Source of the DNA: Psychrobacter sp. JCM 18902
Lineage (GTDB): Bacteria; Pseudomonadota; Gammaproteobacteria; Pseudomonadales; Moraxellaceae
Direction of reading: 5' to 3'
NCBI RefSeq assembly: GCF_904846615.1
Contig: NZ_CAJHBK010000001.1
Span: 2,170,001 to 2,234,000, forward strand
DNA length: 64,000 bases
Every line of letters starts with the position of its first letter. Positions within the stretch are counted from its first letter, which is position 1. Made by a program: the position numbers and the translations under genes. The notes beneath the pieces are model-generated. The model worked only from the letters and a program-made list of their open reading frames with translations. It ran no database searches and was not told the DNA's origin. Shown piece by piece: positions 1 through 64,000 of the stretch.

Positions 1-66
1 GAAAATGCTGCTAATAAAGGATAATGTGTTGGTTGTAAATTGCCAGCAGTTATCAAACGAAGGTTA

Positions 67-753
67 ATGATGGACGATTTGTCGCAACTAAATACTGAGC
101 TTGGTACGATTTTTACGCAGCATTTATCCGCTATGAGTAGCCATATCACGCTAGAGCAAGTGAGCATACTTTGGCAGGATATCGCCATGCGTTATAACGA
201 GCCGCAGCGTGCTTATCATACCTTGCAGCATATTCAGCAATTATTTGGACAGTTCGATCAGGTTAAGGCTAATTTGCATGAGCCGCATATCATTGCGTTA
301 GCACTGTTGTATCATGATGTGATATATGAACCGACGCGCTCAGATAACGAGCTTAAAAGTGCAGAATATGCAGTAGAGTCATTAATTGGTTATTTAAATG
401 CGGAGCAATGCCAACATATCTATGCGCTGATTATGATGACGGCTAGTCATCAAATTGACAAATGGTCAAACGAAACTAAAGAGAGAGAAAAATACAGCGA
501 TGCCGCTTATTTACTAGATATGGACTTAAGTATTTTAGGGTCATCTTGGTCGGAGTATGAACACTATGCTCACGCTGTACGCCAAGAGTATGCGCATGTC
601 TCAGATGACGATTATCGCGTCGGACGCATGGCAGTGTTAAAAGAATTACTGGCGCATCCAACGCTTTATCTGACAGATTATTACTATGAACGGTTAGAAA
701 AACAGGCTAGAAAAAATATTGAGCACGAAATTACGCTTTTACACGCATCTTAA
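67..753 (+). CDS. HD-superfamily metal-dependent phosphohydrolase
   Basis: Predicted cytoplasmic hydrolase of about 228 residues, similar to the small HD-domain proteins annotated as predicted metal-dependent phosphohydrolases (COG4339-like). Metal-ligand candidates lie in the usual order: Y50-H51 with H54, the HD pair H83-D84 in LLYHDVIYEP, H118, and D141/D143 in LLDMDLS. The substrate is unknown. I chose the ATG at 67 because a GAAGG ribosome site sits just upstream; an upstream TTG at 40 would add nine residues that do not look conserved, and the next codon (70) is also ATG. The 3' end overlaps the convergent methyltransferase gene by 23 bp. Confidence 0.8.
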   Translation: MMDDLSQLNTELGTIFTQHLSAMSSHITLEQVSILWQDIAMRYNEPQRAYHTLQHIQQLFGQFDQVKANLHEPHIIALALLYHDVIYEPTRSDNELKSAEYAVESLIGYLNAEQCQHIYALIMMTASHQIDKWSNETKEREKYSDAAYLLDMDLSILGSSWSEYEHYAHAVRQEYAHVSDDDYRVGRMAVLKELLAHPTLYLTDYYYERLEKQARKNIEHEITLLHAS

Positions 754-1336
754 TAAACAGCTCACTGCCCTGCCGTGCAGGATGTGAATTATAGCTTGGC
801 TCCATGACTTCAATATCAAAATGTTGCTCAAAACGCTGCTGATATTCAGCTTTTGTGCCGCCAAACGGTGGTTCTTCCCGTCCAAAGTCTTTATCAAAGA
901 GCAAACCAATCAGCTTACCATTCGGTTTTAGTAACGCTGCCATCTGCTGCACATACTCGTCACGGCGTGATGGATTTATCGCACAAAAAAACGTCTGCTC
1001 AAGCACCCAATCAAACTGATACTGCTCAGGCGATAACTCAAAAAAGTCGGCACAGATTAAATGCTCAACTGGAAAGTCAGGATAACGCTCAGCAAACGCT
1101 GCAATCGGCGCTGGGGCAAAATCAACCAAGGTGACATTGGTAAATCCTTGCTCATGTAAATAACCTACTTCGTAAGCATTGCCCGCACCCGGCACCAGAA
1201 TCGCTTGCTCTTTGGCAGATTCGGGCAGTTGGTCAATATAGGCTTTGAGCGGTGGCGATACCTGTCCCATATCCCAGCCGATACTGTCTTGCTCATAACG
1301 CTGCTGCCAAAATTCCGCTTGATTGACGTTTTCCAT
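731..1336 (-). CDS. TPMT-family SAM-dependent methyltransferase
   Basis: A 201-residue class I methyltransferase of the thiopurine/thiol S-methyltransferase type. The N-terminus FWQQRYEQDSIGWDMGQ is the family signature (W-x-x-R-Y, then IGWD). The SAM-binding glycine motif VPGAGNAYE lies at residues 48-56 and is followed by the acidic strand end LVDFAP. The later FFCAINPSRRDEYVQQM segment also fits the family. The natural substrate is unknown; bacterial members act on thiols, halides or tellurite/selenite species. It is a cytoplasmic protein of normal family length. It is convergent with the HD gene and separated from the next minus-strand gene by a 50-bp palindromic mini-repeat. Confidence 0.85.
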   Translation of the reverse strand: MENVNQAEFWQQRYEQDSIGWDMGQVSPPLKAYIDQLPESAKEQAILVPGAGNAYEVGYLHEQGFTNVTLVDFAPAPIAAFAERYPDFPVEHLICADFFELSPEQYQFDWVLEQTFFCAINPSRRDEYVQQMAALLKPNGKLIGLLFDKDFGREEPPFGGTKAEYQQRFEQHFDIEVMEPSYNSHPARQGSELFIKMRVKA

Positions 1337-1411
1337 ATGACATCCCTGTAGACAAACTTATTATTTAAACGACACGATTTATATCGTTATTTCTTATCAT
1401 ATCAGGCTTAT

Positions 1412-1461
1412 TAGAGCGTGTCTCATTTTAAAGATGGTGATGAAAATGAGGACATGCCTTA
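1412..1461. repeat. Mini copy (copy A) of the dispersed TAGG-ended palindromic repeat
   Basis: A 50-bp hairpin with ends TAGAGCGTGTCTC and, read inward from the other side, TAAGGCATGTCCTC. The centre AAAGATGGTGATG is flanked by CATTTT and AAAATG. It corresponds to the outer ends plus the first stem-loop of the three longer copies at 8491, 33602 and 37982, so it looks like an internally deleted or minimal form. It lies between two minus-strand genes. Confidence 0.7.
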
Positions 1462-1490
1462 CGATTATGCATATTATTTAGATAAATCGT

Positions 1491-2159
1491 TTAATCTAGC
1501 TTTCCAGTCTTCCCTGCCAGCATATCGTGCCAATGCTGATAATCAGGCATTGCGGTTGCGACCGTATGCCAAAAGGCACGGCTATGATTGGCATGATGTA
1601 AATGACACAGCTCATGGACGATGACGTATTCGGTGCACGCAATAGGATAAGCAGGCAGATACACAGACAACCAAATTCGGCGCGCACGCGTATTACAACT
1701 GCCCCAGCGCGTATGCATTTTTTTTAGGCGTATCTCATTGGCTGTCGCACCGATAATCGGTTGCCACTTTGCAAATAATGCAGGTATCACTTCAGAAAGA
1801 TGTTGCCGATAATAGGCAAGCTTTTCATCATGGTTTAAAGTGAACGGTTGCTCTTTACCCCACAATAGCAAAGTACTATCAGCAGTTAAAGCTTGCGCTA
1901 AAGCAAGTTGTTGCCGTTTATACTGCTCTAATACTTGCGGATGGTTTGCTATCGCCCATGACACGCGTTTCATCACAGCCTGCGCAGCTTCAGCTGGGCT
2001 AATAAATAGTGGTACAGATACCAGTAATTGATGTGGCTTTAAGCGAAAGTTGATATTTTTCACCCGCTTTTTGCTGATATGTAGCTCAATACCTGCTTGC
2101 GCCAAATGCTGTATCGATTTTTCTAGTAAGCGAGACTGATATGCTGGCAGTACATTCAT
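1491..2159 (-). CDS. YgjP/DUF45-type zinc metallopeptidase-like protein
   Basis: A 222-residue protein of the YgjP (WLM/SprT-like, M48-related) family. The zinc site is visible as H182-E183-x-x-H186 in VHELCHLHHANHSRAFW, with H192 as the likely third ligand. The family hallmark RWGSC occurs at 151-155. The biochemical role is poorly defined; the family is variously called metal-dependent hydrolase or peptidase. Its ATG begins 2 bp after the stop codon of the DUF1513 gene. It is therefore probably the last gene of the iron-related operon, although its job there is not obvious. Cytoplasmic: no signal peptide. Confidence 0.82.
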   Translation of the reverse strand: MNVLPAYQSRLLEKSIQHLAQAGIELHISKKRVKNINFRLKPHQLLVSVPLFISPAEAAQAVMKRVSWAIANHPQVLEQYKRQQLALAQALTADSTLLLWGKEQPFTLNHDEKLAYYRQHLSEVIPALFAKWQPIIGATANEIRLKKMHTRWGSCNTRARRIWLSVYLPAYPIACTEYVIVHELCHLHHANHSRAFWHTVATAMPDYQHWHDMLAGKTGKLD

Positions 2160-2161
2160 GC

Positions 2162-3703
2162 TCAGAGCGCTTGCAAGTGATTATCAAAGGACATCATATG
2201 GCATTGACTGTCTTTAACGATAGCTTGATTTGTAGTGACGATGTCTGAGTTTGGTATAGATAAATCATTGATCGTTAATCTGGTCAATTGACCTTGACCA
2301 TCACTAACGATAAAACCTGATCGCTCATAATGATTGGCTGTATTATTAGTACTTTGCCGCAAAAACACTGCTGCCCCTGCACAATCTGGTAGGCTAACGT
2401 CATTTATTAAGGTGCGAGTGTTTAAATCATAAATCGCTGCACAACCGCCAATAGGTGTGGTCACGCATAGTAGGTTACGCGCACTATCGACCGCTACACT
2501 GGCGATATACTGATGAAAGCGCTGCCATTGATCATTGGGCATAATGAGCGCTTTAAAATCAGCATCACCGCGCTTATGCGTCAATACTAACGGTACATTA
2601 ATATGTTTTTCACCTTGGAATTGAATACCTATCATCACCGTTCCATCGTCATGCATGGCTAGGTGACGCACGCTCATTTGATTGTGCTCAGGCATAATCT
2701 GCTCAATTAAAGCACCAGTATGACGATTAACGTAAACCAATGAAGGACACATGCTGTCTAGATTTAGCTCTTCACGCGACGCTTGCTCGGTTTTGATACC
2801 GCCGTTAGCGATCACCAACGTCTCGCCATCAGGATGCATAATCAGCTCATGCGGACCGATACCATACGAGTCATACTCTGCTATTTTTTTATAATTATCG
2901 TAAGCATCGTAGATACCGATTTTACCATCCAAACTTATGGTGTCATTCTCGGTCACATACAGCAATTCACCGTCTAAGCTATAACAAGCGTGTCCATAAA
3001 AATGACGGTTGTTTGCAGCGTTAATGGCAAATTTCACGTGTCCAGTTGCTGTGTCTAATACCCAAAAATTTTCGCTCGGACGACGCCCCATCACCACGAC
3101 GTCACGACTGCTATGATTCTTCATCGTACTATCTTGATCACTAAGCACAGGCTGAACGACAATATCATGGACACGTTCAGGCATGGTCGTTTGCCAAACA
3201 ATTTGTCGCTCAGCATCAATACCAACCACACCAAAATCATTGTCAGCACGCTGATCATCATTTGCTAAGGCGCTATTTTTTGGCATAGACGCCACGCCGC
3301 TAACCCAACAAATGGGTCGCGTCAATACGGTGGTGGTATGTGCCGCGCTAAAGTCAGCGACACTATGATGGTTGGTATTATTCTTATCATCTAGCGATAA
3401 ATGATAAGCGTGTTGCCATGCAGTAGCGGCTTGCTGACAAGCGTAACTAAACCGTGCTAGCTGGGGTGTTGGTGTAGAGGTTAACGACTGCAACTGCGAA
3501 CGTATGCCTACGACATAATCCTGCAAGCGGGCATCAGCCTGACGCTGCTTGCGATAACGATGATGAATACCGACAAGCGCTACGGTACCCATTATAGTAG
3601 AAAGCATCGTCAATGCTGATGTTGCCAACAGCTCATTATTAGATTGCTTATCTTCTGGCTGCGGCTGTGATTTTTTTGCTGTCTTAGTATCGATAGAGTG
3701 CAT
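2162..3703 (-). CDS. DUF1513 (beta-propeller-like) protein of iron operon
   Basis: A 513-residue protein with one N-terminal hydrophobic segment (LSTIMGTVALVGIHH) that probably anchors or exports it, followed by a long repeat-containing domain typical of DUF1513. Recognisable blade-like stretches include GHACYSLDGELLYVTEND, GIGPHELIMHPDGETLVIANGG, and RHLAMHDDGTVMIGIQFQGE. In Pseudomonas aeruginosa the same four-gene set (PA4370-PA4373) is Fur-regulated and encodes imelysin, a di-haem protein, a second imelysin-like protein and a DUF1513 protein. The order is identical here. The molecular function is unknown. The protein is longer than the roughly 370 residues usual for the family. The gene starts 3 bp after the upstream imelysin-like gene, so co-translation is likely. 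Confidence 0.82.
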   Translation of the reverse strand: MHSIDTKTAKKSQPQPEDKQSNNELLATSALTMLSTIMGTVALVGIHHRYRKQRQADARLQDYVVGIRSQLQSLTSTPTPQLARFSYACQQAATAWQHAYHLSLDDKNNTNHHSVADFSAAHTTTVLTRPICWVSGVASMPKNSALANDDQRADNDFGVVGIDAERQIVWQTTMPERVHDIVVQPVLSDQDSTMKNHSSRDVVVMGRRPSENFWVLDTATGHVKFAINAANNRHFYGHACYSLDGELLYVTENDTISLDGKIGIYDAYDNYKKIAEYDSYGIGPHELIMHPDGETLVIANGGIKTEQASREELNLDSMCPSLVYVNRHTGALIEQIMPEHNQMSVRHLAMHDDGTVMIGIQFQGEKHINVPLVLTHKRGDADFKALIMPNDQWQRFHQYIASVAVDSARNLLCVTTPIGGCAAIYDLNTRTLINDVSLPDCAGAAVFLRQSTNNTANHYERSGFIVSDGQGQLTRLTINDLSIPNSDIVTTNQAIVKDSQCHMMSFDNHLQAL

Positions 3704-3706
3704 TTT

Positions 3707-4855
3707 TTAATCGCCATCAGTACTGTTAAAGCCCACACGGATACCCAGCGTCGGAATCAATTGGCGCTTAATAATACGTGTAATAGTCGTGAGGTGATCA
3801 AACAGCTCTTGTTGAGTGGCTTTATCGGCAGTCCCTAAGTCTTCTGGCATTTGCGCTAATAGTGTAGTGGCATCAGCAAGCGCGGTCGATAAGTTATCCG
3901 CGACTTCATTTTCATTATTGCTGCCCAAAATAGCTGTCAAAACGGGATCTGTCAGTGCTTCATTCAATGTCGCCAATTTAGCATTGATAATGGCACGGCT
4001 TTGCTCTGCGGTAGCGGCTGGCAAATGACCTTTTGCCTTTCCTGTTAAGCCTAACGGTTGATCGATGGCATTAGACTTCATGGTCTCAACCAACGAGAGT
4101 AAAGAATTAAACCATTGATTCAATCCTTGATCGCTGTCAGCCGTTTTATCAGTGGCTAATAGATTAGTGGCATTTTGCTGCCAGTTTTTCTCAATATCTT
4201 TTAGGCGCGTGCTCAAAGCACTGCTTGCACTCATCACATAAGCACATTGAGCAGCATCCAGACTGTCATTGGCATATAACGCTTCTTCTAATCCTGGCAC
4301 CCCTTGCACGATGGCGCTCTCGTTAGCCAATTGCTCAGCGGTGAGCTTAGGATTGGCAGCGATTAGATCCGCAACGCCACTGTGTACCAGACCGCGCTCA
4401 TCAGGATAGTAATTGATATATAAATTACTCATGCTGGCGGTCGCTGGACCAAAGTTAATCATCTCAGCGCCTGCCCATGCTTGTGCCAGCACTAGCCATT
4501 GATCGCGCAGTGCTTGCAACTCGTCACCGCTGACTGGTGCTTGCTGACAATGCTTTTGTGCCAAATCATGCAATAAATCACTCTGCTTTGCGGCATCCGC
4601 ATAGGCTGGAATGACAATGTCATTTGCCACATGGGTCAAATAGGTCTTTTCAGTCTCGGCACTAATATCGACAGCGGTAATTTTATCTCCACTACTATCT
4701 TTTTCTGCTGCGCTGGTAGATGCCGCACTGTCTTGCGCAACTTTTTGGCTATCTACTTCTGGCGCTTTATTGTCATCAGCCGGTTTAACACAGCTGATCA
4801 GCAAGCCTGCGCTTAAGGCCGATAAGGCCACCGCTAAAGCATGGTTCATTTTCAT
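3707..4855 (-). CDS. Imelysin-like lipoprotein, second paralogue
   Basis: A 382-residue periplasmic lipoprotein of the imelysin (peptidase M75) superfamily. The signal peptide ends in the lipobox LLISC, with C22 as the lipidated residue, followed by an acidic Ser/Ala-rich linker. The imelysin domain (about 70-380) is helical. The signature GxHxxE is degenerate: at 185-190 it reads GVPGLE, so the histidine is proline while the glutamate remains. That matches the non-canonical second paralogue in Pseudomonas-type operons (PA4372-like). A role in periplasmic iron handling is inferred from the operon, not demonstrated. Not expected to be a protease. Confidence 0.85.
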   Translation of the reverse strand: MKMNHALAVALSALSAGLLISCVKPADDNKAPEVDSQKVAQDSAASTSAAEKDSSGDKITAVDISAETEKTYLTHVANDIVIPAYADAAKQSDLLHDLAQKHCQQAPVSGDELQALRDQWLVLAQAWAGAEMINFGPATASMSNLYINYYPDERGLVHSGVADLIAANPKLTAEQLANESAIVQGVPGLEEALYANDSLDAAQCAYVMSASSALSTRLKDIEKNWQQNATNLLATDKTADSDQGLNQWFNSLLSLVETMKSNAIDQPLGLTGKAKGHLPAATAEQSRAIINAKLATLNEALTDPVLTAILGSNNENEVADNLSTALADATTLLAQMPEDLGTADKATQQELFDHLTTITRIIKRQLIPTLGIRVGFNSTDGD

Positions 4856-5006
4856 AAATTTCTCAATATTATTATCAATAATGGTTTAAATTCTAATCTT
4901 TACAAGCTCTAGTCTCTAGTGTTTGATTGGGCGGATAACCTTATCAACACTTACTTATTTTCTTAGCCATTATTCAGTCATTTAGCATAGATAAATGACT
5001 TTATCT

Positions 5007-6686
5007 CTATAATGACTGTAAGAACGCATTCAATTCAGAACGACCTTGTTTGTCGAGTTTGAGTACTTTTTGCTGTTGCTTCTGGGCTTCACCGCCGTGC
5101 CATAGCACCGCTTCCATCAACGTACGGGCACGACCATCATGCAAAAATGTCGCTTGTGGATCGACCGTTTGCGCCAGACCAATGCCCCATAAAGCAGGCG
5201 TACGCCATTCATAAGAATTCGCTAAAAACTCAACTTGGATATTTTTTGCGGGTAATTTTCCAGCAATCGTGCGATCGGCAAGATCATCACCCATGTCATG
5301 TAATAGCAAATCCGTATAAGGATAAATCACTTGTCCATGCTGCTCAAGATGGTCATCGTCAGTTTTTGGCAACTGATATCTTGGCGTATGGCAACTTTGG
5401 CAACCCATATCATAAAAGCGTTTTTTACCTGCTAATACTAGCTGATCGTCAGCATCACGCCGATGCGGTACGGCTAAATTTCGCGTATAAAACTCCACAA
5501 ACTTAGCCACTTCATCATTGACTTCAACGGGCGGCTTGCCATTGCCTTGCTCATCAGCCCCAGTTGTCGCATTCATACAAGCCGTCTGTGTCGGCATACA
5601 GGATTCATGAGGACGTATATTTGAGGTCAAGCCCATGTCTTCATTAAAAGCACTTTGGTTTTGAGTAATCAGCTTGGTTTGCCCTGCTTTCCAGCCAAAG
5701 CGTCCAAGAGCATGCTTGCCAGTCTGTGGATCCATGACCCAATTGAACTTGCCACTGATATCGCCATTCGTACTGTTTTTATTATCAACCGCTTGTTTTT
5801 TAATCGCTTCATCCGGTATTTGCTCAAGTAATCCAAGCCCAATCATCGGTAAAGCCACTCGCGGCGACACCATCAAATCATCATCAAATGCCCCATAACC
5901 CGGTTTGGTTAAATTAAAGGTGGGCGCACGCAATGTTTCGATATGACCATCTGCAAAAGTAACGGGCTTGTCTGTCCACTGGACTGCAATTCTGGCTTCA
6001 GCAGGCACACCTTGGATGCCTCGATCTTGTAGCTGACCACCATACATAGGATGAACGACTTTTTCGATAAGTGAGTTTTGCAGTTGCTGACGCTGCTCAT
6101 CGGTGGTCGCTGGCATCGCAAGGCGAATAAGCAAGCTATCAGCATCGTCATCACTGGTCATCGGTGCATGACCGCGACCGTCCTTGACATGGCACGACTG
6201 ACAGGCAGCAACATTGAACAATGCGCCCAGACCATCGCGGCTGTCGGTGCTGGCAGGGGCAATCACCCAGGGTTGCCGAAAGAACGCATTACCAATAAAG
6301 AAATGCCCTTTTCGTGATGCCGTCAAGTTTGATGAAGGTTTAGAGTAACTCTCAGCGCTGCTAATACTGATTCCTGTATCGCCACCTTGCTTGACCTCTT
6401 GCGGATCAAAGCTTGCCAATTGCTGCATTGGTACGCCAGCGAGCGTTTCGATGGTTTGGAGGCGTTCAGGTGTTAGCGTTGGGTTGTCACCATTATTAAT
6501 GGCAGATTTTTCATTTTCAGAAACGTCATCAGAAACACTGTCCGTCGGCTGACAAGCACTAAGGGATAGCACACATAGAATACCAAGCATTGGCTTTAAC
6601 AGGGTGGTTTTGCTGACAAAAGGCGCATAAAAAGAGGCAGGGGTTTTGGCTTTAAAGATATTTGTGGTGTTCATCGTGGTGTTCAT
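5007..6686 (-). CDS. Di-haem DUF1111 lipoprotein (thiol oxidoreductase-like)
   Basis: A 559-residue c-type cytochrome-like lipoprotein of the DUF1111 family, related to di-haem peroxidases. Lipobox LSLSAC gives C45 as the lipidated cysteine. Two covalent haem sites are visible: CQSCH at 162-166 and CQSCH at 429-433. It probably acts as an electron carrier or oxidoreductase in the periplasm, perhaps changing the redox state of iron for the neighbouring imelysins; that role is inference. Maturation would need the Ccm system, part of which is encoded at 38-41.7 kb. The ATG at 6686 follows an AAGG site. A separate Fur-box promoter lies about 150-190 bp upstream. Confidence 0.87.
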   Translation of the reverse strand: MNTTMNTTNIFKAKTPASFYAPFVSKTTLLKPMLGILCVLSLSACQPTDSVSDDVSENEKSAINNGDNPTLTPERLQTIETLAGVPMQQLASFDPQEVKQGGDTGISISSAESYSKPSSNLTASRKGHFFIGNAFFRQPWVIAPASTDSRDGLGALFNVAACQSCHVKDGRGHAPMTSDDDADSLLIRLAMPATTDEQRQQLQNSLIEKVVHPMYGGQLQDRGIQGVPAEARIAVQWTDKPVTFADGHIETLRAPTFNLTKPGYGAFDDDLMVSPRVALPMIGLGLLEQIPDEAIKKQAVDNKNSTNGDISGKFNWVMDPQTGKHALGRFGWKAGQTKLITQNQSAFNEDMGLTSNIRPHESCMPTQTACMNATTGADEQGNGKPPVEVNDEVAKFVEFYTRNLAVPHRRDADDQLVLAGKKRFYDMGCQSCHTPRYQLPKTDDDHLEQHGQVIYPYTDLLLHDMGDDLADRTIAGKLPAKNIQVEFLANSYEWRTPALWGIGLAQTVDPQATFLHDGRARTLMEAVLWHGGEAQKQQQKVLKLDKQGRSELNAFLQSL

Positions 6687-6808
6687 AAAGAGTACCTTAG
6701 TTCTAATCTAGAACCATTAAAATCGCATGCTATAAAGTGTTTCACTTCTAGTCGATAAGGTACAGCAATGTAATTACGTACTGACCTATCAGGCTATTTT
6801 AATATGGT

Positions 6809-6845
6809 AAAAAAACACGCTGCCAACGGTAGTCGACAACGTGTG
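6809..6845 (-). terminator. Terminator-like hairpin between imelysin and DUF1111 genes
   Basis: On the minus strand ACACG pairs with CGTGT around a smaller internal stem and is followed by seven T residues (plus-strand A run 6809-6815). It could end transcripts coming from the upstream imelysin gene. It lies just downstream of the internal promoter -10, whose predicted start is near 6840. Confidence 0.5.
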
Positions 6846-6846
6846 T

Positions 6847-6889
6847 ATTATACCTAAATTATTTTTCCATGAAAATAATTCTCATTAGC
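6847..6889 (-). promoter_or_regulatory. Internal promoter with Fur-like box before DUF1111 gene
   Basis: On the minus strand there is a -35 TTTTCA (6875-6870), a 17-bp spacer and a perfect -10 TATAAT (6852-6847). A Fur-like box overlaps the -35: bases 6889-6871 read GCTAATGAGAATTATTTTC, matching the E. coli consensus GATAATGATAATCATTATC at 15 of 19 positions by my count. This would give the downstream genes a second iron-controlled start. Confidence 0.6.
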
Positions 6890-6976
6890 TTATAACGACT
6901 TGTCAGGCATTATCTATCAATGCTATGTCGATCAATACTATGTCAATCACTGTTAAGCCAGTAAATTCGTGATCGG

Positions 6977-8437
6977 TTAAAACTGCGAACCTGCGTCAGC
7001 ATCTAAATTGTCAATACCGACCGCTTTTGCCGCATTTTCGATACCCGCTGTCAGCTCTTGTAGGCTAGTGATACTATTTTCAATCCAGCTACGACGGGTA
7101 TTTTGCTCTTCAGCTGAAATACCTTGTTTACTTACTTGACCAGCGGTGGCAATCATTTGATCAACTTTGATACCTTCTTTTTCACCTTTTTCAACGATCA
7201 CATTAAAGGCGGCTTCTACCTTAGCAAAGTCAGTCGCCAATTTATCAGCCGCTTCTTTGTTGTTGGTATCGACGAGGTAGTTTTTAACACCATAACCACC
7301 AACGCTCTTACCAGAGACTGTCTTATAGTTGCCGTTAAAGACATTTTGGATACCACGGGCATTGTTGGCATAGCTTAGATGGGTCAAATCACTGAAGCAT
7401 TCGTGCTCATCTTCGGTAGAGCCCGTTACAAACGCAACCTGTATACGCTCAGAAGCAAGCTCACCCAATGCTAAGCTGCCCATCTGATACATGATTTGGC
7501 GTAGACCATTATCGTATTTGCGAGCCATCAGGTCGCTACGTAAGGTATTCTCACTCTCAGGCTGCCACTCAGCTTCCATTGCAGTCAAATCATCAACCAG
7601 TAATTGAGTCGCTGCTTTCAAGAACGCGCCACGACGCTCACATATACCAGCATCTGCATTGACCGTCTCACCACTGGTACATTGACCCGCTTCAGTTACA
7701 TAGTCAGTCACTGGGCGGTTGCCTGCACCTTCGCCAACACCGTTGTTATCTTGTCCCCACAGCATAAACTCAATCGCATGGTAGCCGGTCGTCACATTCG
7801 CTTCACTGCCACCAATCTCATTCATTTCTGCTAATAGCTCAGGAGTAATAGTACTGGTATCTTGTTTGATACTACCGACCGTAATGCTATCGCTATTGAT
7901 GATATTGTCTTGGCTATTGTATTCACCTTCATAACCATCACTAACGTAATCAATCAGCGCCTCATCAAGTGGCCAAGCATTTACCTGTCCTTCCCAACCA
8001 TCGATACTACCGAGTGCTCGTTTATCATTGGCTGTCACAAAGCCTTCATCAAAACGGAAAATCTCAGTTTGCGAATACGGCTGGCGCGCGGCTTTATACG
8101 CCGCTTTTGCCGCATCAAGGTTTGCTTGGGTTGGTGTTGTCACATAGGTCTCTACTGCCGTTTGCAAGGCTTTAGCAGTATCTAGCGAATCTTTATAGGC
8201 CGCATGCGCCATGTTGGCATAGCTGATCATCAGTCTATCGGTATAAGCTTGATCAACCGCTGATAGTTTCGTCGTATCTGCAGCGGTTGTGTCTTGCACC
8301 GCTGTTTGCGTATCAGCGTTAGTGTCCGTGTCTTCCTTGGCTTGCTTGGTACAACCCGACACCATTAACAACCCTGCAAGCGCAGCAGCTAAAGTAGTTG
8401 GTAAAATCTTACGGCTCGTTACTGTGGTAATCGTCAT
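6977..8437 (-). CDS. Imelysin family lipoprotein (IcmP/IrpA-like)
   Basis: First gene of the iron operon; 486 residues. Lipobox LLMVSGC gives C29 as the lipidated cysteine. The imelysin signature GxHxxE is intact as GYHAIE, with H220 and E223. Members in Pseudomonas (IcmP) and cyanobacteria (IrpA) are induced by iron limitation. They were first called insulin-cleaving peptidases, but current views favour an iron-related binding role. The start is the ATG at 8437, preceded by GAGGATATGT. A reading frame open further upstream to 8554 is rejected because it begins inside a repetitive element and would bury the signal peptide. Confidence 0.88.
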   Translation of the reverse strand: MTITTVTSRKILPTTLAAALAGLLMVSGCTKQAKEDTDTNADTQTAVQDTTAADTTKLSAVDQAYTDRLMISYANMAHAAYKDSLDTAKALQTAVETYVTTPTQANLDAAKAAYKAARQPYSQTEIFRFDEGFVTANDKRALGSIDGWEGQVNAWPLDEALIDYVSDGYEGEYNSQDNIINSDSITVGSIKQDTSTITPELLAEMNEIGGSEANVTTGYHAIEFMLWGQDNNGVGEGAGNRPVTDYVTEAGQCTSGETVNADAGICERRGAFLKAATQLLVDDLTAMEAEWQPESENTLRSDLMARKYDNGLRQIMYQMGSLALGELASERIQVAFVTGSTEDEHECFSDLTHLSYANNARGIQNVFNGNYKTVSGKSVGGYGVKNYLVDTNNKEAADKLATDFAKVEAAFNVIVEKGEKEGIKVDQMIATAGQVSKQGISAEEQNTRRSWIENSITSLQELTAGIENAAKAVGIDNLDADAGSQF

Positions 8438-8490
8438 ACATATCCTCAAAAAGTATCGCAAAAGAAAAATGGGCTTTGAATAAAGAGCAT

Positions 8491-8644
8491 TAGGGCATAT
8501 CCTCATTTTAAATAACGCTGATAAAAATGAGAAAAACAGCGCCCATAATATCAAGATATTGACCAGAATTTGATACTATTAGACAAAATTTAGCTATTTT
8601 TAGTCCATTTAGAAAAGCCTCAAATGAACTGACAACCTACCCTA
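8491..8644 (+). repeat. Dispersed palindromic repeat copy B, in the leader of the iron operon
   Basis: 154 bp, starting TAGGGCATATCCTCATTTTA and ending ACCTACCCTA. It shares with copies C and D the terminal stem-loop around CTGATAAAAATGAG, the ATAATATCAAGATATTGA block, the AAAATTTAGCTATTTTTAGT block and the TGAACTGA right end. It lacks about 20 bp of the C/D interior. It lies between the predicted transcription start (about 8666) and the imelysin start codon (8437), so it would be transcribed as 5' leader. Confidence 0.8.
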
Positions 8645-8665
8645 GTATCGCCACGATAACAAAGC

Positions 8666-8703
8666 TTTGTAAATTATAGTGTTATTGATAATCATTATCA
8701 ATA
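8666..8703 (-). promoter_or_regulatory. Fur-controlled promoter of the iron operon
   Basis: The plus strand carries an inverted repeat with 10-bp arms TATTGATAAT and ATTATCAATA around a central C (8683-8703). Bases 8681-8699 match the Fur consensus at 17 of 19 positions. On the minus strand the same DNA forms a -35 TTGATA (8701-8696), exactly 17 bp from a -10 TATAAT (8678-8673), giving a start near 8666. Fur bound here would cover the -35. Iron repression is inferred. Confidence 0.85.
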
Positions 8704-8842
8704 TTTAATTAATATTAATGTAACCATTTAGCTAACGATTGTTTTATAAATAAAAGCATCAGAAATATTCTAAATTGATTTAAAGATAACGGAATCCTGA
8801 TACATAAAATCATTTTTAATTTCAAATCTAAATATCAGGCAT

Positions 8843-8874
8843 AAAAAAAGGCCAGTTTATCACTGACCTTTTTT
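8843..8874. terminator. Bidirectional terminator downstream of OmpA-like gene
   Basis: AAAAAAAGGCCAGT, loop TTATC, then ACTGACCTTTTTT form a stem flanked by A and T runs. It lies just after the stop of the minus-strand OmpA-like gene. Confidence 0.8.
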
Positions 8875-8907
8875 AACACTATAATGACAGCTAAACCATC
8901 ATATGAA

Positions 8908-9561
8908 TTAACGTACGTTGTTTGGCGCATTGATGGTTAATTCAACACGGCGGTTTTGCTGACGACCATATTCGCTGCTGTTATCCGCAACTGGACGAGA
9001 CTCACCATAAGCGACGACATTGATACGGCTAGAAGCCACACCGCGTGCGCTTAAATAGTTGGCTACTGCATAAGCACGATCGCGTGACAGTTTCATGTTA
9101 TAAGCATCAGAACCTTTGCTATCAGTATGACCAGCAACGGTTATCGTGTTTTGGTTATACTCATTTAGCGTTGATGCAAGCTTATCAAGCGTTGGTCTAA
9201 ATGATGGGTTTAAAGACGCATCATCAAATGAGAACGTGATGTTGCCTGGCATTACTAGGTCAATATTACCGTTCGCATTTGGCGTAACGGTTACACCCGT
9301 ACCAGCCATTTGCTGCTCAAGCTGCTTGGCTTGACGCTCCATGTAGTAACCAACACCAGCACCCAAAGCTGCGCCAATCGCGGCATCACGACCTGTGTTA
9401 TCACCACCTGTTGCTTTTGAAATTGCACCGCCGCCTAAAGCACCTGCCAATGTACCAATGGCAGTTTTGTTCAAGCGTTGTTGTCCAGTGTTTGGATCAG
9501 TAGCACAACCGCTAAGAGCTAGACCTGACGCTACTGCTGCAATCATTAATGTATTACGCAT
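8908..9561 (-). CDS. OmpA-family lipoprotein with glycine zipper (YiaD-like)
   Basis: A 217-residue outer-membrane lipoprotein. Signal peptide with lipobox ALSGC (C19); a glycine/alanine-rich zipper segment at about 35-75 (GTLAGALGGGAISKATGG, then AIGAALGAGVGYY); and a C-terminal OmpA-like peptidoglycan-binding domain at about 100-212 with the expected VAGHTDSKGSDAYN and LSRDRAYAVANYL motifs, ending QNRRVEL. It probably tethers the outer membrane to the cell wall. Same architecture and length as E. coli YiaD. Single gene, with a terminator directly behind it. Confidence 0.88.
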   Translation of the reverse strand: MRNTLMIAAVASGLALSGCATDPNTGQQRLNKTAIGTLAGALGGGAISKATGGDNTGRDAAIGAALGAGVGYYMERQAKQLEQQMAGTGVTVTPNANGNIDLVMPGNITFSFDDASLNPSFRPTLDKLASTLNEYNQNTITVAGHTDSKGSDAYNMKLSRDRAYAVANYLSARGVASSRINVVAYGESRPVADNSSEYGRQQNRRVELTINAPNNVR

Positions 9562-9912
9562 AATATTTCCTCTTAAGTTTAAAAAATTATAGACAAAGTG
9601 TGCTTTTTATAAATATTTTCTGTTAATTCCATCTACATGCTTAATATACACTCGTCATTATTATGGCAATTACAATCTAATCATGTGTAATATTTTGTCA
9701 CACCTGTGTATGAGAAGTGCAGAATGATTTAATGAGACTTTCACAGTGATTGGATACGTTTGTGTTCTCACTTTTCACTACCCATTAGCGCAAGGTGTTA
9801 TCACAAGTCACGTTTACACTCGTACACTCTGAACCGTTTCTGCTAAAATTGTGCAATAAAACTGGCAATGAATCATTTATATACTAATAAGACTGACCGA
9901 AAAGGATTTAGC
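9562..9912. other. Intergenic region between divergent OmpA-like and acyltransferase genes
   Basis: About 350 bp that must hold promoters for both divergent genes. No gene, terminator or convincing operator was recognised. An AAGGA ribosome site for the acyltransferase lies at 9902-9906. Confidence 0.5.
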
Positions 9913-10875
9913 ATGCGATTGACATCCACTATTCGAAAAATACACGAACGCAACCCTAAATTAGGCAAAGCCGTTTCACTTGCGACAGCGACTGGGGTTA
10001 TTGCAGCCAACAGCTTCGGTGGTAGTATTCCCTTATGGTTAATGGGTGTCGGCAAAGTCATCACTGGTGCTCCTATCGCAGACAAAGCGGTCATCAAAAT
10101 CGCGACTTATTGGATCAGTAGCAACAGTGCCTTGATCGATGACATGTTGCCACGTAAAGATTGGCGCATCAGCTTACCCGATGACGTGCACATCAATGGC
10201 AAATATTTGCTGGTCAGCAATCATCAGTCTTGGGTCGATACCAGTATCGTGCAGTACATTAGTGAAAAACGCTTGCCATTGACACGGTTTTTTACCAAAT
10301 TTGAACTGATTTACATTCCGATTGTGGGTCAAGCCTTTTACTTTTTAGACTTCCCAATGATGCGTCGGCATTCTAAAGAAGCCGTCGCTAAAAATCCTGC
10401 TCTACAAGGCAAAGACATCGAAGAAGCCAAACGTGCCTGTGCCCTGTTAAAAGACAAACCTTTTACTTTGTTAAATTACTTAGAAGGCACGCGTTTCACC
10501 AAAGCCAAACATGCAAAGCAACAGTCTCCTTATACGCATTTATTGAAGCCACGGGCAGGCGGCCTATCTTTAGCCATTAACGCGCTAGGCGAAGACATCG
10601 ATGGCATGCTAGATATGACCATCGTTTATCCTGATGGTGTGCCAAGTTATAGTGATTTGTGGAAAGGTAACATCAAGCGTTTGGGCGTCGATGTGCGTTA
10701 TATTGAGATGCCTGATGCATTATTTAACGGTATTAAAAATGGTGGTTACGAAAATGATGACGCGGTAAAATCTCAAATGTTTGATTGGGTAGAGCAAATT
10801 TGGCAGCAAAAAGATCAGCGTATTACTGATATGTTGGCTGAGTTTGAAACAAACCCTAAAGCTCCGAGCGCTTAG
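9913..10875 (+). CDS. 1-acylglycerol-3-phosphate-type acyltransferase (YihG/PlsC-like)
   Basis: A 320-residue acyltransferase of the lysophospholipid acyltransferase superfamily, resembling YihG. The catalytic HX4D motif is NHQSWVD (H104, D109). The substrate-binding block LEGTRF lies at about 190-195, and FPMMRRHSKE at about 150 is typical of this subgroup. It probably transfers a fatty acyl chain onto lysophosphatidic acid or a related lysolipid at the inner membrane. The ATG at 9913 is chosen because AAGGA lies 6 bp upstream; a start 45 bp earlier has no ribosome site. Confidence 0.85.
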   Translation: MRLTSTIRKIHERNPKLGKAVSLATATGVIAANSFGGSIPLWLMGVGKVITGAPIADKAVIKIATYWISSNSALIDDMLPRKDWRISLPDDVHINGKYLLVSNHQSWVDTSIVQYISEKRLPLTRFFTKFELIYIPIVGQAFYFLDFPMMRRHSKEAVAKNPALQGKDIEEAKRACALLKDKPFTLLNYLEGTRFTKAKHAKQQSPYTHLLKPRAGGLSLAINALGEDIDGMLDMTIVYPDGVPSYSDLWKGNIKRLGVDVRYIEMPDALFNGIKNGGYENDDAVKSQMFDWVEQIWQQKDQRITDMLAEFETNPKAPSA

Positions 10876-11039
10876 AGACATCGTTAACAGAGCAACGGCA
10901 TACAACAGTGAATTACTTTAAGTCGTTTTAAAACTACGATCGAGCGCGGTTGTTTAAAATGCCGATTCGTAAATGCTGACTGTAAACCCCCACTCATAAA
11001 TGATAATGCGTAATTATAATGAAAGATGGGTTGTTTTTT

Positions 11040-11075
11040 GGCTCTATTCATTGATAATGTGAATAGTCATGAGCC
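11040..11075. other. Two-part hairpin upstream of the voltage-sensor-like gene
   Basis: GGCTC pairs with GAGCC and, inside it, TATTCA with TGAATA around loop TTGATAATG; the two stems are separated by the bulge GTCAT. It lies in the 289-bp gap between the acyltransferase and the next gene and has no following T run, so it is not a clear terminator. Confidence 0.35.
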
Positions 11076-11164
11076 CATGACTTTTTGACCGTTAGTGACT
11101 TGATAGCCCTGTACTATTTGAGCCGCTTATTTTTCGTGCTATTTATCATTTATAAGGTTTGACT

Positions 11165-12250
11165 GTGCCCGCTTCCTCTTCTACTAGCCTGCCTCTAGAC
11201 TCAGCGCCTGTATCCAATCAGCCGCCTAATAATACGCTGCCACCGCCAAACCGACCAACGCCAAATCGCTTAAAACTCACTTACGATATCGTGATGATTA
11301 TTGCCATCAGTATCGATCTATTATTGATTAGTATTGATGCTATCTTGATGAGTAGCTTTAGTAGCAATGCCGCAGGATGGCTCAGTATTAGCGATGCTCT
11401 CAATTGGTATCAAAATACCTTACATGAGCCTTTGCGTACCGCTGGTGGATTTTTTACCCTATTTTTGATCTTTGAGCTACTGCTACGTTGGGCGATTGCG
11501 ATTAAACAAAACGTCTACTATCGCTGGTTCTTTTTTCCTTTTGTACATTGGTATGAAGTATTGGGGTGCTTTCCGCAGCTGCGTGCCTTACGTTTATTCC
11601 GAGCGGTCATCATTGGGCGACGCTTATACCAGCTTGGTTACCAAGTGCTGCCGCAGCCATGGATCAATCGGATTAGGTTCTATATCGACTTATTACTAGA
11701 AGAGCTGTCCGACCGCGTTATATTGACGACTATCCAAAACTTTCGGCAGCAACTGACCGATCCTAAAACGCATAAATCTTTTATTGAATCAACGATAACT
11801 CGTAATCGTAACGAGATTGAGGCAGCAGTGCTGTCGATACTGCGCACAGAGCTAGCACCAAAACTGCAGGAGTTGACGGCATCATCAGGTGGCGGCAGTA
11901 TATTAGCCAGCGAGATGGGCAATGCTATTGAAGAGGGTTTGGCCAATACGCCTGAGCTGCGTCGCTACCTACGCATGATACCGATTGCCGGTAGCTTGAT
12001 TGAATCACAGTTGCAACACGTCGGGCACAATATAGGCGAAAATGTCGTTTACGCACTGAATAAACGCCTTCTAGACCCCGAACGCCTCGATTCATTGATG
12101 GTAGCGATTGCCAACGGCATTGCCAGTATCGATACGGATAATACTGCGTTAGATACCTTGATTTCGAGTATCATTGATGACAGTTTGACAGAATTTGAAG
12201 CGCAGGTAAAAGTGCAGCAGTGGAAGCATCAAGAGATGCTTCATCTATAA
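11165..12250 (+). CDS. Membrane protein with voltage-sensor-like N-terminus
   Basis: A 361-residue protein of uncertain function. A Pro/Ser/Thr-rich cytoplasmic start (1-35) precedes TM1 (about 40-62, DIVMIIAISIDLLLISIDA) and TM2 (about 92-112, FFTLFLIFELLLRWAIAIKQ). A hydrophobic stretch follows (FFFPFVHWYEVLGCFPQ), then a regularly spaced arginine run LRALRLFRAVIIGRRL. That order resembles S1-S4 of voltage-gated ion channels, but no pore helix or selectivity filter follows. The C-terminal 200 residues are soluble and helical. I prefer the GTG at 11165, 7 bp from AAGG; a TTG at 11159 is too close to it. The function assignment is inference only. Confidence 0.65.
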   Translation: MPASSSTSLPLDSAPVSNQPPNNTLPPPNRPTPNRLKLTYDIVMIIAISIDLLLISIDAILMSSFSSNAAGWLSISDALNWYQNTLHEPLRTAGGFFTLFLIFELLLRWAIAIKQNVYYRWFFFPFVHWYEVLGCFPQLRALRLFRAVIIGRRLYQLGYQVLPQPWINRIRFYIDLLLEELSDRVILTTIQNFRQQLTDPKTHKSFIESTITRNRNEIEAAVLSILRTELAPKLQELTASSGGGSILASEMGNAIEEGLANTPELRRYLRMIPIAGSLIESQLQHVGHNIGENVVYALNKRLLDPERLDSLMVAIANGIASIDTDNTALDTLISSIIDDSLTEFEAQVKVQQWKHQEMLHL

Positions 12251-12269
12251 TCCATACTGCTAATAGCAC

Positions 12270-12297
12270 GCCCTGCCTAAAAAACATTAGGCAGGGC
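12270..12297. terminator. Strong perfect hairpin between membrane-protein gene and minC
   Basis: GCCCTGCCTAA, loop AAAACA, TTAGGCAGGGC: an 11-bp perfect stem just after the upstream gene. No T run follows on either strand, so it may be a transcript-end stabiliser rather than a classical intrinsic terminator. Confidence 0.5.
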
Positions 12298-12376
12298 AAG
12301 CAAATGAATGGTATGACTCGATAATAAAAACAACACCGTGAATACAGCGACAGAATTATCTCTTGAGGATTTATAT

Positions 12377-13270
12377 ATGACAGTTTCAGACAACGACAGC
12401 CAAGGCTCGAGCGCCGCGCCAGCATTACCAGCATTGGCATTTTATGGCAAGATGCTGACTTTTTCACGTTTGCAATTTAGCACAGATGATTTAAGTGCGA
12501 TAGACGACCAGCTTGCCGCAACGCTTAGTAATAAATCTAGCAATATCCCTATCCTTATCGATAGCGAGGTTGAACAGGATCTCTCAGCATTGGTAGAGCT
12601 TTTATGGTCGTGGGGCTTACAACCTATTGGCGTCGTGACTGGCACACTAGATGCGCAAGCCCGTGAACAGCGATTGGCCATCTTCCCTGCTGATGGCAAA
12701 CGTATTGAGCGTATATTACCTAGCAAGAAAGCTGCAGCTCAAGTAAGCAAAGCTCCCGATGATAAACATACAGAATCAGCCAGTACCAATTCAGACAGTA
12801 CCAATTCAGACAGTACCAATTCAACCAGTAACAATTCAGACAGCACCAATGATACTGCAGCCATCAGCGAGTCAAACACAGAAACAACGATAGCAACCAC
12901 CACATCAGAGACATTGGTGAGCGCTGAGCATATTACCAGCCTAATTTACGATCAAATGCTACGTTCAGGACAAAGCCTAAATCACGTGGGCGGTGATTTG
13001 ATTTTGACCAATAGTGTCAATAGCGGGGCGGAAGCGATTACCGATAATAGCTTGCACGTTTACGGTCGTGCCCAAGGTCGCTTGGTTGCTGGCGCTACTG
13101 GTGACAAAGATGCTCGTATTTTTTGTCAAGTTTTTAACCCTTCTTTGGTGTCAGTAGCGGGAACTTATTGCTTACGAGACAACTTACCTGAGCACGTGAT
13201 TGACAAATCTGTACAAGTAAGATTTGTAGAAGGTGAAGGCTTAGTATTTACGGTAATGGATGACGCTTAA
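12377..13270 (+). CDS. minC: Septum site-determining protein MinC
   Basis: 297 residues. MinC inhibits FtsZ ring assembly away from midcell and is recruited to the membrane by MinD. The N-terminal FtsZ-binding domain occupies about 1-115. The C-terminal right-handed beta-helix domain that binds MinD and dimerises occupies about 190-297; visible motifs are LRSGQSLNHVGGDLIL, then VYGRAQGRLVAGATGDKDAR and IFCQVFNPSLVSVAG. Between them is a Ser/Thr/Asn-rich linker of about 75 residues, much longer than in E. coli MinC (231 residues in all), made partly by a 15-bp tandem repeat. The start is the ATG at 12377, 7 bp from GAGGA. minD follows after an unusually long 451-bp gap. Confidence 0.92.
   Translation: MTVSDNDSQGSSAAPALPALAFYGKMLTFSRLQFSTDDLSAIDDQLAATLSNKSSNIPILIDSEVEQDLSALVELLWSWGLQPIGVVTGTLDAQAREQRLAIFPADGKRIERILPSKKAAAQVSKAPDDKHTESASTNSDSTNSDSTNSTSNNSDSTNDTAAISESNTETTIATTTSETLVSAEHITSLIYDQMLRSGQSLNHVGGDLILTNSVNSGAEAITDNSLHVYGRAQGRLVAGATGDKDARIFCQVFNPSLVSVAGTYCLRDNLPEHVIDKSVQVRFVEGEGLVFTVMDDA
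12781..12855 (+). repeat. 15-bp tandem repeat inside minC (five units)
   Basis: Five adjacent 15-bp units, the first two identical (CAGTACCAATTCAGA) and the next three diverged by a few bases. The array encodes repeated Ser-Thr-Asn-Ser-Asp in the interdomain linker. A whole-codon period keeps the frame open when copy number changes. Confidence 0.9.
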
Positions 13271-13721
13271 ATTCTTTTGCCGTTAAGAACAATAGATGCG
13301 TCCGTGATTTTTATAAATGTAAACAGGCTAAGCCGATTTTCATCATACATGACGCTTATCAAAAAACGTTTATTAGAAAATCTCAACAGTAGACGTTTAG
13401 ACAGCACATTTAATATTATAGTAAGTTTATTTAACAAAACTGTTCTATGATGAATCGCTAGCTCTGCCACTATCTACACTACTCGTCAGCGTCTATTTTA
13501 TTATTCACAATAGGCAATATTGACCAGAAAATTCTAGGTAGCAGCGCTTTGTGATCCATATATAAGCTGTTTTTCTGCTTTACTATGGACGTGCTATAAA
13601 TTTTTGTTTATTTATGCTAGGCTACCTTCGCAGGTAGTGTATATATAGCATGTGAATAATGTGCAATTGCGCTATTTTTTTATATAAAAGATATCCCATT
13701 GATTCATAGGAGTGTGCCATT
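13271..13721. other. Long minC-minD intergenic region
   Basis: 451 bp without a supported gene. It holds a small perfect hairpin CTACCT-TCGC-AGGTAG at 13622-13637, an AT-rich run, and the AGGAG ribosome site for minD at 13708-13712. A separate minD promoter is likely, but no convincing -35/-10 pair was found. Confidence 0.5.
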
Positions 13722-14537
13722 GTGGCGAAGATAGTTGTAATCACTTCAGGTAAAGGCGGTGTGGGCAAAACCACGACAAGTGCCTCTTTTGCCGCAGGTT
13801 TAGCATTGCGTGGCTATAAGACAGTCGTTATCGATTTTGATGTAGGTCTACGTAATCTAGACTTAATCATGGGTTGTGAAAACCGAATTGTTTATGATTT
13901 TGTTGATGTCATCACTGGTAGCGCACGCTTGTCGCAAGCACTGGTCAAAGACAAACAGCTTGAAAACTTGTATATCCTACCCGCCAGTCAAACGCGTGAT
14001 AAAGACGCCCTGACAGACGAAGGGGTGGCAGAGGTCATGTCTGAGCTGTCTAAACAGTTCGACTATATTATCTGTGATTCACCAGCTGGTATTGAGCGCG
14101 GTGCACAACTCGCCATGTATCATGCTGATGAAGCGATCATCGTCACTAACCCTGAGATTTCTTCAGTGCGTGACTCAGACCGTATTATTGGTATCTTGCA
14201 AAGCCAGACCAAAAAGGTTGAAGAAAACCAAGGCTCTGTACGTGAGCATTTGATTATTACTCGTTATAATGCTGAGCGCGCAGCAGCCAACGAGATGATG
14301 GACATTGATACCATTTCAAATGATATCCTAAAAGTTCCGTTACTTGGGGTTGTTCCTGAAAGTCACTCAGTGCTTGAAGCATCTAACCATGGTGAGCCTG
14401 TCATTCATTATACCGATTCAGTTGCTGGTCAATGTTATGATGACATCGTCGCCCGCTTCTTAGGTGAAGAACGCCCACTACGTCATATTGACGTGAAGAA
14501 AAAGAGTCTATTACAGCGCTGGTTTGGAGGTCAATGA
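13722..14537 (+). CDS. minD: Septum site-determining ATPase MinD
   Basis: 271 residues, the normal length. MinD is a membrane-bound ParA-type ATPase that carries MinC to the membrane and oscillates with MinE. The deviant Walker A motif is KGGVGKTT at the N-terminus ([16 protein letters not shown]). The switch region is [18 protein letters not shown], and Walker B-like CDSPAGIE is near residue 120. The C-terminus [12 protein letters not shown] is the amphipathic membrane-targeting helix. It starts with GTG, 9 bp after AGGAG. The stop overlaps the minE start (ATGA). Confidence 0.97.
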
Positions 14538-14827
14538 TGACGAAGAAAAAAGGATTTTGGAGTAGCCTATTTGGTACTGACGACAGTGGTAGCGCAGGTA
14601 GCGCTAATATGGCTACTGAGCGTCTTAAGGTTATCGTTGCGAGCGAAAATCGCTTAAATAACCGCTTAACAGCTGATCGTATCGAAAAAATGAAACGTGA
14701 GATTTTAGAAGTGGTCAACAAATATGTCAATGGCGTACAGATTGATGATGTGAATATCAATCATCGTTCTGAGGACAGCCTAGACGTATTAGAGATGAAT
14801 ATCAGTCTACCTGAACACAAAAAATAA
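14534..14827 (+). CDS. minE: Cell division topological specificity factor MinE
   Basis: 97 residues. MinE stimulates the MinD ATPase and drives pole-to-pole oscillation. The N-terminal amphipathic membrane-binding segment is [11 protein letters not shown]. The anti-MinCD helix region [14 protein letters not shown] and the C-terminal dimerisation domain ending [10 protein letters not shown] are present. Translation is coupled to minD through the overlapping ATGA; a second ATG directly follows. An intrinsic terminator lies 23 bp downstream, ending the minDE transcript. Confidence 0.96.
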
Positions 14828-14849
14828 GCGCTGTCTTAGAAAAACAAAA

Positions 14850-14882
14850 AAGCCCTAAGTATCATAACTTAGGGCTTTTTTA
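14850..14882 (+). terminator. Intrinsic terminator after minE
   Basis: AAGCCCTAAGT, loop ATCATA, ACTTAGGGCTT, then a T run: an 11-bp perfect stem. The A run on the other side lets it also serve the convergent cytochrome b561 gene. Confidence 0.92.
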
Positions 14883-14936
14883 TATTGCATGAAATAGTAA
14901 GTTTACCTATAGCAGCCTACGATTATTTTGATACCA

Positions 14937-15464
14937 TTATTTTATACGCGCTATTAAATTGTCTTTTTTGACAAACTGATGATATAGAGCAGCACCGATA
15001 TGAATAAGTGTAAAGGCAATAATGGTCGGCCAAATAATATCAGTATGCAGGTCATTATAAAAGCGTGCCAACCCTCTATCTGGTGTGACAAATACAGGGA
15101 TTTGAAACAAGCCAAAAATATCGACGGAGCGTCCACCATAAACGGACATCAGCAAACCAGCTATTGGCATTGCAATTAATAAGGCATATAAGCCAAAATG
15201 CGACAGTTTAGAGACTAATAACTGCCACTTTGGCATCGGTACAGGTGGCGGCGCCTTAATAAATACACGATTAAGCACCCGTGCTATCATCCAACATAAC
15301 AAACTAATACCAAACGCTTTATGCAACCCAATATAAAGATTGTTATCCAGATTATCGTACAACAGAATCATTATCCACGTAACCAACAGTAAAACTGCAC
15401 TGATCCAGTGAAATATCCGGCTGCTGACTGGCCACTTTGACACATTTGAATTGCTACTATTCAT
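14937..15464 (-). CDS. Cytochrome b561 family membrane protein
   Basis: A 175-residue four-helix membrane cytochrome of the bacterial b561 (CybB/YodB) type. Histidine candidates for haem ligation are placed as expected: SRIFHWISAVLL in TM1, IGLHKAFG in TM2, SHFGLYALL in TM3 and LIHIGAALYHQF in TM4. It probably passes electrons between quinol and a periplasmic or membrane acceptor; the partner is unknown. The start at 15464 is chosen because AGGACAGCTC precedes the ATG on the minus strand. Upstream GTG/ATG codons at 15488/15485 would only add a short non-conserved extension. Confidence 0.85.
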   Translation of the reverse strand: MNSSNSNVSKWPVSSRIFHWISAVLLLVTWIMILLYDNLDNNLYIGLHKAFGISLLCWMIARVLNRVFIKAPPPVPMPKWQLLVSKLSHFGLYALLIAMPIAGLLMSVYGGRSVDIFGLFQIPVFVTPDRGLARFYNDLHTDIIWPTIIAFTLIHIGAALYHQFVKKDNLIARIK

Positions 15465-15610
15465 GAGCTGTCCTATTACCCTCATCACTAATTATCTATC
15501 ATCAATGTTATAGACAAAATAACCACTCATTCAACGATTAGCAATTATCAAAGTAATTGGGTAACCCTATTTCTCTGATAGTAGAAATAAACCCTGATAT
15601 AAGCGAGATG

Positions 15611-16126
15611 CTATCTGTCTAAATCGACCAATTGATGCGCAATTTTGTCTAAGTCGGGCACCAAATAAGCCTTATCATCAATCATAACCGTTTGGAAAAG
15701 ATAGGATAGCATAACGTTTTCATCAAAAGGTAGGGCTGTTTTGTCGCTGTCTATATTATCGGCATGCTTAGGGCTGTTAAATTGCTCAGGAACGTCAATA
15801 TCTTTAACCTCAGAAATACGCACTTGTCGGTGGTGCAGCTCGCCTGCCGTTTGTAAAGCTAAGCGATGATCGGTAGTATTGCCCTCTAATACAATCATGG
15901 TATCTGGCATTTGATCCTGTGGTAGCAGATGACATACCACTACCTTTTGCTGCTGCCATTCATAGGTTGCCGTGCGCTCATTATAATCATCCACACTCAA
16001 AATTAGGCTGCTTGGAATAAGCCAGTCAGGTTGGTCAAACGCTGGCACAATAGTGACATCAAGCATACCGTTATTTGTGGTCAGTAAACTCACTGCCTCA
16101 AACGAATGTTTCAAAATTTGTTTCAT
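15611..16126 (-). CDS. chpC: ChpC-like CheW-domain protein
   Basis: 171 residues, the last gene of the Pil-Chp cluster. Sequence similarity to CheW is faint: a short beta-rich N-terminus (FEAVSLLTTNNGMLDVTIVP) and a final segment IDDKAYLVPDLDKIAHQL. Position and length match Pseudomonas chpC, which encodes a CheW-like linker and follows chpB. A role as a second receptor-kinase adaptor for the ChpA pathway is inferred mainly from context. There is a 17-bp gap to chpB. Confidence 0.6.
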   Translation of the reverse strand: MKQILKHSFEAVSLLTTNNGMLDVTIVPAFDQPDWLIPSSLILSVDDYNERTATYEWQQQKVVVCHLLPQDQMPDTMIVLEGNTTDHRLALQTAGELHHRQVRISEVKDIDVPEQFNSPKHADNIDSDKTALPFDENVMLSYLFQTVMIDDKAYLVPDLDKIAHQLVDLDR

Positions 16127-16143
16127 ACATCGCTCACAATCAG

Positions 16144-17148
16144 TTAATGCAAAGAGGCTACTACTAATCTTTCATCAATATAATCTGTTAGTTTTTGTGC
16201 TAAATCCGCTGGACTGCCAATAAAACCACAATACCCTGAATCAATAATCGCCTGAGGTTGACTTGGGCAAGCGCTTAAGCTGGGATCTTGTACCCACAAT
16301 TGACTGTTGTTTTCTTGAATGAGATCCAGATACTGCGAACCATCATTACCCATGCCAGAAAATATAATATTGATAAGCTCGCTACCATAAACGTCGCTGG
16401 TGTTTTTGAGAATCTGACCAATCGCGGGCTTATACTCACCCTCCCAAGCTTGCTCTAGCAATATGACTCGACCGGTAGAGTCACAAACAATCTGCTTATC
16501 AATAGGAGCTATAAGACACTGGCCTGCTCTTAAACGCTGCGAAGAAGTAATCACCTGACAATGCCAGTCATTATGGCGATTCAGGATGCGTGGCAGTGTG
16601 CCAATCATCGTTTTATTAAAATGGTGCGCCAGTAAAATACATACCGGTAGCGTCGCCGACAAGTTATCCAAAAATTCTTTTATAGCGCTCGGCCCACCCA
16701 TAGAAGCACCCAAAAATACTACGTAGCGCCAGTCTGCATCAGCATTATCAGGTTTGTGCACGGGTGCATCCATTAAAACGGGTAATGCCAGCATATGTGC
16801 CAGCTTACGCTTTAATTTGCGCTGCCATTTGGCGTATTGCGGCGCTTCATTTAGATAAGGTGCTTGACTAAAACCCACCAACACCGCAGCAGGTTTAGAT
16901 GCCGTGGTCGCGGCTACCACACTGTCGTCGTAATCACTATCTATTAGCCAGATGTCAATAGAGGTATCAGAGCGCCCCTGTTTTTCTTGCAGTTGCGCCC
17001 GTGACATACAGCCAACAAGGCTAAAACCACAACTGCGTACAGTATCTGAAAAGGCCATACGCTGATGATGGTCTTCTGCCACTACCATCACCTTAATATC
17101 ATCCTTGTTTTTTCCTCTTAGCGCCAAGACACGTGCATTATCCTTCAT
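16144..17148 (-). CDS. chpB: ChpB, CheB-type receptor methylesterase
   Basis: 334 residues. The C-terminal CheB esterase domain (about 140-330) should remove methyl groups from the PilJ receptor. The catalytic triad is visible: S149 in FLGASMGG, H175 or H176 in LLAHHFNK, and D269 in SGMGNDG. The N-terminal about 110 residues resemble a degenerate receiver (VMVVAEDHHQRMAF, IDIWLIDSDYDD) with an aspartate at 70 in the expected strand, but the acidic pocket is poor, so phosphorylation control is doubtful. The start overlaps the chpA stop by 11 bp. Confidence 0.88.
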   Translation of the reverse strand: MKDNARVLALRGKNKDDIKVMVVAEDHHQRMAFSDTVRSCGFSLVGCMSRAQLQEKQGRSDTSIDIWLIDSDYDDSVVAATTASKPAAVLVGFSQAPYLNEAPQYAKWQRKLKRKLAHMLALPVLMDAPVHKPDNADADWRYVVFLGASMGGPSAIKEFLDNLSATLPVCILLAHHFNKTMIGTLPRILNRHNDWHCQVITSSQRLRAGQCLIAPIDKQIVCDSTGRVILLEQAWEGEYKPAIGQILKNTSDVYGSELINIIFSGMGNDGSQYLDLIQENNSQLWVQDPSLSACPSQPQAIIDSGYCGFIGSPADLAQKLTDYIDERLVVASLH

Positions 17149-20100
17149 AAGTTAAGCTGACCTTTTGACCCAGTATGTGCTGGATTTTATTAAGTAGCTC
17201 TTGTTCTTGGAATGGCTTACCCATGTAATCATTCACACCAATTTCCAGTGCACGCTCACGATGCTTTTCACCTGTACGTGATGTGATCATGATGATTGGG
17301 ATATGTTGTAAGCGCTTGCTGTGTCTCACTTGAGTAGCCACCTCGAAACCATCCATGCGTGGCATCTCAATGTCGAGCAATATCATGTCTGGTATCATGT
17401 CTTGTAATATCTCAATCGCATCGATACCATCTTTTGCCACCGCCACAGTAAACCCTTGTCGTTCTAAGAAACGTGACGTCACTTTACGAACGGTAACAGA
17501 GTCATCAACCACTAAAATAGTAGACTTAAACTCTAAACGACTCCGTTTAGAATCAGCAGATTGCGAGATATTTTTGACCAACTGCGCATTACGCATCAAA
17601 GCAATCAGGTCTAAGATAAGCATTACTGAACCATCGCCCATGATAGTCGCTGCTGAAATACCTGGTAGATTCGATAACTGTTGTCCTAGAGGTTTGACCA
17701 CGACTTCAATACGTGACCCTGCAATCTGATCAACCTGCAATGCAATATTTTGTCCGCTACGATTCTTGATGATAATGAGTGGCAAACTGGTATTGGTATT
17801 AACGACCAGCTCATTCAGTTCATTGCCTGACAAAATCTCATTTAAATAACGCACTCGATAATCAACATCTTCAAAGTTCAACGTTGCATCGCCTGACTGG
17901 TAATAGTCATAAAGCTTCTCTGGATTAATCCGTACCACACGCTCAATCTGTACCAAAGGTATCGCATAATAGCGATCCGCGGCACGCACAACCAATGCAT
18001 CAGATACCGCAACCGTCAGTGGTAAACGCATCGTAAAGCGTGAGCCTTTACCCAGCTCTGAGACAACCGATACAGCACCACCTAATTGACGAATCTCGCT
18101 GATGACCACGTCCATGCCCACGCCACGTCCAGAAATCTGCGTTACTTGCTTACTGGTACTCAATCCAGCATGGAAAATATACTGCATGATATCAAGATCT
18201 GTTAGGCTGTTATCATTGGCATCAATCAAGCCTTGAGAAATGGCTTTGTTACGAACGGCTTCTACATCGATGCCGCGACCGTCATCTATTAACTGAATGA
18301 CAATCTCACTACCTTCTCGATTTACCTCAAGAGTAATGCGACCACTACGCTCTTTACCTGCTTTTAAACGCGTTGAGGTATTTTCGATACCATGATCGAC
18401 GGCGTTACGGAGCATATGTTCAAGCGGTGAAGTGATGCGCTCTAGAATGGTTCTATCCATCTCATCATCGGCATTGATGATCGTTAATTCGACAGATTTA
18501 TTCAGCTCATTGGCAGTTTGTCGTACGATACGCTCAAGACGTGGCGTTAAGCGCGTAAACGGCACCATACGTGAATTCATAAGCCCATCTTGTAACTCGG
18601 TCTGTGTACGAGACAGCTGTAATAAAAGGCTTTCACTGTCTCGTGTTTTTTCTAATAAAGTATGATTAATATCAATCAAATCTGAGGCTGACTCTGTCAA
18701 AGATTTGGATAACTGATTTAAAGAAGAATATTGATCCATCTCTAGAGGGTCAAACCCTTCGTGATTAATCAGCTCATCGTCTATCTGCGACAAGATCTGC
18801 GCCTCAAGCTCGATTTCCATTCGGCGTAACTGATCAGCCAAGCGCTGTACCGTAATACCCATATCTTCGATACTATTGGTCAAGCTACTCATGCCCATAT
18901 CGATACGAGCACGGTTGATGGCTGACTCACCAGACAGGTTAATCATATGCTCGATCAAACCACCTGAGATACGAATCATCTCATTATTATTGGCACTCTG
19001 ATCTTCCTCACCCGTACTGCTGAGCATAGAAGGCATCTCACTAATATCTTTTGCCAGATACTGTGAGTCTTGCTGTTCTCTAGCAATAAAGAGCGCTTCA
19101 TGCTGCGATTGTAGGGATTCTTTAGGAATTTGCTTTAGGCTGTCAGGATTTTTACTAAATTGCTGCAATGCCTCAATCAATAGCGCAGGCGTCGGTGGAT
19201 TGACATGTTGTCTAAGGATAGAGATCGCATCAGCAAGCCAGTCATGACTGGCAACCAGCAACTCCAATACTTTTTTGGTAGCAGGACGACGATTATCTAC
19301 AAAATCTGTATAAACCGATTCCATTTCATGTGCCAGATCAGCGATACCAGCTGCGGTGACCATTCGTGCGCCACCTTTGATGGTATGCAAATCACGCTGC
19401 AATGCCTGTAATGCTGTCGTATTATTGGTATCTTTTAAGAACAGTTGCAGATACTTATTACGATTGGTGAGCTCTTCAGCTTCTTCTAAAAACACCGACA
19501 ATATATCAGGATCTGGCAAACCATTCGCCCATGACTGTTTAATCATCATGTCTAGGCTCAAGGTATCCGATACGTCAGCGCTGAGGTGAGCGTTGTTAGT
19601 CACCCTGCTTTGTGCTTCAGGTTCGAAGTGGGTTTTTGGTATAGGTATGATTAGCTCTACCGTTTCTGGCAAGGCTTGGGCTTTTACAAACTGTTGTAGT
19701 TGCTCAATCAACGCTGAGGCAAAAAATGATTTTTTATGATTTACGATATGCAGTACTTGCAACGACATTGTGTCTTGCACTATTTGCATTATTTCAAGCC
19801 ATTGTGCTGTCGGTATTCTTCTATTTTCTACAAATGCTTCATAGACACTTTCAGCTTCATGGGTCAGATCACCAATACTACGAATACCTGCCATTCGCGC
19901 ACCACCTTTGATAGTGTGCAGATGGCGCTGTAAAACTTTTAGCGCATTTATATTGCTGATATCAGTACGCCACTTATTAAAACTCTCATCCAACGCAGCA
20001 TCGAGCTCTTGAGCTTCTTCTAAAAATATCTCTAATAGCTCAGCATCAGTATCAATAGATTCAAGCTGTAGCTCAGGTGCTGCAACGGCTCTCACGACAA

Positions 20101-23100
20101 AGATACCCTCATCACCATTGCTATCATCGTCTTGGTAAATACGTTGTAGATCTTCAATAACTTGTTGGTCAATCTTCAATGACGTGCTACCAGCCAATGC
20201 ATCGAACAAACCAACCAGTTGAGCATGTCCAGCGTGTAAAACCGCTTGGGTATCGATATTTCTTGCTGTATCAATATTATCTTTCAAATAGCCATAAGCG
20301 TGACCCAACTCATTGAGAATAGAGGTGAATTTTGGAAACGCTTCTGCTTTATTGGCTAAGTAAGCTATTTGCGATATTTGCTGCGATATATAGCCCTGAA
20401 CATGTGCTGTCTCAGAATGATTAAGTGCGTCATCTAACTCCCACTCAGCATCCAATAGTTCATCAATATTATTATCCAACAACTGCTCTATCGTTGGTTT
20501 GTTATCGGCCGTGATCTTATCATCGCTAATGACGTATTGCTCACCAAGCATGGCTTGCAATGAGGCTATGTCTTGCTGACTTTGTGCATCTTCGATCGAT
20601 ATATTTTGCGGCTGAACGTTTTGCTTGTAGTTGTTTAAATAACCGTCCATTAGCGTAGCAGACTTCGCCAATGCTTCTAGATGTTGAGCATTCATGGCAG
20701 TATCTTGCTGCTGCAGTAGCTCTAAGCTATGCTCTATCGTTGCGCTAACCTCGCTGATCGCTGCTAAAGCGCTAGAACCTGAAGCCCCTCGTAAGGTATG
20801 AAATGCGCGTACAATCTCATCCGTCACTTCAATATAAGACTGATCTTGATGCTCATCAACGAATTGGTCAATATCTTGCAACAGTCCTTCTGCTTCGTCG
20901 ATAAAAATCTCACAAAACATTTTTTCTTCTTCGCTTTGCGGTGCTAAATAAATAGGCGCTTCTGCTATCATTTCATTGACAGAATTAATCGTCTGCAGCG
21001 TGGTATCTATCGCTGCATTAAGATTATCTTGGGTCGGGCTATGCTCATCAATAGCAGGCGACAGTACTGACGCTTGTATGGTCTCATCCTCAGAACTATT
21101 TGATGCTTGCTCATACAAGGCAGAATAGCTAAATTCGTCCCCTTGCTGTTTGCTATAAGCATTGGCGCATGCGATCCATAAAGGCACCATCGCTGGATAA
21201 TTTTGGCTGTCATTTTCAAATACTGTTAGCATCGCAGGATAGGCAGCTAGCACATCAGCAATAAGCTGGCGCATATCTGCTGAGACAGTCACACTATGAT
21301 CCAAAATGCGATTAAGCATATTTTCTATAGCCCAAGCCAGCTCAGCCGTATAATTTGCACCGACCATACGACCGGAACCTTTTAAGGTATGGAACCCTCG
21401 ACGAATATCCACCAATCCGCTTAAGTCGGCTGGCAATAATCGCCAATCTTCATATAAAGGTACAATCTCAGCCAATACTTCATCAGCTTCTTCTAAAAAT
21501 ATCTCTTTAATATCAGGATCGGCATCATGAGCATCTGCCGATAGCTGCTCAGTTTCTTGCATAAAGGGTTTGAGTATCGCTGGAATATCAATAGCAGATA
21601 AGGAAGCAACAGCAGTGCTCTTTGTACTATCAGCAGTTGTCTCGTTTGACTCATTGCTCATGTCGAGAGCAGTTAGCAATTCAGCATCATCATCGAATGG
21701 AGGCGATAGTTCTAATGCTGAGTCTGAATCAGTAGTGACAGCATCTAATATGGTCAGCCCAGCATTGATAGGTTGCTGTGTCATGAGATTATGGCTTTGT
21801 AGAATAGTGATAGCAGGATCAAAGCTTGGAGATTGTTGCGCTTCAAAATCTATCACTAATGCTGGTAGCCGTTTTGCCGTATCCATCACCAGATTTACGA
21901 CGTCATCTGTGACAGGCAGCGTCTTATCTAACAGACGATTGAGCAGATTTTCGATTGACCATGCCATCTCGCTGATGCTAAAAGCCCCAACCATACGTCC
22001 TGATCCTTTTAAGGTATGGAACCCTCTACGCACTTCAGTGAGTGGGGTTAAATCCTTTGAATCTTGCTGCCAAATAGGTAAAAAGTCTTCTAAATCAGCA
22101 ATGACTTCCGTCACCTCTTCGATAAAGATGTCACGAATCTCTGCGTCCATCTCAAAATTATCAGGCTTAACTTGCTCACGAGCACGCGTTAATGCGTCAC
22201 TCTCCGTACTATCACCATCAGCCGTATCTTGCCCTACCACACGCTCATGATCTACATCAGTCAAAGCTTGGTTAGCAACATCATTTTGACTATTAGCAGG
22301 AGCAATCTCGCCACTATCATCGTAACGCAATACGTTGGTCGCTACGGATTTTTGGGTAAGGAAAGTGTCGCTAATCGTCTCTGGCGATGCAATATAATGA
22401 GTAAGAAGTTGGGCGGCAGTCGCAGTATACTCATTTGCCCGTATTAATAGCTGCTGGTCAAAAACCTGCTGTGCAAGGTAATCAAGCAACAATTCAATAG
22501 ACGTTAGCCCTTCAGCCAATGCCTGAGTCACATCCCAACTGAGTACGTCAATCTCATGAATGGTCAATTGTGTAAATATGCTTGCCATATCATTCATGGT
22601 TTGACGAATTGATGGCAATCCCATGTCGGTAAAAGCATCACCAATATAGGTAAAATCAGCAGAAATGGGCAGTAAGTCAATGTCTTGACGCTGTACATAT
22701 TCATGGAAGCTTTGTTTGACATCTTCTACCGCGATGCGCAGCTCACGTAAACTTCCACCAATGGAAGCCGTCGCAGGGCTTTCTTCCGACTGCGTTTCAA
22801 TAGCTTCAAACGTTGCAGACAATGTCGTAAAAGAAGCGGCGTCCCCTATTTTGAGAGATATCGTCTGTTCAGTATGATAGATAGCGTTATATAGCTCTTG
22901 AAGCTGACGCTCAATCTGCCATTGTTCTTGCGCAAATCCTGTTCCTGATGATAGAGCCTGCTCTATGTCTGTAACAATTGCATGTATTTGCGACACGTAA
23001 TAAGTCCAACCTCGACCTTCGAGTTGACTTTGTATTTTCTGTAAAGGAACGAGAAGCGTGTCTGGCTTATCCAAAGTAAAGATAAGTGTCTCAAGCTCAC

Positions 23101-24046
23101 TGAGTATACGTGGTAAAAAACGTGATCCCGTTGACGACGTTTGTGACAAATTATTTAGAAGTGACTGAGTGCGCTTGCTACTTTGAGCAAGGCTATTTAG
23201 TTCGATATACACTCTTATGATTAAGCTTCGAATAACGCTTGATGATAACTCAGCTTGCTGAGTGCGAGACTCTATTACTTGATCCAGCTGACTTAGCAAT
23301 GACGCATAATGCTCAGGTAATGGGGTGTCATTATGAGCAAGGTCATTTAGCCACAGTTCCGTTAAGTACCAAAGGCGTTGTAAGTCATCATGTTGAGTGG
23401 TCTGCCATAAGTATTGGCTGACTCTTTCTAATGTAGGCAATAAGGACGGTTGATTGGTATTGGCACTCAATAACGCTTGTACTTGCTGTCGCCAAACCAG
23501 TAATAATTGTTGATAGTGATAATCAGCTAAATGCGTCGCCGTTCTATTCGCCGGCATCATCACTTCGATGCTATTGATACCATCGATAATATGATCATCG
23601 ATAGCATGATTATTTAGATTCTTATGCTGAGTATTCGGCAAGCTGAACGAGATATCTGGTGCTATCCCTAGTTTCGATAGTGCTTGAGTAAGCTCCTCAG
23701 CAGCATTATCAATTAAAATGATGTTGTGATTACCCATACCTGCGTATTGATTCAACTCACGCTGTAGCAAGCGATGAGAAAACTGACCAATGCGGCGGTC
23801 GTTAGCAGAAATACGATCGCGACTACTCACGTCTGCCAGCAAGCTCAGTTTATTGGCAAGATCTGCTAATAAATTAAGGCGAATCATCGTTAGCGCGCCG
23901 CCAACCTGATGATAATGTTGCACCATCTGATCGTAATCAGTGCTATCAGCGTCTAACTGCCAGCCATCAGATATCTGTGATAATTGCTGATTAAACAGTG
24001 GTAATAACCACTCAAGCGTCACTATGTCATTGGGCTGGTTTTTCAT
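17138..24046 (-). CDS. chpA: ChpA, multi-Hpt hybrid histidine kinase of the Pil-Chp system
   Basis: 2302 residues, close to Pseudomonas ChpA (about 2470). The N-terminal about 560 residues carry degenerate Hpt-like helices, including HYHQVGGALTMI near 44-55. Five Hpt domains with clear phospho-histidines follow: H677 and H886 (FHTLKGSGRMVG), H1083 (FHTLRGASG), H1377 (LHTIKGGARMAG) and H1554 (LHTIKGGARMVT). Next come the dimerisation region, the CheA-type ATPase with N box LRNAVDHG (N1881) and glycine box DDGRGID, a CheW-like domain (about 2010-2160), and a C-terminal receiver with D2225 in LLDIEMPRMDG. It phosphorylates PilG and PilH to control pilus extension and retraction, and cAMP in Pseudomonas. 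Acidic low-complexity linkers separate the Hpt modules. Confidence 0.95.
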   Translation of the reverse strand: MKNQPNDIVTLEWLLPLFNQQLSQISDGWQLDADSTDYDQMVQHYHQVGGALTMIRLNLLADLANKLSLLADVSSRDRISANDRRIGQFSHRLLQRELNQYAGMGNHNIILIDNAAEELTQALSKLGIAPDISFSLPNTQHKNLNNHAIDDHIIDGINSIEVMMPANRTATHLADYHYQQLLLVWRQQVQALLSANTNQPSLLPTLERVSQYLWQTTQHDDLQRLWYLTELWLNDLAHNDTPLPEHYASLLSQLDQVIESRTQQAELSSSVIRSLIIRVYIELNSLAQSSKRTQSLLNNLSQTSSTGSRFLPRILSELETLIFTLDKPDTLLVPLQKIQSQLEGRGWTYYVSQIHAIVTDIEQALSSGTGFAQEQWQIERQLQELYNAIYHTEQTISLKIGDAASFTTLSATFEAIETQSEESPATASIGGSLRELRIAVEDVKQSFHEYVQRQDIDLLPISADFTYIGDAFTDMGLPSIRQTMNDMASIFTQLTIHEIDVLSWDVTQALAEGLTSIELLLDYLAQQVFDQQLLIRANEYTATAAQLLTHYIASPETISDTFLTQKSVATNVLRYDDSGEIAPANSQNDVANQALTDVDHERVVGQDTADGDSTESDALTRAREQVKPDNFEMDAEIRDIFIEEVTEVIADLEDFLPIWQQDSKDLTPLTEVRRGFHTLKGSGRMVGAFSISEMAWSIENLLNRLLDKTLPVTDDVVNLVMDTAKRLPALVIDFEAQQSPSFDPAITILQSHNLMTQQPINAGLTILDAVTTDSDSALELSPPFDDDAELLTALDMSNESNETTADSTKSTAVASLSAIDIPAILKPFMQETEQLSADAHDADPDIKEIFLEEADEVLAEIVPLYEDWRLLPADLSGLVDIRRGFHTLKGSGRMVGANYTAELAWAIENMLNRILDHSVTVSADMRQLIADVLAAYPAMLTVFENDSQNYPAMVPLWIACANAYSKQQGDEFSYSALYEQASNSSEDETIQASVLSPAIDEHSPTQDNLNAAIDTTLQTINSVNEMIAEAPIYLAPQSEEEKMFCEIFIDEAEGLLQDIDQFVDEHQDQSYIEVTDEIVRAFHTLRGASGSSALAAISEVSATIEHSLELLQQQDTAMNAQHLEALAKSATLMDGYLNNYKQNVQPQNISIEDAQSQQDIASLQAMLGEQYVISDDKITADNKPTIEQLLDNNIDELLDAEWELDDALNHSETAHVQGYISQQISQIAYLANKAEAFPKFTSILNELGHAYGYLKDNIDTARNIDTQAVLHAGHAQLVGLFDALAGSTSLKIDQQVIEDLQRIYQDDDSNGDEGIFVVRAVAAPELQLESIDTDAELLEIFLEEAQELDAALDESFNKWRTDISNINALKVLQRHLHTIKGGARMAGIRSIGDLTHEAESVYEAFVENRRIPTAQWLEIMQIVQDTMSLQVLHIVNHKKSFFASALIEQLQQFVKAQALPETVELIIPIPKTHFEPEAQSRVTNNAHLSADVSDTLSLDMMIKQSWANGLPDPDILSVFLEEAEELTNRNKYLQLFLKDTNNTTALQALQRDLHTIKGGARMVTAAGIADLAHEMESVYTDFVDNRRPATKKVLELLVASHDWLADAISILRQHVNPPTPALLIEALQQFSKNPDSLKQIPKESLQSQHEALFIAREQQDSQYLAKDISEMPSMLSSTGEEDQSANNNEMIRISGGLIEHMINLSGESAINRARIDMGMSSLTNSIEDMGITVQRLADQLRRMEIELEAQILSQIDDELINHEGFDPLEMDQYSSLNQLSKSLTESASDLIDINHTLLEKTRDSESLLLQLSRTQTELQDGLMNSRMVPFTRLTPRLERIVRQTANELNKSVELTIINADDEMDRTILERITSPLEHMLRNAVDHGIENTSTRLKAGKERSGRITLEVNREGSEIVIQLIDDGRGIDVEAVRNKAISQGLIDANDNSLTDLDIMQYIFHAGLSTSKQVTQISGRGVGMDVVISEIRQLGGAVSVVSELGKGSRFTMRLPLTVAVSDALVVRAADRYYAIPLVQIERVVRINPEKLYDYYQSGDATLNFEDVDYRVRYLNEILSGNELNELVVNTNTSLPLIIIKNRSGQNIALQVDQIAGSRIEVVVKPLGQQLSNLPGISAATIMGDGSVMLILDLIALMRNAQLVKNISQSADSKRSRLEFKSTILVVDDSVTVRKVTSRFLERQGFTVAVAKDGIDAIEILQDMIPDMILLDIEMPRMDGFEVATQVRHSKRLQHIPIIMITSRTGEKHRERALEIGVNDYMGKPFQEQELLNKIQHILGQKVSLTYEG

Positions 24047-24076
24047 AGGGTTATCCTAACTTGTCTAGGCACTAAT

Positions 24077-25069
24077 CTAGACATTAATTTTTTGCCACAC
24101 ATTAACCTGTGGGTGCGCAATACGGCGCATATTTGAAGGACGCCAAAACAACGCCTCACCTGGAGCCAATATAATATATCCACCTAACGCACACTGCTCT
24201 GATAGCCTTGCCAAAATATCACGCTGATCAAACTTGCGAAAATATAGCAGCATATTTTGACAAATAATGACATGCTGAAGGTGCGAATTGGGTGGTTTTT
24301 GCTCAATAATATTGTGTAAAGCGAAGCTAACATAGCGTCGTAACGTTGGCGCAATCTGCCAGTCTGCCTGAGTGCCAGTCATCGCCTTTTTTGCGGTAGA
24401 CACCTTATAAAAATGCGATTGACTGATATCACACTTAGCTCGCAATGGCTGAACGAACTGCTGGCACAGGTCTGGAATTAACGACTGCTGCCGCTTATCA
24501 TACTGCCCTAGTCGTGCTTTTGTAATGGCTTGTTGGCTGACATCTGTACCCAATATCGTATAATTAATCAATTGTTCAGAAGCCAAGCTCATCGCCAATG
24601 ACCATGTTTCTTGTCCACTGGCACAACCAACACTCCAAATGCGAAATAAATCATTAGCATCATTGTCGTGACCACGATCAGTACTAGTGGCAGTAAGCTG
24701 CTGGCGCTGATGCTGTAATGCACACTTTGTGACAAACTCGATAGAAGGCATATGACGAAAAAAACGACTTTCGTGAATCAGTACTTTATCCAATAACTGC
24801 TGGCGTATTTCATCATTCTTTGGTAGTTGACACCACAGCTTTCCAACTGTCAATCCATGTGATAATGCCGTGTGTTCAATCGCATTTATCAACCATTGCA
24901 GCTGGACATTGGGTAGAACGAAACCTATCTCTTGTTCTATATATCGCTGCCAATGCTGCACATCAAAACTGTCTGCCTGCAGCAAACCCTTAATCAACGA
25001 GGGCTTGATTGCTTTGATAGAATTGCTGTCTGGTTGAGTAAAATTATTCACGTCACCTGCTATAGTCAC
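24077..25069 (-). CDS. pilK: PilK, CheR-type chemoreceptor methyltransferase
   Basis: 330 residues. PilK should methylate glutamates of the PilJ receptor using SAM. The CheR SAM-binding motif is IWSVGCASGQETWSLAMSL at about 143-161. The acidic ILGTDVSQQAITKAR and the downstream VIICQNMLLYFRKFDQ correspond to the CheR D-x-S-x-x-A-L and C-R-N-x-L-I-Y-F motifs, with the usual Arg of C-R-N replaced by Gln. The N-terminal helical CheR domain is present. It starts with GTG at 25069. It lies between pilJ and chpA, as in Pseudomonas. Confidence 0.88.
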   Translation of the reverse strand: MTIAGDVNNFTQPDSNSIKAIKPSLIKGLLQADSFDVQHWQRYIEQEIGFVLPNVQLQWLINAIEHTALSHGLTVGKLWCQLPKNDEIRQQLLDKVLIHESRFFRHMPSIEFVTKCALQHQRQQLTATSTDRGHDNDANDLFRIWSVGCASGQETWSLAMSLASEQLINYTILGTDVSQQAITKARLGQYDKRQQSLIPDLCQQFVQPLRAKCDISQSHFYKVSTAKKAMTGTQADWQIAPTLRRYVSFALHNIIEQKPPNSHLQHVIICQNMLLYFRKFDQRDILARLSEQCALGGYIILAPGEALFWRPSNMRRIAHPQVNVWQKINV

Positions 25070-25163
25070 TGCTGCAAATCATCGTATATGCACAGCATAT
25101 TATTAACACATTAATTTAAAGACGGTCAGTGGTCTCACACCTACTTGACGTTAACACTTGTCA

Positions 25164-26576
25164 TTACACACTTGCTGATAACGCTTCTTCGGTGTCCAAC
25201 ATCTCGTTTTCTAGTAGCTCATCATCGTTCGATACTTTAAAACCAGTGACTGACTCTTGCAATGCTGCAGCCATTTCGCTCAGCTCACCAATAGAGCGCG
25301 CGGTTGCCATTGTGCCAGAAGAGGTTTGTGAGGTAATATCTTGAATAATATTCATCGTATGAGAGATGTGACCAGCAGATTCTGCCTGCTGCAAAGCGGC
25401 GTTTGAGATGTTTTGAATCAAGTCAGCCAAGGTATTAGAAACGCTCTGCACTTCTTCTAGCGCTTCACCAGCATCTTTTGCCAAGCGTGCACCGCGCACA
25501 ACTTCAGAGGTCGTCGATTCCATTGACATAACTGCTTCGTTGGTATCTGCCTGAATGGTTTTCACCAAGGTTTCAATCTGCTTGGTAGCGTTAGCTGAAC
25601 GCTCAGCAAGACGTTGGACTTCATCAGCAACGACCGCAAAGCCTCGACCGGCCTCACCTGCCATCGATGCCTGAATAGCAGCATTCAATGCCAAAACGTT
25701 GGTCTGGTCAGCAATATCATTAATCAAACCAACGATATCACCAATTTCTTGCGAAGACTCACCAAGACGCTTGATACGTTTTGAGGTCTCTTGAATCTGA
25801 TCACGAATCACGTTCATACCCTCAATAGAGCGCTGTACAACTTCCGCTCCATTATGAGAGATGGCTACTGAGCGCTGAGCAACAGTCGCTGATTCTGAAG
25901 CGTTGTTCGAAACTTGGTCAATCGATACTGTCATCTCATTAATAGCCGCCGATACACCAGCAATTTCTTGTGCTTGGTGCTCAGATGCTTCAGCAAGTTC
26001 GACTGCATTCATCTGTGTTTGGTCTGAAGACTGCGAAACGCGGTCAGCCGTGTTGTTAATCACCAAAACCAATTGACGTAATTGGTCAATCGCAAAGTTC
26101 ACTGAGTCAGCAATTGCCCCAGTAAAATCTTCTGATACGGTGGCATTAACGGTCAAATCACCTTCTGCTAAATCACCCAATTCATCAAGTAGACGTAGAA
26201 TAGCAATCTGGTTACGTTCGTTTTCTTCTTGAATTTGACGCGCTCGCTCAGATTCTGCTTCTGCTTCCTGACGACGACGCAAGGTTTCTTTTTCAATGAG
26301 TAGACGCTCTGATCCCCCACGCTGCTTCAGTAACTGATACAGCGCAAAGAGGATGCCTAATACCCCTACGACAAATATAAGCGCTGGTAAAGTAACGGAT
26401 TGGTTAAAATCAGCCAAGTACTGACTTACTGACGATAACGAATTGACCAACCAAATCAGGCAGGCCACACTTATTAGCACAAAAAACCCTAATAATAACT
26501 TCCACTTGCTATTAGCGTCCTTGCCATCTGTTGTATTGGTCGTACCAGCTACAGGTTTCTTTATAACATCACTCAT
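25164..26576 (-). CDS. pilJ: PilJ-like methyl-accepting chemoreceptor lacking a sensory ectodomain
   Basis: 470 residues, versus about 680 for Pseudomonas PilJ. TM1 (about 25-45, [18 protein letters not shown]) and TM2 (about 61-83) are joined by only about 16 residues ([16 protein letters not shown]), so the two periplasmic PilJ domains are absent. A charged helix (about 85-125), a HAMP-like segment ([18 protein letters not shown]) and the full signalling hairpin follow; the tip reads [19 protein letters not shown], then [18 protein letters not shown]. The ATG at 26576 follows AAGGA with 9-bp spacing; a TTG at 26594 is weaker. It should couple to ChpA through PilI. How it senses pili without the ectodomain is unclear. 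Confidence 0.9.
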
Positions 26577-26753
26577 CGTACGTATTCCTTTCAAACAATC
26601 ATCAAAGTCTCATCGTGACTGACTTTGACAATCTTATTGTTATAAAAACAACAGTGATTAGCAAAGCCTGTATGAATACTGACACCCAACCGTATCATGT
26701 CATTCGCTATTATTTCGTCATCGTTATAGCAGCCAGATAGCTGTTATCGACTG

Positions 26754-27284
26754 CTATACTGCAGCATCGGTATACTGCAGGTCTTGTGCGAGCAGGCTTG
26801 GCATAAAAACATACCAATCTTGCTCATTTTTAAAGAACTTGCCGTGATTATAAGGAGCAAAGGGCGAATTAGGCTCTATAGCTTCTGCACGGTATTGATC
26901 ATGCGTAAATTGTTCAATCCCAATAACTTGATCCACTAACAGTCCTGAAAAGAGATTGTCATGTTCAATGACAATGACTTTGCGTTGGCTCATTTGCGTT
27001 AAACGACTAGGAACCTGTAAAAACTGAGACAAATCGGTGATTGGCAATAGGCGTCCGCGGATATTGGCGATGCCTAGCATCCAAGGCTTCACTAGAGGCA
27101 AGCTGGTATACTCTGGCATGGCCAATACTTCTGATACTTGACCCATCGGTGCAACTAACCGCTGTCCGCCAATCTCGAATACCACACCTTGCCAGTCATA
27201 CTCTTGTCCACCGCGGCGACCACTTTTGCGCGCGCGTGCCAAGTCTGCTAAACGCAGAAGCTCAATAAACCCTCTGGAAGCCAC
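26754..27284 (-). CDS. pilI: PilI, CheW-like coupling protein
   Basis: 176 residues with one CheW domain that links the PilJ receptor to the kinase ChpA. Typical CheW features: VVFEIGGQRLVAPMGQVSEV, then ANIRGRLLPITDLSQFLQ (the conserved N-x-R-G stretch) and VLVxxVxGI-like GLLVDQVIGIEQF. The start lies 3 bp beyond the pilH stop, so the two are probably translated together. A 177-bp gap follows before pilJ, containing a small ATAGCAG/CTGCTAT inverted repeat close to the stop. Confidence 0.92.
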   Translation of the reverse strand: MASRGFIELLRLADLARARKSGRRGGQEYDWQGVVFEIGGQRLVAPMGQVSEVLAMPEYTSLPLVKPWMLGIANIRGRLLPITDLSQFLQVPSRLTQMSQRKVIVIEHDNLFSGLLVDQVIGIEQFTHDQYRAEAIEPNSPFAPYNHGKFFKNEQDWYVFMPSLLAQDLQYTDAAV

Positions 27285-27287
27285 AAT

Positions 27288-27650
27288 CTACTCCATTACT
27301 TTACGAATGATATTAACCAATCCATTTTCGTCAACGGGCTTTGCCATATACTCTTTAGCGCCTTGGCGTTTTCCCCAAACTCGATCGGTTTCCTGATTTT
27401 TGGTACTGATCATAATCACTGGAATATGCGCGGTGGTCTTACCTCGAGTAATTTTGCGAGTGGCCTGAAAACCGTTCATCTCAGGCATAACCACGTCCAT
27501 TAAAATGACATCTGGTAAGTGATCAATGGCCATCTGGCAACCTTGCTCACCATTTATGGCCTCTAATACTTTAAAATTATGTCTGGCAAGCATGTCGCGA
27601 AATTTCGCCATCTCAGATGGTGAGTCGTCAATGACTAAAACTGTAGTCAT
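27288..27650 (-). CDS. pilH: PilH, single-domain response regulator
   Basis: 120 residues forming one receiver domain. The acidic pocket is D8-D9 in VLVIDDSPSEM, the phospho-acceptor is D52 in VILMDVVMPEMNG, and the lysine is in YMAKPVDENGL. In Pseudomonas PilH is a ChpA target that promotes retraction or acts as a phosphate sink opposing PilG. It lies directly upstream of pilI with a 3-bp gap. A 282-bp gap separates it from pilG and may hold an extra promoter. Confidence 0.93.
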   Translation of the reverse strand: MTTVLVIDDSPSEMAKFRDMLARHNFKVLEAINGEQGCQMAIDHLPDVILMDVVMPEMNGFQATRKITRGKTTAHIPVIMISTKNQETDRVWGKRQGAKEYMAKPVDENGLVNIIRKVME

Positions 27651-27932
27651 AGGAATTTCCTTTATTTTCGAAAGTATCCATAAGGATATGTTGTTATATT
27701 ATTGAGACAATCCGACTGAAAGTAGCACGCCAACCATAAATGGCAGGGCAACTCTCTTAACAGTTTCGATTAAATATTGAGCCGTTATTAGTAATATTTT
27801 ATCAATACTAAATCTCTTAACCGTAATGCCTAGCCTAATTTATCTGACTCTATATAAAGCATAGCTGTGCATAAATCATACCAACTTGTAAGACGATATT
27901 TAATGATATATCTACAAGCGGACTTATTTATA

Positions 27933-28310
27933 TTAGCGGTACTGATTAATTGCCTCGAACAGCTCATCTTTACTAAATGGCTTGGTCAGATACTCATCTG
28001 AACCCACGATACGACCACGCGCTTTATCAAATAAGCCATCTTTAGACGACAACATAATCACAGGTTTGCTGGCATAATCAGGGTTGTTTTTTATTAGCGC
28101 ACAAGTCTGATAGCCATCCAAACGCGGCATCATGATGTCGACAAAAATAATATCTGGATTGTTATCGACAATTTTTGCTAAAGCATCAAAACCATCAATG
28201 GCGGTCACAACTTCGCAACCCGCTTTTTGTAATAAAGTCTCTGCGGTACGGCGAATGGTTTTTGAATCATCAATCACCATTACTTTTAAACCATCAAAAT
28301 TATTTTCCAT
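27933..28310 (-). CDS. pilG: PilG, single-domain response regulator
   Basis: 125 residues, first gene of the Pil-Chp cluster. Receiver domain with acidic pair D14-D15 in VMVIDDSKTIRR, phospho-acceptor D58 in IIFVDIMMPRLDG, and lysine in YLTKPFSKDEL. In Pseudomonas, phospho-PilG promotes pilus extension and cAMP synthesis and helps set twitching direction. It is distinguished from PilH by the longer N-terminus MENNFDGLKVMVIDDS and by its position. The gene is preceded by a 668-bp region without a firm gene. Confidence 0.93.
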   Translation of the reverse strand: MENNFDGLKVMVIDDSKTIRRTAETLLQKAGCEVVTAIDGFDALAKIVDNNPDIIFVDIMMPRLDGYQTCALIKNNPDYASKPVIMLSSKDGLFDKARGRIVGSDEYLTKPFSKDELFEAINQYR

Positions 28311-28978
28311 TATCAGTGTCCTATAAACGACTATTTATTCTTAATACTATCCATCAATGCAAAAATTTAACGGTTATTTCAACTTGTCATATCATTCATT
28401 GTTGGACTGATATGAGACGCTAAATTTGCATTACCATATGTTATGACAGTCAACATATCATCTGCCAGTATCTGCCTGTCAAACAGAGCGTCAACATGGG
28501 CTACTATACGCACTTTCTAATTAATAAGCTTACTAAATTGCGCCAAATCTATGGCTTTTTAGACGACTTATTTTGCTTTTATTATCGTCCACTGCAACCG
28601 TATTTGGTCTAAAACAAGGTAAAGTACCTTTTATTACTGATGACCTTGACGATAAAAGAGGTAAGCCCGAAGTAGAAGAACCATCAACCTTATGATATTT
28701 CTGCATTATATAGAAACGCTTGGCACATTGCTGAATAATTTTCTTTTGTAATAAAAATGTATCATTGTATTTTGTTATGTTTGTTTTAGCACAGTTATCG
28801 ACTAATTTCCAGTTATGAGTGAGCCAATATTCGAACTGGTCAGTAATATAAAAATTTGTTCAGACTTGCTATCACTACTAGCTTAGCTAATGACTGGATT
28901 TATCAGCCTTAATGTCAGCTGTTTATTAAGTTTTCTGCACTTATTTCACCCAGTTGCAATTCACTATATAATAAAACG
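28311..28978. other. 668-bp region between divergent pilG and membrane-fusion gene; possible small ORF or gene remnant
   Basis: No firmly supported gene. An open frame of 52 codons (28537-28695, plus) without ATG, GTG or ribosome site would encode a hydrophobic stretch RRLILLLLSSTATVFG followed by a hydrophilic tail ending KRGKPEVEEPSTL and a TGA stop. It could be a decayed gene end or a small membrane peptide. A weak hairpin AAGGTA-AAG-TACCTT lies at 28616-28630. Confidence 0.35.
28944..28972 (+). promoter_or_regulatory. Promoter directly in front of the membrane-fusion lipoprotein gene
   Basis: A perfect -10 TATAAT lies at 28967-28972, with TTTCAC 17 bp upstream (28944-28949) as a weak -35. 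The predicted start is at about 28979, the same base as the first ATG. The mRNA may therefore be leaderless, or translation starts at ATG 28988 or 29000; none has a ribosome site. Confidence 0.45.
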
Positions 28979-30292
28979 ATGACTACTATGGTGACTGCTA
29001 TGACGGCTTCTAAATTTTTAAAAAATAGCACCTATCTACTGAGTGCTTTTCTTCTTGCTGCCTGTCAGCCATCACCGCCTACCAATGAGCCTGTGACTGC
29101 AGAAAACAGTGAGACTGTAGATACCCCTATTGTCATTACCGACGATAGTGTGACCATGACGCCAGATCATATATTAAGCATAAAACCTTCACGTTATCAG
29201 CCTAGCCTTGGTTTACAAGGTAAGATCGAACCTATCAAACAGACTAAGCTTATCGCTGCATACCCCATTAACGTCGAAGAAATACTGGTTACTGAGGGTC
29301 AATGGGTAGAAAAAGATATGCCGCTGCTTATTGTTCGACGCGTGCAATCAGAAAGCAAAACAGTAGATGCATCCAACCCAGCCAAGGAGCAATCTTCGGC
29401 ATCGAACAGCGTTGCCCCAGATTCTGAGATGACGAACGATGCGGTTGATGTAAAGCAAACACACTCACAAAAAACGGACGCTAGCTCAAAACCCAATCAA
29501 CCTACAGCAGAAAATGGTGCAACAACCACTAAAAACGATCCAATTGCTAACAAAGAAGAGGCAGCAGCAAAAGCCACAGTGGGCGCTCCTAAAAACGCAG
29601 TCGGCAATCCTAAAAACAATGACCAAACCAGCGCTAATAGCACGGCGAGCTCAAAACCGCAGCAGAATCAGTATAATTTGATCACTGTGCGTGCCAGTTT
29701 TTCTGGCCGTGTAAAAAACTTATATGCCAAAGCAGGTCAAAGACTAGAGGCGCGCACGCCTTTATTACAGATTAGCGATGAAACTAAATTACACTTTATC
29801 GCGACCCTACCTATTCAAGCAGAACCGCAACTTTCGGTTGGTCAGACTGTCAATTTTACAGCTGAAGGTATGTCGGAACAGTTCACAGGACAAGTCAGTA
29901 AACTGACCGCGACCAGCCAGCCAAAAAAGCTGTTGGTCTATGTTAACGTCATTGACAATGAAGCAAGTCGAGACAAGTTATTGCCAGATATGAAAGTCAC
30001 GGGGCGGGTTAATTATGGTCAAATAGATGTGGGCACTATCGTACCTAAGCGCGCGTTGCACGATGTTGACTTGACAGAATTACAAACGTCACCATATAAG
30101 CCTCTGTCACCGTTGACTGCTAACGTGTGGATTATTGGACAGGATCAGCGCCTGACACGCCAGCCTATTGAAGTAGTCGAATATGACCCTATCACAAAGC
30201 AGTATTTAATTGCAGGTATTAGCAACGACAGTTTGATTTGTTTGGCTGATTTACCGGCTGATGCTAAAGGTAAAAAAGTCAATGTCTCATAG
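28979..30292 (+). CDS. RND-type membrane-fusion (periplasmic adaptor) lipoprotein
   Basis: 437 residues. Lipobox LLAAC gives C29 as the lipidated cysteine. The lipoyl/barrel core of HlyD/AcrA-type adaptors is recognisable: first half at about 75-118 (LGLQGKIEPIKQTKLIA, then VTEGQWVEKDMPLL), second half at about 232-270 (TVRASFSGRVKNLYAKAGQRLE, quoted to its first residues only), then the barrel and membrane-proximal domain. The alpha-helical hairpin normally between the halves is replaced by about 110 residues (121-230) rich in Ser, Asn, Lys and Thr. No inner-membrane pump or outer-membrane channel gene is adjacent; a two-component system follows. It may serve a pump encoded elsewhere. The start codon is uncertain. 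Confidence 0.75.
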   Translation: MTTMVTAMTASKFLKNSTYLLSAFLLAACQPSPPTNEPVTAENSETVDTPIVITDDSVTMTPDHILSIKPSRYQPSLGLQGKIEPIKQTKLIAAYPINVEEILVTEGQWVEKDMPLLIVRRVQSESKTVDASNPAKEQSSASNSVAPDSEMTNDAVDVKQTHSQKTDASSKPNQPTAENGATTTKNDPIANKEEAAAKATVGAPKNAVGNPKNNDQTSANSTASSKPQQNQYNLITVRASFSGRVKNLYAKAGQRLEARTPLLQISDETKLHFIATLPIQAEPQLSVGQTVNFTAEGMSEQFTGQVSKLTATSQPKKLLVYVNVIDNEASRDKLLPDMKVTGRVNYGQIDVGTIVPKRALHDVDLTELQTSPYKPLSPLTANVWIIGQDQRLTRQPIEVVEYDPITKQYLIAGISNDSLICLADLPADAKGKKVNVS

Positions 30293-30589
30293 CTATGCAT
30301 GCCGACAGTTACATTGTGTAGAAACATTAACAAAGCCTCTCTTGTTTTGTAACTGCGTAATTAGGCAATATGACCGTATAATATATAGCATGAACCGAGT
30401 ATTATGAATCATTGGTATTAAATGACTCAATATCTTGAAAGTTTGAGAAATCTTAGAAAGTTTGAGAACCTAGAGGCTTAATCGTTTAACTGTTTAAAAT
30501 CCTAAAATCAGCGATGTATTTATCGTGATACAAAATATCAAAACAGATGAAACGTTTGGCCAACCATAACAACAACTAGAGGATAACCC

Positions 30590-31312
30590 ATGAGCAAGCA
30601 GATTTTATTAATCGAAGATGATCCTGATCTAGCTGAGTTAATCAGCGATTACCTGACCATGAATTATTATGACGTCCATCATGCAGGGCTTGGTCAAGAA
30701 GGGCTTGATTTATTGGACGCCAAAGAGCGTGACATTGATTTGGTCGTGCTTGACTTAATGCTGCCTGACATGGATGGTATGCAAGTTTGTCAAAAAATTC
30801 GCGGCAATAAAAACAACATGACCAATAAAGTGCCAATTATCATGTTGACAGCGAAAGGTGATACCACCGATCGCGTGCTAGGTCTTGAGATGGGTGCTGA
30901 CGATTATATATCTAAGCCTTTTGAGCCACGCGAGCTTCTCGCTCGAATCCGTGCTGTTATTCGCCGTCATGAGCAGCCCAATCAAGCAGATAGCCAGTCT
31001 GACAGCTTGACCTTTGGTCGTTTGAGTGTCTTTCCTGATAGCCATGAAGTGACCATCGACGATGAGCCTGTTCGTTTAACGACGCATCAGTTTCAATTAT
31101 TGCATTACTTTGCCACCCATTCTGGTAAAGTATTGAATCGCGAGCAACTGTGGCAAGCCATGCCTAATGATGACAGCTCAGATAATATCGATCGCGCCAT
31201 TGATGTTCATATCTCGCGCCTGCGTGCTTTAATTGAAGACAACCCACGCCAGCCAAAACGTATTATTACCGTACGCGGTGTTGGTTATCAATTTGCCACT
31301 GATCAAGTTTGA
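30590..31312 (+). CDS. OmpR-family response regulator
   Basis: 240 residues: a receiver domain (1-120) with acidic pair E9-D10-D11, phospho-acceptor D55 in LVVLDLMLPDMDG and lysine in DDYISKPFEPREL; and a C-terminal winged helix (about 140-238) with LTTHQFQLLHYFATHSGKVL and the recognition helix region IDRAIDVHISRLRALIED. It should bind promoter DNA after phosphorylation by the kinase encoded 102 bp downstream. It resembles RstA/BfmR-type regulators, but the regulon cannot be read from sequence. The ribosome site (AGAGGATAACCC) is good. Confidence 0.92.
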   Translation: MSKQILLIEDDPDLAELISDYLTMNYYDVHHAGLGQEGLDLLDAKERDIDLVVLDLMLPDMDGMQVCQKIRGNKNNMTNKVPIIMLTAKGDTTDRVLGLEMGADDYISKPFEPRELLARIRAVIRRHEQPNQADSQSDSLTFGRLSVFPDSHEVTIDDEPVRLTTHQFQLLHYFATHSGKVLNREQLWQAMPNDDSSDNIDRAIDVHISRLRALIEDNPRQPKRIITVRGVGYQFATDQV

Positions 31313-31414
31313 TCGCAAAAGCGGCAAATTAATCGATAAAAACCATACTTTTGATTTGTTTATGCAAATTAGAAGTATGAGTCGATATAAACGGCTGATA
31401 GTAGAGACGGTTTA

Positions 31415-33604
31415 ATGCAGCAGTTGGGATTTCGTTCGGTATTTGCCAAGTTATTTGCCAGTGTCATGCTGGCACTTATTTTATTTGCAGTGGCGATGGT
31501 GCTGTTGACGCAACTTGTGCATGATAAAGATGCAAGTATTCGATCAGAAGTATTGGCCACCCAGATTTTAGGACAAATAGACCCCTTCTTGCATGAGCTG
31601 AATATCTCTGTTAGTGAGGACAATCGCTTGCAAGCGCGCTTTATGCTAGCAGTGGTCAAAAAGAGCTTTGATATCTTTGATGAGTCATTACAGGCAAAGA
31701 TGGGCTTGTATGACAGCGAAGGTCGATTGCTAATGCAAACGGATAACAGCGATTTGCCATTGGAGTTGCCCGCACCGCCCTCTTTATTTTCACGCGTTTT
31801 TCCCTCTCTCGCAGACACCTCCCCTACCAAGCAAGCTCAGGTTTATAGCAGCACCGGCTATACGCTTTTGTATGAATCACGCTTACCGCCTAAAAAACCA
31901 GTACTCTCTTCTGCGCTGAATTTATTTACTGGCACACTACTACTGTTACTTATTATGGCAGGTGTCCTATGGTGGATTGCTCGTACCATCACTTGGCGCA
32001 TCAATCAGATGAGCCAGCAGATGGCGCAACTGGGTGATGGTGATTTTACCGTACGGGTGAATGCTCGTGGTAACGATGAGATCGCCTCACTAGCGCGTGG
32101 ATTTAACCAAGCAGCACAAAAAATTGAACACCTTATCGATGCCAATAACCTGCTCTTAGCACATGCTTCTCACGAGCTACGTACCCCAATTACTCGTATC
32201 CGCTTACAGATTGAGATGATGGATATGCTCGCAGGAGCGCTACCATCTGATACCAAAGCAAAGTTTGATAAACGTGCGCAAGCGATTAACCGCGATTTGT
32301 CAGGGCTCAATGATTTGGTAGAGAGTATCTTATTGGTGAGTCGTTTAGACGCCGGTCATGCCTTGCAGCAAGTTGAAAGTTTAGATTTATACGATCTGGT
32401 GAATCAAGAACGGCAACATTATCCTGAAGCGACGCTCATTGGTGAACATATTGTGATCGATGGTCAATCATCGATGTTGACCCATTTAATTCGCAACTTG
32501 TTAACCAATGCCATGCTACACGGCAAGCCACCCGTGACGGTACTATTGTATGGTGTGCAAACTATTGATGAAGCAGATACCATACCTAATTACCTGCTAC
32601 AAACGATACTCTGCAGTAGCTTTGCCGATTATAATAGCTCTGATTTTGACTCCTATCACGAACCAATCGAGGTTAATGAAGACAATACGCATAATCATAT
32701 TGCGCATAGTCATACACACTCAAACGATTCTTCTCATAGTACTGGTAAAGTTAAATCTGAAGCAACGGATGCTATTATCGTGTTGCCAGCACCACCGATA
32801 TATAGAAACGGAGAAAATATTGCGGTTGAGCATGATCTCAATTCCGATATTGATACCGATACCGATACCAATGTAAATATAGAGACTAAAATAGATAAGG
32901 CTGATATTAATAATATCAACGGAGACATTGACTCTATTGAGACCTGTGCGACAACAGAATCTACTGATGCGAATAGTGTTCAAACTGACGCAAGTACTTC
33001 GGCAAACTCAGTCAACAGTAACGATACCGTTGGAAGCACCAGTGCATCCTCATTGATTGCTAATTATCATAACTTTACCAATGATTTGACTGACAAAATT
33101 AAAAAAATGGTTTGGAAAGCAGTTCCTGACACTGAAGAGCCGTCTGCAGTTATCAATGACGCTAAGAGTACAGCCTTGAATGATGCAACTCCTAAATCCA
33201 AAGGCGCCATAACAAATAAAGGTGGCAATACACGCGATAAGGTTGATGCTCAAAACAACACTCAAAATCCTACGGAAGTACTCAGTACACCGCGCAAAGA
33301 AGGCTTGTTTGCCAAGCATCTCAAAAAAGCCAAGACCGATCCTGTACGCCCATTACCGAAATATGCAGTATTGGCAGTGATTGATGAAGGCACGGGTATT
33401 CCAGAAGACAAACGTGAAGAAGTATTTAGTCCATTTGTGCGGTTGCAACAAAAAAATAAAGGCTCTGGACTAGGCTTATCGCTAGTATCACAAATCGTTA
33501 CCGCCCATCAAGGGCGCATCATTACTGATACGTTGAATGGACATACCAGGTTTTTAGTTGTCATACCAGTCAAGCACGACCCACATTATCACCAACATGA
33601 CTAG
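31415..33604 (+). CDS. Sensor histidine kinase with a very large insert in its ATPase domain
   Basis: 729 residues. TM1 about 12-34, periplasmic region about 35-165, TM2 about 168-188, HAMP about 190-243, phospho-histidine H253 in AHASHELRTPITR, N box IRNLLTNAMLHG (N361, N365). Then follow about 265 residues (381-647) of low-complexity sequence, with a His-rich part HNHIAHSHTHS, an Asp/Thr/Asn-rich part IDTDTDTNVNIE and a Lys/Asn-rich part. After it the ATPase fold resumes with VIDEGTGIPE (D657), FSPF and GSGLGL (683-688). In ordinary kinases N box and glycine box are about 20-35 residues apart. All catalytic motifs are kept, so it may be active. The TAG stop is the first three bases of a dispersed repeat. 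Confidence 0.9.
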   Translation: MQQLGFRSVFAKLFASVMLALILFAVAMVLLTQLVHDKDASIRSEVLATQILGQIDPFLHELNISVSEDNRLQARFMLAVVKKSFDIFDESLQAKMGLYDSEGRLLMQTDNSDLPLELPAPPSLFSRVFPSLADTSPTKQAQVYSSTGYTLLYESRLPPKKPVLSSALNLFTGTLLLLLIMAGVLWWIARTITWRINQMSQQMAQLGDGDFTVRVNARGNDEIASLARGFNQAAQKIEHLIDANNLLLAHASHELRTPITRIRLQIEMMDMLAGALPSDTKAKFDKRAQAINRDLSGLNDLVESILLVSRLDAGHALQQVESLDLYDLVNQERQHYPEATLIGEHIVIDGQSSMLTHLIRNLLTNAMLHGKPPVTVLLYGVQTIDEADTIPNYLLQTILCSSFADYNSSDFDSYHEPIEVNEDNTHNHIAHSHTHSNDSSHSTGKVKSEATDAIIVLPAPPIYRNGENIAVEHDLNSDIDTDTDTNVNIETKIDKADINNINGDIDSIETCATTESTDANSVQTDASTSANSVNSNDTVGSTSASSLIANYHNFTNDLTDKIKKMVWKAVPDTEEPSAVINDAKSTALNDATPKSKGAITNKGGNTRDKVDAQNNTQNPTEVLSTPRKEGLFAKHLKKAKTDPVRPLPKYAVLAVIDEGTGIPEDKREEVFSPFVRLQQKNKGSGLGLSLVSQIVTAHQGRIITDTLNGHTRFLVVIPVKHDPHYHQHD

Positions 33605-33776
33605 GGCGTTTCTTCAATTCAATCTAGTAACCTTTAAATGGGCTAAAAATGGCTAATTTTTGCCAAACATCGTCAAATAGCGTATCAATATCTCGATATT
33701 ATTTGTGCTACTTTCCTTGTTTGACGGCAATTTATCTCATGTTTATCACCATTTTTAAAATGAAGACACGACCTAG
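33602..33776 (-). repeat. Dispersed palindromic repeat copy C, providing the kinase stop codon
   Basis: 175 bp, inverted relative to copy D and matching it over nearly the whole length with few differences. In its own orientation it starts TAGGTCGTGTCTTCATTTTA and ends AAACGCCCTA. Its right end begins at 33602 on the plus strand with TAG, which is also the stop codon of the sensor kinase gene. Confidence 0.85.
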
Positions 33777-33786
33777 TCAGCGATGC

Positions 33787-33893
33787 TATAGTCGAGTCAA
33801 TTTAAAAGTAGTACAAGGCAACCAAGTATAGATGTATATTTAATACTTCAAGCGAAGTTAGCGCAGTAATACTTTTATGGTGGAATGATTATA
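33787..33893. repeat. Second MITE-like element with imperfect terminal inverted repeats
   Basis: A 107-bp segment. Its left 28 bp (starting TATAGTCGAG and containing TTTAAAAGTAGTAC) and the reverse complement of its right 28 bp (starting TATAATCATT and containing ATAAAAGTATTAC) agree at about 19 of 28 positions. It begins 10 bp after copy C. Only one copy is in this window, so its repetitive nature is not proven here. Confidence 0.45.
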
Positions 33894-34147
33894 TAAGGTG
33901 CTATGAACAGACACTTCATTCTACTCGATCGTCGCGACTCACATTCTACAAAACCCCTCTTACTAATAGCTATTAATCATAAGCCTGTCACGGATGTTCA
34001 TATCCAAAGTGCTCGATAATATGCTATATTAGCGCCCCTTATTATAGGGTTATTAACGGTTGTTTCTTAATTGGCTTCTTACATTGTTAAAGAGGCCCGA
34101 CAGCGCGTTTGTGACTATTAAAAAAATTATTGAATTTTGAGCCCTCC
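33894..34147. other. Upstream region of metN
   Basis: About 250 bp before metN with no gene. A short inverted motif CCCCTTATTATAGGG lies near 34035. No SAM or other riboswitch was recognised, and the metN start has no clear ribosome site. Confidence 0.4.
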
Positions 34148-34918
34148 ATGAATGACATGATTGTCTTAAACAATGTGACCAAGAGTTTTTTAAGCGACCG
34201 ATCAATCAAAGACAAAGATGGCAAACCACATTGGTTTACTGCCGTTGAACCGACCTCGTTATCTGTCCAGCAAGGCGAAATCTTCGGCCTAATGGGATAC
34301 TCGGGTGCCGGTAAGTCTACTTTGCTACGCCTAATCAATATGCTTGAGCGTCCAGATGCCGGTCAAGTCATCGTCGATGGCACCGACTTGACCACATTGT
34401 CTGCCAGTGAATTGCGTATCGCTCGGCATAATATTGGTATGATTTTTCAGCAATTCAACCTGATGTCCAATCGTACTGTTTTTGACAACGTGGCCTTTAA
34501 TTTAACCGTTTCAGGATATCCGAGCCGCGACATTCATAAACGAGTGATGGATTGCCTAGAGATTGTTGATCTAACAGACCGTGCTGGTCACTACCCTGCG
34601 CAGCTGTCAGGCGGACAAAAACAGCGTGTCGGTATTGCCCGAGCGATTGCCCCCAGTCCTAAAGTATTATTGGCTGATGAGCCAACCAGTGCGCTTGATC
34701 CTGCGACGACCCGCAGCTTGTTGACTTGTCTACGTGATATCAACGAACAACTTGGCGTCACCATTGTGATTGTGACTCATGAGATGAGTGTCATCCGTAG
34801 GCTGTGTGATCGCGCCGCATTACTGCATCAAGGTCAACTCTTGGAAGTTGCGGATGTGAGAGACGGTCTGATTCAAGCGACCACCCCGATTGGCAAAGGC
34901 TTAGTGCACGAAGACTAA
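34148..34918 (+). CDS. metN: MetN-like methionine ABC transporter ATPase, short form
   Basis: 257 residues from ATG 34148 (ATG 34157 is also possible; a TTG at 34130 is less likely). ABC ATPase motifs: Walker A GYSGAGKST, Q loop in MIFQQFNLM, signature LSGGQKQRVGIARA, Walker B VLLADEPTSALDP and the switch histidine in IVIVTHEMSVI. It should power methionine uptake with the following permease and binding protein. E. coli MetN is 343 residues and ends in a regulatory NIL/ACT-like domain; this protein stops right after the ATPase, so feedback inhibition by internal methionine is probably lost. Identity as MetN comes from context and the N-terminal domain. Confidence 0.85.
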   Translation: MNDMIVLNNVTKSFLSDRSIKDKDGKPHWFTAVEPTSLSVQQGEIFGLMGYSGAGKSTLLRLINMLERPDAGQVIVDGTDLTTLSASELRIARHNIGMIFQQFNLMSNRTVFDNVAFNLTVSGYPSRDIHKRVMDCLEIVDLTDRAGHYPAQLSGGQKQRVGIARAIAPSPKVLLADEPTSALDPATTRSLLTCLRDINEQLGVTIVIVTHEMSVIRRLCDRAALLHQGQLLEVADVRDGLIQATTPIGKGLVHED

Positions 34919-34937
34919 TGAGGCAGGAGAAATAAAT

Positions 34938-35624
34938 ATGTTAACTGGTAGTGAATTATCCGCCTCGATAGATAAGCTGTTTGCCCTGCGCAAAGAGATT
35001 GTGAACGCGTTTATTGATACATTTATTATGCTTGGCATCTCAACGACGGTGGCGATTGTCATCGGTGGGTTGTTTGGCGTATTTTTGTTTTTATCCAGTG
35101 ATCGACAGTTTTTGCAAAACAAAACATTGTATGGTCTGCTTGGTGGTATCACCAACTTTATGCGCGCCTTTCCATTTGTCATTTTGATGATTGCCATGAG
35201 CCCATTTACGAAGGCTATCGTTGGCACAGGTATTGGACCGATTGCGGCCTCATTGGTACTCGCCATTGCAGGTTCGTTTTATTTTGCCCGTTTGGTCGAG
35301 CAAAACTTACGCGAAGTGCCACGCGGCATCATTGAGGCGACCGAATCTATGGGCGCACGTCCACTGACCATTATTAAAGTTTTACTCAATGAAGCACGCT
35401 CAGGACTGGTATTGTCCGTGACGATTCTCTGTATCAGCCTGCTCTCTTATTCAGCAGCGGCGGGTATGATTGGCGGCGGTGGTCTGGGGGATTTAGCCAT
35501 TCGTTATGGCTACTATCGTTATCAAACGGAGGTAATGATTTTTATCGTTATTGTCCTATCAATAATGGTCGTCTCCATTCAAGCATCGGGTAATTGGTTG
35601 GCTAACCGTTTGGATAAACGATAG
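34938..35624 (+). CDS. metI: MetI-like methionine ABC transporter permease
   Basis: 228-residue inner-membrane permease with about five membrane helices. The EAA loop that contacts the ATPase is visible as EVPRGIIEATESMGARPLTI. Other family motifs are NFMRAFPFVILMIAMSPFTK and GGGGLGDLAIRYGYYRYQ. It lies 19 bp after metN with an AGGAGAAATAA ribosome site, and is probably co-transcribed with it and metQ. It transports methionine (L or D) delivered by the downstream lipoprotein. Confidence 0.92.
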   Translation: MLTGSELSASIDKLFALRKEIVNAFIDTFIMLGISTTVAIVIGGLFGVFLFLSSDRQFLQNKTLYGLLGGITNFMRAFPFVILMIAMSPFTKAIVGTGIGPIAASLVLAIAGSFYFARLVEQNLREVPRGIIEATESMGARPLTIIKVLLNEARSGLVLSVTILCISLLSYSAAAGMIGGGGLGDLAIRYGYYRYQTEVMIFIVIVLSIMVVSIQASGNWLANRLDKR

Positions 35625-35842
35625 AAAAAAGACTTAGACAAAGCCAGTTAACGCTAATATGAATAATACTCAGGGTTTAATGCCGATTCATCCTAAGCAA
35701 AATGCTTGACTTTGTTACTGAGACCCTTTAATTTTGATACTAACTTAACAGTCGTTAACTTAGCAGCATTACTATCCCTAATGTTGCTTTTTTAATGGCC
35801 AGCGTTTGCCCTCCATCCCATCCCTCTTATTAAGGAAGCTCC

Positions 35843-36802
35843 ATGAAATTAACAGATATCAGCCGTCAGTTAGCAACTGCATTTGCTGCCGTTGGCGTAT
35901 CAAGCCTAGTCTTGGTTGGTTGCAACAACTCATCAGCACCAGAAGCAACTAAAGAGCCTGTTACGGAAGGCTCAACAGCAGAGACTGCCGCTAGCGATAT
36001 CGATCCTGAGCATACAAAAATCGTCATCGGTACCACCGAAGGTGACTTCGCCGATATGGTGCGCAACCAAGTGAAAAGCTCACTGGAAGCGCAAGGTTAC
36101 GAAGTTGAGCTGATTGCTTTTACTGACTATGTACGCCCAAACCTTGCCTTGGCTGAAGGTGATTTGGACATCAACATCTTCCAGCATAAGCCTTATCTTG
36201 ATACCTTCAAAAAAGAAAACAATCTTGATCTGGTAGAAGTTTTCCAAGTACCTACTGCTCCACTTGGCATTTACTCAGGTAAAAAGACCACGCTTGATGA
36301 TGTCTATAAAGGCATGAGAGTCTCTGCCCCAAATGATCCAAGTAACTTTGCTCGTGCGCTGGTGATGATGGATGATCTTGGCTGGATCACGCTAAAAGAC
36401 AATATTGACCCACTAACGGCATCAAAAACTGACATCGCTGATAACAGCAAATACGATATTGAAATCATTGAGTTAGAAGCCGCTCAATTGCCACGTGCTC
36501 GTGATGAAGTCGACTTCGCCGTCATCAATGGCAACTATGCCACGGATGCTGGTATCAAGCTGACTGAAGCGCTATTTCAAGAGCCTAGCTTTGCTTATGT
36601 CAACTGGTCAGCCATCAAATCAGCAGATGCTGGCAAAAAATGGGTCGAAGATGTGACCAATGCATATAATTCAGAAGCCTTTAAAAAGTATGCTCATGAA
36701 ACTTTCCCTGGTTATAAGTACCCAAAAATCTGGGGCTCTGATCACAGTGCGCACACGGATACCGCAACAAAACCTGCACCTGTAGAAGCGGCTGCTCAAT
36801 AA
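35843..36802 (+). CDS. metQ: MetQ-like methionine-binding lipoprotein
   Basis: 319 residues of the NlpA/MetQ family. Lipobox LVLVGC, then an Ala/Thr/Glu-rich linker and the binding domain from about 50 to 300, with the signature IVIGTTEGDFADMV and LAEGDLDINIFQHKPYLD. The pair DEVDFAVINGNYATDAG is the family ligand-contact region. It captures methionine in the periplasm and passes it to MetNI. A 218-bp gap after metI may contain its own promoter. An intrinsic terminator follows about 47 bp after the stop, closing the metNIQ unit. Confidence 0.92.
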   Translation: MKLTDISRQLATAFAAVGVSSLVLVGCNNSSAPEATKEPVTEGSTAETAASDIDPEHTKIVIGTTEGDFADMVRNQVKSSLEAQGYEVELIAFTDYVRPNLALAEGDLDINIFQHKPYLDTFKKENNLDLVEVFQVPTAPLGIYSGKKTTLDDVYKGMRVSAPNDPSNFARALVMMDDLGWITLKDNIDPLTASKTDIADNSKYDIEIIELEAAQLPRARDEVDFAVINGNYATDAGIKLTEALFQEPSFAYVNWSAIKSADAGKKWVEDVTNAYNSEAFKKYAHETFPGYKYPKIWGSDHSAHTDTATKPAPVEAAAQ

Positions 36803-36848
36803 GCTCTTAAGCCAAAAACACTTAAATATCGTCTTCGTCCCGATTGTA

Positions 36849-36882
36849 AACGCCCATTGCTAGATAGTGATGGGCGTTTTTT
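36849..36882 (+). terminator. Intrinsic terminator after metQ
   Basis: AACGCCCAT and ATGGGCGTT form a 9-bp stem around TGCTAGATAGTG, followed by TTTT. Confidence 0.88.
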
Positions 36883-37104
36883 ATGGACTCGATTTTACGA
36901 TTTTTATTTTTTTAACCGCTTGCTGCTGTCTATCAGTTACTAAAAATGACGTTACAGCCTGTTTGTCCTTTGTAGGAAAGCGTCACGTGCCCTTTTACTT
37001 GCTGCCAATTTTTTCTATAGTGGGTAGGTCAAATAGAGAGGGTGATCAGAATATTGATGATTCGATGCTCTATCAATAAATACATAAATAACAAGGATAA
37101 TAAG
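36883..37104. other. Region between metQ terminator and aldo/keto reductase
   Basis: About 220 bp with no supported gene or strong promoter. The AAGGA ribosome site for the reductase is at 37093-37097. Confidence 0.4.
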
Positions 37105-37953
37105 ATGCGAGCTAAAACTTATAATATTCGTACTGCTGGACAAGCAAATATTCCTGTACTAGGGCTTGGTACATGGCAATCGACCGGTCAAGATTGTGTT
37201 GATGTCGTCAGTCAAGCGTTGAAAATGGGTTACGAGCACATCGATACCGCTCAAGCTTATGGTAATGAAAAAGAAGTGGGTCAAGGTATCAAAAAATCAG
37301 GGGTATCTCGTGATAAGTTCTTTTTGACCACAAAGATTTTTCCTGATGATATGAAGTTTGAGCCTGAGAAATTGATTGCCGCCGCCAAACGCTCTTTAGC
37401 AGACTTAGATACTGATTATGTTGATTTGCTACTATTGCACTGGCCGGATGACCGTGTTCCTTTATCTGAAACCATTCCTGCCTTGTGCGAACTACAAAAA
37501 CAAGGTTTGACGCGCCATATCGGCGTCTCTAACTTTAATATTGCCAAGATCATTGAAGCTGAGAAATATGCTGATGTGCCGATTGTGGTCAATCAGGTTG
37601 AGTTTCATCCTTTCATCAAGCAAAAAACCTTGCAGACTTTTTTGAATAATCACCACATTCTACTCGAAGCTTATTCACCACTTGCACGCGGTGATGTATT
37701 CGATAATAAGATTATTAAAGAAATCGCTGACAAACATAATGTCACGCCAGCACAGATATCATTGGCTTGGATTCTGGCAGACAAGCATCGTATCGCTATT
37801 CCGAAAACGTCTAACCCTGATCATTTGCAAGGCAACTTAGACGCTATAAAAGTACAATTAAGTGCGGATGATATTGAGAAAATCAGCAGCTTAGCGCGTG
37901 CTGATGGGCGCAAAATCGAGCATCCAGATTACTCGCCTGAATGGGACGACTAA
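37105..37953 (+). CDS. Aldo/keto reductase
   Basis: 282 residues, TIM-barrel NADPH-dependent carbonyl reductase of the AKR5/DkgB-like group. The catalytic tetrad is visible: Asp and Tyr in HIDTAQAYGNE (about 44-54), Lys in FLTTKIF and His in LLLLHWPDD. The C-terminal cofactor site IAIPKTSNPDHLQGNLDA (about 235-250) is typical. It probably reduces small aldehydes or 2,5-diketogluconate-type substrates. The ATG at 37105 lies 7 bp from AAGGA; longer upstream frames lack family sequence. Followed by repeat copy D and the convergent ccmE gene. Confidence 0.9.
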   Translation: MRAKTYNIRTAGQANIPVLGLGTWQSTGQDCVDVVSQALKMGYEHIDTAQAYGNEKEVGQGIKKSGVSRDKFFLTTKIFPDDMKFEPEKLIAAAKRSLADLDTDYVDLLLLHWPDDRVPLSETIPALCELQKQGLTRHIGVSNFNIAKIIEAEKYADVPIVVNQVEFHPFIKQKTLQTFLNNHHILLEAYSPLARGDVFDNKIIKEIADKHNVTPAQISLAWILADKHRIAIPKTSNPDHLQGNLDAIKVQLSADDIEKISSLARADGRKIEHPDYSPEWDD

Positions 37954-37981
37954 GTTCTTGTAAGAAACTATCAAAACTTAT

Positions 37982-38155
37982 TAGGTCGTGTCCTCATTTC
38001 AAAAATGGTGATAAAAATGAGATAAATTGCCGTCAAACAAGGAAAGTAGCGCAAATAATATCGAGATATTGATAAGCTATTTGACTATGTTTGGCAAAAT
38101 TTAGCCGTTTTTAGCCCATTTAGAGGTTAATTGGTTGAACTGAGGGCACGTCCTA
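37982..38155 (+). repeat. Dispersed palindromic repeat copy D
   Basis: 174 bp from TAGGTCGTGTCCTCATTTCA to GGGCACGTCCTA; the ends form a 12-bp imperfect inverted repeat. TA dinucleotides flank the element (TTA before, GTA after), compatible with TA target duplication. The interior contains the palindrome-like AATATCGAGATATTGATA. It lies between the convergent reductase and ccmE genes. Confidence 0.85.
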
Positions 38156-38170
38156 GTACCAAAATTCATG

Positions 38171-38211
38171 TAAAAAAAGAGCCCCTAATAATATATTAGC
38201 GGCTCTTTTAC
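38171..38211 (-). terminator. Terminator after ccmE
   Basis: AAAAAAAGAGCC and GGCTCTTTT, with an inner CTAATA/TATTAG pairing, form a long stem. On the minus strand it ends in a T run just downstream of ccmE. Confidence 0.88.
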
Positions 38212-38233
38212 TACGGTATGGACTATATAACTA

Positions 38234-38731
38234 CTACTGTAAGGTATCCGTCTCATGCACCTTTTCAGCAGGATTATATTGCTCAGAAGGAGGCACTACA
38301 CCGCTACGGTTGTTTTCTTTCATTGATTTGGCCACTTCTGGCGGCATGTAATTTTCATCATGCTTAGCCAATACTTCTCCAGCGACAAAAGTGTCACCCT
38401 GCATCTTACCTGTCGCGACGACACCTGAGTTTTCAGCAAATAAATCTGGCAAAATACCTTGATAAGTCACAGGTACTGTCGATTGAAAGTCCGTAATGGC
38501 AAACTCAACGTTTAGTGGATTGTCTTCTGCGCGCTGGACACTACCCGCAACGACCATACCGCCTGCTCGAATACGCTTATCTTGTGGTGCTTCACCTTGT
38601 GCAATCGCGGTAGCATCAAAGTAGTAATCGGTCTGTTGCCCAATGGCATAAAGAACCAATACCACGGCTATCGCCGCTCCTGCAAGCGTAAACATAACCC
38701 ACATCAGTTTTTTGCGACGAACTGCGTTCAT
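38234..38731 (-). CDS. ccmE: Cytochrome c maturation haem chaperone CcmE
   Basis: 165 residues. CcmE is a membrane-anchored periplasmic chaperone that binds haem covalently and passes it to apocytochrome c. It has one N-terminal TM helix (about 8-30), an OB-fold with [13 protein letters not shown] and [20 protein letters not shown], and the haem-binding motif [11 protein letters not shown] with H124 and Y128. Last visible gene of ccmABCDE; ccmF, ccmG and ccmH are not next to it, because a terminator and then a convergent gene follow. Confidence 0.96.
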
Positions 38732-39002
38732 ACCACTACCTCATTGATGAGTCACTGTTTTATAAACTATAGTCAATGCCATACAAATATATAAAACAGA
38801 AAAATTTGAAGAAACTACCATTAGAAAAACGTTCTAAAAATGTCTTTCTAATCGTACTCTTCTAGTGGCTATATGGTAGCATTTTTCGGACAAATCAATA
38901 AGCCCTATAACCTCTGTGGCAGTCACCTCTTTATCAGGTGCTAAGTTACAGATTGAGTGGCTAAAAATTAACGGCTAACGCTAGATAGGACGAACCTACT
39001 AG

Positions 39003-39224
39003 CTAATTAGGCTGCTTGGTGACAGGCATGGTTGTTTTAGCAGTACGCTGTGCTTGCCGCGCTTGCTGAATGGTTAGCTGCTTGATTAAAGCCTGTCGTT
39101 GTCTGCGACTATAAATAACAAAAGCCAGCATCATGCCAACGGTAATTGCCCAGCATGACCAAACAAAAACACCATGCTTACCCATGGCAAGAAACTCAGA
39201 TACGCTATAAAAGTAAGGCTGCAT
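39003..39224 (-). CDS. ccmD: Haem exporter subunit CcmD
   Basis: 73 residues with one TM helix (about 20-38, VFVWSCWAITVGMMLAFVIY) followed by the basic helix SRRQRQALIKQL. It starts with the family pattern FYSVSEFLAMGKHGVFVW. It stabilises the CcmABC-CcmE complex so that haem-loaded CcmE can be released. It lies between ccmC (43 bp upstream) and ccmE, with 271 bp of non-coding DNA before ccmE. Confidence 0.93.
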   Translation of the reverse strand: MQPYFYSVSEFLAMGKHGVFVWSCWAITVGMMLAFVIYSRRQRQALIKQLTIQQARQAQRTAKTTMPVTKQPN

Positions 39225-39267
39225 AATATTTTCCTAGCCGTGATTTTTTTGGCGACAGTCATGACCG

Positions 39268-40056
39268 TCATTTAGCTTGCCCGCGAATGTATTCTTTGAC
39301 CCACGCTTTGCCTTGATCACGATACAAGATAAGGGTATTGGTACGATAAATCGCTAATGTTGCCACTAATAAATAACTACCAATAATCATCAGTAATAAT
39401 GGCATCCACATATCTGCTGACATCTTAGGCGCGGCGGTCAAAGTAAAGGTCGAGCCTTGATGCAAGGTGTTCCACCACTGTACCGAGTACTTGATAATGG
39501 GTAGATTTACTGCGCCAACAATAGACAAAATGGCGGCGGCTTTACCACGATTGGCAGTATGCTCAAACGCGGCAAATAACGCCATCACGCCTGCATACAA
39601 AAAAGCCAAAATGAGCATAGAGGTCAAACGTGCATCCCAAACCCAGTAAGTACCCCAAGTGGGTTTCGCCCAAATAGAGCCCGTGATTAAGCTAATCACA
39701 CAGAGCAAGAATCCTAGCGGAGCAAGCGCCTGTGCCACTAAGCTAGCCGTTTTTATTTTCCAAACTAAAAAAATGACCCCGAGCACCGCTAAGGCAAAAT
39801 AGATGGAAATAGCGATACTGGCAGCGGGTACGTGGATAAAGATAATGCGGTAGCTATTACCCTGCAGATAATCAGGCGGCGCAAAAGCGAGACCCCAGAC
39901 ACTACCGATCAACAGGCAAATACTGGCTAATATGGCCAACCACTTGACCCAAGGCGAAAAAATTCGAAAAAACTGCTTGGTACCCACAGTGGTCAAAAAG
40001 CCTTGCCAGATACGCTGCCACAGGCTAGGAGATGAGACGTTATTCAGGTTGGGCAT
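39268..40056 (-). CDS. ccmC: Haem exporter protein CcmC
   Basis: 262 residues from ATG 40056, six membrane helices. It presents haem to CcmE. The tryptophan-rich WWD-type signature is WAKPTWGTYWVWDARLTS. Histidines flanking it are in IIFIHVPAASIA and in AFEHTANRGKAAA. A GTG at 40146 would give a 292-residue form, but the extra 30 residues are not typical and the ATG version matches the usual family length of about 250; neither start has a strong ribosome site. Confidence 0.93.
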   Translation of the reverse strand: MPNLNNVSSPSLWQRIWQGFLTTVGTKQFFRIFSPWVKWLAILASICLLIGSVWGLAFAPPDYLQGNSYRIIFIHVPAASIAISIYFALAVLGVIFLVWKIKTASLVAQALAPLGFLLCVISLITGSIWAKPTWGTYWVWDARLTSMLILAFLYAGVMALFAAFEHTANRGKAAAILSIVGAVNLPIIKYSVQWWNTLHQGSTFTLTAAPKMSADMWMPLLLMIIGSYLLVATLAIYRTNTLILYRDQGKAWVKEYIRGQAK

Positions 40057-40297
40057 GGGAATAAACCTATTGGCACAGCGTATTGGTTGTAACCGATATA
40101 GCGCATCATGGGCGCGACTACCTGCTAACCTGCTGGCGTTAAACACTGGATAGAATCTACAAGTGATTGTTTGCTTAGTTAACTGACTATTATAGCAAAA
40201 TTGCCAGTTTTCAACATGCTGTTAATACAAAGGTTTTTTATAGCGTTTTTTATTACAAACTCTCAATACAGAGAGTTGTACATAACTTATGTCGTTT

Positions 40298-41035
40298 CTA
40301 ATTCAGCCACGCCATTTTTAACGTCATGGCAATCACCCATGGCATCACCAAAACCGAGATAATACTACCTGCTAATAATAAAGCCAGTATCGGTAAACCA
40401 TTGAGACCAGTGGCAAATAAATCAACCGCTCCTGTGGCAAAAATCAACACTGGCAACTGCATCGGCAAAGCAATCAAAGGCACTAGCACCGCACCATTCT
40501 TTAATGACAGCGTCAAACTACTCGCGACCGCTGACAGCATCAACAACATCGGACTGCCGGTCACAATAGAAGCCATCAATATCCACGCCTCAAACCAACT
40601 AAGCTGAAACAAAGGCACGGCAAGTAAACTAAGCGCTGCCACAATACCACTACTAAAAATCCAATGGATAACCAAACGAATCAACACCCATAAGGGCAAT
40701 GACGCTTTGGCAACGACCAATTGTGCCAGCGTGCCATTATCAAGGGCAGGCTTAAACAAACCATCGACACCCATGACCAGTGATAATAAAGCAGCAATCC
40801 AAACCGCCGATACGCCAAGGCGTTGCAATAGCGCAGGCTCGCTACCCACTGCTAGCGGAAATAAAGTGATAATGACCAAAAACAGTACTAAAGGGTATAA
40901 CCATTGCACGGCGCCTTGCTGTTTGACTTGCCACTCGCGCCGCCATAACTGCATAAAGCTGATACCGCGCACCGCGGCTAAGTCAGCATTTGAGCTTTTA
41001 TTCACTGTTTGTACTGGACCGTCTATTTCTATCAT
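40298..41035 (-). CDS. ccmB: Haem exporter protein CcmB
   Basis: 245 residues with about six membrane helices. CcmB forms the ABC-type module with CcmA whose ATP hydrolysis frees holo-CcmE. Family features: LWRREWQVKQQG at the N-terminus, LSLVMGVDGLFKPALDNGTLAQLV (first residues quoted) and the late MQLPVLIFATGAV. Slightly longer than E. coli CcmB (220). Lies 46 bp after ccmA and 241 bp before the chosen ccmC start. Confidence 0.93.
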   Translation of the reverse strand: MIEIDGPVQTVNKSSNADLAAVRGISFMQLWRREWQVKQQGAVQWLYPLVLFLVIITLFPLAVGSEPALLQRLGVSAVWIAALLSLVMGVDGLFKPALDNGTLAQLVVAKASLPLWVLIRLVIHWIFSSGIVAALSLLAVPLFQLSWFEAWILMASIVTGSPMLLMLSAVASSLTLSLKNGAVLVPLIALPMQLPVLIFATGAVDLFATGLNGLPILALLLAGSIISVLVMPWVIAMTLKMAWLN

Positions 41036-41081
41036 TTATTTGCTCTTCTACGGATGCTTGAGACACTTATACTGAGAGTAT

Positions 41082-41714
41082 TCAAACCATATGATCGGAC
41101 AAATCGAGCACTTGATTGGCAACACCAACGGCCTGATGACTGGTCATTAATATAGCGCCACCTTCATGGGCAAAATCGCGCAATCTGTCTTCCATTCGCG
41201 CTACCATATCGACATCAAGGGCAGTAAAAGGCTCATCGAGTAGCCATAATGGTGTCACCTCAGGGGTCAATAAATATAACCTTGCAAGGGTAATGCGGCG
41301 GGTTTGCCCAGCAGATAAATGGCTTGAGCTAATCGTCTCAAAGCCTTGTAATCCGACCCAAGCCAAGGCGTCATCAATATCAGTAACGCTTGGGCTAATC
41401 CCATATAAATTCAGCAAAAAGGTCAGGTTTTGCGCGACCGTTAGATTTGGATGTATACCTAACTGGTGCGACACATACAAAGGCTGAATAGGTAAACTTG
41501 CTACTCCTTGATAATAAACCTCACCGCTTAACACTGGCAATAACCCAGCCAGCTGCATCAGTAAAGTGGTCTTACCAGTACCATTGGCACCAATTAAATG
41601 GCAAATGCTACCAGCTGCCAGATTGAGTACAACCCCTTCACATAGAGGGATTTCGCCGCGCTGAACGGTCAGCTCATCAAGCGAAAGTAAGGCGGTATTC
41701 AGAGCTGTCATCAA
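41082..41714 (-). CDS. ccmA: Haem exporter ATPase CcmA
   Basis: 210 residues, first gene of the ccm unit. ABC ATPase motifs: Walker A GANGTGKTT, signature-region LSAGQTRRITLARL (an LSAGQ variant typical of CcmA), Walker B LWLLDEPFTALD and switch His in MTSHQ. It pairs with CcmB in cytochrome c maturation at the inner membrane. In this genome the di-haem protein at 5.0-6.7 kb is an obvious client of the pathway. Confidence 0.95.
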   Translation of the reverse strand: MMTALNTALLSLDELTVQRGEIPLCEGVVLNLAAGSICHLIGANGTGKTTLLMQLAGLLPVLSGEVYYQGVASLPIQPLYVSHQLGIHPNLTVAQNLTFLLNLYGISPSVTDIDDALAWVGLQGFETISSSHLSAGQTRRITLARLYLLTPEVTPLWLLDEPFTALDVDMVARMEDRLRDFAHEGGAILMTSHQAVGVANQVLDLSDHMV

Positions 41715-41829
41715 AACCTCTCATTATTTATTAAGCGGCAATCAATATTCATCACAAACACAGATGACGTTCATGGCATAATACTTTATGCTTACCCCAA
41801 CCACACAGTATAACAAATTGTCGATTATT

Positions 41830-42879
41830 ATGACCTCAAAACCTATGCAGACTTCAAAAGATAACCAAAATTTAGATATGCCAGCGCTAACCATAGATGG
41901 CTTAATCGAGGCACAAGTTGCCTTTATGCAGCAATGGCTACGCACACAAGCTGAACCGCTGTCTATGCAGGCATGGCAATGGTTTGCTGCACAGCCATTG
42001 AATAAATATGTCAGTGCCGATGATTTGCAACAGCTGATTAACGACTGGTTACTCAATCAACCGATGACGGATGTGATACGTAAAGATATTCGCGATATCT
42101 TGCATACGATTATTTATCATCCAGTCAATGATAACGTGCCGTTGTCTGAGCTGGTGGATGACACTCAAGTTGAAACCCTTGCCAACTATGTCGGTAGCCA
42201 CGATCAGCAACGCAATATCTTGATTCATACCCTGGTCGGCAACGAGACTTTTGCCGATTTGCTAACCCAAACGCTCTATCATGCCATTAACGACTTTATG
42301 GAAACCACGCTGGATAAAGCAGGCGCTGCTGGTAAACTGATGAAATTTGGGCGCAGCTCTTTTGAAAAGGCGACTAATAGAAATCTTGATGAAAAACTGC
42401 AGGCGTATTTGCATCGTAATATTAAAGATTTAGCACGCCGCGCAGAAGCCAATGCGCAAGAGCATTTATCAAATGACGAAGTCGCACGATTATTAATCAC
42501 TGGTTGGGCGCGAATCAAAGACCAGCCTGTCAGTCATCTACAGACTTATCTGCGTGATGAGCCTGACAACAGCAGTATCGATCATATCGAAGCCAGCATT
42601 CAGCAAAGCTATAACCGCCTGCGCCAGTCACCTTACTTACACAGCCTTGTGGCAGCGAGCATCGATACTTGGTATGGTAATCATCAGTTAGATACCATTG
42701 CGACGGTAGTTTCGAGTCTTCATATTGATGAGCAAGCCATGACTCAATTGAGTACAGCGCTATTACCTGTGGTGCACGATGCCATTGAAAGCGAGTGGTT
42801 GACGGCACATACTCGTGAAATGTTACAAGCGTTTTATGAGCAACCGAATATTAAAAAAGGCTTAGCATTTAATACCTAG
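41830..42879 (+). CDS. Uncharacterised helical protein
   Basis: 349 residues, not recognised with certainty. No signal peptide or membrane helix; composition is mixed and strongly helical, with repeated Gln/Asp/Leu-rich segments (for example QVAFMQQWLRTQAEPL and DLARRAEANAQEHLS). A basic, glycine-containing central part reads LDKAGAAGKLMKFGRSS. It lies divergent from ccmA and 68 bp upstream of the YbjN-like gene, possibly in one transcript. The ATG at 41830 is preferred over an in-frame upstream start at 41788. Confidence 0.6.
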   Translation: MTSKPMQTSKDNQNLDMPALTIDGLIEAQVAFMQQWLRTQAEPLSMQAWQWFAAQPLNKYVSADDLQQLINDWLLNQPMTDVIRKDIRDILHTIIYHPVNDNVPLSELVDDTQVETLANYVGSHDQQRNILIHTLVGNETFADLLTQTLYHAINDFMETTLDKAGAAGKLMKFGRSSFEKATNRNLDEKLQAYLHRNIKDLARRAEANAQEHLSNDEVARLLITGWARIKDQPVSHLQTYLRDEPDNSSIDHIEASIQQSYNRLRQSPYLHSLVAASIDTWYGNHQLDTIATVVSSLHIDEQAMTQLSTALLPVVHDAIESEWLTAHTREMLQAFYEQPNIKKGLAFNT

Positions 42880-42947
42880 TCATTTACTGTCTTAACGTAT
42901 TTATATCAGTTTTCCATATCATTTATTTATTTGACAGCACCATACTT

Positions 42948-43757
42948 ATGAGTCAACGTAATACACTCAGCTTGTGGCAAAAACTCAAACAGTTACTGAC
43001 TGGTTCAGTAGCGCAGGCTGATGAAATTGATATGATACAAACAGAGCCTCATAACATATATAGTAGTGATACATATAGTAGTGATACAGATGATGAGGAT
43101 ACTAGTGACGCTCATGATGATACCAAAATCGATTCTGAATCTGATGTCAAAAATAATAGCGAACACTCAGAAACTGACGCCTTTAACTCGAGTGCCAGTC
43201 AACACGAAACTAGCGACACGCCCATTATCGATTTTCTGAAACAGTACTTTAATGATAAGCAATGGCACTATACTCACTATCGACCCAAAAGCAGTGGCAA
43301 CAAAAACAATGACCGTCAACAATCGCATCACTTATCGCTTAGAATGCGCAATAAAAGTCTCGATTGCGGCTATTTGTTTCGCGTGCAAGAAAACAATAAG
43401 CTATTAGCAGTCTATGGAATTTTGCCATTTTTAATACCAGAGAGTCACCAAAGCGCGGCGATGCTACTGATTACTCAAATAAATTATGACTTGCTAATCG
43501 GCAATCTAGAAATGGATGTCAATGATGGCGAGATACGCTACAAACACGCTATCGATGTCGAAGCGGTAGGCATCGGTAATGATGTTATCGAGCATTTATT
43601 GCAAAGTGTCATCGCGATGACCACGGTCGCGAATGAGATATTTAGTGATTTGATCGATAATCAAAACCCTGCGGAAGACTTACCGACATTACTAACCGAG
43701 CTACGTCAACAATCAGATTCTAGAACCTTTTTTTTGCCAACGCAATTTGTGCAGTAA
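42948..43757 (+). CDS. YbjN-domain protein with acidic N-terminal extension
   Basis: 269 residues. The C-terminal about 170 residues (IIDFLKQYFNDKQWHYTHY, then YLFRVQENNKLLAVYGILPF) resemble the YbjN/type III secretion chaperone-like fold: a helix, a beta sheet and a long final helix. The N-terminal 30-90 are Asp/Ser/Glu-rich and disordered (SSDTDDEDTSDAHDDTK), partly created by a 15-bp duplication. YbjN proteins are thought to affect stress and motility in enterobacteria; no specific role can be read here. Confidence 0.6.
   Translation: MSQRNTLSLWQKLKQLLTGSVAQADEIDMIQTEPHNIYSSDTYSSDTDDEDTSDAHDDTKIDSESDVKNNSEHSETDAFNSSASQHETSDTPIIDFLKQYFNDKQWHYTHYRPKSSGNKNNDRQQSHHLSLRMRNKSLDCGYLFRVQENNKLLAVYGILPFLIPESHQSAAMLLITQINYDLLIGNLEMDVNDGEIRYKHAIDVEAVGIGNDVIEHLLQSVIAMTTVANEIFSDLIDNQNPAEDLPTLLTELRQQSDSRTFFLPTQFVQ
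43059..43088 (+). repeat. 15-bp tandem duplication inside YbjN-like gene
   Basis: TATAGTAGTGATACA occurs twice in direct succession and encodes a repeated Tyr-Ser-Ser-Asp-Thr. Confidence 0.85.
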
Positions 43758-43875
43758 TGAACAGACTACCATAGCTATCTGTAGCTTTTACAATGTCTCA
43801 TCAGCACCTTATTGTTAAAGCGCTTAAATCTATTTATCCTTAATATACTTTTCAAAAAAGACATCCTCTAACACT

Positions 43876-44793
43876 ATGCTAAAAATTGCTTACTCTGATA
43901 TTTTTCGATATTCTGTGCCTGAAAAACACCGCTTTCCCATGCAAAAATACACCATGATTCCCGAGCGGCTATTGGCTGAAGGCACTATCAGTACCGACAA
44001 CTTTTTTGCCCCTGCACGTTTGAGCGAAGATGAAATTTTGACCACGCATACTGCGGACTACTGGTATCAGCTGAAAACCCAAACGCTACCACGAAAGGAA
44101 GCGCGAGCCATTGGCTTTGAAATGACGCCAGAGCTGGTAGAACGTGGACGTTATATTGCTCATGCCACTTATGAATGTGCATTATATGCGCAGCAATATG
44201 GTGCGGCGATGAATGTCGCAGGTGGCACGCATCATGCGTTTGCTGATCATGGCGAAGGGTTTTGCGTGTTTAATGATGTTTGTATCGCGAGTAATTTATT
44301 ATTAAATCGTGGACAGGCGCAAAAGATTTTAGTGGTCGATTTAGACGTCCATCAGGGTAATGGCAATGCCAGTATTATGGCAGGCGAGCCGCGCGTTTTT
44401 GTGTTTAGCATGCATGGCGCAAAGAACTATCCATTTCGAAAGCAAGTATCAGATTTGGATATTGAGCTAGACAATAATACTGGCGATGTGGAATATTTGC
44501 AGTTACTAGAGGCGACATTACCACGTTTGATTAGCGACGTTGCGCCAGATATGATATTTTATCAATCCGCTGTCGATGTACTGGCAACTGATAAATTAGG
44601 AAAGTTAGGGCTGACGATAGAGGGTTGTAAAGCGCGTGATGAATATGTATTACGCCAAGCAAAAGCTGCCAATATTCCTATCGCTATCGTGATGGGTGGT
44701 GGCTATTCAGAAGATATCGACGATGTGGTTGAGGCGCACTGTAATACGTTTCGTTTGACGCAACAGATATTTTTTAATGAAATAACAAAATAA
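43876..44793 (+). CDS. Histone deacetylase family (AcuC-like) zinc hydrolase
   Basis: 305 residues of the histone deacetylase/acetoin-utilisation superfamily. Catalytic features: the tandem His in GGTHHAFADHGEGFCVFND (the HH pair and the later His), zinc ligands in VVDLDVHQGNG (Asp and His) and the late GGGYS. It starts at once with the fold (LKIAYSDIFRYSVPEKH). Bacterial members deacetylate small amines or lysine side chains; the substrate is unknown. Convergent with the following permease gene. Confidence 0.88.
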   Translation: MLKIAYSDIFRYSVPEKHRFPMQKYTMIPERLLAEGTISTDNFFAPARLSEDEILTTHTADYWYQLKTQTLPRKEARAIGFEMTPELVERGRYIAHATYECALYAQQYGAAMNVAGGTHHAFADHGEGFCVFNDVCIASNLLLNRGQAQKILVVDLDVHQGNGNASIMAGEPRVFVFSMHGAKNYPFRKQVSDLDIELDNNTGDVEYLQLLEATLPRLISDVAPDMIFYQSAVDVLATDKLGKLGLTIEGCKARDEYVLRQAKAANIPIAIVMGGGYSEDIDDVVEAHCNTFRLTQQIFFNEITK

Positions 44794-44841
44794 TGCGCGC
44801 ATAAAATAGCATCTAAACAGCCAGCTGCCTCGCAAGCTATC

Positions 44842-45630
44842 TTATAAAAATGCCATAACTCCCTGCCAGCCGACACGAATACCAAGCACGGTAAGTATCA
44901 ATAAAATAAGCTGACGAAAGCGTGCTTGTGGCAAATAGCGACGCAAGCGGATGCCGACTAAAAGCGCAGCAATCGATAGTACACTAAGTAGAATAATCAG
45001 CTGCCATTCACCACTGCTGAGTGCCATAATAGGCTCACGCAATACAATAATTTGGGCGATTTTACCCAAAAAATAGCACATGTTACCGACTTTAGCGATG
45101 GTGTTTTTATCATCGCTGGCAGACAGTAGATACATCATTAATATGGTCGACATGGCGTTGGTCGAGCCACCAATCACCCCTGCACTAAAGCCAACGATGA
45201 TTAACACAGGCTTGGTAGCAGGTAGACGGAGTTGCTTACCAAGCAAGCTGCTTATGACATAAAAACCAATAACCGCTGCCAATAGCAATAAAATATAGGC
45301 GCTATCGACCCATAGTAAGAGCTTCGCGCCTAGAATACTACCAAGTAAGCTGGTCAACGCCAATAACCAATAGCGCCTGCCGTAATAGATAAAATTTTGC
45401 CAGATTGTGCGCCCGCCACCCGCGAGCCAAGTCATGGCATTAAGCAATAATGACGGAAAAATGACCAACACAATAGCATGTGGTAACGGGTAGATACTAG
45501 CAAGCGCAGTGGTCGTCACCAACGTCACACCTAACCCACTAATACCGTGTAGCAACGATGCCAGTGCAAAGATTACCATCAATACCAACGTCTGGGTGCT
45601 ATCACTATCCATCATATTAGCCATAAACAT
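44842..45630 (-). CDS. TSUP-family (TauE/SafE) membrane permease
   Basis: 262 residues with about eight hydrophobic segments, one copy of the TauE/SafE fold in each half. The first half has FALASLLHGISGLGVTLVTT and the second VGFSAGVIGGSTNAMSTILMM (first residues), the paired glycine-rich re-entrant motifs of the family. These permeases export or import sulfite, sulfoacetate or related organic anions. No adjacent sulfur gene points to the substrate. 33 bp from the coaBC stop, so possibly read together with it. Confidence 0.82.
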   Translation of the reverse strand: MFMANMMDSDSTQTLVLMVIFALASLLHGISGLGVTLVTTTALASIYPLPHAIVLVIFPSLLLNAMTWLAGGGRTIWQNFIYYGRRYWLLALTSLLGSILGAKLLLWVDSAYILLLLAAVIGFYVISSLLGKQLRLPATKPVLIIVGFSAGVIGGSTNAMSTILMMYLLSASDDKNTIAKVGNMCYFLGKIAQIIVLREPIMALSSGEWQLIILLSVLSIAALLVGIRLRRYLPQARFRQLILLILTVLGIRVGWQGVMAFL

Positions 45631-45663
45631 TAAGACCTAATATCTGGATTAATAGTGACATAA

Positions 45664-47088
45664 CTAGGCATTGTGACCATTTTGGCGTTGCCATATTGTC
45701 TCGCCAATGATGCCAGCCAACTGCTCGGCAATTTTATCTTTGCTCGCCTTCTCAAGTGTGACGCTATCGTGCTCATAACGCTCTGAGAAAAATACCTGCA
45801 TGGCATTGTCATCACTGGCGAAACCAATGTCTGCTCGGGAAACATCATTACAAGCGATCAAATCTAAATCTTTAGACACCAGTTTGCCACGAGCATAGCG
45901 TTCGATATCTTGCGTTTCTGCCGCAAAACCAACGACAAACAGCGCTGGATGCGCAAGCGAAATCGTCGCTAGAATATCAGGGTTTTTGACCAAACTCAGC
46001 GTCATCGCATCTTGGGTTTTTTTAATTTTTTGCGGGGCAGCTTCTTCAGTACGATAATCAGCGACAGCAGCCGTGGCGATAAAGATATCCGCCATTACAT
46101 TTTGATTCTCGCTATGAGCATGCTCCTCATCATCAATCTCATGGCTGTGGTTATGACTGTGGCTATGATCATCACCGCAATCACACTCGCCATGATGTTC
46201 ATGTTGATGGCTATGATCGTGTTCGTGTTCGTGAGAATGGTCGTGCTCATCTTCAGGCACATACTGTAGCGCACTGTGCGTACCATCCACGCACTGCTGG
46301 GCTGCTATCAGCATCTCTTTAGCCGACAATACATCAATGCGCGTGACATTCAGCGGAGTCGGCAGTGCCACTTTGCCACCCGCAATCAAGATAACGTCTG
46401 CACCAGCAGCCACGCACGCACGTGCTAATGCAAAGCCCATCTTGCCAGTAGAGTGATTGGACAAGTAGCGCACCGGATCGATAGCTTCTACCGTCGGTCC
46501 AGCAGTAATCACCACTCGTTTACCGGCCAATAATTGCGGCGTGGTTTGCATGGCATTGAATAATAATACTTCTGCCAATAGCTGCTCAGGTTCAGGCAAA
46601 CGCCCTGCTCCCACATCACCGCAGGCTTGCTCGCCACTAGCAGGCGCAATAATTTGATAATTCATATCGCGCAGGGTTTGGACATTGAGATTGACCGCAG
46701 GGTGCGCCCACATCTGCTGATTCATGGCTGGTGCAATGATGACTGGTGCCGCCGTTGCAAGGCATACGGTTGTCAATAAATCATCAGCCATGCCCATCGC
46801 AAGACGCGCCAGCGTATTAGCAGAGGCTGGGGCAATGATGATTAAATCTGCCCATTTCGCCAGCTCAATATGACCCATCCCAGCTTCTGCTTTTTCATCG
46901 AGTAATGAGATATGCACCTCATTGCCAGTCAAAGCTTGCAGGGTCAGTGGCGTAATAAAAGCTTGTGCCCCTGTGGTCATAATGACACGCACCTCAAAGC
47001 CTGCCTTGATTAATAGGCGAGCAAAGATAGCAGATTTATAAGCGGCGATACCGCCAGTGATAGCAAGCACAATATTGGACATAAGCAT
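45664..47088 (-). CDS. coaBC: CoaBC, phosphopantothenate-cysteine ligase/decarboxylase, with His-rich insert
   Basis: 474 residues, about 70 longer than E. coli CoaBC. The N-terminal flavoprotein CoaC (1-185) has SGGI-like LAITGGIAAYKSA, catalytic His in GHIELAKWADL, and the substrate-recognition PAMNQQMW. The C-terminal CoaB domain has ITAGPTVEAIDPVRYLSN, VADYR and KNPDIL. Between CVDG and ADIFIATAAVADY, residues about 270-327 form an insert dominated by His, Asp and Glu (HDHSHEHEHDHSHQHEHH and a CDCGDDHSHSHNHSH stretch). It makes 4'-phosphopantetheine for coenzyme A and is essential. The insert looks metal-binding. ATG 47082 is an alternative start. Confidence 0.93.
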   Translation of the reverse strand: MLMSNIVLAITGGIAAYKSAIFARLLIKAGFEVRVIMTTGAQAFITPLTLQALTGNEVHISLLDEKAEAGMGHIELAKWADLIIIAPASANTLARLAMGMADDLLTTVCLATAAPVIIAPAMNQQMWAHPAVNLNVQTLRDMNYQIIAPASGEQACGDVGAGRLPEPEQLLAEVLLFNAMQTTPQLLAGKRVVITAGPTVEAIDPVRYLSNHSTGKMGFALARACVAAGADVILIAGGKVALPTPLNVTRIDVLSAKEMLIAAQQCVDGTHSALQYVPEDEHDHSHEHEHDHSHQHEHHGECDCGDDHSHSHNHSHEIDDEEHAHSENQNVMADIFIATAAVADYRTEEAAPQKIKKTQDAMTLSLVKNPDILATISLAHPALFVVGFAAETQDIERYARGKLVSKDLDLIACNDVSRADIGFASDDNAMQVFFSERYEHDSVTLEKASKDKIAEQLAGIIGETIWQRQNGHNA

Positions 47089-47209
47089 GGCATCAATAAA
47101 AAGTTGAAAGATAAAATTGCGCTTATAGTAACAATTATGAGATAAGTTGGGTAAGAATTTCCGTATTTACTCAATATATCTGGCAGCAATCCATTCTCAA
47201 GGAGTGACA

Positions 47210-47893
47210 ATGGCGATTAAAGACTGGCATGAAGATGATAGACCACGTGAAAAACTACTGAAATTTGGCGCAGCTTATTTATCTGATGCCGAGATATTAG
47301 CGATATTTCTGCGCACAGGTACGCAGTCACAGTCAGCTATCGAGTTGGCGCGTCATTTGATCGAGCAATTTGGTAGCTTGGCAGAATTATTGGCAGCGCC
47401 GCAAGAGACTGTACTGGCTTGTCATGGTATTGGTCCTGCCAAATACGCGCAGATATTGGCCTCACTTGAGATGGGTACGCGTTATTTGGACAGTCAGCTC
47501 AAAACTGGTCACGCACTTGGGCGCTCGCAAATGGTCAAAGACTATATCAGTACTCAGCTGCGCGGGGAGCATCGCGAAGTCTTTGCGGTACTTTGCTTAG
47601 ACAATGCGTTAAATCTCATTAATTTTGAGATACTGTTTACTGGCGGCATCTCCTCTTGCTCCGTCTGTATCAAACACGTTCTGCGTCATGCTTTGAGTCA
47701 CGCCGCCAGCCAACTCATCGTCGCACACAATCATCCACATACCGATGCGACCCCTTCAACGGCAGACAATTTATTAACTTACGAGCTAAAGAAAGCCTGC
47801 GATTTAATCGATTTATCCTTGGTAGACCACATCATTGTTGGACGCAATGAGACATTATCTTATGCCGAAAGCGGCTTAGCGCCTTTTGGATAA
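47210..47893 (+). CDS. radC: RadC family JAB-domain protein
   Basis: 227 residues. N-terminal helix-hairpin-helix-like region (about 1-100; VLACHGIGPAKYAQIL) and C-terminal MPN/JAB metal-binding domain with the signature IVAHNHPHTDATPSTAD (HxH...D) and catalytic-type E in REVFAVL. Long assigned to DNA repair, although the true role is unsettled. The ATG at 47210 is preceded by AAGGAG; the frame is open earlier (47147) but without a ribosome site. Divergent from coaBC, as in many gammaproteobacteria. Confidence 0.92.
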   Translation: MAIKDWHEDDRPREKLLKFGAAYLSDAEILAIFLRTGTQSQSAIELARHLIEQFGSLAELLAAPQETVLACHGIGPAKYAQILASLEMGTRYLDSQLKTGHALGRSQMVKDYISTQLRGEHREVFAVLCLDNALNLINFEILFTGGISSCSVCIKHVLRHALSHAASQLIVAHNHPHTDATPSTADNLLTYELKKACDLIDLSLVDHIIVGRNETLSYAESGLAPFG

Positions 47894-48242
47894 TCGATAA
47901 CGACTGTTATTTTTGCCTATATGAGAAAATCTTGATACATATAATCGACACAGCGTAGCATTTTAGCTATTGATAGTTATCGGCAACTGTTTCATATTGA
48001 TGGCTAAATTTGTCTTTTATTTGTCTGTCACTGATTAGACAGTTATCAAAGCCACTTTTGTAAAATACTCAACAAATTAAAATTGATTATAAAATATGCT
48101 ACAAAATCCATAACGGCTCATTGGTTTAATTTGGTCAACAGACCTCTAAACATCAGCAAAAACAACAACAAGATTTATTCAAATACTTTAATACACACAC
48201 ATTTTTCGCGCTTTTGGTTTAGCGTTATAAAAGGAGACAGTC
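47894..48242. other. Intergenic region radC-fadE
   Basis: 349 bp, AT-rich, no gene or strong hairpin recognised. The AAGGAGACAGTC ribosome site for fadE is at its end. The fadE promoter is presumed here; no FadR-like operator was identified. Confidence 0.45.
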
Positions 48243-51188
48243 ATGGCAATTGGCTTATTTATTTTGGCAATCATTATTCAATTAGCCATGGTTTTGGCCA
48301 TCTTTTTATTGTCCCTATCACGAGTCACAGGCAGTATCGTTGCCCTAGTTACCGTCCTTGTCACCACCTTTATCAGTCCTTGGTCGCTCATTTTGGGCAT
48401 ACCAATCGCTTTACTTTGCATCGTTTTGCTCGTCGCCCCTATTCGTCAGTCACTGATTGCCAGACCTGTTTACAAGACTTTGGGCGGGGCAATGCCGAGC
48501 ATGAGCGATACCGAGCGCGAAGCACTCGATGCGGGTACCAGCTGGTGGGAAAAAGAGCTGTTTATGGGCAATCCCGACTGGGACACTTTTGCTCAATATC
48601 CCTATCCAGAGCTGTCGGCAGAAGAGCAAAGCTTTATTGATAATGAAGTAGAAGTACTTTGCGCCATGCTTGATGAATGGAAAATTCAGCATGAAGACAA
48701 AGAGCTGTCGCCTGAAGCGTGGCAATTTATCAAAGCCAATGGATTTTTAGGCTTAATCATTCCAAAAGAGTTTGGCGGTTTAGATTTTAGCTCTTATGCA
48801 CAAAGCCGTATCATGAGTAAAATCGCTTCGCGCTCGCCTACCGCTGCGGTTACCTGTATGGTGCCAAACTCGCTCGGCCCTGGTGAGCTGTTGATGCATT
48901 ACGGTACAGACGCGCAAAAACAGCGTTGGCTACCCGGTCTTGCCAAAGGTGACGAGGTGCCTTGCTTTGGTTTGACTGGCCCAGAAGCAGGTTCCGATGC
49001 TGGTGCGATTCCAGATACAGGGGTGGTTTGTTATGGTGCGCATGAGGGCGAGCAAGTGCTCGGTTTGCGTATGAACTTTTCTAAGCGCTGGATTACCCTC
49101 GCACCTATCGCCACGGTCGTGGGTTTAGCATTCAAGATGCACGATCCTGAAGGTTTGCTAGGCAATCCTGATAAGACCGATTACGGTATCACTTGTGCGC
49201 TCGTTCCTGCCAGCCATGAAGGCGTTATCATAGGACCACGCCATAATCCAATTGGCTCGCCATTTATGAATGGTACAGTCGATGGTAAAGACGTCTTTAT
49301 TCCACTAGATTACATCATTGGCGGCGTCGAAAATGCGGGTCGCGGTTGGCGTATGCTGATGGAGTGCTTGGGCGTTGGTCGCGGCATCTCTTTACCAGCT
49401 TTATCAACCTCAGCCAGTGAAATGACATATCTGTCTGTCGGTGCTTTTGCCAAAGTACGCGAACAGTTTAAAATCTCTGTTGGCAAGTTTGAAGGCGTCC
49501 AAGACGCTACCAGCCGCATGGCCAGTAACACTTATATGCTAGAGGCATTTCGTCACCTCGTCACCTGCGGTCTGAACCAAGGCGGTACACCATCAGTGAT
49601 GACAGCAATGGCAAAATACTATGCGACTGAAACCATGCGCAGTGTGGTCAATGACGGTATGGATGTGGTTGGTGGTCGCGCGGTGCAGATGGGTCCACGT
49701 AACTTTTTGGCCACCCCTTATCAGGCAATTCCAGTATCTATCACGGTTGAAGGCGCAAATATCTTGACGCGCTCACTCATGATATTTGGTCAAGGCGCGA
49801 TGCGTTGCCATCCTTATCTCTTTGATGAGCTGCAATTGCTGCAAAGCGAAAATAAAGAAAGCGCACTCAAACAGTTCGACACACTGTTTTTTAAACATTT
49901 GGGTTATACCTTTAATCGCGGCGCAAAGGCATTTGTCGCAGGTTATGTCGGTGGCAGTAATCATGCACCAAGCTTTGCGGACAGCTTTACTCGTCCCTAC
50001 TACAAACACATCAACCGCCTGAGCGCAAGCTTTGCCTTAACGGCTGACATGGCATTAGGGTTGCTCGCTGGTGACTTAAAACGTAAAGAGATGCTGTCTG
50101 GACGCTTAGCTGATATTCATAGCCATTTATTCATTAGCACTGCTATTTTGCAGTTTTATGAGCATGGTACTAAATCAGCGTCCGAACGCTTGCATGCTGA
50201 AGTTGCCTTACAAAATAGCTTATATACCATTCAAGAAGCTTTCGAAGCCTTTTTTGCAAACTTCCCTAATCGTATGGCGGCCAGTTTGGTCAGTTTTGTG
50301 ACTTTCCCCAGCGGCTCTATCTTTACGCCGCCAAGCGATGAGCTCAAACGCAAGCTGGGCGATGCTTTTATGGATGACTTTGAAGCCAATCCGTTTCGTG
50401 ATTATCTTAAAACCATGGTCTATTATAATACTGAAGCCGATGATGTCACTGGACGTATGGAACACGCTTATCAAACGTTACTTAGCATCGAGCCATTATG
50501 GCAGAGGTTTAAAAAGGCTGAACACAAGGACAGTTTTGAAGGGCTTACTTTTGAGGATCATGTGGTATATGCCAGCCAAAACGGCGATATTACCGAAGAA
50601 GAAGCTGAAGTGCTTATTCAGTATAACGCCATACGCTTTGACTCATTATTGACCGATGTGTTCGATAAACATTTATTGCATGCCCAAGAGCGCACCAATC
50701 CACACAGCCTTGATAATGCCGTACAGCAATTAACGGACTATGCACAATTGAAAAATGACGCGCAAGCCAGAAACGGCATTGCGACAAACATGACAGCTGA
50801 AAATGATATCGACTCTAATGATTTGGGTACGCCCGTCAGTACAGACAAACCAACTGGCGATGCCAATCCCAATCATGGTTATGAGAGTGACGGTGACGTA
50901 GAAATGGTCAAAGAGCAAGATACCGTTGAGGAGGTACGTGCACAGACCGACTTTGATGAGTCTGAGCCTGAGGTGGAAGCACTAGATCATCGCCACCGTG
51001 ATGCAGAGTCACACTTAAGCGAACGCATGAGTAACAACCATCGTCTGAATCAACATAATGCTGACGACCTAGAGCGTTCTGAAATATCTGAAGATGCAGA
51101 AAATGTGAAGAATGATATAGACAAACCTGCCGCTACTGATCCTAAATGGCAGGATGGTCTACGCCGTGATGAAAGTGACAAAGTCTAA
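48243..51188 (+). CDS. fadE: Acyl-CoA dehydrogenase FadE with long acidic C-terminal tail
   Basis: 981 residues, versus about 815 for E. coli FadE. Two N-terminal membrane helices (about 3-60) precede the dehydrogenase core: FAD/substrate loops CFGLTGPEAGSDAGAIPD and KRWITLAPIATVVGLAF, and the catalytic Glu in ITVEGANILTRSLM. The FadE-specific C-terminal helical domain runs to about 845. Residues about 846-981 are a disordered Asp/Glu-rich tail (DGDVEMVKEQDTVEEVRAQT). It catalyses the first step of fatty-acid beta-oxidation at the inner membrane. A terminator lies about 170 bp downstream. Confidence 0.93.
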   Translation: MAIGLFILAIIIQLAMVLAIFLLSLSRVTGSIVALVTVLVTTFISPWSLILGIPIALLCIVLLVAPIRQSLIARPVYKTLGGAMPSMSDTEREALDAGTSWWEKELFMGNPDWDTFAQYPYPELSAEEQSFIDNEVEVLCAMLDEWKIQHEDKELSPEAWQFIKANGFLGLIIPKEFGGLDFSSYAQSRIMSKIASRSPTAAVTCMVPNSLGPGELLMHYGTDAQKQRWLPGLAKGDEVPCFGLTGPEAGSDAGAIPDTGVVCYGAHEGEQVLGLRMNFSKRWITLAPIATVVGLAFKMHDPEGLLGNPDKTDYGITCALVPASHEGVIIGPRHNPIGSPFMNGTVDGKDVFIPLDYIIGGVENAGRGWRMLMECLGVGRGISLPALSTSASEMTYLSVGAFAKVREQFKISVGKFEGVQDATSRMASNTYMLEAFRHLVTCGLNQGGTPSVMTAMAKYYATETMRSVVNDGMDVVGGRAVQMGPRNFLATPYQAIPVSITVEGANILTRSLMIFGQGAMRCHPYLFDELQLLQSENKESALKQFDTLFFKHLGYTFNRGAKAFVAGYVGGSNHAPSFADSFTRPYYKHINRLSASFALTADMALGLLAGDLKRKEMLSGRLADIHSHLFISTAILQFYEHGTKSASERLHAEVALQNSLYTIQEAFEAFFANFPNRMAASLVSFVTFPSGSIFTPPSDELKRKLGDAFMDDFEANPFRDYLKTMVYYNTEADDVTGRMEHAYQTLLSIEPLWQRFKKAEHKDSFEGLTFEDHVVYASQNGDITEEEAEVLIQYNAIRFDSLLTDVFDKHLLHAQERTNPHSLDNAVQQLTDYAQLKNDAQARNGIATNMTAENDIDSNDLGTPVSTDKPTGDANPNHGYESDGDVEMVKEQDTVEEVRAQTDFDESEPEVEALDHRHRDAESHLSERMSNNHRLNQHNADDLERSEISEDAENVKNDIDKPAATDPKWQDGLRRDESDKV

Positions 51189-51219
51189 AATCAAAAGCTT
51201 TGATAATTCTTAAAATGAC

Positions 51220-51264
51220 AAGCTTTGAAATAATAGGCTTTGAAATAACAAGCTTTGAAATAAC
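51220..51264 (+). repeat. 15-bp tandem array after fadE (three units)
   Basis: Three successive 15-bp units close to AAGCTTTGAAATAAC, with a diverged fourth AAGCTTTGATAATTC upstream at about 51196. Non-coding, just after the fadE stop. Confidence 0.8.
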
Positions 51265-51356
51265 AAGGCACAAAAGAATCAGGCTTAAAATATTTAAAAA
51301 ACAATAGATGTTAAGGCTGCTAGAAGCCTTGCACGATACATTCTGATCATTCACTT

Positions 51357-51390
51357 AGAAAAGACTGCCCCATTTGAGCAGTCTTTTTTT
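51357..51390 (+). terminator. Intrinsic terminator after fadE
   Basis: AAAAGACTGC, loop, GCAGTCTTTTTTT: a 10-bp stem followed by a T run. Confidence 0.9.
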
Positions 51391-51982
51391 AGTTATGAAT
51401 CGCCATTTTTAACCATTAAGGCGTGTTTGATGATTCAACCATGGCACTGACAGAGACTGCTTTTTAGGCAGCTCAACATTAAAAACAGTCAGCTTAGTCA
51501 TTCTAAGCGTCTACTTTTAACAATGAAATGGCAAAAAACAGCCCTGTCTCCCTCTCTTAATATTGGAAATAATACTAAATTCTCCCAGCTCCATATAAAA
51601 AATATGTTATAAAACTAATTCAGGCATGAGCATTATCCTCATTTTATGCTTTGTCTGGAACAGTTTTAGCGATCAGCAGTATCTATTTTTGAATGTTCAA
51701 CATGCGCTAATATTGGTCAATATGCCTTGTTATTTACCTACTTTACTCGCGAAAAATTCGGCGCAGACAACTTAACTATTGATTTATATTACCTTAGTCA
51801 TAAAAAAACGTTGCAGTATCCTTAACAATTATTTTATATTGTGCCCCGAAAACGTGACACTAAGTGGAAGTTGAAAGAATTTAATAGACGTAGCAAGAGC
51901 GGTGATAATAATGGCAACAATCACATTGATGTGAGCAGCCTATCTATTCGCTACTGGGGCACGTACACAAAGGATATAAGTT
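51391..51982. other. Long region before the symporter gene
   Basis: About 590 bp with no supported gene. Short open frames here have no ribosome sites or family resemblance. An AAAGGATATAAGTT ribosome site precedes the symporter ATG. A 12-bp stretch TCCTCATTTTAT near 51648 recalls the dispersed repeat end but is too short to call. Confidence 0.45.
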
Positions 51983-53359
51983 ATGTGGAAAAATATGGGA
52001 CTGACCGGCAAGATTATTGTCGCTATGGTACTCGGTATCATACTGGGATTGTTTATAAACTATTCAGGACTGAACGCTGAAGGCGGTTTCATTCATACGT
52101 ACATTACCAATGGCTTCCTCGCCATTGTCGGCAAGCTATTTGTCAACTCGCTCAAAATGCTAGTCGTGCCTTTGGTGCTGATCTCACTGATTTGCGGTGT
52201 TTGCGGTATTGGGGATATTCGTTTGCTTGGTCGCATCGGCACCAAGACATTTCTTATTTATATGATGACAACAGCTCTGGCTATCGCAACAGCAATTGGC
52301 CTTGGCGTGCTATTTGGTATCGGTAAAGGCATGAATATCGAAACCGAAGCGGCATTTGAAGCAGCATCAGCGCCGCCGCTGCTAGATGTTTTCTCTAATA
52401 TTATCCCATCAAACCCCATCAGCGCGATGGCAAATGGTGATATGTTATCGATTATTTTCTTTGCTATTTTGATCGGTGTTAGTATCTTGATGGTGGGTAA
52501 ACCTGCCAAAGGCTTAGTGCAGAGCTTAGAATTAATCAATGAAGTCATCTTAAAAATGGTGACCATCATTATGAATCTTGCACCTTATGGTGTATTTGCG
52601 CTATTGACCAAAGCAATGGCAGAGCTGGGTTTAGACTTGATTTGGTCACTGCTCGGTTATGTGGCGGTATTGGTCGGCTCATTGGCATTCCATTTCTTTG
52701 TCACTATGATGATTGTACTCAAAGTCTCTTCAGGCTTATCCATCAAAACCTTTTTGGCAAAAATGCGTGAAGTTCAGATTTTTGCTTTTAGTACGTCAAG
52801 CTCGAACGCGACGATTCCTATTACCTTGCGTACGGTCACCAAGCGCATGGGCGTTAATAACTCAGTTGCCTCATTTACAGTGCCTTTCGGTGCGACCATC
52901 AACATGGATGGTACCGCCATCATGCAAGGTACGGCGACCATTTTCATTGCCAATATTTATGGTATTGACTTGGGCGTGACTGAGTATCTGACTGTCATTC
53001 TAATGTCCGTTTTGGCTTCCGTCGGTACCGCTGGTGTACCAGGTGTTGGTCTGATTATGCTATCAATGGTATTTGCCCAAGTCGGTCTACCTATCGAAGG
53101 TATCGGTCTTATCTTAGGTGTGGATCGTATCCTTGATATGTTACGTACCGCAGTGAACGTCGGTGGCGATGCTGCTGTGACGGCTATTGTGGCAAAATCA
53201 GAAGGCAAAATGGATTTGGCTATTTATAACGATCCTAACGCTGGTGCAAAAGACGTGTTTGATGGTCACATTGATGAAGACAATGAGCGTGAATTCTCTG
53301 AAGTCTTTAGTGATGGGATCATGGGCAGTGAGTACGATGATATCGATCGTCGCCGCTAG
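51983..53359 (+). CDS. Dicarboxylate/amino acid:cation symporter (DAACS)
   Basis: 458-residue Na+ or H+-coupled carrier of the GltP/DctA family with eight membrane helices and two re-entrant hairpins. Signature motifs: serine-rich FSTSSSNATIPITLRT in the first hairpin, and FGATINMDGTAIMQG in helix 7. The second hairpin is SVGTAGVPGVGLIMLSMV, and DRILDMLRTAVNVGGDAA is the helix 8 substrate site; its Arg and Asp residues favour acidic substrates such as glutamate, aspartate or C4-dicarboxylates. The exact substrate is not decidable. The short acidic C-terminal tail is cytoplasmic. Confidence 0.92.
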   Translation: MWKNMGLTGKIIVAMVLGIILGLFINYSGLNAEGGFIHTYITNGFLAIVGKLFVNSLKMLVVPLVLISLICGVCGIGDIRLLGRIGTKTFLIYMMTTALAIATAIGLGVLFGIGKGMNIETEAAFEAASAPPLLDVFSNIIPSNPISAMANGDMLSIIFFAILIGVSILMVGKPAKGLVQSLELINEVILKMVTIIMNLAPYGVFALLTKAMAELGLDLIWSLLGYVAVLVGSLAFHFFVTMMIVLKVSSGLSIKTFLAKMREVQIFAFSTSSSNATIPITLRTVTKRMGVNNSVASFTVPFGATINMDGTAIMQGTATIFIANIYGIDLGVTEYLTVILMSVLASVGTAGVPGVGLIMLSMVFAQVGLPIEGIGLILGVDRILDMLRTAVNVGGDAAVTAIVAKSEGKMDLAIYNDPNAGAKDVFDGHIDEDNEREFSEVFSDGIMGSEYDDIDRRR

Positions 53360-53402
53360 GCACTCGCATTGAATAGATTTTGATAATTTATTCACGATAC
53401 AT

Positions 53403-53437
53403 AAAAAACCTCAGTCATATTGGCTGAGGTTTTTTTG
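53403..53437. terminator. Bidirectional terminator between symporter and TSUP gene
   Basis: AAAAAACCTCAGTCA, then TGGCTGAGGTTTTTTT; CCTCAG/CTGAGG stem with A and T runs on both sides, serving two convergent genes. Confidence 0.9.
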
Positions 53438-53470
53438 CTTTACTAAATACATTCACTTAATGAAAAGCAA

Positions 53471-54226
53471 TCAACCAAAAACGTATTTGGTTATCATCGC
53501 CAAGCATACCACTACAATCATCGGACGAATCAGCTTACTACCGCCCTTGACCACCATATGAGAGCCAAAATACGCGCCTATCGTTTGTCCCACCATCATG
53601 GCAAGCCCTACTTTCCACAAGACATTACCGCCCAAAATAAAGAATATTAACGAGCCAATATTGGTCGATAGATTCAATACCTTTGCTGCCCCTGTCGCTT
53701 CGATAATTTGCCGACCGCGCAACGCCACGTTGCCGAGCGCAAAAAACATCCCTGTGCCTGGTCCAATATAACCATCATAAAAACCAATTAATGGTGCAAC
53801 CACTTTTTGCCATTTGCCTTCTGAGATACGCGGCGCAGCTTCTACTTCGCCAAGTCGAGGCGCAAACAAGGTATAAATCCCGATAGCCGCAATCAAAAAC
53901 GGAATCAGTGTCTCAAGCAGATCCGGCGGCGACATCTGTACAGCGATAGTGCCGAGAACAGAACCGATAAAAGCGCCAACAATAGCTACTTTGATACGTT
54001 GCGGTTTGACCACCCCTTTTCTAATCATCGTAATAGAGGCTGCTAGCGCACCTGAAGCGGCTTGTAGCTTATTGGTACCGAGCGTTAGCACTGGTGGAAT
54101 ATTGGCAAGTAACATGGCGGGGATGGTCAATAAACCGCCACCACCAGCGATAGCATCAATAAAGCCTGCCAACGCTGCCACAGCGGTAAGCATTAATATA
54201 ACCTCTAACGAAAGCGATAAGTCCAT
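53471..54226 (-). CDS. TSUP-family (YfcA-like) membrane permease
   Basis: 251 residues with about eight hydrophobic segments. The paired TauE/SafE motifs are ALAGFIDAIAGGGGLLTIP in the first half and GFYDGYIGPGTGMFFALG in the second, the form typical of YfcA. It probably moves a sulfur-containing or other organic anion; the substrate is unknown. Only distantly similar to the TSUP protein at 44.8 kb. Convergent with the symporter gene, sharing the terminator. Confidence 0.87.
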   Translation of the reverse strand: MDLSLSLEVILMLTAVAALAGFIDAIAGGGGLLTIPAMLLANIPPVLTLGTNKLQAASGALAASITMIRKGVVKPQRIKVAIVGAFIGSVLGTIAVQMSPPDLLETLIPFLIAAIGIYTLFAPRLGEVEAAPRISEGKWQKVVAPLIGFYDGYIGPGTGMFFALGNVALRGRQIIEATGAAKVLNLSTNIGSLIFFILGGNVLWKVGLAMMVGQTIGAYFGSHMVVKGGSKLIRPMIVVVCLAMITKYVFG

Positions 54227-54735
54227 GACGCTGACCTGTAAATTTTATGATGGAAAATGAGTAAGTTCTAAAACTGGCTTTAAGAACTGGCTTTAAGAAC
54301 GGGAAATAAAATATTAGTAGCAATGTTGTTATCAAATTTGCTATTCATGAGCTGCTAGTACTGCTGATATGTATTAAAGCTGTGACAGAACATCACAAAA
54401 TGCCAATCATTATAAAGATAAAACGCTAAAAAAAGCCAAAAACGTAAAAAAGTCTGCTAGATTTGTCTAACGGCTTAATAAGTATCTAAAATAAACAGCG
54501 ATTGATTAAAAGTATGTAACGACTTATCACGCTTTTGTCTGCTCTATCGACTTTATAATATCGCTATTATTAATGTGACAAGCGGCACTTATAACTTTTG
54601 GTTGACGTATTTTGTTGTCTATATCAATAAGAGTATGAGAAACTGTTGCTGTCTATCATGTCTTTATGAGTCGTGTCATAGATATTTGAGGTTATTGGAT
54701 TAATTTGTAATTCGTGTTTAGCAAATGAGGATGAT
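54227..54735. other. Region between divergent TSUP and nhaA genes
   Basis: 509 bp without a gene. It holds a 13-bp direct duplication (AACTGGCTTTAAG twice, 54272-54297) and AT-rich DNA with a TATAAT-like box near 54555 lacking a well-spaced -35. The nhaA ribosome site GAGGA is at its end. Confidence 0.45.
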
Positions 54736-55938
54736 ATGGCAATACGCAGGATTAAAGCATTTTTTGAATTTGAGGCAGCGGGCGGTATCGTCCTAGCATT
54801 GGCTGCCATTGCTGCAATGATTATTGCCAACTCTCCTCTTAATGTGTGGTACGAGGGCTTTATTCACGCACCCGTTGCCATTCAAATCGGTGAGTTCGCT
54901 ATCGCTAAAGACGCTCATCACTGGATCAATGACGGTTTGATGGCGATTTTCTTTTTCTTAGTGGGACTTGAGCTAAAGCGTGAAGTGTTGATCGGTGAGC
55001 TGTCTAACGTTAAGCAAATCATCCTGCCAGCTGGTGCGGCACTCGGTGGCATGATCATGCCAGCGATTGTCTATCTGCTTTTTAACTATAACGAGCCTGA
55101 GTTTTGGAAAGGATGGGCAATTCCAGCCGCGACCGATATTGCTTTTGCCCTAGGTATTTTGAGCTTATTAGGCAACCGCGTTCCCAATTCTTTAAAAGTG
55201 TTTTTAGTATCTATCGCTATCTTCGATGATATTGGCGCCATTTTAATCATCGCTTTATTTTATACCAGTGATTTGTCATTAGAGTCATTGGCAGTGGCAG
55301 GTCTATGTCTACCCTTCTTATACCTTCTTAATCGTCGCAACGTCACCAGCATCACGCCTTATCTGCTGATCGGTGTGATCATGTGGATAGCAGTCCTCAA
55401 ATCAGGGATTCATGCTACCTTGGCTGGCGTGGTCTTAGCACTATTTATTCCTATGTTTGACCGTACTGATCCTGAGCACTCACCACTAGAAGAGCTAGAG
55501 CACGATCTACATAACACCGTTGCCTTCGGTATCTTGCCATTATTCGCATTTGCCAACTCAGGCATATCCCTCAAAGGTGCAGGCTTCGCTGAGCTGTTCC
55601 ATTCGGTACCGCTTGGTATTGCGGCTGGTCTATTCATCGGTAAGCAACTGGGCGTGATGATCATGTGCTGGTTAATCTTTAAGCTTGGTATCTCAACCAT
55701 GCCAAGAGGCATGAATTATAAGCAGATTTACGGTGCAGCCTTACTCTGTGGTGTTGGTTTTACCATGAGTCTGTTCATTGGCGGTCTGGCATTTGCTGGT
55801 GAAACAGCCTTATTTGATGAGCGCTTAGGTATTATTATGGGCTCAATCGTCTCTGGTATCGCAGGTTACCTCATGCTCAAAGTCAGCTTGAAAGACAATG
55901 TAAGCGGCACCTCAGTCGATCTGACTCGCCCTCATTAA
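54736..55938 (+). CDS. nhaA: Na+/H+ antiporter NhaA
   Basis: 400 residues, about twelve membrane helices. The ion-binding aspartate pair equivalent to E. coli D163/D164 is in [19 protein letters not shown]. Other hallmarks: [20 protein letters not shown] (helix 4 and the unwound region), [15 protein letters not shown] [17 protein letters not shown] near the N-terminus, and [16 protein letters not shown]. It exports Na+ or Li+ for protons and supports pH and salt homeostasis. Transcribed alone, with a GAGGATGAT ribosome site and a hairpin behind it. Confidence 0.96.
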
Positions 55939-55945
55939 TAAGAAG

Positions 55946-55993
55946 ATAAGCCATTTAAAGGCGATTTAGCTTATCAGTGGCTTATTATTTTAT
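55946..55993 (+). terminator. Probable terminator after nhaA
   Basis: ATAAGCCA and TGGCTTAT form an 8-bp stem around a 24-nt loop, followed by TATTTTAT. Confidence 0.5.
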
Positions 55994-56087
55994 AGTTCAC
56001 GTACTTTGGCAGCCGAGCATGGTTCATTAAAAGTATTTTTCATTAGCCATATCAGCACTTGCATCAATAGCCATAGAAGAGATAATC

Positions 56088-56672
56088 ATGCGACAGTTTG
56101 TACCGCGGCCTTCGTTAAGCTTAGCGCTCCTTGGTAGCATTGTTTTACTATCAAGCTGTGCCACGCTCTCTAAGCAGGAGTGCCTCGTTGGTGACTGGCA
56201 GGCTATTGGCTACAACGATGGCGTGGCAGGTTACCAATCAGATCGCCTTGCATCACATGCCAAAGCCTGTGCCAAGGCCAGTGTTGCCCCCAACTATCTG
56301 GCATGGGAGCGCGGTCGCCAGCTGGGGCTTAAGCAATACTGCACGACTAGTAATGCTTACAATGTCGGTCGGCGCGGACGTCAGCTCAATAATGTCTGCC
56401 CCTTAACCTTGGTGAACACACTGCAAACTGCTAATCAAAAAGGCTTAGACTATTACGCCTTAGACAGTCAGTTAGACAAAGACAAGCGCCTCATAGAAGC
56501 CTACCAAGAAGAATTTGATAAGCTAGAAAGTGGGGCGATGTTAAACTTTGCTAATGAAAAAGAAGCACGCGCGCGCCTACTGTCATTAGCCGACGAGCTG
56601 CGCAAAGCCAAGCGCCGCATGAATACCACGCAAAGACAATTAGAAGCTTTAAACCAGTCAAATAGCTATTAA
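56088..56672 (+). CDS. DUF2799 lipoprotein
   Basis: 194-residue predicted lipoprotein: signal peptide with lipobox LLSSC (about residue 24), then the DUF2799 pattern with repeated Cys and aromatic residues (CLVGDWQAIGYNDGVAGY, HAKACAKASVAPNYLAWERG, LKQYC, NAYNVGRRGR, NNVCP). The C-terminal 80 residues form a charged coiled coil (KDKRLIEAYQEEFDKLES). The function is unknown; envelope location is likely. A gap of 62 bp separates it from the next gene, so the two may share a transcript. Confidence 0.85.
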   Translation: MRQFVPRPSLSLALLGSIVLLSSCATLSKQECLVGDWQAIGYNDGVAGYQSDRLASHAKACAKASVAPNYLAWERGRQLGLKQYCTTSNAYNVGRRGRQLNNVCPLTLVNTLQTANQKGLDYYALDSQLDKDKRLIEAYQEEFDKLESGAMLNFANEKEARARLLSLADELRKAKRRMNTTQRQLEALNQSNSY

Positions 56673-56734
56673 TACTATTGGCCTTGTGAAATGATCTAAT
56701 AGGAAAATATTTGGTAAGAAGGCATTTAATAAAT

Positions 56735-58099
56735 ATGGATTCAATCAACATAACTGATAAACAGACGGCTGATACTTTGAATCACCAACAACCCTCAATA
56801 AAACCTTATCAGCGTCACGGACGGACAACCGCGATTGATGACCATAGCGACTTGCAAGTATTAAAGCGCATCAAGCGTTATTTATTGCCAAAAGACTTCG
56901 TTATCTCGCAAGATTTATTAAATGAAATAGTCGCGGGCTACGATATTGGCGATTCACTAGCAGATACGTTGGCCGCTGACGGCATTCGTTTTGCCAAGCC
57001 CCTACAGCAATTTATTATTAGTGATAGCAGCAATAACTTCGACGCGGATCTCACAAATAACCCTGCATTTAACGCCTTAACCGAGCAATTTAGCAGTCAT
57101 CCTACTTGGTTCGATCCCAAGCTTGCCCAAATCGGTGCGATTGCCTATCGACGCTATCCGCTGATGCTGATTTGGCTACTACGTAATGTCGCCTTGATGG
57201 CAGGCTACAGCATTCCTGCCCTCTCCCTGCCGCTCATTCAGACAGGCGCATTGATGCACGATGCCCTACCGCGCCTGATGCGTACTTACGCTTATATCCT
57301 AGCCGTCTCTGAACATCCCCCATTACATAAGCCAAATACAAGCGCCCATAATCAACGTCAGTCTATCGAGCAAGTATTGGCGATTGGCTCAGAAGGTTGG
57401 CGGCAATCAATCAAGGTGCGGCAAATTCATACCTTAGTACGGCAAAACTTGCTCAAAGGTAAAGGCAATGCTGCTATAGGCGTTATACCAAATGCCGACC
57501 AACATCACAACCCAGATGGCAGCTGGAATACTAATTATTGGGGTCTTCCTATCAATCAAACCGATATGATTGCTACTCATTTGCAGTTTTCATTGTTGAT
57601 TATGCGCGGGTTACGGCTACTTGGCGCACGCATCAGCACTGAAGAAGCAGCAGGTATTCTGCATCTATGGAATCTTGCCAGTTATTGGATGGGTGTTGAC
57701 TTAGATCGCCTGCCAAAAGATGAAACCGCCTGTTGGGAATGGCTTTATACCTATCTGTCGATTCAGCAACTTGATTTTAAAATGGGGCAACCATTAGCCA
57801 AGGCTCTGCATGATTTGCCGCGTCAGCTGATGGGCGAAGACAATCGGCGGGGGCGTTTCGTTGAGATGGTCAATGCTAGCGTGACCCGTACTTTGGTCGG
57901 CGATGATATCGGCGATGGACTGGATTTGCCAAAATCAAAAATCCGCTTTGGTGTCTTATCATCGGTGCCGATTCTCTTTGCCCTTGATACGGCACGCCAA
58001 CACAATCAAAGTATGGCTGAAAAATTAGAAGCCTTCCGCGCCAAACGCCAAGATAATATGAACTGGTGGCTAAAGAAAAACGACGAATATTATAAGTAA
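56735..58099 (+). CDS. MpaB/DUF2236-type oxygenase-like protein
   Basis: About 454 residues, resembling the DUF2236 family that includes the ER-bound oxygenase MpaB and latex-clearing protein. Conserved-looking parts are ALMHDALPRLMRTYAYIL, then VRQIHTLVRQNLLKGKG and NQTDMIATHLQFSLLIMRGL, whose histidines are candidates for haem-b ligation, and EEAAGILHLWNLASYWMGVD. All-helical and mostly soluble, with one hydrophobic stretch (about 145-175). The substrate is unknown. A TTG at 56711 with a closer AGGA ribosome site is an alternative start adding eight residues. Confidence 0.7.
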   Translation: MDSINITDKQTADTLNHQQPSIKPYQRHGRTTAIDDHSDLQVLKRIKRYLLPKDFVISQDLLNEIVAGYDIGDSLADTLAADGIRFAKPLQQFIISDSSNNFDADLTNNPAFNALTEQFSSHPTWFDPKLAQIGAIAYRRYPLMLIWLLRNVALMAGYSIPALSLPLIQTGALMHDALPRLMRTYAYILAVSEHPPLHKPNTSAHNQRQSIEQVLAIGSEGWRQSIKVRQIHTLVRQNLLKGKGNAAIGVIPNADQHHNPDGSWNTNYWGLPINQTDMIATHLQFSLLIMRGLRLLGARISTEEAAGILHLWNLASYWMGVDLDRLPKDETACWEWLYTYLSIQQLDFKMGQPLAKALHDLPRQLMGEDNRRGRFVEMVNASVTRTLVGDDIGDGLDLPKSKIRFGVLSSVPILFALDTARQHNQSMAEKLEAFRAKRQDNMNWWLKKNDEYYK

Positions 58100-58165
58100 G
58101 TAATTATAAATAAAGCATAGTAGATAAAAAAATGAATAATGATTAGACGTCAGTCGCCTTACGGA

Positions 58166-58900
58166 TTAATTGCGCGTATTTTGGATACGATAATACCACT
58201 CAAGCTGGCGATCAAAGCCTGTTTCTAACAAGCTGGCAATGACTCGTCCTGTCAGACCCCAAACCGTTTCACCATCCACTTGCCAGCTAGGCGTGAGAAT
58301 GGTCGCGATCTTATCTTGCATTGCATATTCTACCGCATACTCGACAGTAGGCTGAGTCAGCAAGGTTTCAAAATCTGCCCAAAAAATGCGCGAGATTTCG
58401 CCAAGCTCAGGTACCAATAATAAATCTGGTGCAATCAGTGCCACAATAGGACGCACACTCATACCGCTTTTAGAGGTTTGAATGGGCAATTGACCAATTA
58501 GCTGGACTTTATTAGGTGGTAGTGCCGTCTCTTCACAGGCTTCACGCAAAGCGGTGACGACATTATTACCGTCGCCTGCGTCATGTTTACCACCAACGCA
58601 AGAGACCTCGCCAGCATGGCTGTTCATGTGCGCAGCGCGGCGTGTCAGTAGCAGTTTTGGATGGCGTTCATGGGTAATGGCAACCAATACCGAGGCATCG
58701 GCAATGGGTGTTTGATACAAGCTATCTAGAATGCGAGTGCTACGAGAAGTGCTAGCCTCATACAACGCAGGACTGGTGACGGCATTTAAGGTCTCATGCT
58801 GCACCCGTTCCGCCAACGTTCTAATGGTGGGATAACGAATAAAGTCCGGCACAGCGACTGAAAACTCATCAAAACGTAGCGACTGCGGGGGAAGTAACAT
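58166..58900 (-). CDS. Nudix hydrolase, CoA pyrophosphatase-like (NudL)
   Basis: 244 residues. The Nudix box is GGKHDAGDGNNVVTALREA followed by CEETAL, preserving the G-x5-E-like start, RE and EE. The preceding SHAGEVSCVGGKHDAGD corresponds to the UPF0035/CoA-specific pattern S-x-H-x-G-E-V-x-x-P-G-G of NudL enzymes, which cleave CoA to 4'-phosphopantetheine and 3',5'-ADP. The activity is inferred. Divergent from the second Nudix gene across a 591-bp gap. Confidence 0.8.
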   Translation of the reverse strand: MLLPPQSLRFDEFSVAVPDFIRYPTIRTLAERVQHETLNAVTSPALYEASTSRSTRILDSLYQTPIADASVLVAITHERHPKLLLTRRAAHMNSHAGEVSCVGGKHDAGDGNNVVTALREACEETALPPNKVQLIGQLPIQTSKSGMSVRPIVALIAPDLLLVPELGEISRIFWADFETLLTQPTVEYAVEYAMQDKIATILTPSWQVDGETVWGLTGRVIASLLETGFDRQLEWYYRIQNTRN

Positions 58901-59491
58901 GATTATTGCCCTATATTTTTATTAGAATTAAGCATCGGATGGTGGAGCTTATCTCTCGCAATGTGTACAACGCTTGCGCCAGTGTTATTGCTACGCGTAT
59001 CGCATCTACATGCTGGCCTCCATTCATTCATCGTCATGCTTGGCGACGTAAAGTGGCATTTTTTAATACCCCCTACTCTGATAAATGCGCGCGCTTTGCT
59101 GGTTGCCCTTACTTAGAGCAACACCAGTCGCGGCAGCCATTACTCTTGTTATTGGTAAAGCTATCATTCAATAGTTAGCGTGAGTCTAGCCTAGCGCAAT
59201 CTTATCGTGACTGCATATACTTTATGTGACTGTCCTGCTCTGCCTGCTGATACATTCATTAATAGCAACCGTAGCCGTAAGCAGTTGCGCAAACCTATGT
59301 GCTTGTTATTATCACTGCCAGTGTGATGAGAATTTGTGTTATCTTAGGATTAACAGCTATGATCACCTAACATCTGATAAGCTAAAGTCATACTATTTTA
59401 TAAAATAAGAATCATAATTTTTCAAAGAACGACAATCCTTTTTCTCATTTCTATTTATCATGTAGATTTATCATTAAATAAGGCAGTTGAT
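58901..59491. other. Gap between the two divergent Nudix genes
   Basis: 591 bp. An open frame of about 90 codons exists (58906-59178) but lacks a ribosome site and recognisable motifs. A perfect 14-bp palindrome TATTTTATAAAATA lies at 59394-59407, about 85 bp before the second gene, and could be an operator. Nothing else was recognised. Confidence 0.4.
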
Positions 59492-60055
59492 ATGCGCTAT
59501 TGTTTACAATGCGGTCATGAAGCGGAACGCAAAATACCAGCCACGGATAATATCCCACGCTTGGTATGCCCCAATTGCCACTATATTCACTATGAAAATC
59601 CAAAAGTGATTTGTGGCTCACTCGTTGTGCATAAGCATCGGGTACTGCTATGTCGCCGCGCGATCGAGCCACAGTATGGCTTATGGACACTACCAGCTGG
59701 CTTTATGGAAAATGGCGAAACCATGGCAGAAGGGGCCGCTCGTGAAAGTTTTGAAGAAGCAGAAGCGGTCGTCGTCAATCCGCATTTATATTGCCTATAT
59801 GATATTCCTGATATCGGGCAAATCTATAGTATCTATATCACTGAGCTAAAAGACGGCGCTTATGGCATCGGCTCTGAAAGTCTTGATTGTGCGTTATTTA
59901 CCGAAGAAGATATTCCATGGGACAAACTTGCCTTTGAAGCGGTACGTCGTACCCTAAAAAGTTACTTTGCTGACCGCAAGCAATACGATAATCATGAAAA
60001 TTTCCCTATTCATCAAGATATCATCGGTAAAGACCAAGCGATCAAGCGCTACTAG
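59492..60055 (+). CDS. Nudix hydrolase with N-terminal zinc ribbon
   Basis: 187 residues. Zinc ribbon with two Cys pairs, CLQCG (C4, C7) and CPNC (about 30-33) in LVCPNCHYIHYENPKVI, as in NudC-type and related enzymes. The Nudix box is GFMENGETMAEGAARE followed by SFEEAEA at about 69-91. LWTLPAGFMENGE is typical of the ADP-ribose/NADH pyrophosphatase-like group, but it lacks NudC's larger N-terminal domain and its SQPWPFPxS motif. A nucleoside-diphosphate-linked substrate is likely but unspecified. Followed by a tandem array and a strong terminator. Confidence 0.83.
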   Translation: MRYCLQCGHEAERKIPATDNIPRLVCPNCHYIHYENPKVICGSLVVHKHRVLLCRRAIEPQYGLWTLPAGFMENGETMAEGAARESFEEAEAVVVNPHLYCLYDIPDIGQIYSIYITELKDGAYGIGSESLDCALFTEEDIPWDKLAFEAVRRTLKSYFADRKQYDNHENFPIHQDIIGKDQAIKRY

Positions 60056-60064
60056 CCCTAAGCA

Positions 60065-60109
60065 TATAAAGAATAGAGTTATAAAGAATAGAGTTATAAA
60101 GAATAACCT
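60065..60109 (+). repeat. 15-bp tandem array after Nudix gene
   Basis: ATAAAGAATAGAGTT occurs twice exactly, followed by a third unit ATAAAGAATAACCTT and a partial fourth. Non-coding. Confidence 0.85.
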
Positions 60110-60144
60110 TATAAAAAATTGACTGCTTTACAAAAGTGGTTGGT

Positions 60145-60204
60145 AAAAACCATTGATAAGTCTTATGCTAAGTTTTGAATATAGCCACTTATCAATGGTT
60201 TTTT
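60145..60204 (+). terminator. Long-stem terminator after Nudix gene
   Basis: A 17-bp perfect inverted repeat, AAAAACCATTGATAAGT and ACTTATCAATGGTTTTT, around a 25-nt loop, ending in a T run. Confidence 0.8.
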
Positions 60205-60246
60205 ATTGTCTGAAGTTAATCATTTAAGCCGACTTGCGAGAATATT

Positions 60247-61575
60247 ATGCTGACTTTATTGCAACGCTCTTTACCTCTATTACCGCTGACCATCGCCATG
60301 ACTCTAACCAGTATAAGTATCACCAGCCATGCGGAAGATGCACGGTTAACCGCCAAACAATCCGACCCACAAACGCTTGGCTGGATGCAAGGTTTTCCGC
60401 CGCCTGCCGATAAACTGATTACTCAACCCTCCTCTAATTTTTTTAGTTTTCCCAAGCTGCGCTGGACGGTCTGTCATATCCGTGAATTGATGCCCACCAC
60501 TGACGTCAGTCGCGGTATCGGCGCGCCTTCCAAGCTCAGCTATGCGTTAGACAAAAACATCGATGCCATCACTTTTATGCCTACTAACAGTAAGCGCCCA
60601 ATGACGTGGAAGCAATCACTGGATGCCAATTATACTGACGGCATTATGGTCATGCATCATGGCAAGGTGGTATACGAGCGCCAAAACGGCTGCCTCAATG
60701 AGCTGGGCAATCATGCGGCGATGTCGATGACCAAATCAATGACTGGGCTGTTAGCAGAAATCCTCGTAACCGAAGGTAAGCTTGACGATAAAGCTTTGGT
60801 GTCCTCTATCATTCCAGAGCTCAAGAACAGTGGCTTTGGTGATGCAACCGTACGCCAAGTCATGGACATGACCACAGCGCTCGATTATAGCGAAGACTAT
60901 GCTGATCCTAATGCCGATATCTGGAAGTATTCAGAAGCGGCAAGCCCACTACCAAAACCGAAAGACTATAAAGGACCCAATGGTTACTTTGAATACCTGC
61001 AAACAGTTAAGAAGAATGGCGAACATGGGGAAGCATTCAACTATCGCACCATCAATAGCGACGCGCTAGGTTGGATTATTTCGCGTACGACTGGTAAAGC
61101 GGTGAATGAATTACTCTCGGAACGCATCTGGCAAAAAATCGGCGCTGAACAAAGCGCCTATATGACGGTCGATGCTAAAGGTACGCCGTTTGCCGGCGGC
61201 GGTCTTAGTGCAGGTTTGCATGATATGGCACGCATTGGTAGCTTGATGCTCAATAAAGGCGAGATTAATGGTGAGCGCTTATTCCCAGCTGCAGTCGTTG
61301 ATAATATTGAAGCGGGTGGCGATAAAGAGGCTTTTGCGAAAGCCGATTATAAGCAGCTGACGAACGGTAGCTATACAAGCATGTGGTGGTTATTTAATAA
61401 CCCCACGCCCATCTATGCGGCACGCGGCGTCCACGGTCAAACTGTCTATGTGGATCCAGCAGCGGACATGGTCATCGTCCGTTTTTCCTCATATCCTGAA
61501 GCCAGTAATGGTAAAATTGACCCGACTTCTTTACCTGCCTATAAAGCAGTCGCCAATTACTTAATCAAAAAGTAA
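60247..61575 (+). CDS. Serine hydrolase, class C beta-lactamase/NylB-like
   Basis: 442 residues. A cleavable signal peptide (about 1-29, ending SITSHA) suggests periplasmic export. The beta-lactamase/penicillin-binding fold shows the nucleophile motif S160-M-T-K163 in AAMSMTKSMTGLL, the tyrosine motif region in EAFNYRTINSDALGW, and a HGQ-type third motif in ARGVHGQTVYVDP. It resembles 6-aminohexanoate-dimer hydrolase (NylB) and EstB-type esterases more than true AmpC, so an ester or amide substrate is likelier than beta-lactams. Transcribed alone with a strong terminator behind it. Confidence 0.85.
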   Translation: MLTLLQRSLPLLPLTIAMTLTSISITSHAEDARLTAKQSDPQTLGWMQGFPPPADKLITQPSSNFFSFPKLRWTVCHIRELMPTTDVSRGIGAPSKLSYALDKNIDAITFMPTNSKRPMTWKQSLDANYTDGIMVMHHGKVVYERQNGCLNELGNHAAMSMTKSMTGLLAEILVTEGKLDDKALVSSIIPELKNSGFGDATVRQVMDMTTALDYSEDYADPNADIWKYSEAASPLPKPKDYKGPNGYFEYLQTVKKNGEHGEAFNYRTINSDALGWIISRTTGKAVNELLSERIWQKIGAEQSAYMTVDAKGTPFAGGGLSAGLHDMARIGSLMLNKGEINGERLFPAAVVDNIEAGGDKEAFAKADYKQLTNGSYTSMWWLFNNPTPIYAARGVHGQTVYVDPAADMVIVRFSSYPEASNGKIDPTSLPAYKAVANYLIKK

Positions 61576-61630
61576 GCCTGTAAAAAACCAGTCTCTAAGA
61601 AATAGCGCTTTAAAAGACTCGCCCAAAATA

Positions 61631-61674
61631 AAAACCGCCGCTTTCAATATAAATACTGAAAGCGGCGGTTTTTT
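61631..61674. terminator. Strong bidirectional terminator
   Basis: AAAACCGCCGCTTTCA and TGAAAGCGGCGGTTTT form a 16-bp G+C-rich stem with T runs on both strands, between convergent serine hydrolase and M16 peptidase genes. Confidence 0.95.
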
Positions 61675-61705
61675 ATAGCAATTAAGTCAATAGACTTTAA
61701 GTGAA

Positions 61706-64000
61706 CTAGCTCTTAATTTTACAAACGTTAAAGCCAAGCTCTTTTACTGCTGCTTCTTTATCATAAGGCGCGAGTACTGCACGTACATGCTTTTGACCTT
61801 GTAGATATTGCTTAGCAACGCGCTGCAAGTCAGCCACAGTCACGGCCAGTATTGAGGCACGCATTTTACGTTGCCAGTCGACGCCGCGATGATGCAAATC
61901 TGCAAAACAGGCTTTAACCGCCTCCCCTGCTGGAGAGCCTGGCTTATCCATTCCTGAGATAATACCTAAGATGGCTTCTTCTAATTGCTCATCGGTTTGT
62001 GGCTCATTCAATAGCCACTCGATACTGGCATCAAAATGGGCAAAAGTTTCAGCACACTGCGGGTCACGGTAGCTAAAGAACTTAAAGGCACAGGCATTGG
62101 CATCGTAGCCCGCACCGCCGCCATAAGCACCGCCGCGCTCACGAATAGCGCTATGCAGATAACCATTGCGTAGATAAGGCGCGAGTACCATCAGGGCAGC
62201 CGTATCAGGATGGTCAGCGGCTGGCACGGTATAAGCACTGGCATTATGATAGACGTTGGTTGGCACTAGCCACGCCAAGTCTTCAACATCGAGCGTCACA
62301 TCACTTTCTAGCGCTTTGACCGCGTCTTTCTCACCATTTAACGCCGCATCAAGTTGCAATTCGGCAAACTCGCTTGGGATATTGGCGTCGATACTCGCAT
62401 CGGCATTTTTTAACTGAGCTGCAATCTTTGGCGCTTGACTGTCTTTCCAGCTATCAACGATTAAATTGCTTAAGCGTTCAGTTTGCTCCGCTTCGCAAAT
62501 AATAACCGCGTGCTTAGGCAAACTAATTAGACGTTGATGTAAGTCCATCAAACTGGTTGCTAATTTATCCCACTGTGCATCATCGCTACTGGCATGGGTT
62601 AAGAAGTCTTTTAGCGCGTTCAATGCTGGCAGACCACTGCGCACATACTCTAGCTGCGCTTGGCGACTCATGCCGCGACTAGCCGTTTGCATGGCATAAG
62701 AATGACCTGAACCAGCAAGGTTTGATTGCCAGCCTGCTTGACGCTGCTGCAATATTTCTTTGATACGATCATGCTCACTAAAGATACTGTGTTCCATGAC
62801 TTCTTTGAGCAAATCAATCGCTTCAGGTTTACGATTCAGCGCGCGCGTTGCCACCACAAAGTAGCTGCTAATCGCTTGGCTGTCATCGACATTGGTACGT
62901 TGGCTGATACGCGCCGTCACCCCTGATGAATGCGCCGCTTGTTTGGCCTGCATTTCATGGGCACTTAGAGAATCTGTACCTAGCTCTGACAATAAGCTTA
63001 AATAGATAGGCAACAGCGGATGATTAATGACTTCATTAACGGGTAGCTCGTTTGTATCCTCACTACCAATCGCATCAGTCAACGGTACAATTATTTGATA
63101 ATAATATAAGCCGTTAGTGCCCGCTTCATATTCAAATAACGTACTTTCTTTGCCGCTCAAATTAATCTGCTTTTGCGTGCCTTGTTTAAAGCTGATATCG
63201 GTCGGTACATCTTCTAAACCCACTTTTGGCAATAGACTTAAATCATCAGGCGCGGCTTGGCGCGCTGCCAAATCAAGCGCTTGTTGTTTTAAGACGGCTT
63301 TATCATCAGCGGTCAAATCCATCTCGATGGTATCAAGACGAGTCTGCTCAGCTGCTGCCAAACGGGCTGTTTTTTCACTATCAGGCGTCATGGTCACGCG
63401 TACGCGATGCTGATTATCAAGCAAGTGAGTCTTGATTAAATTCGGTAACCATTGCGCATCTTTTACTTGCTCACGTAGCCATTGCAAATGCTCGTCGACT
63501 TCCCATACATCGATAGGATTACCGTCATGAATAGCAGTGCTAAAGCCTTCTAGCATGAGATTTAGACCATAGGGCATGCTATCGCCGCCGATATGACGCT
63601 GATCAATCTCGATTTGGTGCAGAATCGTCTCAATGGTTTCATCATCAATCGGTTGGCTCGCGACCTCTTTAAGCAAATCAATAATGCCCTGTTCTACCGC
63701 TTCGGCGTGTTCAGGGTTAGAACCGCGCAGACCGGTATAAAAGACCATTTCATAATGACTGTCATCCAAACCTAGTAGCGGACTTGGCGCTTTACCGAGT
63801 GGATGGCTATCTAGATACGCACGCAGCGGCGAACCAGCATGTTCAACCAACACGCCTTCTAATAAGCGCAATGCCAAACGCTGCTTTGGATCAGTAATCG
63901 ATGGTAATAACCATGCAATCACATGATGCGTTTGGTCAGGACCTGCTTCGTCAGCCGTATAAGTATCAACCGCACTAATCGGTGCAGACAAACGCTGCTC
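61706..64000 (-). CDS. M16 (PreP-like) zinc metallopeptidase, 5' end outside window
   Basis: The last 765 or so codons of an insulinase-family peptidase; the frame is still open at the window edge, so the N-terminal domain with the HxxEH zinc site is missing. What remains fits the M16C/presequence-protease architecture: a second half-domain (VEHAGSPLRAYLDSHPLGKA), the helical linker, and the C-terminal halves with HSAIRERGGAYGGGAGYD (the R-x-x-x-G-A-Y-G substrate-binding motif) and ASIEWLLNEPQTDEQLEEAI. It probably degrades peptides in cytoplasm or periplasm; the location cannot be judged without the start. Confidence 0.88.
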   Translation of the reverse strand, partial: EQRLSAPISAVDTYTADEAGPDQTHHVIAWLLPSITDPKQRLALRLLEGVLVEHAGSPLRAYLDSHPLGKAPSPLLGLDDSHYEMVFYTGLRGSNPEHAEAVEQGIIDLLKEVASQPIDDETIETILHQIEIDQRHIGGDSMPYGLNLMLEGFSTAIHDGNPIDVWEVDEHLQWLREQVKDAQWLPNLIKTHLLDNQHRVRVTMTPDSEKTARLAAAEQTRLDTIEMDLTADDKAVLKQQALDLAARQAAPDDLSLLPKVGLEDVPTDISFKQGTQKQINLSGKESTLFEYEAGTNGLYYYQIIVPLTDAIGSEDTNELPVNEVINHPLLPIYLSLLSELGTDSLSAHEMQAKQAAHSSGVTARISQRTNVDDSQAISSYFVVATRALNRKPEAIDLLKEVMEHSIFSEHDRIKEILQQRQAGWQSNLAGSGHSYAMQTASRGMSRQAQLEYVRSGLPALNALKDFLTHASSDDAQWDKLATSLMDLHQRLISLPKHAVIICEAEQTERLSNLIVDSWKDSQAPKIAAQLKNADASIDANIPSEFAELQLDAALNGEKDAVKALESDVTLDVEDLAWLVPTNVYHNASAYTVPAADHPDTAALMVLAPYLRNGYLHSAIRERGGAYGGGAGYDANACAFKFFSYRDPQCAETFAHFDASIEWLLNEPQTDEQLEEAILGIISGMDKPGSPAGEAVKACFADLHHRGVDWQRKMRASILAVTVADLQRVAKQYLQGQKHVRAVLAPYDKEAAVKELGFNVCKIKS

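Follow-up and report, generated by a model that had tools for sequence, protein, structure and literature searches.

A constrained insert in the ATP-binding domain of a Psychrobacter sensor histidine kinase as a candidate regulatory arm

The window, a 64,000-nucleotide stretch of Psychrobacter sp. JCM 18902 (contig NZ_CAJHBK010000001.1), encodes a sensor histidine kinase of 729 aa with HAMP, HisKA and HATPase_c domains (31415..33604 on the + strand, as are all features below; open frame, Pfam, model), whose ATP-binding (CA) domain is interrupted by a long insert. On balance, we read this insert as probably a regulatory arm that is under constraint, carried by an active kinase. As all sampled versions in Psychrobacter and Moraxella carry the arm with its kept spots and charge pattern, it looks like a working part and not like decay. 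Conserved islands in the arm fit the regulatory role that a preliminary description of this DNA had proposed; the lid placement and the metal sensing proposed along with it did not hold up. A search of the open-licence literature, covering titles and abstract openings, returned nothing on this kinase or its insert.

The domains of the kinase were assigned with Pfam, giving HAMP at residues 187-238 (31973..32128; 52.1 bits vs a cut-off of 25), HisKA/DHp at 244-314 (32144..32356; 44.0 vs 26.9) and HATPase_c with 56.8 vs 26.4 bits. The HATPase_c alignment is confined to residues 649-720 (profile positions 36-110), the C-terminal part of the domain, because the insert severs the N-box half; this is a caution that half of a domain of this kind may escape domain models. 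Invariant in 67 aligned orthologue sequences were H253 in HASHELRTP, N361 and N365 in the N-box helix (352-370; 32468..32524; alignment, model), D657, G659 and G661 in the G1 box DEGTGI (657-662; 33383..33400), and G683, G685 and G687 in the G2 box GSGLGLS (683-689; 33461..33481). For the kinase core, dN/dS (Nei-Gojobori, pooled over 11 close pairs) was 0.033 and 0.028, and by this codon comparison the core is under very strong purifying selection; core motifs and selection together point to a working kinase. The possibility of a degenerating gene was rejected on the core dN/dS of 0.03 and on the lack of internal stop codons in the same-genus matches listed in a 57-genome search. In the structural model the kinase has long N-terminal helices and looks membrane-anchored.

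Between the N-box residue N361 and the G1 residue D657 the distance is 296 residues. For comparison, the spacing was 27, 30, 32, 37, 54 and 74 in six other kinases of the same genome (27 HATPase_c matches; ten loci tried including that of the 31415-33604 kinase, with six others readable, two loci without a G1 pattern match and one without an N-box pattern match). The HATPase_c match was also split in two other proteins of the genome, by 114-117 bp, far below the value for this kinase. Alignment of orthologues places the insert at about residues 383-649 (about 32561..33361), so that the extent of about 265 residues and the coordinates given in the preliminary description stand, as do its open frame and its intact catalytic motifs. 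In both models the insert is based on a beta-hairpin, with a first strand at 374-381 (32534..32557), which forms its N-terminal base, and a second strand at 650-657 (33362..33385), which runs into D657 of G1. The insert had been placed at the ATP lid; the lid is the stretch between G1 and G2 and is of ordinary length, and in the models the insert exits the hairpin before G1. As modelled, the CA domain keeps its Bergerat fold despite the insert, with both halves still folding together, and by the hairpin topology the arm exits and re-enters at one place, away from the lid. Pfam detected no known domain above cut-off in the insert (two chance-level matches, E 0.18 and 0.28), and a PDB sequence search with the insert gave no match up to E 1. 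The result lists of structure searches with the whole model or its CA part were filled by kinase CA domains, and are therefore uninformative on the arm's own fold.

For the distribution of the kinase, the 57-genome search gave strong matches (E 1.2e-156 or better) in all 36 same-genus genomes, the window's own included; the nearest named homologue is that of P. cibarius, at 98%. When 119 family genomes were searched with the first 382 residues of the kinase, its core had a close relative in 52 (E under 1e-130), namely in 26/26 genomes of the window's genus, 21/22 of genus g31, 5/6 of genus g28 and 0/65 of 13 other genera. A close relative of the neighbouring regulator (E under 1e-120) was present in the same 52 genomes. 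Both g31 and g28 are Moraxella-type (e.g. M. bovoculi, M. catarrhalis, M. lacunata; M. boevrei, M. macacae). One genome of each, G106 (g31) and G077 (g28), has no close relative of the kinase-regulator pair; G106 yielded zero candidates for kinase or regulator, which may be a data matter. The record BMPS01000011.1 (L229), titled Streptomyces cinereus JCM 3040, encodes the Moraxella-type form of this kinase, and its title is probably wrong.

Absence of the insert from orthologues, which would have spoken against the preliminary description, was not observed: the insert is present in all 79 distinct aligned orthologues, at 47-301 aa when measured between window residues 380 and 650. Its length is 47-114 aa in 26 Moraxella-type proteins (47-49 in some Moraxella), 122-207 aa in eight Psychrobacter with intermediate inserts, including P. 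lutiphocae and P. pasteurii, and 150-301 aa in 45 Psychrobacter proper. A short database homologue that looked insert-less, P0020 (575 aa), proved to be truncated at its N terminus, its insert complete; in P0011 (655 aa) the missing part is a TM2-HAMP stretch, with the insert present. In a scan of named genomes, N-box-to-G1 spacing was 74-287 in all 38 Moraxella/Psychrobacter-type loci. Outside this group the best matches, kinases of Iodobacter, Janthinobacterium and a LacPavin MAG (L233-L236; 28-33% identity), have a spacing of 30 and lack the insert. The spacing was 30-46 in the 12 of 39 outside loci that were readable; the remaining 27 fail the N-box pattern, and in the four that were inspected the first Asn differs and the spacing is short by eye. 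These outside values come from a single scan with two short peptide patterns, by which other matches may be missed. Since the insert is found in all Moraxella/Psychrobacter-type loci and the readable outside spacings are 30-46, its gain probably dates to the ancestor that Psychrobacter and the Moraxella-type genera share. The long arms may derive from short ones.

The insert had been described as low-complexity, which its composition supports, being rich in Asp/Glu and Asn/Ser/Thr with an Asp-Thr micro-repeat (478-485; 32846..32869) that differs in a close relative, and a His-rich patch (426-441; 32690..32737) found in this species and its nearest relatives only. It is not low-complexity as a whole, as four islands stand out: M1 (384-415, IPxYLLQTxLCSSFxDYNSxD; 32564..32659), PAPPIYRNGENI (456-470, the PAPPIY island, modelled as a beta-hairpin; 32780..32824), M2 (546-572, FTxDLTDKIKKxxWKAVP, an amphipathic helix; 33050..33130) and the basic M3 (625-649, RKEGLFAKHLKKAKxxPxRPLPK; 33287..33361). 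Column conservation is about zero in parts of the linkers and rises at each of the four. In the 11 pooled pairs, which are non-independent and in which the linkers are difficult to align, dN/dS was 0.32 for the whole insert, 0.10 for M1, 0.15 for the PAPPIY island, 0.19 for M2 and 0.11 for M3, with 0.44 for the low-complexity part 416-545 (a stretch that includes the PAPPIY island) and 0.35 for the last linker. As dS lies between 0.19 and 0.37 throughout, these contrasts come mainly from dN.

At the level of single motifs, P391, L394 and K640 are kept in at least 90% of the 67 aligned sequences, and P..L occurs near the insert start in 74 of the 79 distinct orthologues. YxNG was found in 45/79, all of them Psychrobacter, and among 120 homologues listed from the database, a selection of close relatives, YxNG is present in all 120 and the K[KR]..W motif in 119. 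None of the 26 Moraxella-type proteins carries the hairpin island, which 8 of 53 Psychrobacter lack as well; it is thus dispensable for basic activity. A Trp anywhere in the insert occurs in 42/45 Psychrobacter proper, 0/8 other Psychrobacter and 1/26 Moraxella-type; its surroundings in the window protein are basic, not acidic. The body of the insert is acidic in 70 of the 72 orthologues long enough to have one. AlphaFold was run twice on overlapping alignments (full, CA) and gave helices at 384-388 and 392-401/407, with a block pLDDT for 381-400 of 86-92 in the full model and 89-95 in the CA model, and about 50 beyond. The beta-hairpin was modelled at 462-464/467-469, with a block pLDDT for 461-470 of 89 in one model and 92 in the other; pLDDT expresses local confidence only. 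M2 and the basic part of M3 have low model confidence, and most of the remaining arm is modelled as disordered. With a confident helical piece and a beta-hairpin, the arm is not wholly low-complexity.

The fast linkers (0.35-0.44), the insert lengths that vary between near relatives and range from 47 to 301 aa, and the Asp-Thr repeat that differs in a close strain would all suit a passively tolerated insert, in which a growth-tolerant surface hairpin was swollen by repeat slippage and drift and only the ends are constrained by the fold. We consider this unlikely: islands far from the ends are constrained (456-470 and 546-572), YxNG and K[KR]..W are kept almost without exception in the listed close homologues, and a Psychrobacter-side insertion of over 57 aa was found in none of 88 other protein pairs. 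These pairs were obtained by comparing the ORFs of 400 kb of the genome plus the window with those of 800 kb of one Moraxella-type genome plus the orthologue's locus, yielding 97 reciprocal-best pairs, of which 8 were dropped (best aligned piece under 80 bits) and 89 kept, with only gaps inside the aligned range counted as insertions. Since the orthologue's locus was added on purpose, the unbiased part consists of the 88 pairs other than the kinase. Internal insertions on the Psychrobacter side numbered five of at least 30 aa, two of at least 50 aa and one of at least 100 aa, the last being the kinase (187 + 22 aa), with 57 aa the next largest. A general swelling of Psychrobacter proteins, affecting 1/89 pairs only at this size, was therefore rejected, and within this proteome sample the kinase insert is unusual. 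On the Moraxella side, a run of 162 aa occurs in one pair; the extra piece resembles a folded domain, and by a reading of the letters the pair seems to mismatch a valyl- and an isoleucyl-tRNA synthetase. Elsewhere in the window, the ORF at 12317-13267 carries five 15-bp repeats (12776-12850) coding for Ser-Asp-Ser-Thr-Asn units, and carries 35 extra internal residues when compared with its best Moraxella-type match.

Amphipathicity was compared with that of shuffled versions for four stretches, among which M2 (median p 0.028, 48 sequences) and its core (p 0.046, 44 sequences) exceeded the shuffles, while M1 and M3 did no better than shuffled versions (p 0.84 and 0.28). The last 28 residues of the insert are net positive in 79/79 distinct orthologues. 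Such features, on a kinase that looks membrane-anchored in the model, could mean that the basic end and M2 bind the inner membrane, keeping the CA domain either apart from the phospho-acceptor helix or beside it. This we regard as distinctly unlikely, given that M3 fails the amphipathicity comparison, that M2 sits in the part missing from Moraxella-type forms, and that anionic lipids would repel the acidic body. The metal-sensing loop of the preliminary description, suggested by five His in twelve residues in the window kinase, is highly improbable and unsupported, since at least four His in twelve occur in only 2/120 homologues and 2/79 distinct orthologues, all very close relatives, and the patch lies in the fastest-evolving part of the insert (dN/dS 0.44).

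Directly upstream of the kinase lies the gene for an OmpR-type response regulator of 240 aa (30590..31312), which is taken as its cognate partner. Of 40 fetched loci, 38 have the regulator beside the kinase; it was not found at L074 (contig end) and L098. A membrane-fusion gene match was found upstream of the pair in 23/40 loci and a MetN-like gene in 18/40, and the eight Psychrobacter loci with intermediate inserts have neither; as the fetched stretches span 3.6-7 kb, such absences are partly a matter of reach. In the window, the gene at 28979-30292 encodes an HlyD/RND-type membrane fusion protein whose start resembles that of a lipoprotein and which, by eye, has about 110 residues of low complexity at the place where an alpha-hairpin is expected in such proteins; it is not among the 14 listed pairs of the insertion comparison. 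Downstream of the kinase, 34130-36802 holds MetN/MetI/MetQ-like transporter genes, all three with best scores below the NCBIfam cut-offs, the MetN-like protein having 262 aa vs 343 model positions. Upstream of the regulator, a conserved non-coding block (30308-30371) reads GTTACA, 19 bp on TTAACAAAG, then TTGTTT and TTAGGCAATAT; it is common to many aligned Psychrobacter loci and appears in the more distant L094 and L095 as GTAACA...GTAACAAA. The block resembles a putative direct-repeat site for an OmpR-type regulator, which would suggest autoregulation. An imperfect 19-bp direct repeat with GAAAGTTTGAGA lies at 30432-30468, between the membrane-fusion gene and the regulator; among 27 aligned sequences, both GAAAGTTT copies are present only in the window, L002 and L003.

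Conserved islands on acidic, fast-changing linkers are what would be expected of a tether with docking spots, and the regulatory arm may be pictured accordingly. In an otherwise normal CA domain, a clade-specific arm would have grown from the tip of the beta-hairpin that joins the N-box helix to the G1 box, with the short helical piece M1 near its base and the basic segment M3 at its other end. Psychrobacter proper would have added the small beta-hairpin (PIYRNGENI) and the amphipathic helix M2, mostly with a Trp, and variable acidic linkers would join these islands, so that the arm reads as several docking spots strung along a flexible tether. The arm would dock a partner, most likely the neighbouring OmpR-type regulator; that the arm docks something is suggested by this layout, and the regulator is tentatively named as its possible binding partner, by analogy.

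Among histidine kinases it is usually the input end that diversifies, the CA domain being regarded as fixed. It is doubtful on present grounds that a multi-site arm which captures the regulator, or works as a switch in some other way, arose within a histidine kinase's own ATP-binding fold. If true, the arms of living species, 47-49 residues long in some Moraxella and 200-300 residues long with two further docking elements in most Psychrobacter, would be a graded record of a new regulatory module being built within a catalytic domain and not appended to it. Such natural graded forms would allow a look at what the addition of regulatory parts does within a catalytic fold.

Among known systems, EnvZ/OmpR and RstB/RstA likewise consist of a HAMP-HisKA-HATPase_c kinase beside an OmpR/PhoB-type regulator. 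The best NCBIfam matches were EnvZ (125 bits vs a cut-off of 415) followed by RstB (124 vs 478) for the kinase and OmpR (218 vs 331) for the regulator, all far below the scores at which these names are assigned. A long insert between N box and G1 is not known from EnvZ or RstB. Fungal histidine kinases of the Sln1 type, with a kinase region longer than usual, are a possible further lead. Another likeness, and possibly a model for how the arm works, is WalK of Streptococcus mutans, also a histidine kinase with a disordered appendage, in which a Trp is conserved; this appendage is a C-terminal tail with a W-acidic motif that binds the DNA-binding domain of WalR and affects both phosphotransfer and phosphatase activity (PMC9087282). 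It is this binding of a regulator's DNA-binding domain by a disordered appendage with a key Trp that favours the regulator as the possible partner of the arm. The two differ in that the WalK appendage is a C-terminal tail with its Trp in an acidic motif, whereas the arm of the Psychrobacter kinase is nested in the CA fold, carries several islands and has its Trp among basic residues.
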